Source: Holophagaceae bacterium
Lineage (GTDB): Bacteria > Acidobacteriota > Holophagae > Holophagales > Holophagaceae
Assembly (NCBI GenBank): GCA_025350765.1
Contig: JANXXC010000078.1
Coordinates: 1 to 33,369, forward strand
DNA: 33,369 bases
Reading direction: 5' to 3'
Shown: positions 1 through 33,369 of the stretch, piece by piece
How positions within the stretch are numbered: position 1 is the first letter of the stretch
Layout: each line of letters opens with the position of its first letter
Position numbers and translations under genes: made by a program
The notes under the pieces: generated by a model
The model's input: the letters and a program-made list of their open reading frames with translations, nothing else
Told to the model about the DNA's origin: nothing
The model's database searches: none

Positions 1-260
1 TGATTGACGTGGGTCAATAGGGTCATCCCAGACTCCTCCGCCATGCGCTGTCGATGGATGTACATCTCCTTGAATTTCCAGGTGGTGTCCACATGAAGCA
101 GGGGAAAAGGGGGCGTGGCGGGATAGAAAGCTTTAAGGGCCAAATGCAGCATCACCGATGAGTCTTTGCCTATCGAATACAACATGACCGGACGCTTGGC
201 CCCGGCCACCGCCTCGCGGAGGATTTCGATGCTTTCGGATTCAAGCTGGTTGCAGGTCAT
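1..260 (-). CDS. cysD: Sulfate adenylyltransferase subunit 2 (CysD), N-terminal fragment running off the window
   Basis: Reverse-strand translation from ATG at 260: [86 protein letters not shown]; the [15 protein letters not shown]-loop and [12 protein letters not shown] are typical CysD. Absent from the ORF track because it is open at the edge. Confidence 0.93.
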
Positions 261-1209
261 GAAAGGGCCTGGGGAGATTGAGACTGATCGAGGCGGCATA
301 AATAGCTTTCACCAAGTTACCGTATTCCCGGCGACACAATTAGACTTGAAGGGCTTCCCCCCGCATTCCATCGCCGCTGATCGCTTGGAGAATGAATTGA
401 GCACGCCCGGCACCTTCTTCGTCGTCGGGTGCCCGCGATCCGGCACCACCCTGCTGAGCGTGCTGCTGGATCGGCACTCCAGGCTCTGCGTCACTCCGGA
501 GACCGCTTTCTTTGATGAGATCGCCCCCTTGTTGGCAAGCCTGCAAGAGAGCGCGGTGCGCCAGGCGATCAGCCGATGGCGGCGGCTCCCTGAGTTAAAG
601 CTCGGACCGGATGCGGTCCTCCAGCGATTGGGGCGTCAGCCCTTGGTTCCAGGCGAGGTGCTGGCCGCCATCCTGGACCTTTACGCGGAGGCGCAGGGCA
701 AGGCTCGCTGCGGCGAAAAGACTCCTCAGCATCTGTTCCATGTGCCGACGATCCTTCTGCAGTTCCCGCAGGCGAAGGTTGTTTGCATGATGCGGGATGG
801 GCGCGAAAATGCGCTCTCATTAAGCGCCATGCCCTGGTTTTCCGGGAGAACCATCGAGGCTGCGGCGCACTACTGGAAAACGGCCGCACGCTTAGCGGAA
901 CGCTTCACCCGCCAGTTCCCGGCACAGTTCCAGATCCTTCGCTACGAGGATCTGGTGGCCCGGCCCGAGGAGGTGCTCTCCACCGCCACGGAATTTCTCG
1001 GCGAGATTTTCGAGCCCCGCCAGTTCGAGGCGGCTATTTCAAGCGATGTGGTGCTGCCGCGCTCCATGGAGTGGAAGGGGAAAGCCCTCCAGCCCATCGA
1101 CCATGATCACGTCCTCAAGCGGAGCCGCGCGGCTTCGGTGGCGGAGATCGCCTATCTCAACCACTTCCTGCGCGATGAGCTCCGCCATTTCGCCTACGCG
1201 GTGATATAG
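259..1209 (+). CDS. Sulfotransferase family protein (PAPS-dependent type)
   Basis: [36 protein letters not shown] 5'-PSB loop and [14 protein letters not shown] 3'-PB-like motif. The track start at 166 lies antisense to cysD; ATG at 259 or later is more likely. Confidence 0.85.
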
Positions 1210-1221
1210 CGATCGGGATCC

Positions 1222-1695
1222 TCATTCGCCATCCTCGAATTCGCAACCCAGGCGCCGGGCCAGCCCTTCGCCTCCCCATCCCATGACGACATCGTGGTTC
1301 CACCGGAAGGCGGGCATCAGGAGCTGAGCCAGGCGGGCCATCCAGGGCTTGGTGGTGCGGACGTTCCAGTCATAGCGGACCGAGGTCCATTCGCCATTTT
1401 GGGCCAGTGTCCATCGTCCCCGGCCTTCCAACTCCCCGAAGGCTTCGCCTTCTAATACAAAGGGCTCTGAGATGATCGTGGCCCTCATATTGAAGGCCAA
1501 ACGATAGGGGAGGGAGCTTTTCCAGGTGAAGCGCCGCACCGCGCCGATGCCAGAGGCATCGCCCTGCTCCAGACATTCAACTTTCTCCACGCCCCGCCAC
1601 CATTGGGGCCATTCTTCTGAATCGTGAAGGCGCGCCCAGACCTGCTCTATGGGAGCCTTGAATTTCCAAACCGTTAGGAAAGTGTAGTCGCTCAT
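1222..1695 (-). CDS. SRPBCC / polyketide cyclase-like protein
   Basis: MSDYTFLTVWKFKAPIEQVWARLHDSEEWPQWWRGVEKVE... typical START/SRPBCC N-terminus; start overlaps the upstream stop (4 bp). Confidence 0.8.
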   Translation of the reverse strand: MSDYTFLTVWKFKAPIEQVWARLHDSEEWPQWWRGVEKVECLEQGDASGIGAVRRFTWKSSLPYRLAFNMRATIISEPFVLEGEAFGELEGRGRWTLAQNGEWTSVRYDWNVRTTKPWMARLAQLLMPAFRWNHDVVMGWGGEGLARRLGCEFEDGE

Positions 1696-2384
1696 GCCTG
1701 TTGGGATGCCGAGTGAGCCGCAAGTGTGAGATCCGCGAACACGAATCCATCCCGCTCCACCACCTCGCCGCGTTGGACCGGAACGGTGTGCGTGAACATT
1801 GGTCCGCCCCAAACGAAGCTGTGGAATTCGCCATTTTCACCGCAGGGATCCACGGCATCTGGAAGATCGGCGAGCAAGGCTTGGTCGAAATCCCGCCCGG
1901 CGAAACGGCCCTCCAATTGCTTCGGGTCCACGCAGGTGAGAATGGCTTTGATGCCACCGCGGATCATGTCTTGGGCCAGCTCGTTGGTGGGCAGCTTCCA
2001 GAGCGGGAACAGAGGACTGATGCCGGTTCCCGCATGGCGGACCTCGCGGTAGGCGCGGATGTCTTCGAGGAAGAGATCCCCATAGGCGATGGCGGTGATG
2101 CCTTCGGATGTGCAGCGATCCATCACACCGGTCATGAGGTTTTCGTAGACACCATTGGGGCAGGGCCAGGGCAGGGGGATTTTCCACAGGGGCAGGCCGG
2201 CCGCCTCGGCCTGCCGGTCGAGCAGTTGCTCTCTAACGGCGTGCATGGCCACCCGTTGGTGCGTTGAATTCAACGTGGTGAGCAGGCCGCAGATCTCGTA
2301 CTCGCCTTGCTCCCGCAGGGTTTTCAAGGCCCAGGCGGAGTCTTTGCCGGAGGACCAGGAGAGTAGAAGTTTGGGGCGGGCCAT
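1692..2384 (-). CDS. Dph6/MJ0570-like PP-loop ATP-binding protein (diphthine-ammonia ligase family)
   Basis: MARPKLLLSWSSGKDSAWALKTLRE PP-loop (SGGKDS-like), ...EGITAIAYGDLFLEDIRAYRE, PLWKLPTNELAQDMI. Confidence 0.85.
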   Translation of the reverse strand: MARPKLLLSWSSGKDSAWALKTLREQGEYEICGLLTTLNSTHQRVAMHAVREQLLDRQAEAAGLPLWKIPLPWPCPNGVYENLMTGVMDRCTSEGITAIAYGDLFLEDIRAYREVRHAGTGISPLFPLWKLPTNELAQDMIRGGIKAILTCVDPKQLEGRFAGRDFDQALLADLPDAVDPCGENGEFHSFVWGGPMFTHTVPVQRGEVVERDGFVFADLTLAAHSASQQA

Positions 2385-2575
2385 GCTCTAGGATAGAGCA
2401 AGCCTCGATGATGCAGCGCCATGCGGCCAGCTGATTTCAAGATCAAAAACTGGAGCCGCAGATTCCGAAGCTGGGTGCCGACCCACCCCAATGTTTTCTT
2501 TCATGGCGTTTTGGCGGTGGTCCTTATTTTTGAAGGCAAATCCGCGCGCATTTCAAAAGCCGCATCTGCGCGACC

Positions 2576-3409
2576 CTACATATGCGGGAGCCACATGCCC
2601 ATGGTGGCGACAAAAATTCCGGCGCCCATCGCGAGGGTCAGCACGAAAAGCACGACGGCCATCGCGATGCGCCTTGCGGCTCCTGGTCGGTCCTGTGTGC
2701 GCAAATAAAGTTCTAGAACAGCGAGGGGCAACAAGTAGTCGGCGAAGGACAAGAAAGTAAGAAAGGGGCCTTGAAAGGTCTTGGGATCGAAACCGAAGGG
2801 GCCCTTAAAAATAAGAAAGGACAGCATCAAACCGACTCGGAAGAACCAGACCCCGCTCACCACAAGGAAGAGGCGAAGCGCCCACCTTCGATGCGTTTTG
2901 AAATCCCGGGCGAGCGCATAGCGCAGCGCCAAGGCCGCGAAGAGCATGATCAGGACGGCGTTAAGGCTGATCGCAACGTGTTGAGCTAGGTCGCCAACGG
3001 CGCCACGAAACCAAATCCGGTAAAGACCGGTAATGCTCATGGCGAAAGCGGTCAGCATGTATATGCGCCCATTCCAGCGATGAAAGGATGGCGCGCGGTT
3101 TCGGACTTGTGGAATGAGCTGAAGCGCCCCGCCGACGGTGATGATCACGGCCATGAATAGATGAATGGCGAGGGCGAAATTGCCCAGGGAATCGCCAGGC
3201 TTGTAACCGTTCGCGAGGACTTTATTCCACCCCGCGAAATCCCCATGAACAGCCGCGCGGCCATAGAAAGACGTGACATAAATCGCGAACACCAATTGGC
3301 CGAGGACGGCCACCAGCACCCAAAACCCGGCGGCTGTTTTCAAGGCGGTGTCCGCAAAGTTTTGCCGTGTCTGCCGCTTTTGCGATGGGTCAGCGGTGGT
3401 AAATGTCAT
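2576..3409 (-). CDS. DUF2306 family membrane protein
   Basis: Multiple TM segments; PGDSLGNFALAIHLFMAVIITVGGALQLIPQVRNRAPSFHRWNGRIYMLTAF is typical of DUF2306. Confidence 0.75.
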   Translation of the reverse strand: MTFTTADPSQKRQTRQNFADTALKTAAGFWVLVAVLGQLVFAIYVTSFYGRAAVHGDFAGWNKVLANGYKPGDSLGNFALAIHLFMAVIITVGGALQLIPQVRNRAPSFHRWNGRIYMLTAFAMSITGLYRIWFRGAVGDLAQHVAISLNAVLIMLFAALALRYALARDFKTHRRWALRLFLVVSGVWFFRVGLMLSFLIFKGPFGFDPKTFQGPFLTFLSFADYLLPLAVLELYLRTQDRPGAARRIAMAVVLFVLTLAMGAGIFVATMGMWLPHM

Positions 3410-3554
3410 CTAAATTCCTCCAGTCATCGGCATGGCGTATTTGTAGTGTCTACACAAGGCTCGGCCCTTCGGTTTAGCTGTGGATTGGCATCTCGGCCGA
3501 TGCTCGCAAGCGTTATCCGTCATTCGGCGTTAAACTGGTGGTCTGGAGCTTGTC

Positions 3555-4100
3555 ATGCCGAAGGTCATCAACATTGAGCCCACGCCGAACCCTGACGCGC
3601 TGAAGTTCATCGTGCAGCCGGCGATCCTTCGCAGCGGCACCCGTAGCTTCAAGGATTTCGCGTCCGCCGTGGGCGACCCGCTGGCCTCGGGTATCTTTGC
3701 GCTGGGCAAAGTGACGAGCGTGTTTTATATGGACCGCTTCGTAACGGTGAACAAGGAGACCAGCGCCGAATGGACCGATCTCATCGATCCGATCTGTGAA
3801 GTGGTGGAAGATCTCAAAGTGGAAGAAGCCTCCGTGGGTGGCCACATCGCCGCGGGTCCTGATGTCGGCGCCGATGATAAATTGCGGAAGATCAACGATC
3901 TTCTGGACAACCGCGTCCGCCCAGGGCTAGCGGGGGATGGCGGGGGCCTGGAAGTCATCTCCTTCGACGGTGAAACCCTGCAAATCAGCTACCACGGCGC
4001 CTGTGGCTCCTGCCCCAGCTCCACCAGCGGCACCCTGCGCTACATCGAGGGGATGTTGCAAGAGGAAGTGGATCCAAATTTACGGGTGATCAGCTACTAG
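3555..4100 (+). CDS. Nfu-type Fe-S cluster scaffold protein
   Basis: N-terminal Nfu_N (IEPTPNPDALKFIV) and C-terminal NifU domain with GACGSCPSSTSGTLRYIEGMLQ (CxxC). Confidence 0.9.
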   Translation: MPKVINIEPTPNPDALKFIVQPAILRSGTRSFKDFASAVGDPLASGIFALGKVTSVFYMDRFVTVNKETSAEWTDLIDPICEVVEDLKVEEASVGGHIAAGPDVGADDKLRKINDLLDNRVRPGLAGDGGGLEVISFDGETLQISYHGACGSCPSSTSGTLRYIEGMLQEEVDPNLRVISY

Positions 4101-4138
4101 GCTGAACGAAGCTACTCCGCTGAACCCGCACAGCTTCT

Positions 4139-4200
4139 GGAGTACCCCGAAGGGATACCCAGCGGAAGTGGGCCCGAACCTGCGGGTGATCAGCTACTGA
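4139..4200 (+). pseudogene. Remnant second copy of the Nfu C-terminal tail
   Basis: agtaccccgaagggatacccagcggaagtgggcccgaacctgcgggtgatcagctactga aligns to the nfu end (4039-4100) with a 2-nt deletion; tail reads AEVGPNLRVISY* versus EEVDPNLRVISY*. Confidence 0.75.
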
Positions 4201-4408
4201 GGCCTGGTCTGGGTCATGGGGCGCCTAGAGGCATCGCCCTGTGCGCCCATCAGCTTAGGTTTCCAGGTTTTTCTCCTAAGCTTCCCAGTGCCATTGGAAA
4301 CCAATCGGGCTAAGTCGTCGCCAGAATATTGCTTCCTGATTTCCAAGAATCCTCCTCTCATTTTTCCCCAAATGAATTGAGCGTTTGAGATGAAGTCAGC
4401 AGAAAAAC

Positions 4409-4577
4409 ACTACGCGGAGGGAGGGTTCCTGTCTCCGCAAGCGAAGCGCGCGGGAGGCTGCGTGCAGCCGTCAGACGGGAGGGAGAAGCGGAGGCCCGCA
4501 AATTCGGGCGCCCCTGCGCGCAACGGACGAGCCCCTTTGCTTCCCTCTGATCTCCTCCACTGCCCTCCGCGTGGTGC
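4409..4577. repeat. GC-rich palindromic element flanked by imperfect inverted repeats
   Basis: cactacgcggaggg (4409 on) versus ccctccgcgtggtg (to 4575); inside, stem TCCTGTCT 4427-4434 / AGACGGGA 4473-4480 and hairpin GGCTG-cgtg-CAGCC 4456-4469. Confidence 0.6.
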
Positions 4578-4756
4578 ATTTTAATGAGGTTGGCCACTCG
4601 GGTGAGTTTCATTGGTAATCAGGTACTGCTTTGATCTAGGAGGGAGAGAACGACCCAAGGGACCGGAATGGAATTCCTCAAAGGTGTAGTGTTATTCCGT
4701 AACGGCCTCTAAGCTCCAATTCAGCCGATGGTCCGTCAAATAGTTTGGAGGCACCC

Positions 4757-5812
4757 ATGAAGCCGCAATCCGAGGCCGTGAAAGTGGGCCCCGAGTTGGG
4801 CGTTCCGGGTGAGGCTGAAAATCATTTGAACGCGCTTGCAACGATCCTGGAAAAGGCCTCGCTGGATGCCACTCAGCTCTTTGATCACTGCCTGAATCTT
4901 TTGGTGAAGCAGCTCAAAGTCGACCGGGCCATCATGGTGCGTCTCACGGAACTGGGGCTCGAGGCCTTCTGGTGGGCGGAGTCCGAAGCGCCGAAGCTGG
5001 GTGACACCCTCCATGCTCCGGATACCAGCTTCTGCCCTCGTGTGATGGAGCGCCCCAGCCGCACCCTGGTGATCCGGGACGCGGCGGCCGATCCATCGTG
5101 GCGGGATGATCCGGGCCATCGGGAATTGGGGATTCGCGCCTACATTGGCACGCCCTTGAGGGAAGGGGGCCGCCCCATCGGCGTGCTCTGTATCCAGCAC
5201 AGCGAGCCCATGAACTTCTCCCGCAGCGCCATCGCCCTGGTGAATGCCGTGGCGAACCTGTTGAGCCGGACCCTGGAAGTGGAGGCTCTTAAACATGAGT
5301 TGCGGCTCACCCGGGACAGCCTGGATCTGACCTCGGCGGTGGTGGAGGATAGCGCGCTGAACAGCCCCACCTCCGGGCTCCCGAACCAGCGCTACCTGGA
5401 GGTATGGCTGCGGGCCAATCTGTTCATGGCCAAGCGCCGGGGCGAACCCATGGCCGTGGTGCTCTGGCATTGGCCGGATTCCCCCCGGCGGCGCAGGGTC
5501 CTGAAGGACATCTCCGAGGCTCTGCGGGGGGAGGACCTGCTGGTGGATATCGGGCGGGACCGGTTCCTGCTGCTTCTCCCCCATACCTCCCAAAGCGGGG
5601 CGCAGGTCCTGATCGGGCGCATCCGCGAGCGCATGGGCGAAATCGCGATGGGTGGCACCTTCTGGGAGACCGAGCTGGACGATACGCAACTCCGGATGGC
5701 CCTGCATCGCTGTGAAGCCGCATTGAAAGAGAGTCTCAAGAAACTTGACGAAGCTTTGACTTGGCGGTTTCTGAGGCCCGAGGATGTTGGAAATCCCGAC
5801 GAGGCCTCCTGA
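4757..5812 (+). CDS. GAF domain protein with degenerate C-terminal GGDEF-like domain
   Basis: GAF motifs (SFCPRVMERPSRTLVIRDAAADPSWRDDP...GIRAYIGTPLREGGRPIGVLCIQHSEP); C-terminal GGDEF-like fold with DLLVDIGRDRFLLLLPHTS in place of GGDEF. ATG 4757 preceded by GGAG. Confidence 0.8.
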   Translation: MKPQSEAVKVGPELGVPGEAENHLNALATILEKASLDATQLFDHCLNLLVKQLKVDRAIMVRLTELGLEAFWWAESEAPKLGDTLHAPDTSFCPRVMERPSRTLVIRDAAADPSWRDDPGHRELGIRAYIGTPLREGGRPIGVLCIQHSEPMNFSRSAIALVNAVANLLSRTLEVEALKHELRLTRDSLDLTSAVVEDSALNSPTSGLPNQRYLEVWLRANLFMAKRRGEPMAVVLWHWPDSPRRRRVLKDISEALRGEDLLVDIGRDRFLLLLPHTSQSGAQVLIGRIRERMGEIAMGGTFWETELDDTQLRMALHRCEAALKESLKKLDEALTWRFLRPEDVGNPDEAS

Positions 5813-5896
5813 TCTATCTCGGCTTTTGAGGCCGGGCCTTAAACATGGGATGATGACCTCCTGCGGTCCCGAGTCATGGGCCAATGACGGAGGTTG

Positions 5897-7975
5897 ATGT
5901 TGGATACGCCGACACTCATTCGGGTCGCGCTGGAAGCCCTGGGCGCTGGGGGCCAGGCGAAGCTTCCCACCTTGGAGTCGGACGACCTAAGGCGGATGTA
6001 CTCGCTCATGCATATGGGCCGGGTGCTGGATGACAAGGCGCCCAATTACCTAAAGCAGGCCATCGGCTGGTCCTACCACGCTCCGTGCGCCGGTCATGAC
6101 GGCATTCAACTGGCGCTGGGACTGAGTTTCCGCGCGGGCCAGGATTTTCTTTTCCCCTATTACCGCGATTTGCTGACCTGCCTCGCGGGCGGGCTTACGC
6201 CGCTTGAAATCATCCTCAACGGCATTTCCAAAGCCGCGGATGTGGCGGGCGGTGGGCGCCACATGAGCAATCATTTCGCCAAGCCCGACATCGGCATCCA
6301 AAACGTCTCCAGTCTCACGGGCAATCACACGCAACACGCGGTGGGATTGGCGCGGGCGGTGAAGCATTACAAGAGCGACGCCATCGTGTTCAGCAGTCAG
6401 GGCGAAAGCTCTCTGTCCGAAGGTTATTGCTATGAATCCATCAACGGCGCGGACCGCGAACAATTGCCCGTGATCTTCGTGGTGCAGGACAACGGCTACG
6501 GAATATCCGTGCCCAAGGCCGATCAGACCGCCAATGAATATGCCTGCGACAATTTCGTGGGATTCCAGAATCTCAAAATCATCCGGGCGGACGGCTTGGA
6601 TGTGGAGGATTCACTCAAGGCGATGAAGGCAGCCGTGGACTATGTGCGCACCGGCAGTGGGCCCGCCATGGTTTACGCCACCTGTGTCCGCATTCATTCC
6701 CATTCCAATTCCGACAAGCACGAGTGGTATCGCGACGAGGCCGAGCTGGCCGCCGCCAAAGCCGCGGACCCACTGCCTCGCTTTCGCAAATTTTGTATCG
6801 AGAGCGGTCTGACCGAAGCTGAATTGCAAACCATCGAAAGCGCGAACATCGCCACCTACAACGAGGCCTCGGACACGGCCATCAAGAGCGCCGACCCCAA
6901 GCCCGAAAGCATCACTAATTTTGTGATTCCCGACCCCTGGGTTTCGAACCAATTCCCCGGCGGAATCCATGAGGAAAAGGGCGAGGCCATCAGCCTCATC
7001 CAGTCCTTGAACCAGACGCTGAAAGAAGAATTCCGCGCCAACCCCGACACCTTCATCTGGGGCCAGGACATGGCCAACAAGGAGAAGGGGGGCATCTTCA
7101 ACGTGTCGAAGGGGATGCAGCAGGAATTTGGGGAAGCGCGCGTTTTCAATGCGCCCATCGCCGAGGACTACATCGTCGGCACGGCCAACGGATTTTCGCG
7201 CTTCAACGACAAGATCCGCGTGGTGGTGGAAGGCGCGGAATTCGCCGATTACATCTGGCCGGCGGCGGAACAGATCGTGGAATGCAGCCACGAATACTGG
7301 CGCACCAATGGCCAGTTCGCGCCCAACGTGACGGTGCGCTTGGCCTCGGGCGGCTACATCGGCGGCGGGCTGTACCATTCGCAGAATGTCGAAGGCTGGC
7401 TCACGACCTTGCCGGGCATCCGCGTGGTGGTGCCCGCCTTCGCGGACGACGCGGCGGGCCTGTTGCGCACGGCCATGCGCTCCCGGGGCATGACCCTCTA
7501 CCTGGAACCGAAATTCCTCTACAACGCCAAGATGGCCCAGGCCGTGGTTCCCGAAGGTTTCGCGGTGCCCTTTGGCAAGGCCCGAATTCGGCGCGAAGGC
7601 ACGGACCTCACGGTGCTGGCCTACGGCACGCCGGTCCACTTTGCCCTGGATGCCGCCAAGAAATTGGAAGCCGAAGGGAAAAACGTGGAGGTCATCGACC
7701 TTCGCAGCCTCTCGCCCCTGGATACCGACACGATATTTGCGAGCGTGAAGAAGACCCATCGCGTGCTCATCGTCCACGAGGACAAAGTCTTCGGCGGATT
7801 CGGCGGCGAATTGGCCGCCCAGGTCGCGAGCGATTGCTTCCCGTGGCTTGATGCCCCGGTGGAGCGCGTGGGCTCCACGTTCACGCCCGTCGGCTTCAAC
7901 CGCATCCTCGAAAGAGCGACCCTGCCCAACACCGATCGGGTGTTAGCAGGGATGAAGAAGGTGCTTGGGTTTTAG
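5897..7975 (+). CDS. Fused E1 alpha/beta 2-oxoacid dehydrogenase (branched-chain/pyruvate dehydrogenase type)
   Basis: Alpha half (HMGRVLDDKAPNYLKQAIGWSYHAPCAGHDGIQ..., VFVVQDNGYGISVP-like) followed in the same ORF by a beta half (NQTLKEEFRANPDTFIWGQDMANKEKGGIFNVSKGMQQEFGEARVFNAPIAEDYIVGTANG...VIDLRSLSPLDTDTI). Confidence 0.88.
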   Translation: MLDTPTLIRVALEALGAGGQAKLPTLESDDLRRMYSLMHMGRVLDDKAPNYLKQAIGWSYHAPCAGHDGIQLALGLSFRAGQDFLFPYYRDLLTCLAGGLTPLEIILNGISKAADVAGGGRHMSNHFAKPDIGIQNVSSLTGNHTQHAVGLARAVKHYKSDAIVFSSQGESSLSEGYCYESINGADREQLPVIFVVQDNGYGISVPKADQTANEYACDNFVGFQNLKIIRADGLDVEDSLKAMKAAVDYVRTGSGPAMVYATCVRIHSHSNSDKHEWYRDEAELAAAKAADPLPRFRKFCIESGLTEAELQTIESANIATYNEASDTAIKSADPKPESITNFVIPDPWVSNQFPGGIHEEKGEAISLIQSLNQTLKEEFRANPDTFIWGQDMANKEKGGIFNVSKGMQQEFGEARVFNAPIAEDYIVGTANGFSRFNDKIRVVVEGAEFADYIWPAAEQIVECSHEYWRTNGQFAPNVTVRLASGGYIGGGLYHSQNVEGWLTTLPGIRVVVPAFADDAAGLLRTAMRSRGMTLYLEPKFLYNAKMAQAVVPEGFAVPFGKARIRREGTDLTVLAYGTPVHFALDAAKKLEAEGKNVEVIDLRSLSPLDTDTIFASVKKTHRVLIVHEDKVFGGFGGELAAQVASDCFPWLDAPVERVGSTFTPVGFNRILERATLPNTDRVLAGMKKVLGF

Positions 7976-8053
7976 GTAAACAACTCTGGCCGGCAAATAG
8001 CGCCGCCTTGGGGATCCTTCGCTCCCGTTAGAATTCCCTCAGGATCCGCATTC

Positions 8054-10465
8054 ATGCCGCTCGACTCTGGACGCCTTCTCGATGGCCGCTATGAAGTGAT
8101 TTGCCCCCTCGGCGCCGGGGGCATGGGCGAGGTCTACAAGGCCAGGGATCAGCGGCTGGGCCGCGAGGTGGCCATCAAGGTGTTGCCGGAACATCTGGCC
8201 CAGGCGCCCGACGCGCTGGCGCGCTTCGAGTGGGAGGCGCGCGTGCTGGCGGCCCTTTCTCATCCAAACATCCGCGCCATCCACGATCTCGCGAAGGAGG
8301 ATCAACTCGGCTTCGCGGTGATGGAGTACCTCGAAGGCGTCACGCTCCGCCACCGCTTGACGCAGGGGGATCTCAGTTTGGACGAGTCCCTCGCGGTGGC
8401 CACGGATATCGCCGAAGGCTTGGCGGCGGCCCATGCGAAGGGCGTCATCCACCGGGACCTGAAACCGGAGAACATTTTCTTCACCACCGCCGGGCCCGTG
8501 AAGATTCTGGATTTCGGATTGGCGCGCATGGAAGAGCGATTGGCGGAAGAACGGCAGATGCCCGTGCGCCCCCTGGAAACCCAGCCGGGCCTGGTGATGG
8601 GCACCGCCAGCTACATGGCGCCGGAGCAAGTGCGTGGCGAAGTTCTGGATGCCCGCTGTGATGTGTTCGCCTTTGGTTGCCTGTTCCAGGAAATGCTCAC
8701 CGGCGAGCGGGTATTCAAGGGCGACAGCATTGCGGAGATTGTGGCGGCGGTGCTGAAGGACGAGCCGCCTTCGCTCTCCCATTCCGGCAGCGGGATTCCG
8801 CCAGAAGTGGCGGCCCTGGTTGAGGGGTGTTTGGAGAAGGATCTTTGGCGGCGTTTGCAGGGCATGAAAGAAGTGGCCATGGCCCTGAAGGCCCTACGCT
8901 CGGGGCCCGTTAGTGGTCCTCATGCCGTCCAGATGTCGGCTTTCCGCTCCGGGGCCTATGCTTCAAATGATCTCACCCAGGCCATTCCAAGCCAGGGGCA
9001 AAAGGCGCGCGAAACCGTGCAGGCCAAGGGTTTTGGATACGGGCTGCGAAGGTCCTTGTCGAGGTTCTGGCCCTTCCGGTCCAAGGCCATCCGATCGCTT
9101 GCGGTGCTGCCCTTCGTCAACAGTTCGGGCGACCCCAGCGCCGAGTATTTGGGAGATGGCATCGCCGAGAGCCTCATTGAGCGGCTCTCTCATCTGCCGG
9201 ATCTGCGCATCGCGTCCTGGAGCGCGGTCTCCCGCTTCAAGAAAGCGGATCTGGACCTGCCTTCTTTGGGGCGGGAGCTTCAGGTGCGCGCCCTGCTCAC
9301 GGGCCGGGTGAACCATCGGGGCCGGGAGCTCACGGTGAGCGCGGAACTGGTGGACGCCCGCTCCAACAGCCATCTCTGGGGCGAGAAGTACCACCGGAAT
9401 TTTTCGGACCTCCTGGGACTTCAGCAGGAGATCTCCACGCGCATCGCAGAAAAACTGCGCACCAAACTCAGCGGTGAAATCCAGGCCCAGCTTGCCAAGG
9501 CGCCCACGGAAGATCCAGAGGCTTTCCAGCTCTACCTCAAGGGCCGCCACGCTTGGCGGAAGCGAACCGCGGACGCACTGCAGAAGGCCGTGGAGCATTT
9601 TCAGGAAGCCATCGATCGCGATCCGCATTACGCCTTGGCCTACGCGGGATTGGCGGATGCCTACGCCCTGCTCTCGTTCCTGGTGGGCGTCATGGCGCCG
9701 CTGGATGCCCTGCCCCGGGCCAAGGCCGCGGCGGAGCGCGCCCTGGACCTGGATCCGGGGCTGGCGGACGCCTACGCCTCCATGGGCATGATCCTGGAAT
9801 CCTTCGAATGGGATTGGATCGGCGCCGAGCGATGCCATCGTCGGGCGCTGCAATTGGCGCCCGAAAATTCGAATCTTCATCACCGGCTGGGGATGCACCT
9901 GCTGTATCGCTCTCGATTCGATGAGGCTCGCGACTGCTTTCGGAAAGCCCAGGCCCTGGATCCTTTGGCGCCCCTCTTCCATGTGGGCCTAGGCCTGCCG
10001 CATTACTTCCGCCGCGCTGGGGAGGAAGCCGTGGGCGAATTCCGCCGGGCCATCGTCCTAGCGCCGAGCTTTCTCATCGCCCATCTCATGCTGGGCCTTG
10101 CCCTGGTCCAGCAGGGCTCCTTCGAGGAGGCCATCGCCTCGTTCGAGGCGGCCAATGCCATCGCGGCCACGCCCGATGGACTAGCCATGCAGGGCTATGC
10201 CCAGGCCCGGGCGGGGCACTTGGAACAAGCGCGGGACCTGCTGCAGCGCCTGAAACAATTGAGTGCCACGCGCTATGTTTCAGCCTACGGCATGGCGGTA
10301 CTGCACCTTGGGATGGGGGATCGGGAGCGAGCCCTCGCCCACCTGGAATTGGCCGTGCAGCAACGTTGTGAACTGCTGGTCTATGTGGGCATCGATCCCC
10401 GGTTGGATGAGCTGCGCGGAGATAGCCGATTTACCGCGATTGCAGCGCGGGTGCTGGGCTCCTGA
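8054..10465 (+). CDS. Serine/threonine protein kinase with TolB/FlgO-like and TPR domains
   Basis: Kinase motifs GAGGMGEVYKARDQRLGREVAIKVL, VIHRDLKPENIFF, KILDFGLAR; then SLAVLPFVNSSGDPSAEYLGDGIAESLIERL and several TPR repeats. Confidence 0.92.
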   Translation: MPLDSGRLLDGRYEVICPLGAGGMGEVYKARDQRLGREVAIKVLPEHLAQAPDALARFEWEARVLAALSHPNIRAIHDLAKEDQLGFAVMEYLEGVTLRHRLTQGDLSLDESLAVATDIAEGLAAAHAKGVIHRDLKPENIFFTTAGPVKILDFGLARMEERLAEERQMPVRPLETQPGLVMGTASYMAPEQVRGEVLDARCDVFAFGCLFQEMLTGERVFKGDSIAEIVAAVLKDEPPSLSHSGSGIPPEVAALVEGCLEKDLWRRLQGMKEVAMALKALRSGPVSGPHAVQMSAFRSGAYASNDLTQAIPSQGQKARETVQAKGFGYGLRRSLSRFWPFRSKAIRSLAVLPFVNSSGDPSAEYLGDGIAESLIERLSHLPDLRIASWSAVSRFKKADLDLPSLGRELQVRALLTGRVNHRGRELTVSAELVDARSNSHLWGEKYHRNFSDLLGLQQEISTRIAEKLRTKLSGEIQAQLAKAPTEDPEAFQLYLKGRHAWRKRTADALQKAVEHFQEAIDRDPHYALAYAGLADAYALLSFLVGVMAPLDALPRAKAAAERALDLDPGLADAYASMGMILESFEWDWIGAERCHRRALQLAPENSNLHHRLGMHLLYRSRFDEARDCFRKAQALDPLAPLFHVGLGLPHYFRRAGEEAVGEFRRAIVLAPSFLIAHLMLGLALVQQGSFEEAIASFEAANAIAATPDGLAMQGYAQARAGHLEQARDLLQRLKQLSATRYVSAYGMAVLHLGMGDRERALAHLELAVQQRCELLVYVGIDPRLDELRGDSRFTAIAARVLGS

Positions 10466-10516
10466 GGGTCAAGATCGGATGGTCGGCCTTGTTTGGCTAA
10501 ATCACACCCACCGTCG

Positions 10517-10765
10517 AAAAGCGGAACACGGAATACACGGAGAAAAGCCCAGAGGACACGGAAGGAGCCGCACGGTGGTACGCAGGGGTCGCCCGCGAAA
10601 CGCGGGCACCGGCGCGCCGCGCCGGGGATGAGTGCGCGACCGCCGACTCGCCCCAAAAAGCGATCGTGGTCGCGCCCCCATCCAATGACCCCTGCTGGAC
10701 GAGGCCATGGACCTGCGTTCCTGTGTTCTTCCGTGGGATTTCTGCGCCTTCTGTGTTCCGCTTTT
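10517..10765. repeat. Nested palindromic intergenic element (ACACGGAGGACACGGA-type arms)
   Basis: Outer arms aaaagcggaacacggaa (10517-10533) / ttctgtgttccgctttt (10749-10765), 16/17 complementary; GCAGGGGTC (10582-10590) / GACCCCTGC (10687-10695); inner hairpins GCCCGCG-aaa-CGCGGGC and CCGGCGCG-c-CGCGCCGG. Confidence 0.8.
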
Positions 10766-10769
10766 GTGC

Positions 10770-12296
10770 TTAGGGAGACCGGCGCTCAGGAACTACGAAT
10801 CCATCTGAAATGCCATCCACATCCACATGGACCTGCCCATCGAGCAAGGCGTCCACCTGGAAACGGTCTTCGAGGACGCGGAGCTGGGAGAGACGAAAGC
10901 CTTCCACCTTGCCGCTGAGACGCAGCCCAGGCGCCAGTTCGCGGTTCAGGCCCTGCTCCACTTGGTTCCGCACATCGGAAAGGCTTTGGTTAAGGAAAAA
11001 GTTCGCCTGGGTCGAAAGGGTTTTCCGCAGGCTGCCGCGGAACAGCCGCTCTCCCATGCGGGTGAACCAGCCCTGGCTCTCCAGGGTGTAATCCAAATCC
11101 CGCAGCACCAGCTGGCCGGTGGCTTCCTCGAAGACGGGCCTACCCACCAGAGTGACGCGGCCGTCCACCCGGCCCTTCATCTCCACTTCGAGGAAGGCCT
11201 GGCCCTCGCGGCCCCAGACGCGCGCCGAAAGGATTTCGAATCGGCCATGGTCGGTGTCGAAGGCCTTGCCTACGACGTTCCGTGTCAACTGTTCGCTGGC
11301 GGATTCGAAGGGCAGGTCTAGGGCCAAGCGCACGTGGAAGCCTGGCTCTATGGGTTCCGCCTGGTCGAGGGACGGCAGGGATCGCGCTTCCGTGGCGGGC
11401 CTCGGGCCGAAGACCACGGAGGGCCGCGCCTGAATTTCGGGCGTGAGCACCAGCGTGCGACCTTCGCTGCGCAGCGGGGCCATACGGATGCGCTCGGGAT
11501 TGGCCATGAAGATCATGCCCGGACTTAGCTCGAAGGGCTGCTGAAGCTGATTCCAGAGCGCCGTGGCGCGATCCCGCAGAAGGGCCGAGGCCCGCACTTG
11601 GGTTTCCATCTCGGCGGTGGCCTTCACCAGTGCTTCTTTCATGCCGGCCTGCACATTCGAGGTGATGTCCACCTTCAGAAAGGTGATCTCGCAGCGGTTC
11701 ACCAAGGCCGGTTCCTGGGGCTTTACCTTTAGGTCGAGGGCCCAGTCAGGGGTGAATCCAATCTCGGCTTCCGCACCCATCCAGGCTTCGCGAAAGCCCT
11801 CAGGGCCCACCCCGCAGGAGCCCACGCCTTTAATCCAGTTGCCCGCCATGCGAAGCCCCACCTCCATCCAGTAGTGGATCTTGGTGCGCACCACGATGCG
11901 GTTGCCGCGGATGTGGCAGATCAGCGGGTCCCGGTAGAGATTGAAGCGGTAGAGCGTGTTGCCATCCACGGAATCGGGCAGGACGGTCCAGATGTTCCCG
12001 CCCGGGGGCGAGGAGGGGACCGTCCTCTCGGCATCCTTGAACACCGCGTCAAGATTCACGCGGACTTGAAGCGCGATGCGCGAAGGGCCGGGATCGGTGG
12101 GCGCAGCCATGGCGGGTGGGACGGATTCTTGAGCCCGCACGGCGAGGCTGGCGAAAATAAAAAAAAAGCTGAACCCGGAAGACGCGGAAATCGTACGGAA
12201 GGCAGAGGAAAAAAGGTGTTCTTTTCTTCCCTTTCTTCCGCGATTTTCTATGTCCTCCGTGTTCAGCCCTTCTTTGGGATGCGCAAACAAGTTCAA
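10770..12296 (-). CDS. DUF4403 family protein (start uncertain; N-terminus encoded by a palindromic repeat)
   Basis: Long ORF with DUF4403-like features (IALQVRVNLDAVFKDAE... NIWTVLPDSVDGNTLYRFNLYRDPLICHIRGNRIVVRTKIHYWMEVG...). Only TTG/CTG-type starts are available upstream of the hydrophobic segment. Confidence 0.7.
   Translation of the reverse strand: MNLFAHPKEGLNTEDIENRGRKGRKEHLFSSAFRTISASSGFSFFFIFASLAVRAQESVPPAMAAPTDPGPSRIALQVRVNLDAVFKDAERTVPSSPPGGNIWTVLPDSVDGNTLYRFNLYRDPLICHIRGNRIVVRTKIHYWMEVGLRMAGNWIKGVGSCGVGPEGFREAWMGAEAEIGFTPDWALDLKVKPQEPALVNRCEITFLKVDITSNVQAGMKEALVKATAEMETQVRASALLRDRATALWNQLQQPFELSPGMIFMANPERIRMAPLRSEGRTLVLTPEIQARPSVVFGPRPATEARSLPSLDQAEPIEPGFHVRLALDLPFESASEQLTRNVVGKAFDTDHGRFEILSARVWGREGQAFLEVEMKGRVDGRVTLVGRPVFEEATGQLVLRDLDYTLESQGWFTRMGERLFRGSLRKTLSTQANFFLNQSLSDVRNQVEQGLNRELAPGLRLSGKVEGFRLSQLRVLEDRFQVDALLDGQVHVDVDGISDGFVVPERRSP
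12160..12275. repeat. Palindromic element, ACACGGAGGACACGGA family
   Basis: GCTGAACCCGGAAGACGCGGAAATCG (12168-12193) is inverted relative to CGATTTTCTATGTCCTCCGTGTTCAGC (12241-12267). Confidence 0.7.
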
Positions 12297-12721
12297 GCCG
12301 TGGCGAGGGATTGCTTGTAGGCCGCCGCGATAGCCCCGGCGATCTCATCGGGCCCGTGCCCTAGGAAATCCGTGCGTTGCAGCAGGTGCAAAAGCTGGCC
12401 GTCTTTCAGGATCGCGGCCTGAGGCGAACTCGGGGCGGCGCCCTCGAAGTATTCCCGGGCGGCCTGGGTGGCCTCCTTTTCCATGCCTGCGAACACCGTG
12501 ACCAGGTGATCGAATTTGAGGCCCTTGTCCTTCAGCGCCAGGGTCACGCCGGGGCGAGCCCCCGCGGCCGCGCAGCCACAAACGCTATTGACGATGAGGA
12601 GGGTGGTGCCAGCGCGCTGCAAGGCCTGCTCGACCTGCTCGGGATTCATGAGGTGTTCAAAACCGATCTGGGTGAGCTCGTCGCGCATCGGGGCGACCAT
12701 GTGTTCGGGATAGTTGGACAT
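12293..12721 (-). CDS. BrxA/BrxB family bacilliredoxin (YphP/YqiW)
   Basis: MSNYPEHMVAPMRDELTQIGFEHLMNPEQVEQAL...TTLLIVNSVCGCAAAGARPGV; CGC active-site motif. Confidence 0.92.
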   Translation of the reverse strand: MSNYPEHMVAPMRDELTQIGFEHLMNPEQVEQALQRAGTTLLIVNSVCGCAAAGARPGVTLALKDKGLKFDHLVTVFAGMEKEATQAAREYFEGAAPSSPQAAILKDGQLLHLLQRTDFLGHGPDEIAGAIAAAYKQSLATA

Positions 12722-12828
12722 CGGGGGTACTCCTGAAACCATTCTAAGGCTTTAGCGGGGGGAGGGCACGGCCCTGAATCGCTGACAGGGCTTCAAGAGC
12801 CCGCCATACTGGTTTTTTGGGGGTAGGC

Positions 12829-13392
12829 GTGAAGATCCTTTGCATGGGCGGCTCTCTGCGGGCTGACTCACTGAACCGCAGGCTGCTGCGCCACCTGTCG
12901 AGGCTGCTGGAAGGGCGGGGCCATGGTGTCATCCAGGTGGAAGGCGATGCCCTGCGCATTCCGCTCTACGACGCGGATCTGCCTGTGCCGGATCAGGCCA
13001 AATCATTGCTGGATTCCCTGGCATGGGCCCAAGGGCTGGTTCTAGTCTCCCCGGAATACAACGCGGGCATCCCACCGCACCTCAAAAATGCCGTGGACTG
13101 GGTCTCCACCCTGAAGCCAAGCCCCTGGCCGAATCTGCCGGTGCTGCTCTGCTCTGCGAGTCCAGGCGCCTTCGGTGGCAGCCGCGCCATGATTTCTTGG
13201 CGGGCCAGCCTGGCGAATCTCGGAGCCATCCCGCTCCCCGTTTCCGTGTCCATTCCCCATGCGGACAAGAACCTGGGAGAGGATGGCACTCCTTCGGATC
13301 CCCGCAGCCAAGCCTCCCTTCAAAGCGCGCTGGATGCCTTCCTGGATCTGGCCATGAAACTCGGCACCCACAGCCATTCCTATTCGGAGTAA
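12829..13392 (+). CDS. NADPH-dependent FMN reductase family protein
   Basis: VKILCMGGSLRADSLNRRLLRHL...LVLVSPEYNAGIPPHLKNAVDWVS flavodoxin-like motifs; GTG start 12829. Confidence 0.88.
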   Translation: MKILCMGGSLRADSLNRRLLRHLSRLLEGRGHGVIQVEGDALRIPLYDADLPVPDQAKSLLDSLAWAQGLVLVSPEYNAGIPPHLKNAVDWVSTLKPSPWPNLPVLLCSASPGAFGGSRAMISWRASLANLGAIPLPVSVSIPHADKNLGEDGTPSDPRSQASLQSALDAFLDLAMKLGTHSHSYSE

Positions 13393-13395
13393 GCC

Positions 13396-15174
13396 ATGAA
13401 GGACTTCTTCAAGAATTTGTTCGCCTCGCTGTTGGCCCTGGTGCTTTTCTGCGGGTTCATTTTCATCTTTTTCATCGCCATCGCGGCGGCCGGCGGATCG
13501 AAGACCTTGGTGGCCCCGAAGTCGGTGCTGGTCTTCGACCTGAGTACCAACATCCCCGATTCCTTGCCTGAGGCGGGGCCCGGGGAGGCGCTGCAGCAGG
13601 CGCTGAACGGCCGCGAAAGCGCCACTCCGCTTTACGCGCTCATCAAGGCACTGGATCGCGCCGCCAAGGACAACCGCATCTCCGCGCTCTACCTCACCGG
13701 CAATCCGCAATCCTCGGGCTACGGTTCGGGACCCGCGGCCCTGAAGGAATTGAAGGAGGCCATCGCCCGGTTCAAGATCAGCGGGAAGCCCGTGGTGGCC
13801 TACAACCTGGGCTGGAGCAAGAAGGCCTACTACCTATGCGCAGGCACGGGCAAGGTCCAGATCAATCCTTTCGGAGAAGTGGAAATGACGGGGCTCGCGT
13901 CGGAGCCGATGTTCTTCGGCGGGGCTTTCCAGAAGTACGGTATCGAAGTGCAAGTCACCCGCGTGGGCAAGTACAAGAGCGCCGTCGAGCCTTTCATCCT
14001 GGACAAAATGAGCGACGCCAATCGGGAACAGATCGCCAAGCTGCTGGGCGACATCTGGGAGGATTGGAAAGGCAGCGTGGCCAAGGACCGGCACAAGACC
14101 GCCGAAGACATCCAGAAAATATCGGATGAACAGGGCCTCTTGCTGGCCGCTGACGCCAAGGCCGCGGGCCTGGTGGATCAGATCGCGACCGAAGACGAGG
14201 TGCTGGACCAATTGAAATCCCTGGCGGGCAAGACCGCCAAGGACAAAGATTTTCCTCAAATCACCATGGATGAATACGCGGGCTTGCCCGCTGAGATTCA
14301 GAAGGGCAAGAACCGTATCGCGCTCATTTATGCCGAAGGGGAAATCGTGGATGGCGAGGGCACGGGCGGCCAGATCGGCGGCGATAAAATGGCCCGCGAA
14401 CTTCGCAAGCTGCGTCTCGATAAAAACGTGAAGGCGGTCGTGATGCGCGTCAACAGTCCCGGTGGCAGCGCCTCCGCCAGCGATCTGATTCAGCGGGAAG
14501 TGATCCTCACCAAGAAAGAAAAGCCCATGATTATTTCCATGGGCTACCTCGCGGCCTCCGGCGGCTACTGGATCAGCACCTACGGCGACCGCATCTTCGC
14601 CGAGCCCAACACCATCACCGGTTCCATCGGCGTCTTTGGACTGTTACCCAACGTGAAGAAGCTGGCCAACGAGCACGGCATCACTTGGGACGAGGTCTCC
14701 ACCAGCAAGATGGCCAATCCCATGACCCTCGCCCGACCGAAATCCGAATTCGAGCTTTCGCGCATCCAGGGCGTGGTGGACCACATCTACGACCAATTTC
14801 TGTTCAAGGTTTCCGAAAGCCGCCACCTCACCAAGGAGGGCGTGAACGAGATCGCCCAAGGGCGCGTGTGGAGCGGCTCTGAGGCCCTCAAGCTCAAACT
14901 GGTGGATGAACTTGGCGGACTCGAAGACGCCATCCGCTACGCCGCCAAAAAGGCCAACATCGAAAACGACTACCGCGTGGATGGCCCTGGCGTCTCCAAG
15001 AAACCCATCGAGAAATTGATGGAATCCCTGAGTGGCGAGAAACAGCACAAGCTCGCCAAAGGCCCAGCCGAGCAGATCATGGCCGAGTTCCAGCGCCAAT
15101 TGAAAATGCTCACGTCGCTGAACGATCCCCAGGGCGTCTACGCCCGGATGCCCATGGAGATCAGCATCCGCTGA
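13396..15174 (+). CDS. sppA: Signal peptide peptidase SppA, 67K type
   Basis: N-terminal TM segment; ALIYAEGEIVDGEGTGGQIGGDKMARELRKLRLDKNVKAVVMRVNSPGGSASASDLI and YLAASGGYWISTYGDRIFAEPNTITGSIGVFG. Confidence 0.93.
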   Translation: MKDFFKNLFASLLALVLFCGFIFIFFIAIAAAGGSKTLVAPKSVLVFDLSTNIPDSLPEAGPGEALQQALNGRESATPLYALIKALDRAAKDNRISALYLTGNPQSSGYGSGPAALKELKEAIARFKISGKPVVAYNLGWSKKAYYLCAGTGKVQINPFGEVEMTGLASEPMFFGGAFQKYGIEVQVTRVGKYKSAVEPFILDKMSDANREQIAKLLGDIWEDWKGSVAKDRHKTAEDIQKISDEQGLLLAADAKAAGLVDQIATEDEVLDQLKSLAGKTAKDKDFPQITMDEYAGLPAEIQKGKNRIALIYAEGEIVDGEGTGGQIGGDKMARELRKLRLDKNVKAVVMRVNSPGGSASASDLIQREVILTKKEKPMIISMGYLAASGGYWISTYGDRIFAEPNTITGSIGVFGLLPNVKKLANEHGITWDEVSTSKMANPMTLARPKSEFELSRIQGVVDHIYDQFLFKVSESRHLTKEGVNEIAQGRVWSGSEALKLKLVDELGGLEDAIRYAAKKANIENDYRVDGPGVSKKPIEKLMESLSGEKQHKLAKGPAEQIMAEFQRQLKMLTSLNDPQGVYARMPMEISIR

Positions 15175-15187
15175 TGAAAAGCGGCTA

Positions 15188-15268
15188 TGGGCGATGAGCC
15201 ATGAGCTAAGAGCTATACGAGCGAAAAACTCGTAGCTCTTGGCTCATAGCTGTTAGCTCATAGCTCCA
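15188..15268. repeat. GAGCTATGAGCT-type palindromic repeat, probable bidirectional terminator between convergent sppA and rimM
   Basis: gagctaagagctatacgag-cgaaaaa-ctcgtagctcttggctc forms a strong hairpin, with further ATGAGC/GCTCAT iterations outside; lies at the convergent gene ends. Confidence 0.7.
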
Positions 15269-15797
15269 ACAGCCCCTCCGGACCATCCAGGTCCAGCCTT
15301 CGTTGAGATAGATCCACTCCCCACCAGGCCTTGATGTAGGGGATCTCTCGCAGGCCCGCGCGGCCCTTTCGGAGGTCGCGCATGATCACCATGTCGTAGC
15401 CCATGGGCGTGGGGTCCAAGCGCACCACTTCGCCCACCTTGAGTCCGCCCACATGAACGGCGCAGCCGATCCATTCATGTCGAAAGCTCTCGCCTTCTCC
15501 CCGAGTGGCTTGGGCCTCGGGCATCCACAGCGCCCAACCCTTCAAGGCTTCGGCCGCCGTGCGATCTGGAACGCCGTCAAGGGCGACGCAGGGGCGGTCC
15601 TGGTGCCATCGGAACAGCCGCACTTGGATCTCCCGCGCGGGTGGCACGGCGGCATCTTCCCCTTCCAGATCCACCGAGGGTGGCGCCAGCACTAGGCCTT
15701 GAAGCTTCGGCAGCCGCTCCGGTTCATCCATCAGGGCATGGAAGAGGAATTCCCCCTTCAGGCCCTGCACCCGCGCCAGATGGCCCAGCAGCAGCAT
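15258..15797 (-). CDS. rimM: Ribosome maturation factor RimM
   Basis: LLGHLARVQGLKGEFLFHALMDEPERL...EWIGCAVHVGGLKVGEVVRLDPTPMGYDMVIM...IPYIKAWWGVDLSQRRLDLDGPEGLLEL. Confidence 0.88.
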   Translation of the reverse strand: MLLLGHLARVQGLKGEFLFHALMDEPERLPKLQGLVLAPPSVDLEGEDAAVPPAREIQVRLFRWHQDRPCVALDGVPDRTAAEALKGWALWMPEAQATRGEGESFRHEWIGCAVHVGGLKVGEVVRLDPTPMGYDMVIMRDLRKGRAGLREIPYIKAWWGVDLSQRRLDLDGPEGLLEL

Positions 15798-16108
15798 CAG
15801 GCCTCCGGGGCAGGCTCGGGATGGACGGGAGGTTCGGACCTTTCACGGCGGCGGGGCCGATCGGCTTCGTCCTCATCGAAGAGTTCCAAATTGAGGATGA
15901 GCCCGTGTTTCTCAGCGGCGGCCTGCACCAGGGTGCGCAGGCTCGAAATCATGCGGCCGCTCTTGCCGATGATGCGGCCCCGGTCTATCGGCTCCGCGAA
16001 GATCACCACATCCCGTTTCCGGCCCGCTTCCTTGACGTCGATGCGCAGGGCTTCGGGGTGGTCCAGCATGGGCGAAAGCACGTCCTTGAGAAAAGCTTCG
16101 AGGTTCAT
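15797..16108 (-). CDS. khpA: KH-domain RNA-binding protein KhpA
   Basis: EAFLKDVLSPMLDHPEALRIDVKEAGRKRDVVIFAEPIDRGRIIGKSGRMISSLRTLVQAAAEKHG; GRIIGKSGR KH loop; sits between rpsP and rimM. Confidence 0.9.
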   Translation of the reverse strand: MNLEAFLKDVLSPMLDHPEALRIDVKEAGRKRDVVIFAEPIDRGRIIGKSGRMISSLRTLVQAAAEKHGLILNLELFDEDEADRPRRRERSEPPVHPEPAPEA

Positions 16109-16121
16109 GGCCGCTCCTGAA

Positions 16122-16158
16122 CAAAAAGCCGGGCCCAGTGGAACTCGGGGCCCGGCTC
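16122..16158 (-). terminator. Rho-independent terminator/attenuator between rpsP and khpA
   Basis: Minus strand AGCCGGGCCC-cgagttccact-GGGCCCGGCT followed by TTTTTG. Confidence 0.75.
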
Positions 16159-16188
16159 TTAGAATTCGTTAATTCGTTTGTCGGGAGA

Positions 16189-16431
16189 TTAAAGGATCGC
16201 GTGCTTCTTGAAGAGTTCCACCACGGTCTTGGAGGGGCTGGCGCCCTTGGCGATCCAGGCCTTGGCCTTTTCGGCATCGATGCGCACGGTCTCGCCCGCG
16301 GTCGCGATGGGATTCACGAAGCCCAGCACCTCAATGGCCTGACCCGTGGGGATGCGGTCGTTTTCGCTGACGACGATGTGGTAGAAAGGGCGCTTCTTGG
16401 CGCCATTACGAGCAAGACGAATGGAAAGCAT
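16189..16431 (-). CDS. rpsP: 30S ribosomal protein S16
   Basis: MLSIRLARNGAKKRPFYHIVVSENDRIPTGQAIEVLGFVNPIA...KAKAWIAKGASPSKTVVELFKKHAIL. Confidence 0.97.
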   Translation of the reverse strand: MLSIRLARNGAKKRPFYHIVVSENDRIPTGQAIEVLGFVNPIATAGETVRIDAEKAKAWIAKGASPSKTVVELFKKHAIL

Positions 16432-16516
16432 GGGCACTCCTGAGCGGATCAGTGTATCCCAGGATCCGTGATTTCCCAAGGGAAAATATGGGCGTTGAGG
16501 GGTGCCTGAATTTCGT

Positions 16517-17806
16517 TCAGGTCACGACTCCACGTTGGTGGAAACGCGTCGCGCGCCACTCGCCGCTTTGCAGCACCTTGACCAGGTGTTCCACCGCGTC
16601 CCACACGTCCACATAGCGGGTGTAGAGCGGCGTGAAGCCGAAGCGCAGGATGTCCGGGGCGCGGAAATCGCCAATGACGCCTCGCGCAATCAAGGCCTGC
16701 ATCATTGGGTATCCGGCGGTGGGGTGGGAAAAGCTCACCTGGCTGCCGCGCAGGGCGGCATCTCGTGGCGACGCTAGGGTCACGCCGTGGCCCGCGCAGC
16801 GTTCCTCCACCAGATGGATGAAACGCTCCGTCAGGGCGATGGACTTGGCGCGAAGGGCCGCCATGCCGCCATGGGCTTCCGCGGCGAGCAGCGTATCCAC
16901 GCCGCACTCGAGGGCCGCCAAGGAGAGCACTGGTGGCGTGCCGCAAAGAAAGCGCGTGATGCCAGGACCCGGCCGATAGTCCGGCACGAACTCGAAAGGC
17001 GCGGCATGGCCCAGCCAGCCGGAGAGCGGCTGCCAAAAACGATCCGCGAGGCGGGGATGGACCCAGATGAAAGCCGGCGCCCCCGGCCCACCATTGAGGT
17101 ACTTATAGCCGCACCCCACCGCGAAATCGGCATCGCTTTCTTTCAGGTTCACCGGCAAGGCGCCCGCGCTGTGGGCCAGGTCCCAGACCGTGAGCGCCCC
17201 GGCCTGATGGGCGGCCCGGGTGAGGCCTGCCATATCGTGCAGACGCCCAGTCCGGTAGTTCACTTGGGTGAGCATCAGCACCGCTAATTCGTCATCGAGG
17301 CAAGCGGTGATCTCATCGGCCTCTACCAGCTTCAGCACCAGTCCTTGCTCCCGCGCCAAGCTTTCGGCGATGTAGAGATCCGTGGGGAAGTTGCTGCGCT
17401 CGGAGAGGATGACGGAGCGATGGGGGGAGTCGGCCTTGACCATGCGCAGGGCTGCGCTGAGGGCTTTGAACAGGTTCACCGAGGTGGAATCCGCCACCAC
17501 CAGTTCGTTCGCTCCCGCGCCCACCAGCCGCGCAATTTTGTCGCCCACTCGGCGAGGGAGTTCCATCCACCCGGCGTTGTTCCAGCTCTTGATGAGATCC
17601 AAACCCCATTCCGCGTGGACGACCTCTTGAACCCGCGCGGCGGTGGCCCGGGGAAGGGCCCCTAAGGAGTTGCCATCCAGGTAGATCACGCCAGCGGGCA
17701 GATCGAATTGATCTCGCAGGGGCGCCAGCGGGTCCTGGGCATCGAGGTTCAGACAGTCTTGGCGGGTGGTCATCAGGAGTTCCGGAGAGCGATATTCAAT
17801 CGACAT
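16517..17806 (-). CDS. kynU: Kynureninase
   Basis: [92 protein letters not shown]. Confidence 0.95.
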
Positions 17807-17813
17807 GGAGGCT

Positions 17814-19196
17814 CTAGAAAGGCATTCCCATGCCGCCGCCCTTCATGCCACCGGCCATGCGCTGCATGCGCTGCATGCGGTTCATGAATTTAGGATCGTT
17901 CATCTGGGTCATCATCTTTTTCATCTCAAGGTACTGCTTCAGAAGCTGGTTCACTTCCTGCACCGACCTTCCCGAACCCCCGGCCACGCGGCGTTTGCGC
18001 TTGGCGTCCAGCAAGTTGTGATTGTTGCGCTCCTTGGGTGTCATGGAATCGAGAATGGCTTGAAGGTGTTTCATCCGTTTGTCCGTGGCGAGATTCGCCA
18101 TCTGATCTTTCTGTTCTTTCGTCACGCCCGGCAAGGGCAGCATGCCCATGATCTTGGTCATGCTTCCCAGCTTTGATACCTGCTGGAATTGCTGGCGCAT
18201 ATCCTCAAGCGTGAACTGATTTTTGGCCATGCGGCTCGCCATGCGCTCCGCTTCTTTTTCATCGATCTTGTCCTTGGCGTGCTCAATCAAACTCAGCACG
18301 TCGCCCATGCCGAGAATGCGCTGGGCCATACGGTCGGGATGAAACCGCTCGAAATCGTCGAGCTTCTCGCCGCTCCCCGTGAACTTGATGGGCTGGCCTG
18401 TGGCCTGCTTGATGCTGAAGGCCGCGCCGCCGCGAGTGTCGCCGTCGGTCTTGGTAAGGATGACGCCGGTGATGGCGAGCTGTTCGTGGAACGAGCCCGC
18501 CGAGCGCACCGCATCCTGGCCCGTCATGGCGTCGGCCACGAATAAGATTTCTGAAGGCGAGCAGGCCTCCTTAATGCGCGATAGCTCGCCCATGAGTTGC
18601 TCATCAATATGCAGGCGGCCCGCGGTGTCCAGGATCACCACGTCCCAGCCCTTGGCCTTGGCTTCCTTCACGGCCGCCGTGCAGATCTCGACGGGATCCA
18701 TGCTGTCGTGATGAAAGCTCGGAATGCCCGCGTCCTTGGCGACCACGTGCAGCTGCTGGATGGCGGCGGGGCGGTAGACGTCTGCGGGCACCAGCAGCGG
18801 TGAGCTGCCGTTCTTCTTTAGGAATTTCGCCAGCTTGCCGCAGGTGGTCGTCTTGCCCGCGCCCTGAAGCCCCACCATCATCACCACCGTGGGGGGCTGG
18901 GAAGCGAAGCGCAGGGGCTTCTCGTCGGCCTGACCGCCCATGATCTCCACCAGTTCCTTGTGGACGATGTCGATGAAAGCCTGGCCTGGATTTAAGCCCT
19001 GGAGGACCTCCACACCCAGTGCTTTTTCTTTGACCCGGGCGAGGAAAGTCCGCGCCACCGCCACGTGCACATCGGCTTCCAGCAGGGCCATGCGCACTTC
19101 GCGCAAGGCTTCATCAATGTTTGTTTCCGTGAGCTTCGACTGACCCCGGAGGGTCTTCATGGCCTTGGATAATTTTTCAGTAAGAGAATCAAACAT
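17814..19196 (-). CDS. ffh: Signal recognition particle protein Ffh (SRP54)
   Basis: [71 protein letters not shown], Met-rich M-domain C-terminus. Confidence 0.98.
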
Positions 19197-19301
19197 GGCG
19201 AACCTTGGGGGCCGAATGGGCCGAATCTTTCATTCTAAGCCGTTGTAACAAAATATCCTTTTCATTCGCTCGCGTTGGCCGGCACTTGTGCCCATTGGGG
19301 T

Positions 19302-19360
19302 ATAAGGGGCCCTAACGGAATCTCTAAACGGTGAAGGGTAATTCCGTAACGGCCCCTAAT
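19302..19360. repeat. Inverted pair of TTAGGGGCCGTTAYGGAAT-type repeats
   Basis: ataaggggccctaacggaat (19302-19321) versus attccgtaacggcccctaat (19341-19360), near-perfect inverted copies. Confidence 0.75.
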
Positions 19361-19429
19361 GGCCAGCGCTCAAAAAGCCGAACGTGAAGCGCGGTCTGCG
19401 GCCGTGATGAAATGGGATCTGGAGTTTCC

Positions 19430-21433
19430 ATGGCCAACCGCTTAGCCCAAAGCTTGAGTCCCTACCTTTTGCAGCACGCTCACAACCCCGTGAATTGGCA
19501 GCCTTGGGACGAGGAAGCCCTGGCCCGATCCAAAGGCGAGGATAAGCCGATCTTTCTTTCCATCGGCTACAGCGCCTGCCATTGGTGCCACGTGATGGAG
19601 CACGAGAGTTTTGAAAATGAAGCCGTCGCAAAAATCCTGAATGAACACTTCATCCCCATCAAAGTGGACCGCGAGGAACGACCCGATCTCGATGATCTCT
19701 ACATGGACGCGGTGCAAACCCTGACGGGCCACGGCGGTTGGCCCATGAGCGTATGGCTTACGCCGGATCTGCGGCCCTTTTACGGCGGCACCTACTTTCC
19801 GCCAGAGCCTCGACGAGGCATGCCCGGCTTCATTCCGTTGCTCCATCGCATCGCGGGTCTGTGGAAGGAACGCCGCGCGGATGTGGTGGAGCAGGCGGCG
19901 GAATTGACCGTGGAACTGGAGCGCCAAGCTCAGGTTTCCGCGGGTTCGGAGTTGCCCGATGAAACGGTGTTTGAGGGGGCGATGAATCAACTGCGCGGCG
20001 GTTTTGACGCCCGTTGGGGAGGTTTCAGCGGCGCGCCTAAATTTCCGCAGCAGATGGCCATCGAATTGATCCTGCGACGGGGCTCCGACACCGATCAACG
20101 CATGGCGCTGCGAACTTTGGATGCCATGTGGGAAGGCGGAATGTACGACCACCTGGGTGGCGGTTTTGCGCGCTACAGCGTGGACGCCCAGTGGCTGGTG
20201 CCCCACTTCGAAAAAATGCTTTACGACAACGCCCAGCTCATCACCTGCTACCTGGCCGCATTCCAGAAAACCTCTGATGAAAAATACGCGACGATTGCCC
20301 GGGAAAGCTTGGACTATTTGTTGCGCGACATGATGGACGAAAGCGGGGGCGTCCATTCTTCCGAAGACGCCGACAGCGAGGGTGAGGAGGGCAAATTCTA
20401 CGTTTTCACGCCCGAAGACGTGCGCGGCGTTTTGGGTGAAGCCACGCCGCTTTTCTGCGAAGCCTACGGTGTCACGGCCGAGGGCAATTTTGAGCATGGA
20501 ACATCGGTGCTTCACGCTTACGACCGGGCCTCGGATTTTCCGAAAAACCAGGAACCGGAACTCAAACACCTCCGCGAAACCTTGAGAAAAGTCCGCGACC
20601 ATCGCATCCGCCCTGGCAAGGATGATAAGGTTCTGGCGGCTTGGAATGGCCTGGCTTTGTCGGCTTTCGCCCGGGGGTTTCAGGTTCTCGGCGATCAGCG
20701 CTATTTGAACGCCGCGACTCAATGCGCGGAATTTATCCGCCGGGAATTGTGGCAAAAAGGATCACTGCTGCGGGTTTATCGTCTAGGCCGGGCTCATACG
20801 CCAGGATTTTTAGAGGACTATGCCGCGGCGGCCAATGGATTGGTGGATGTCTATGAGGCAGGTTTCGACGCGCGTTGGCTGAGGCTTGCGGAGATCCTGG
20901 CTGAAGGGATGCGCGCGAAATTCGAAGACCCCAAAGAAGGCGGTTTTTTCAGTACCGAAGAAGGTCAAAGCGATCTGCTTTTTCGCCAGAAACCGGGTTT
21001 CGACAATGCGGTTCCCAGTGGCAATACCTTGGCGGCTCTCGCCTTGCTGCGCCTCTCACAGCACCTGGATCGGCAGGATTTTAGAATTTCGGCTGAACGC
21101 ACGCTGGCTTGTTTCGCCCCCTGGATGAAGAAGGCGCCACGCGCTTTTCTCGGCATGATCAGTGCTTTGGATTTGGCCCTTCGGCCTCCGGTGGAAATCG
21201 TGATCGCAGGCGATCTCAAGGAAGCGCAGGGCTTGCTTGCGGAAGTACATCGGGCCTTTATTCCTCATCGCGTGTTGACTTGGGTTGGCGCAGATCCGGC
21301 CCTTCCTTTGCATGTGGGGAAAGGCGCAGCCCAAGGGGGGACCCAGGCTTTCGTTTGTCAAAAAAATTCATGTGCGGCGCCTGTTGGAGATCCAGCGGAG
21401 TTGCGACATTTGCTGCTCCAAACTTCCCCCTAA
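19430..21433 (+). CDS. Thioredoxin-domain (DUF255)/YyaL-type protein
   Basis: [88 protein letters not shown]. Confidence 0.95.
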
Positions 21434-21581
21434 TTTTCTCCTTGAGTTCATCCGCCGCTGACGCGATGTTATGCCTTGAGACCGCAGAAAAGCGCGCTCT
21501 TACACAAAGGGGGCGACCATACCCTGCCTGCCCCTCCAGCACGTGGATGTTCTAGGCATCCATGAGGCTGCGACAAAAAAC

Positions 21582-21603
21582 AAGGGCACCCTTCGGTGCC
21601 CTT
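21582..21603. terminator. Bidirectional Rho-independent terminator between convergent genes
   Basis: AAGGGCACC-cttc-GGTGCCCTT; minus strand followed by GTTTTTT, plus strand by CTCTTTG. Confidence 0.85.
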
Positions 21604-21675
21604 CTCTTTGTGTCTGGGTTTGCCTGCCAAGCCTGGAAAGTATGTCTCGAATCAAAAAATAGGGATAGGTCTTGA

Positions 21676-22572
21676 TCAAGGTTGATCTTCGAGATTCCGC
21701 TTCAGGGCCCGCAACACGAGTCGCACCTGGAGGATCACGGGCCGCGCGGCGAGGAAGCAGAGAAAACCCGCCAACGGCACCGTCACCTTGAAACCGATGT
21801 GGCGGAATCCGAGGGCACCCGCGACACCTCCGATAAAGAAGGAGACGAGGATGAGCAGGTAAAGCCGCAGCTTGGAGCGGTTGGCTTCGATGCGCTCTTT
21901 ATGGGGATCCTTGTCCACGTTGATGTAGGCCAACTTGCTCAACTCGATGCCAATGTCCGTTACGGTCCCGGTGAGATGGGTGGTTCGAACCGCCGCGCCG
22001 CTGATATTGGTGGTGATGGAATTGTGCATGCCCATGATGAAGCAGAGCAGGGCCACGGTCTCCGGTAGATGGAAGCGGATGCGGTCCTGCATGCGCCCGC
22101 CCATGAAGCCAAACACCAGCAATAGAACCGCTTCCACCAATAGGCTGATGGCATAGCGGCTAGGGAGGTCGCGGCGCTTTCCGAAGCTCAAGAGTGTGGT
22201 GGACACGAAGGCCCCGCCCACGAAGAAAAGCAGCATGGCCAGGGCCGTGAGGGTGGTGACGAGATCGCCTGCGGCCGTCGTGTCGGACATGGCGGACACC
22301 ACGCCGGTCATATGAGAGGTGTAATGGGACACCGCCAGAAATCCGCCTGCATTGACCGCGCCGGCGATGAAGGCCATGCACCAGGCAAGCTGGCGGTTCA
22401 TCTCCGCCGTGCGCAGCGCCCCTTCCTTAGTGAAGATCCCCGACTGCAAAGGCAGCGATGCCACGGCGCGTTCCAACACCGTCTGCAAGTCCGCTACGTC
22501 CGGCCGCCGCCTCAATATCCATCGGCCGTAGCGCTTGGCGATGAGAAACAGGTAGCGGGGGATGCGCCGCAC
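21676..22572 (-). CDS. DUF1275 (YoaK-like) family membrane protein; GTG start proposed at 22572
   Basis: MNRQLAWCMAFIAGAVNAGGFLAVSHYTSHMTGVVSAMSD..., many TM segments. The track start (22641) lies inside a palindromic element; GTG at 22572 has GGAG 5 nt upstream. Confidence 0.8.
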   Translation of the reverse strand: MRRIPRYLFLIAKRYGRWILRRRPDVADLQTVLERAVASLPLQSGIFTKEGALRTAEMNRQLAWCMAFIAGAVNAGGFLAVSHYTSHMTGVVSAMSDTTAAGDLVTTLTALAMLLFFVGGAFVSTTLLSFGKRRDLPSRYAISLLVEAVLLLVFGFMGGRMQDRIRFHLPETVALLCFIMGMHNSITTNISGAAVRTTHLTGTVTDIGIELSKLAYINVDKDPHKERIEANRSKLRLYLLILVSFFIGGVAGALGFRHIGFKVTVPLAGFLCFLAARPVILQVRLVLRALKRNLEDQP

Positions 22573-22578
22573 CTCAGC

Positions 22579-22732
22579 TCCGCCGCGTTGCAAGCAGGTG
22601 CCCGATGTCCTGCCTCTGGGATCGCAGTGCCAAAGGCGCAAGGGAGCAGGAGCGCAGCGGGAGCGGTGCGATAGGCAGGAGGGCCATCGGGGATTTCATG
22701 GCATCCGCCGCGTTGCAAGCAGGTGCCCGATG
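22579..22732. repeat. Palindromic element flanked by 29-bp direct repeats of the ruvC 3' end
   Basis: tccgccgcgttgcaagcaggtgcccgatg at 22579-22607 and 22704-22732 (identical); between them TCCTGCCT (22608-22615) ... AGGCAGGA (22673-22680). Confidence 0.9.
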
Positions 22733-23196
22733 GCCACGGCGGCCGCGTCGGCGGCGTCCGCAGCCAGGGGCTCTTTCAGATTCAGGATGGTCATCACCAT
22801 TTTCCCCACCTGATTTTTGTCAGCCCAACCGTAGCCGCTGACGGCCTTTTTCACCTGCATGGGGTTGTAATCCCCCACGGGCAATTGATAGAGCGCCGCA
22901 GTCAGCAGGATGCCGCCGCGGATCTGCCCCAGCTTGATGGCCGTGGCGCTGTTCTTCTCCACGAAGGGCGATTCAACGGCCATGAAATTCGGATGATGGG
23001 CCGCGATGACTTCCGTTAGTTTTTGATGGATGCCCAATATCCGCTGATCGAATTCCAGACCTCTGGCTGAGCGGATGACGCCCGCTTCGATCAACTCCAT
23101 CCGCGATCCCAGCCGTGAGACCACCGCCCACCCGCAGGCCAAGGAGCCGGGGTCCACGCCAAGGCAGATGGAGGGAGTGGCAGGAGTGACCGGCAT
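22696..23196 (-). CDS. ruvC: Holliday junction endonuclease RuvC
   Basis: ICLGVDPGSLACGWAVVSRLGSRMELIEAGVIR..., FMAVESPFVEKNSATAIKLGQIRGGILL, DAADAAAVAIGHLLATRR. Confidence 0.95.
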   Translation of the reverse strand: MPVTPATPSICLGVDPGSLACGWAVVSRLGSRMELIEAGVIRSARGLEFDQRILGIHQKLTEVIAAHHPNFMAVESPFVEKNSATAIKLGQIRGGILLTAALYQLPVGDYNPMQVKKAVSGYGWADKNQVGKMVMTILNLKEPLAADAADAAAVAIGHLLATRRMP

Positions 23197-23205
23197 CTGT
23201 GGACG

Positions 23206-25548
23206 CTATCGTTTTTTCTTGCTGCTCATCGACCCACGAACGGAGCCCTTGGGTACCTTGCTTGGGGGTGCGGTACGGGCCTTCCCATCCCGTGCAGGGG
23301 GCCTGCCGGTGCGAGGTGGGCCCTCTTGCGAACGGCCTTCCTGTGAACGAGTAGGGCGATCCTTTGAGATTGGCCGCGCGTCGTTTCGGGTGCGTGGCGC
23401 GGGCCTGGGGCCGCGTTTTTCGGGGACGAAATCCGTCTCACGCAACGTCGCGGGTGCCGCGAGGGTGGGAACAAAGGAATAGGCTTTGCCCTTGGCGTCC
23501 TTGGCGGAGGCTTCGGCCACCCAGGCGCTGACGCGGCGAAGGTCTTCGTCCACCCCGGTGATTTCAACTTTCACGGGATCGCCGATGGAAAGCACCACCT
23601 GGCCCTTCATGCCCGTGGCCTTGGTGCGATGTTCGTCGAGAAAAAAATTCCCGCCCAGCGCGCCGAGGGGCACACCCACTTCCACGAAAGGTGAGTCCAA
23701 TCGGACGAAGGCCACTTTTGGCGAGAAGCCCTGGATACGGCCTTCGAAGCGGCGGCCGATTTTTGGTTTCATCAGGAGGCAGGTTTTCCAGCGATCGTTC
23801 TCGCGCTCGGCTTCGGTGGATTTCTGTTCGGCGTCGCTGGCTTGTTTGGCGATGAGCGCCATTTGAGCGTGAAGGCTCTCGGGTAGGGCTTCGCCGCGCA
23901 AGATCTTCCTCAAATACCGGTGGACGATGAGATCGGGATAGCGGCGGATGGGGGACGTGAAATGGAGATAATCCTGAAGCGCCAGGCCGGAGTGCCCGAT
24001 GTTGTCGGCGCTGTATTCAGCGCGCTTGAGGGACCGCAACAGCATGGTGTTGAGCATGACTTCTAGCGGCCCGCCGCGGATCTTGTTCAGCAGCGTGTTG
24101 AGAACTTCGGGCGTAGGCGCTTCATTCACGCGGAGCAGGCCAAAAGATCGCGCGACCTCGGCAAAGGTTTCGAGTTTGAGCGGGTCGGGTTCGTCGTGGA
24201 TGCGGTAAATCGTCGGAATTTCCTTGCGCGTGAAGAATCGCGCCACGGCTTCATTCGCCAGGAGCATGAACTCCTCGACCATGGTGTGGGCCTCATGGTG
24301 ACCGTATTTCCGGGCGTCCACCGGGCGGCTTTCTTCGTCAAAGATGAATTCTGTTTCTTCGCTCTCGAAAGCCAGGGCCCCTCGGTTCAATCGCTGGGTG
24401 GTGAGCTGCCGCGATAACACTAGGCACTGATCCAACAGGGTGCAGACTTCATCGCCCAATTCGGCGCGTTTCCGGCCGGAAAGATCGAGGCTGGCTTCTT
24501 TCACTTCGTCGTAGGTGAGCCGTTTTTTCGAATGGATGACGCTTTCGCTGAAACGCGTTTCCACCATCTCGAGTTCAGGAGAAATCGTGACCCAGGCGGT
24601 CATGGTGAGCCGATCCACGCCTTCGCGTAGCGAGCAAAGATCGCCGCTCAAGCGATCAGGAATCATGGGAATCACTTCGTCGGGGAAGTAGACCGACGTG
24701 CCGCGGAGATTGGCCTCCTTGTCGAGAGGTCCACCCTCCTTTACGTAGTGGCTCACGTCGGCGATGTGGACGCCTAGGATCCAGCCGCCGCCTTCTGCGT
24801 CAGGCAGCACTTCCAGCGAAATGGCGTCGTCGAAATCCTTAGCAGTGGGCGGGTCCACGGTGACGATGACGAGCTCGCGTAAATCCTCGCGGCCTTTGGT
24901 CCATTCTTCGGGGATGGAGGTTGGGAAAGGCGCCAATTCGTTCATCACGGCGTCGGGGAATTCCGTGCGCAAATTGAATAGCGCAGCGGTGAGCTTGTTT
25001 TCAATTTTCAAATCCGTGGACTTGCCGAGCCGCGCCACCACCTTGCCTTGCAACTGACTGGCCTCGGGATCCGGGTCGAGAATGACGCTGACGAGATCAC
25101 CGTCCTGCGCCAATTCCGTTTCGGGCACGGTGATGATTTGAGAAAGCCGCGGTTCGATGGGCACCGCGCGCCAGCCCCAGGCTTGGTGCTGCAAATGGGC
25201 GGGAATCGGATCCGGGCTGCGGGAGATTACTTTCAAGATGCGGGCCTTGGCCCTACCTTCGCCGGTCTCGCCGCTGATCTCCGCCATCACCTTGTCGCCG
25301 TGGATGGCGCTATGGGCCTCCCGCCAATCCACCAGCAAATCCATCTTCGCGGCTTTGGTTAGCCCTGCGGGCCTTAGGAATCCGCCGGTGCCCTCGGGGT
25401 GGCCCAGGTAAGTCGCTTCGAAGGTCTCGAAAGGCCGGAGGGTGGAATCGCTTTTGGATGAAGTTAACGCCCTGGAAGGGCCGGGGCGCCGATCCTTCGT
25501 GCGGGGGGCGGATCTGGGGATGAAGCGAGACTTTCCGTGATTGGCCAT
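23206..25548 (-). CDS. rnr: Ribonuclease R (RNB family) with basic C-terminal tail
   Basis: VDPPTAKDFDDAISLE, GVHIADVSHYVKEGGPLDKEANLRGTSVYFPDEVIPMIP, HFTSPIRRYPDLIVHRYL, C-terminal S1 domain, then an Arg/Pro/Lys-rich tail. Confidence 0.95.
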   Translation of the reverse strand: MANHGKSRFIPRSAPRTKDRRPGPSRALTSSKSDSTLRPFETFEATYLGHPEGTGGFLRPAGLTKAAKMDLLVDWREAHSAIHGDKVMAEISGETGEGRAKARILKVISRSPDPIPAHLQHQAWGWRAVPIEPRLSQIITVPETELAQDGDLVSVILDPDPEASQLQGKVVARLGKSTDLKIENKLTAALFNLRTEFPDAVMNELAPFPTSIPEEWTKGREDLRELVIVTVDPPTAKDFDDAISLEVLPDAEGGGWILGVHIADVSHYVKEGGPLDKEANLRGTSVYFPDEVIPMIPDRLSGDLCSLREGVDRLTMTAWVTISPELEMVETRFSESVIHSKKRLTYDEVKEASLDLSGRKRAELGDEVCTLLDQCLVLSRQLTTQRLNRGALAFESEETEFIFDEESRPVDARKYGHHEAHTMVEEFMLLANEAVARFFTRKEIPTIYRIHDEPDPLKLETFAEVARSFGLLRVNEAPTPEVLNTLLNKIRGGPLEVMLNTMLLRSLKRAEYSADNIGHSGLALQDYLHFTSPIRRYPDLIVHRYLRKILRGEALPESLHAQMALIAKQASDAEQKSTEAERENDRWKTCLLMKPKIGRRFEGRIQGFSPKVAFVRLDSPFVEVGVPLGALGGNFFLDEHRTKATGMKGQVVLSIGDPVKVEITGVDEDLRRVSAWVAEASAKDAKGKAYSFVPTLAAPATLRETDFVPEKRGPRPAPRTRNDARPISKDRPTRSQEGRSQEGPPRTGRPPARDGKARTAPPSKVPKGSVRGSMSSKKKR

Positions 25549-25576
25549 GCTTCAGGGTATCAGTCCGCCTCTGAGG

Positions 25577-26488
25577 CTATTTCTGCACCAGCATGTGCTT
25601 GGCCAAAAGGCCTTGGAATCGGCCCAGGGCGAGGGCCATGTGCAGCACACCGATCAGAAGGAAGAACCCAAGCACGGCGACGAGCGCGATCAATAAAATT
25701 GGATGCCGCGCTTCGTTGCCATCCCACAACATGACGCTGGGCATTCCCGCGAAGAGGGCCACAACAGGCGTAGCCATGAATCCGAGCGACAGCGACAGCC
25801 CCGTGATCACGGCCGTGAATGAGAGAATGCCCATGGGAAGCTGCAGAATCAGGTAAAGGAGACTGGTCCAGGTGTGGCGGTCCCCCAGCAGGTTCTTGAG
25901 CCTTTCCATCCACCCCTTGCCTTCAGGCAGGAGGCTGGGGCGCCTTGGCATCCTGACATCCAAAAGTGCTTCCACAAGGCGGCCCTCCGCCAAAGCGAGC
26001 ATCCGCACAGAGCCGAGAAACGCAAGGGTGAAGGGAATGCCGATGATGAGAACGAAGAGGCCCAACGATAAGCTGATGCCCGTGACGGCCCAGGTGAAGA
26101 AGAAGATGCCCACGGGCAGGGCCATCACTAGGTAGAGCAGGGAGGTGAAAACCTTCGGAGTTTTCAGGACACCGAAAAAGCTAGGCCAAGGTTCAAGGGG
26201 CGCATCGGGCATTCCCTGCGGAGCTTGCTGCGTTGGCCGTAGAGCCGCCGCCACCAGGATCTCCCGCTCCCGGTATGCCTCCGCGACTTCTTCGGGCGCG
26301 CCGAAAGCGGGAATGATTTGGGCCAGGGCTTCGGCTTCGGAAATCTGGGGATTGACCTCCCGCAAGGCTGAAAGTTCGCTGCTGAGATGGGCTTCGGCGT
26401 CCCACAAGGCGTCCTGCGCCAGGGCCGGATCGGCTTCTTTCAGCGCAGATTTCAGGGCCTTCAAATACGACTCGATGGAATTAAACAT
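25577..26488 (-). CDS. HAAS-type membrane protein with internally duplicated TM sensor-like domain
   Basis: N-terminal helical HAAS-like region (SYLKALKSALKEADPALAQDALWDAEAHLSSEL), then TSLLYLVMALPVGIFFFTWAVTGISLSLG and TSLLYLILQLPMGILSFTAVITGLSLSLG. Confidence 0.75.
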   Translation of the reverse strand: MFNSIESYLKALKSALKEADPALAQDALWDAEAHLSSELSALREVNPQISEAEALAQIIPAFGAPEEVAEAYREREILVAAALRPTQQAPQGMPDAPLEPWPSFFGVLKTPKVFTSLLYLVMALPVGIFFFTWAVTGISLSLGLFVLIIGIPFTLAFLGSVRMLALAEGRLVEALLDVRMPRRPSLLPEGKGWMERLKNLLGDRHTWTSLLYLILQLPMGILSFTAVITGLSLSLGFMATPVVALFAGMPSVMLWDGNEARHPILLIALVAVLGFFLLIGVLHMALALGRFQGLLAKHMLVQK

Positions 26489-26858
26489 GGCTCACCCCCT
26501 TCAATACGCCGTTCACGCAACTGCTGGTCTGCTTCCACTGCTGGACCCAGGCGGCCAGCGCTTTCCGGCCGTCCTTGGTGATGTGGTAGTACTTCCGCGG
26601 CGGGCCCGCGATGGAAGGCTCTACGCGGCTGTCCAGCAGGCCTTGGGATTCCAGGGCGCGGAGGGTCGGATACAGCGTGCCCAGCTTGGTGATAGGCGCC
26701 CGATCTTCCAGTTCCTTGGCGATCTCGTAGCCGTAGCGCGGTTCCGTAGATTGCGCGAGGGTCGCCAGCAGCAGCAGTCCCACGGTGCCCGCGTTGAGCT
26801 CTTTCTGAAATTTCCGCGCCAGATCATCGAGCAGTTCAGGGTCCATGGTGTTCTCCAT
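26481..26858 (-). CDS. PadR family transcriptional regulator
   Basis: KELNAGTVGLLLLATLAQSTEPRYGYEIAKELEDR...LGTLYPTLRALESQGLLDSRVEPSIAGPPRKYYHITKDGRKALAAWVQQW; overlaps the downstream HAAS gene. Confidence 0.93.
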   Translation of the reverse strand: MENTMDPELLDDLARKFQKELNAGTVGLLLLATLAQSTEPRYGYEIAKELEDRAPITKLGTLYPTLRALESQGLLDSRVEPSIAGPPRKYYHITKDGRKALAAWVQQWKQTSSCVNGVLKGVSHV

Positions 26859-26997
26859 GTGCTGGGGTACGGACAGCATGGAGATGGTATTAGTGTTAAG
26901 TTAATAATAGCAGAAAAATTGAGGGTTGAGGGTTGAGAGCCGAAGCGACCGGGCCGCAGACGCGCACCATAAATCAAAAATCAAAAATCGGCCTGCT

Positions 26998-27240
26998 CAT
27001 CCCCCCGGATATCCAGTTTGATCAGGGCCATTTCTTCTTTGGTGATACGCCGCGCTGGGATGCCGCCCCAGGAGGGTTCCCGCCTCCGTCAGGCCGAAGG
27101 TTGAGCGGGAGCGCGCCTGCGCGCGATAGGCGGGAGGAGACCGTAGGCGGCATCCAACTAATCGACATCCCCTCGGATATCCAGTTTGATCAGGGCCATT
27201 TCTTCTTTGGTGATACGCCGCGCTGGGATGCCGCCCCAGG
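26998..27240. repeat. Palindromic element flanked by 75-bp direct repeats of the acyltransferase 3' end
   Basis: 26998-27072 and 27166-27240 match 74/75 (67 bp perfect from 27006/27174); between them TCCCGCCT (27078-27085) ... AGGCGGGA (27128-27135) and GCGCG-cctg-CGCGC. Confidence 0.93.
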
Positions 27241-27970
27241 TCTCATTGTCCGGGACGCGGCTGCCTGGCAGCACGACGCTTTGAGGCAGGATCACGGCAT
27301 TCTTGCCGATGACCACGTCACCCATGATGCAGGCTCCCGCGCCGATGGTGGCCCGGTCGCCAATGAAGATGGGCGCCACCACCAGGTTTCCGCCACCCCC
27401 GTAGTGGGCGAAGATGCGAACGGAACCGCCGAGCGCCGCATCGTCCCCCACGGTGATGAGCTGAGGGTCGCTGATGATTTCCGTGTTGATGAACGCGTGG
27501 CGGCCGATTTTCATGCCCATAGCCTTGAGAAACCAGACGCCGAAAGGCGTGAGCGTCACGAAGGGCAAAAAGGTGAAGCGCACCAGGTAAAACAGCGCGT
27601 TGTGCAGGAACCAGGGCACCGCCGTCAGTGTGTAATAGCCGCCTTTGAAGGGCTTCACGCGGGTGGGCAGCAGGAAGTTGTAGACGGGCACAACCACCAG
27701 CAGCGAGAGGCCGCCGACGAAAAACGCGAGGCTTAGGCCGAAGCCGTAGTAGGGCCATTGAAGCCAAATGGGGATGTTCGGCGAGTGACTCCACATCCAC
27801 CGGGTCATGCCGATGGCCGGTGCGAAGGCCAGGCCCAACGCCGTTGACGCGAGAACGTAGACCAGCAACACGATGATGGCGTAGCTGGCCCTGGCAAATC
27901 TCCGCATGAGCCGCTCCGTATGTCCCGTCGGCGGCGGACTCTTCGAGTGGTCCTGGGCGAACTCGGTCAT
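27158..27970 (-). CDS. Membrane-anchored left-handed beta-helix (hexapeptide) acyltransferase, similar to the terminal region of Pls/PosA-type proteins
   Basis: Start MTEFAQDHSK at 27970; TM segments then IGRHAFINTEIISDPQLITVGDDAALGGSVRIFAHYG...IGDRATIGAGACIMGDVVIGKNAVILPQSVVLPGSRVPDNETWGGIPARRI. Confidence 0.8.
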   Translation of the reverse strand: MTEFAQDHSKSPPPTGHTERLMRRFARASYAIIVLLVYVLASTALGLAFAPAIGMTRWMWSHSPNIPIWLQWPYYGFGLSLAFFVGGLSLLVVVPVYNFLLPTRVKPFKGGYYTLTAVPWFLHNALFYLVRFTFLPFVTLTPFGVWFLKAMGMKIGRHAFINTEIISDPQLITVGDDAALGGSVRIFAHYGGGGNLVVAPIFIGDRATIGAGACIMGDVVIGKNAVILPQSVVLPGSRVPDNETWGGIPARRITKEEMALIKLDIRGDVD

Positions 27971-28006
27971 GGGGCCAATGGTCGCATGGGAACAAAGAGG
28001 AAAAGA

Positions 28007-28205
28007 CTGGACACGGAGGACACGGAAAAAAGAGGAGAACACGGAGAAAAGCAAAAGACACCAATGCCGTTGAAACCGAAGCCGCAGATAACGCGGATGA
28101 CGCAGGAAATTCATCCGGGTGAACCCATGAAAGCCGTGGCTTCAGGGCATTCCCTCCGGGTTTCTTTTCTTCAGTGTCTTCTGTTTCCAGCCTCCTGTTT
28201 TGTTT
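28007..28205. repeat. Nested palindromic element, ACACGGAGGACACGGA family
   Basis: Left ctggacacggaggacacggaaaaaaga; right arm reverse complement ctggaaacagaagacactgaagaaaaga; inner AATGCC/GGCATT and GAAGCC/GGCTTC pairs. Confidence 0.7.
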
Positions 28206-28250
28206 CTGCCTCGATTCGGTTTAGACCGGGGCCACCGCTACAATCAGCAG

Positions 28251-29240
28251 ATGCGCCTGGTCCTGCTCCGCCTTTCCGCCCTGGGGGATATCCTCCGCGT
28301 TTTCCCGGCCTGGGCGAACCTGCGGGACGCCTTTCCAGGGGCGCATTTCCAAGCGGTGGTCGAGGATCGCCACGCCTTTCTGCTGGCTCCGTTGCCATGG
28401 ATCGAACCTGTGGTAGTGAAGCGTTCAGAACTTTCAAACCCGGTAAGGGCCATGACGGAATTGAGACGGGTGGCGCAGGACATTCGCGGCGCGGATGCGA
28501 GCCTGGATTTCCACGGCATTCTTAAATCGGCCCTGATCCCGAAAATCGCGGGCATCGAAGAACGTTGGGGCGACGGCGTCACCAAGGAATTCGCGGGTTC
28601 GCTGCAAACCCATCTGCTGCCCTTCAAGTTTCAATCCCGCTACGCCCAGGCTCAGGATCTGGTCAAGGCCTTCGGGAAAGCACAGGGCGTCGAAACCTCG
28701 GACCGCTTTCGGCCAGTGATGAAGGATGCGGCCCTACCGGATCCGGGGGAAATTTGGATGCAATCCGGCAAGCCGCGGATGGTCTTGGTGCCTGGGGCAT
28801 CCCGGCGCGGCGCCATCAAGCGTTGGCCACTCCATCACTGGATCCATCTCGCAACGATGCTGAAGGATCATGCGGACTTGCGCTGGTCCCTGGGGCCCGA
28901 AGAAGAAGAGCTGCGCCATTGGCTCCCTTCAGAAACAGGAGTGCCCGCACTGCCCAAATTGAGTCTCTGGCAGCTGGCCTCGGCCTTGCGCCAAGCGGAT
29001 CGCGTGTTGGCTCCGGATACGGGCATCCTTCATCTCGCGGTGGCTCTGGGGGTTCCCGTGATCGCGATTTATGGCCCCTCAGATCCTGAAATAGCAGGCC
29101 TTCCCGAGGGGGTCGGCCGGGTGGTACGCACCAGCATCGGTTGCTCACCGTGCCGAGAGAGGCAATGCCAGCGTCGGCAGTGTCTTGAGGAGTTGCTGCC
29201 GGAGCGGGTGATGGAGGCCTTAGGGGCCGTTATGGAATGA
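28251..29240 (+). CDS. Glycosyltransferase family 9 (ADP-heptose:LPS heptosyltransferase-like)
   Basis: MRLVLLRLSALGDILRVFPAWANLRDAFPGAHFQAVVED...; DRVLAPDTGILHLAVALGVPVIAIYGPSDPEIAGLPEG. Confidence 0.9.
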   Translation: MRLVLLRLSALGDILRVFPAWANLRDAFPGAHFQAVVEDRHAFLLAPLPWIEPVVVKRSELSNPVRAMTELRRVAQDIRGADASLDFHGILKSALIPKIAGIEERWGDGVTKEFAGSLQTHLLPFKFQSRYAQAQDLVKAFGKAQGVETSDRFRPVMKDAALPDPGEIWMQSGKPRMVLVPGASRRGAIKRWPLHHWIHLATMLKDHADLRWSLGPEEEELRHWLPSETGVPALPKLSLWQLASALRQADRVLAPDTGILHLAVALGVPVIAIYGPSDPEIAGLPEGVGRVVRTSIGCSPCRERQCQRRQCLEELLPERVMEALGAVME

Positions 29241-29394
29241 CCAATAACAATTGGCCGCTTGGGAAACAGGATCGTGGGCTGTCCTGCGGACCGGATCACG
29301 CCCCCTAATGTTCCAGCTTCGCTTCGCGTTGGACGGGTTAAAGGCCATAAGGGAATCGCGAACAGGGCAAAAGTTATTCCGTATCGCCCCTTAA
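29219..29394. repeat. Cluster of TTAGGGGCCGTTAYGGAAT-type repeats
   Basis: ccttaggggccgttatggaatga (29219 on); inverted pair ttaaaggccataagggaat (29338-29356) / ttattccgtatcgccccttaa (29374-29394). Confidence 0.65.
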
Positions 29395-29601
29395 CTCCTT
29401 GAGGTCTAAATCATTGACCCTCAGCTGCCGTAATTCTCCCTCGAATTGACGGATTAGGTATTTCATTTTGATCGAACCAGACCTAATGGCGGATTTCAAA
29501 AAATTATATAAATATTAATATAAAAGTATTTATCAATTTGGTTCGGAAGTTGCCCTTGGACTCCCAATGCTTCTGTTCACCCAGAAATGAGGAGTCCTGC
29601 C

Positions 29602-32550
29602 ATGAGGCCACGAAATATGAACCTTTTCAAATGCTTCACCAAATCACTGATGTCTCTGACATTACTGGTGGTCGCATTGGCGACGGGTTGTAAGGGAGGG
29701 CAGAATCCAATCCTAGGTGGGGGCGGCATTGCCGCACTCCCGCCCGTCGTGACTGCGGTAACTCCGCTCAACAATGCCACCAGCGTTCCGTTGAGTAATC
29801 CAAGCATCACCGCGACCTTCAGTGAGCCGATGGCCGCCATCAGTGGCGGAGCATCCTTCACGGTGGTATCCGCCGGAGCTGGACCCTCTCCCACCGGTAC
29901 GGTGGCCCTTGACTCCACCAACAGGATCGCCACCTTCACCATCACCTCGGGTGCCCTCACACCCCTCAATCCCTATACCGCCACCATCACCGGCGCCAAG
30001 AGCTTGGCCACAGGCCTTGCTTTGGCGAATCCCTATGTCTGGAGCTTTACGACGGGTCCCATTCCGGACACGACGCGGCCCAGGGTGACCATTACGGTTC
30101 CGGCTACGACGATCCCGGGTCCGACGCCAGATGTTCCGACCAACACCGCAATTTCCGCCGCCTTCACCGAGGATATGGCCTCTGCCTCGATCCTCGCAGC
30201 CGGCACATTCACGCTTAAAGGACCGGGCACGGCGACCGTCTCAGGGGTCGTGACCTACTCTTCCAGAACCGCGGTCTTTACCCCCGCGACTGTGCTTGTG
30301 GCCGATACGACCTATACCGCCACGATTACCCAGGCGGCTACGGATCTGGCCGGCAACGCGCTGGCGGGCAACCAAGCCCCCTTGCCTGTAGCCAGCGATT
30401 ATATTTGGACCTTCAGGACGGGTACGGTACCGGACACGACGCGGCCGCAGGTGAGTTTCACGGTGCCGGCCACGACGATTCCAGGTCCAACGCCTAACGT
30501 GTCCATCAACTCTGCGATTTCCGCGACCTTTACGAAGGATATGGCACCAGCAACGATCCTCGCAGCTGGCACTTTCACGTTGACGGGACCCGGCACGACC
30601 GCCGTATCGGGAGCCGTGACCTATGCTTCCCGAACCGCCGTCTTCACGCCTGCGGCAGTGCTGTTAGCCGACACGACCTATACCGCCACGATCACCGCAG
30701 CGGCCACGGACTTGGCCGGCAATGCGCTGGCGGGCAATCAGCCCCCACCTTTGCCTTCGGCGAGCAACTACATCTGGACCTTCAGAACCGGAACAACCGC
30801 AGATACGACTCGGCCCAGAGTGACGCTCACCGTCCCGGCCACCACGATTCCGGGTCCCACGCTCAACGTACCGAACAATACGGCGATCACCGCACTTTTC
30901 TCCAAGGATATGGCTCCCGCAACGATCAACGCGGCCACCTTCACTGTGACCGGACCCGGTGGCGCTCCCTTGAATGGTGGCGTGAGCTACGCCTCCCGAA
31001 CCGCGGTCTTCACACCCAGTGCGGTGCTCCTGGCTGACACGGTCTACACCGCCAGGATCACCCAGGCGGCCACGGACCTGGCGGGCAATCAGCTGGCCGG
31101 TAACCAACCCCCACCCTTGCCCGCGGCGAGCGACTATGTCTGGACTTTCCGGACCGGGCTCGCGTCCGATACGACCAGACCTAGGGTGCTGCTGACCGTC
31201 CCGGCCACGACCATTCCGGGTCCAACTACGGGCGTGCCCACCAACTCAGCCATCACCGCAATCTTCACGAAGGATATGCAACCTTCAACGATCAATGCGG
31301 CCAGCTTCAAGGTGACCGGACCCGGTACGACTCCCGTAGCGGGCAGCGTGACCTACTCCATCGGCTTCCAGACCGCGGTCTTCAAGCCGACGGCACTTCT
31401 TACAACCGACACCGTCTATACCGCCACCATCACCAAGGCGGCCACGGATTTGGCAGGCAACGCGCTGGCCGGCAATCAGCCCCCACCCTTGCCCGCAGCC
31501 AGTGACTACGTGTGGACCTTTAGGACCGGAACTCCAGTCCCGCCGTCCAATGTCTCAGTGCTTTCGACCAACCCAATGGCTGGTGCGTCCAATGTTTGTA
31601 CAACGGCCACGATCAACGCGACCTTTAACGTGCCCTCCGGCCTGCGGATGGACCCTGCAACGGTCAATACCAATACCTTTACCGTGACTGGACCTGGACC
31701 TGCGTTTACTCCGGTCATCGCCTCATCCGTGGTGCTTGATCCTGCTACAGGCCGCATCGCGACCTTTATGCCGGGTGCCGCGCTCACCGTAGGTGTTACC
31801 TACACCGCCACGATTAAAGGTGGTAATTCGGGGGTAAAAGACCTTGCGATCCCTGCGAATACGATGCTGGCCGACTTCACCTGGAATTTCACCGTCATCA
31901 ATTGTGTCGTGCCCAATCCGTCCCAACTCGGATCGGCCGCAGGGTTCGGGATCATGGCAACTTCCGCGATCACCAATGTTCCCACCTCTCGCATTAATGG
32001 TGATGTTTCCCTGGAGCCTGGGACTTCCTGCGGCTTGCTTCCCGCAGAGGTGAACGGCACGATCCACATCAATGATTCCATCTCACACCAGGCCCGAGCC
32101 GATCTCCTGACTGGGTACAACTACTACAAGGGCCTGGCACCTGGCGTCACGATTTCCGGTGGAGCGGACCTTGGTGCCTTGTATCCCTTGGGCATTCCGC
32201 CAGGCACCTACACATCGGGCAGCACGATGCTGGTCTCAACCCAGCTCACCTTCGACGGCGGGGGCAACGCGAATGCCGTCTGGGTCTTCCAGATTGGTTC
32301 CTCGCTGACCACGAATACGCCCATTGGCAGCATGACGCTCATTAACGGCGCCAGCGCCAAGAACATTTTCTGGGTGTGTACCGCGGATGCGACCGTCGGC
32401 GTCAATACGACCTTCTACGGAACCATCATCACTGGCCGAGACGCCACTGGACAGACCGGCGCCACCATCAACGGTCGAATCCTGGCCGGTGCGATCACTC
32501 CTGGCACGATCGCCTTGGACAAGAATACGGTCAACGTTCCTGCTCCCTAA
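29602..32550 (+). CDS. Surface lipoprotein with tandem Big_5-type Ig-like domains and C-terminal DUF3494 (ice-binding-like) domain
   Basis: Lipobox LVVALATGC; repeated DTTRPRVTxTVPATTIPGPTP...NTAISAxFTKDM...; C-terminal LGSAAGFGIMATSAITNVPTSRINGDVSLEPGTSC...GTYTSGSTMLVSTQLTFDGGGNANAVWVFQIGSSLTT. GAGGAG SD 7 nt before ATG 29602. Confidence 0.9.
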   Translation: MRPRNMNLFKCFTKSLMSLTLLVVALATGCKGGQNPILGGGGIAALPPVVTAVTPLNNATSVPLSNPSITATFSEPMAAISGGASFTVVSAGAGPSPTGTVALDSTNRIATFTITSGALTPLNPYTATITGAKSLATGLALANPYVWSFTTGPIPDTTRPRVTITVPATTIPGPTPDVPTNTAISAAFTEDMASASILAAGTFTLKGPGTATVSGVVTYSSRTAVFTPATVLVADTTYTATITQAATDLAGNALAGNQAPLPVASDYIWTFRTGTVPDTTRPQVSFTVPATTIPGPTPNVSINSAISATFTKDMAPATILAAGTFTLTGPGTTAVSGAVTYASRTAVFTPAAVLLADTTYTATITAAATDLAGNALAGNQPPPLPSASNYIWTFRTGTTADTTRPRVTLTVPATTIPGPTLNVPNNTAITALFSKDMAPATINAATFTVTGPGGAPLNGGVSYASRTAVFTPSAVLLADTVYTARITQAATDLAGNQLAGNQPPPLPAASDYVWTFRTGLASDTTRPRVLLTVPATTIPGPTTGVPTNSAITAIFTKDMQPSTINAASFKVTGPGTTPVAGSVTYSIGFQTAVFKPTALLTTDTVYTATITKAATDLAGNALAGNQPPPLPAASDYVWTFRTGTPVPPSNVSVLSTNPMAGASNVCTTATINATFNVPSGLRMDPATVNTNTFTVTGPGPAFTPVIASSVVLDPATGRIATFMPGAALTVGVTYTATIKGGNSGVKDLAIPANTMLADFTWNFTVINCVVPNPSQLGSAAGFGIMATSAITNVPTSRINGDVSLEPGTSCGLLPAEVNGTIHINDSISHQARADLLTGYNYYKGLAPGVTISGGADLGALYPLGIPPGTYTSGSTMLVSTQLTFDGGGNANAVWVFQIGSSLTTNTPIGSMTLINGASAKNIFWVCTADATVGVNTTFYGTIITGRDATGQTGATINGRILAGAITPGTIALDKNTVNVPAP
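30067..31533 (+). repeat. Four tandem coding repeats of 366-369 bp (Big_5 modules)
   Basis: Repeat starts at 30067, 30433, 30802 and 31168 (gayacgacncggcccagggtgac...), periods 366/369/366. Confidence 0.9.
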
Positions 32551-32590
32551 TGACTTCAATTAATCGGTACTGACTCCATAGGAGAAAAAC

Positions 32591-33369
32591 ATGAGATTAC
32601 CAAGAGCCTCGGGGATGCTGCGTCTGGTGGCACTCACACTGATCGGCGGCTCCTTCGCCTCCGCGCAGGATTCAGGGTTGTACGTCGGCGGCAACATCGG
32701 CAAATCAAAAGCGAAGATCGACGATGCGCGGATCATTAGCGGCTTGTGGGGAGGTGGTTCCATCACCTCAATCCATGACCGCGATGACGACAAAGGCTAT
32801 AAGGTTTTTCTCGGGTACCAGTTCAACAAATATTTCGCTTTTGAAGGCGGCTATTTTGAACTGGGGAAGTTCGGCTTCGATGCCACCACGACCCCAGCGG
32901 GAACCCTCATTGGCGACATCAAGCTCAAAGGCGTCAATTTCGATGTGGTTCTCAATGTGCCCTTGACCGAAAAGTTCTCGGTGTTTGGCCGAGTTGGCGC
33001 GAACCACGCTGAAGCCAAAGACAACTTCGTCGGTACCGGAGCGGTCCGGGTACTCACTCCCAACCCCACCCAGCGCGGCACGAACATCAAGTTCGGCGGG
33101 GGGCTTCAGTTCGATTTCACCAAATCGGTCGGAATGCGTCTCGAGGCCGAACGCTACCGGATTGACGATGCCGTGGGCAACAAAGGCGATATCGATCTTC
33201 TTTCGGTCGGCCTGCTCATCAGGTTCGGCCGGAACACCCCAGCCCCAGCTCCTCCGCCCCCGGTGGTGACGCCTGATCCAACTCCTCCGCCGCCACCGCC
33301 GCCACCCCCGCCGCCACCCCCGGCTCCAGAACCTCCCCCACCACCCCCCGTGGTGGTCCCACCACCGCC
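32591..33369 (+). CDS. OmpA-like outer-membrane beta-barrel protein with Pro-rich linker, truncated at window end
   Basis: Open from ATG 32591 to the edge: MRLPRASGMLRLVALTLIGGSFASAQDSGLYVGGNIGKSKAKIDD...GVNFDVVLNVPLTEKFSVFGRVGANHAEAKDN...LLIRFGRNTPAPAPPPPVVTPDPTPPPPPPPP... Missing from the ORF track because no stop lies in the window. Confidence 0.88.
   Translation, partial: MRLPRASGMLRLVALTLIGGSFASAQDSGLYVGGNIGKSKAKIDDARIISGLWGGGSITSIHDRDDDKGYKVFLGYQFNKYFAFEGGYFELGKFGFDATTTPAGTLIGDIKLKGVNFDVVLNVPLTEKFSVFGRVGANHAEAKDNFVGTGAVRVLTPNPTQRGTNIKFGGGLQFDFTKSVGMRLEAERYRIDDAVGNKGDIDLLSVGLLIRFGRNTPAPAPPPPVVTPDPTPPPPPPPPPPPPPAPEPPPPPPVVVPPP

Follow-up and report, generated by a model that had tools for sequence, protein, structure and literature searches.

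Insertion elements of bacteria usually duplicate some 2-14 bp of their target, and the target repeats of MITEs are short as well, being made by the DDE-type transposase of a parent IS. Rickettsia palindromic elements (RPEs) preserve the reading frame of the gene in which they lie, while mitochondrial double-hairpin elements and GC clusters are organellar, leave a short target duplication or none, and are not known to carry an inverted target copy. IS200/IS605 chemistry involves no larger target duplication (PMC2817692), and the mobile ORFs of fungal mitochondria combine a LAGLIDADG or GIY-YIG endonuclease gene with a foreign, diverged tail (PMC3630166). Here we have analyzed a 33,369-nt stretch of DNA (the window), contig 34 of a fragmented MAG (G000, a 2.9-Mb draft genome, 91% complete), together with relatives comprising Holophagaceae MAGs and Geothrix species (Acidobacteriota). 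In our judgment, a palindrome found at gene ends in the window, P, is probably one copy of a small mobile element that carries no gene and whose insertion duplicates about 30-230 bp of its target; insertion near a gene end therefore leaves a full end upstream and the old end downstream.

An earlier note on this DNA had described a duplicated tail around a palindrome at the end of an acyltransferase gene (a Hexapep CDS of 318 aa in the ORF list, 27158..28114 on the minus strand; Pfam PF00132, E=8e-9; orthologues at 64-78% identity), and our repeat search recovers it: 75 nt at 26998-27072 and 27166-27240, 74 of them identical (99%), at an offset of 168. The 20-nt core of this repeat, TATCCAGTTTGATCAGGGCC, occurs twice against 0.01 expected in shuffled window sequence. 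On the coding strand, with all parts on the minus strand of the window, the layout reads u-a-T1-x-[a'u']-P-a-T2. The gene-proximal tail copy, T1 (27166..27240), is followed by x (27156..27165), a short filler giving a new stop codon (TAG, 27158-27160), and the CDS now terminates in this first copy (..DIRGDVD, then the stop). Next to P lies a'u' (27137..27155; GGATGCCGCCTACGGTCTC on the coding strand), 19 nt that form an inverted copy of GAGACCTGGGGCGGCATCC (27226-27244), that is, of the u-a junction, which holds the start of the duplicated stretch, and hence of T1, plus a few nucleotides upstream of the duplication. It is at this junction that tail copy 2 begins. The inverted copy (inverted repeat I2) reads GGATGCCGCC-TAC-GGTCTC, its junction being marked by a 3-nt scar, and tracks the species-specific target in most congeners and Geothrix species. 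P itself (27073..27136) is a double-hairpin palindrome of the family P_D (82.8 bits with covariance model R3); the palindrome between the tails folds as DNA at -30.5 kcal/mol (shuffle z -3.8), and a'u', P and a together make a single long hairpin. As the earlier note had it, the insert carries no ORF (x, a'u' and P add up to 93 bp) and there are two C-termini, the proximal frame ending in GGIPARRITKEEMALIKLDIRGDVD before its stop and the distal copy in GGIPARRITKEEMALIKLDIRGDEQADF. The distal copy, T2 (26998..27072), runs into the native downstream flank and is the ancestral gene end, with the ancestral C-terminus read just after it (26981..26997; ..GDEQADF, stop at 26981-26983). That note overlooked two things, the inverted copy of the target and the dispersal of the palindromes throughout the family.

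Two other repeats in the window are worth recording. Short intergenic words (TTGAGGGTTGAGGG, ATCAAAAATCAAAAATC, AGCTACGAGCTATG and CGGAAGCCGGAAGCC) recur in G000, at window positions 26915-26990 and at L125:5127-5230, L371 and L372. Furthermore, a 987-aa ORF on the plus strand (29587..32550), probably a repeat protein, has internal repeats at 30040-31157 with a period of 366 bp (122 codons).

The suggestion that other GCGATAGGCRGGAGG sites be searched for gene-tail duplications proved fruitful, as the one at 22668 sits in a second complete example, at ruvC (22579-22735), with the same order of parts and again on the minus strand. The ruvC CDS (22696..23196, 166 aa; Pfam PF02075, E=8e-44) now ends ..ATRRMP. 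Its 29-bp tail, CATCGGGCACCTGCTTGCAACGCGGCGGA, is present twice, as T1 (22704..22732) and T2 (22579..22607), identical at 29/29 positions, and between them lies a P_D element (22608..22681; R3, 48.9 bits), beside which a'u' (CCCCGATGGCC, 22682..22692) repeats GGCCATCGGG (22726-22735) in inverted form. The second copy gives the ancestral end (..ATRRS, stop at 22574-22576). A third P_D copy in the window (4423..4482, minus strand; R3, 48.1 bits) had no flanking duplication recognizable when its flanks were read.

Comparison with congeners reveals which tail is original. At ruvC, G004 and G002 have exact empty sites, a single tail joined directly to the sequence found downstream of copy 2 in G000, and G001 likewise has one tail; because the occupied/empty pair with G004 and G002 is clean, the distal ruvC tail is the original one. 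Single-tail empty sites of the acyltransferase gene are found in G001 and G004, and the tail of rpsR, where G000 has a site, is single in G002, G003 and G004. The clean empty sites at the three genes uphold the earlier proposal that the gene originally ended in the distal copy, and those at ruvC and the acyltransferase gene the proposal that an element inserted in a gene, with a duplicated tail restoring the end of that gene.

The acyltransferase arrangement is also present in G003, and in G002 with three tandem P copies. Since the filler CGATTA[GA] after T1 is common to G000, G002 and G003, a single insertion was inherited from their ancestor. Within G000, T1 and T2 are 98.6% alike, and T1 of G000 differs from T1 of G003 by 23%; given the shared insertion, the tails have therefore been homogenized afterwards. 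Across species, 10 of the 11 genomes show a T1-T2 identity of 0.93-1.00, whereas comparison with the nearest other species gives 0.77-0.89, and the two tails are more alike than orthologues of different species except in one sister pair; the eleventh genome is G003 (0.79), whose tails have drifted (79% alike) and whose T2 has a frameshift. In many Geothrix species the arrangement follows the acyltransferase gene with a different P sequence, either replaced in place or inserted again, and in most congeners and Geothrix species a'u' matches the species-specific target. Many other species do not have the arrangement, which has been lost there. Two details of individual loci may be added: in a two-contig genome (L017, G024:C2) a run of N lies exactly between the two acyltransferase tails, and at L064:10870-11060 a 30-31 bp unit, the left end of family P_C (TGATTCCCTCCCTGTGGGGCC), stands in tandem after the acyltransferase gene.

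Beyond the window, P elements fall into several dispersed families of double hairpins, with 1-31 copies per genome. Family P_A is represented by covariance model R1, which matches in 57 of 77 Holophagaceae genomes and in none of 16 genomes from two other families of the class. Sixty loci fetched by P match alone show a flanking direct duplication in 53 cases, against 2 of 148 control placements, a figure to be read with the caveat that R1 was built from duplication-bearing copies and that the 60 loci are among its best hits. P_A has sharply defined ends, TGACTACCCCC at the left and GGGGGCCCCGT at the right, and conservation outside them is at background level; the duplication begins immediately after GGGGCCCCGT, and in 55 of 58 duplication-bearing copies the start of T2 lies no further than 5 nt from the end of P. 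At 38 unrelated sites the ends of P are fixed and its orientation relative to the asymmetric flanks is always the same, and T varies from 38 to 228 bp (38 independent sites). P is conserved between genera although the flanks differ, and tandem amplification is seen as [T-P]n arrays. Both tails carry the same stop codon at several sites (e.g., L262, L313, L305, L268), and in the well-defined cases their stops coincide or lie no more than a few codons apart, a pattern to be expected were survival limited to insertions that leave the gene with its end. No Rfam family covers P; the only matches, from six sources, were tRNAs.

The targets are diverse. A direct-repeat scan covered flanks, parts of G000 and 1.6 Mb of G007. 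In G007, a complete genome, it adds sites at glutaredoxin, HU, AhpC-like and M24-like peptidase genes, a tRNA 3' end and the acyltransferase gene; the M24-like site has three tails and two P. In six species a thioesterase gene is duplicated at its 5' end instead, and at L032 the target is the 3' end of a tRNA that is an Rfam match and putatively a tRNA-Gly; the AhpC and M24 names, like the tRNA-Gly identity, are readings of the sequence. One glutaredoxin insertion point recurs in two genera (L112:6681-6928 and L292) with the same a'u' and different P families, P_C and P_A, reflecting either exchange of P in place or repeated targeting. Duplication is less regular in the other families. Genomes of the genus hold 13-31 copies each of P_D, the family found in the window, and only 6 of the 26 P_D copies examined have a duplication; P_B has one at 10 of 22 copies. 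Either the duplication disappears from places where it is not under selection, or insertion can occur in more than one way. Copies of P_D inside apparent IS transposase genes, two in G000 (L343, L348, G000:C210) and one in G004 (L335, G004:C142), lack a long duplication, and one is flanked only by CATG. P_B copies at L368, L360, L361 and L356 begin right at the 3' CCA ends of tRNA-Leu or tRNA-Ile genes, with no duplication recognizable there.

Over the sites taken together, the inverted target copy is statistically significant. In a gapped test over 38 sites, the inverted copy of a site's own u-a junction scored 9.5 on average, against 6.8 for the junctions of other sites (permutation p<=5e-5), and 12 of the 38 exceeded the 99% control. 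It is clear at only about 16 of the 38 and decayed or absent at the remainder. Commonly it carries a scar of a few nucleotides at the junction, owing to which an ungapped test is weaker (12 of 42 above 95%).

Inverted patches and small scars of this kind resemble the products of template switching or templated end joining, and hairpins are known to arise and persist by template switching (PMC8794818). The main rival to a mobile element is a purely host-driven origin, in which replication errors alone, by template switching or end joining at existing hairpins, would make tandem duplications of a gene end and terminator with templated inverted patches, P being a preferred template and not itself mobile. 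The existence of [T-P]n arrays fits such errors, as does the fact that no mobilizing enzyme was found in the genomes searched. On the other hand, errors of the host would hardly give P the same ends and orientation at 38 unrelated sites, nor orthologous sites with and without P, nor a P conserved across genera whose flanks are not; we regard this origin as unlikely, if the most serious of the alternatives.

The complementarity of a' with a, and of u' with u, at the acyltransferase site also tracks changes between species (GGTTTC/GAAACC, CACCGCC/GGCGGTG, CCCCGCC/GGCGGGG), and the arrangement has been retained for long across species. It is conceivable that the whole is a regulatory module under selection, in which a' would pair with a in T1, which belongs to the translated gene end, or in T2, and the alternative hairpins would affect termination or mRNA stability. 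Such covariation is expected from template-switch correction as well, however, and a switch would not need a full-length T2; moreover, the arrangement has been lost in many species, the T2 of G003 is frameshifted, and the targets include housekeeping genes, tRNAs and an antisense position at a gene start. These points make a regulatory module improbable.

Still less credible is a REP/REPIN-type element moved in trans by a Y1 (RAYT) transposase, even though P is palindromic, double-hairpinned and dispersed, P_A has a GTAG at one end, and some congeners (G002, G003, G004) have a Y1 gene. The GTAG is found 3' of the palindrome (as a CTAC 5' of it when the other strand is read) and not 5' of the hairpin as in REP/REPIN-RAYT, hence on the wrong side, and the ends of P_C and P_D carry no GTAG-type tetranucleotide. 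A T of 38-228 bp at 38 sites also sits badly with IS200/IS605 chemistry. RAYT was rejected as the mobilizer, since PF01797 is missing from several copy-bearing genomes, with none in G000 (91% complete), G007, G017 or G024. Finally, the window does come from a fragmented MAG, but an assembly or binning artefact can be dismissed, as the arrangement is found in many species and in complete or isolate genomes, including G007 (a single contig), G055, Geothrix campi (L037) and G. limicola (L063).

For the mobile element that we favor, the anatomy of the sites suggests how insertion might proceed. Strands would be opened at two points 30-230 nt apart, the bottom strand at the u-a junction and the top strand beyond T, and the 3' end at a' would receive the P hairpin, by joining or by copying. 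A snap-back of the strand being extended might then let it copy some 10-20 nt over the junction, which would leave a'u' with its scar; joining to the other end would follow, and gap filling would produce the duplication. Later on, gene conversion between T1 and T2, along with unequal exchange, could hold the two tails similar or multiply [T-P] units. That this amounts to an undescribed transposition mechanism, with a hairpin element, cuts spaced 30-230 nt apart, obligatory snap-back copying of the junction, a re-supplied gene end that renders nearby insertion harmless and a putative Holophagaceae enzyme, is a tentative idea, somewhat less probable than its negation. In the literature searched, which left most subscription papers outside, no description of the arrangement with its inverted target copy was found. 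Within the genomes searched, no mobilizing gene (transposase, RT or other) was linked to P copies. Reverse transcriptase (RVT_1, PF00078) was likewise rejected as the mobilizer, being missing from several copy-bearing genomes (G000, G007, G055, G080 and G085), with the proviso that divergent RTs could escape this search. CRISPR-like adaptation, where the repeat length is fixed, was set aside on consideration, as were integron attC sites and group II intron remnants.

A dispersed family that leaves 30-230 bp and an inverted target copy points to unfamiliar insertion chemistry, and the element's presence in cultured Geothrix makes it experimentally testable. Such a parasite can settle in ruvC, rpsR, HU or tRNA genes and leave them unbroken, and duplication of tails is a natural route to new C-termini. 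For the Holophagaceae hosts, soil and sediment bacteria that include Geothrix, the dispersed repeats may also account for puzzling pairs of gene tails and for contig breaks in their genomes.

How does P compare with the systems described so far? The earlier note had likened the locus to fungal mitochondrial endonuclease elements, and in outcome the likeness to the mobile ORFs of Allomyces atp6 and Glomus atp6/cox2 is real: insertion occurs at a gene end, an end is supplied upstream and the native end lies downstream. As a mechanism the comparison fails, because the parts differ: here there is no ORF, the duplicate tails are local, and the targets comprise unrelated genes by the dozen, tRNAs and, in one case, the 5' end of a gene. 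Mitochondrial double-hairpin elements and GC clusters are likewise compact double hairpins spreading between sites, and P differs from them in its long duplication and its inverted target copy. RPEs too are palindromes inserted within coding genes, whereas here the gene is restored through duplication of its end. REP and REPIN sequences share with P the form of short, dispersed, non-coding palindromes, sometimes in tandem; unlike them, P lies inside gene ends and not in extragenic positions only, with a 30-230 bp duplication and an inverted target copy, and numbers 1-31 copies per genome. Bacterial MITEs are likewise small, non-autonomous and dispersed, with direct repeats from insertion, and in the broad sense P fits among them by its dispersal, its defined-end copies standing at orthologous sites that are occupied in some genomes and empty in others. 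A MITE derived from a DDE-type parent should leave a short target duplication of fixed length, whereas those of P are long and variable (38-228 bp) and come with an extra inverted target copy. Set beside all of these, the palindromes are probably one more variant among small mobile palindromes, possibly with an insertion mechanism that is itself new.
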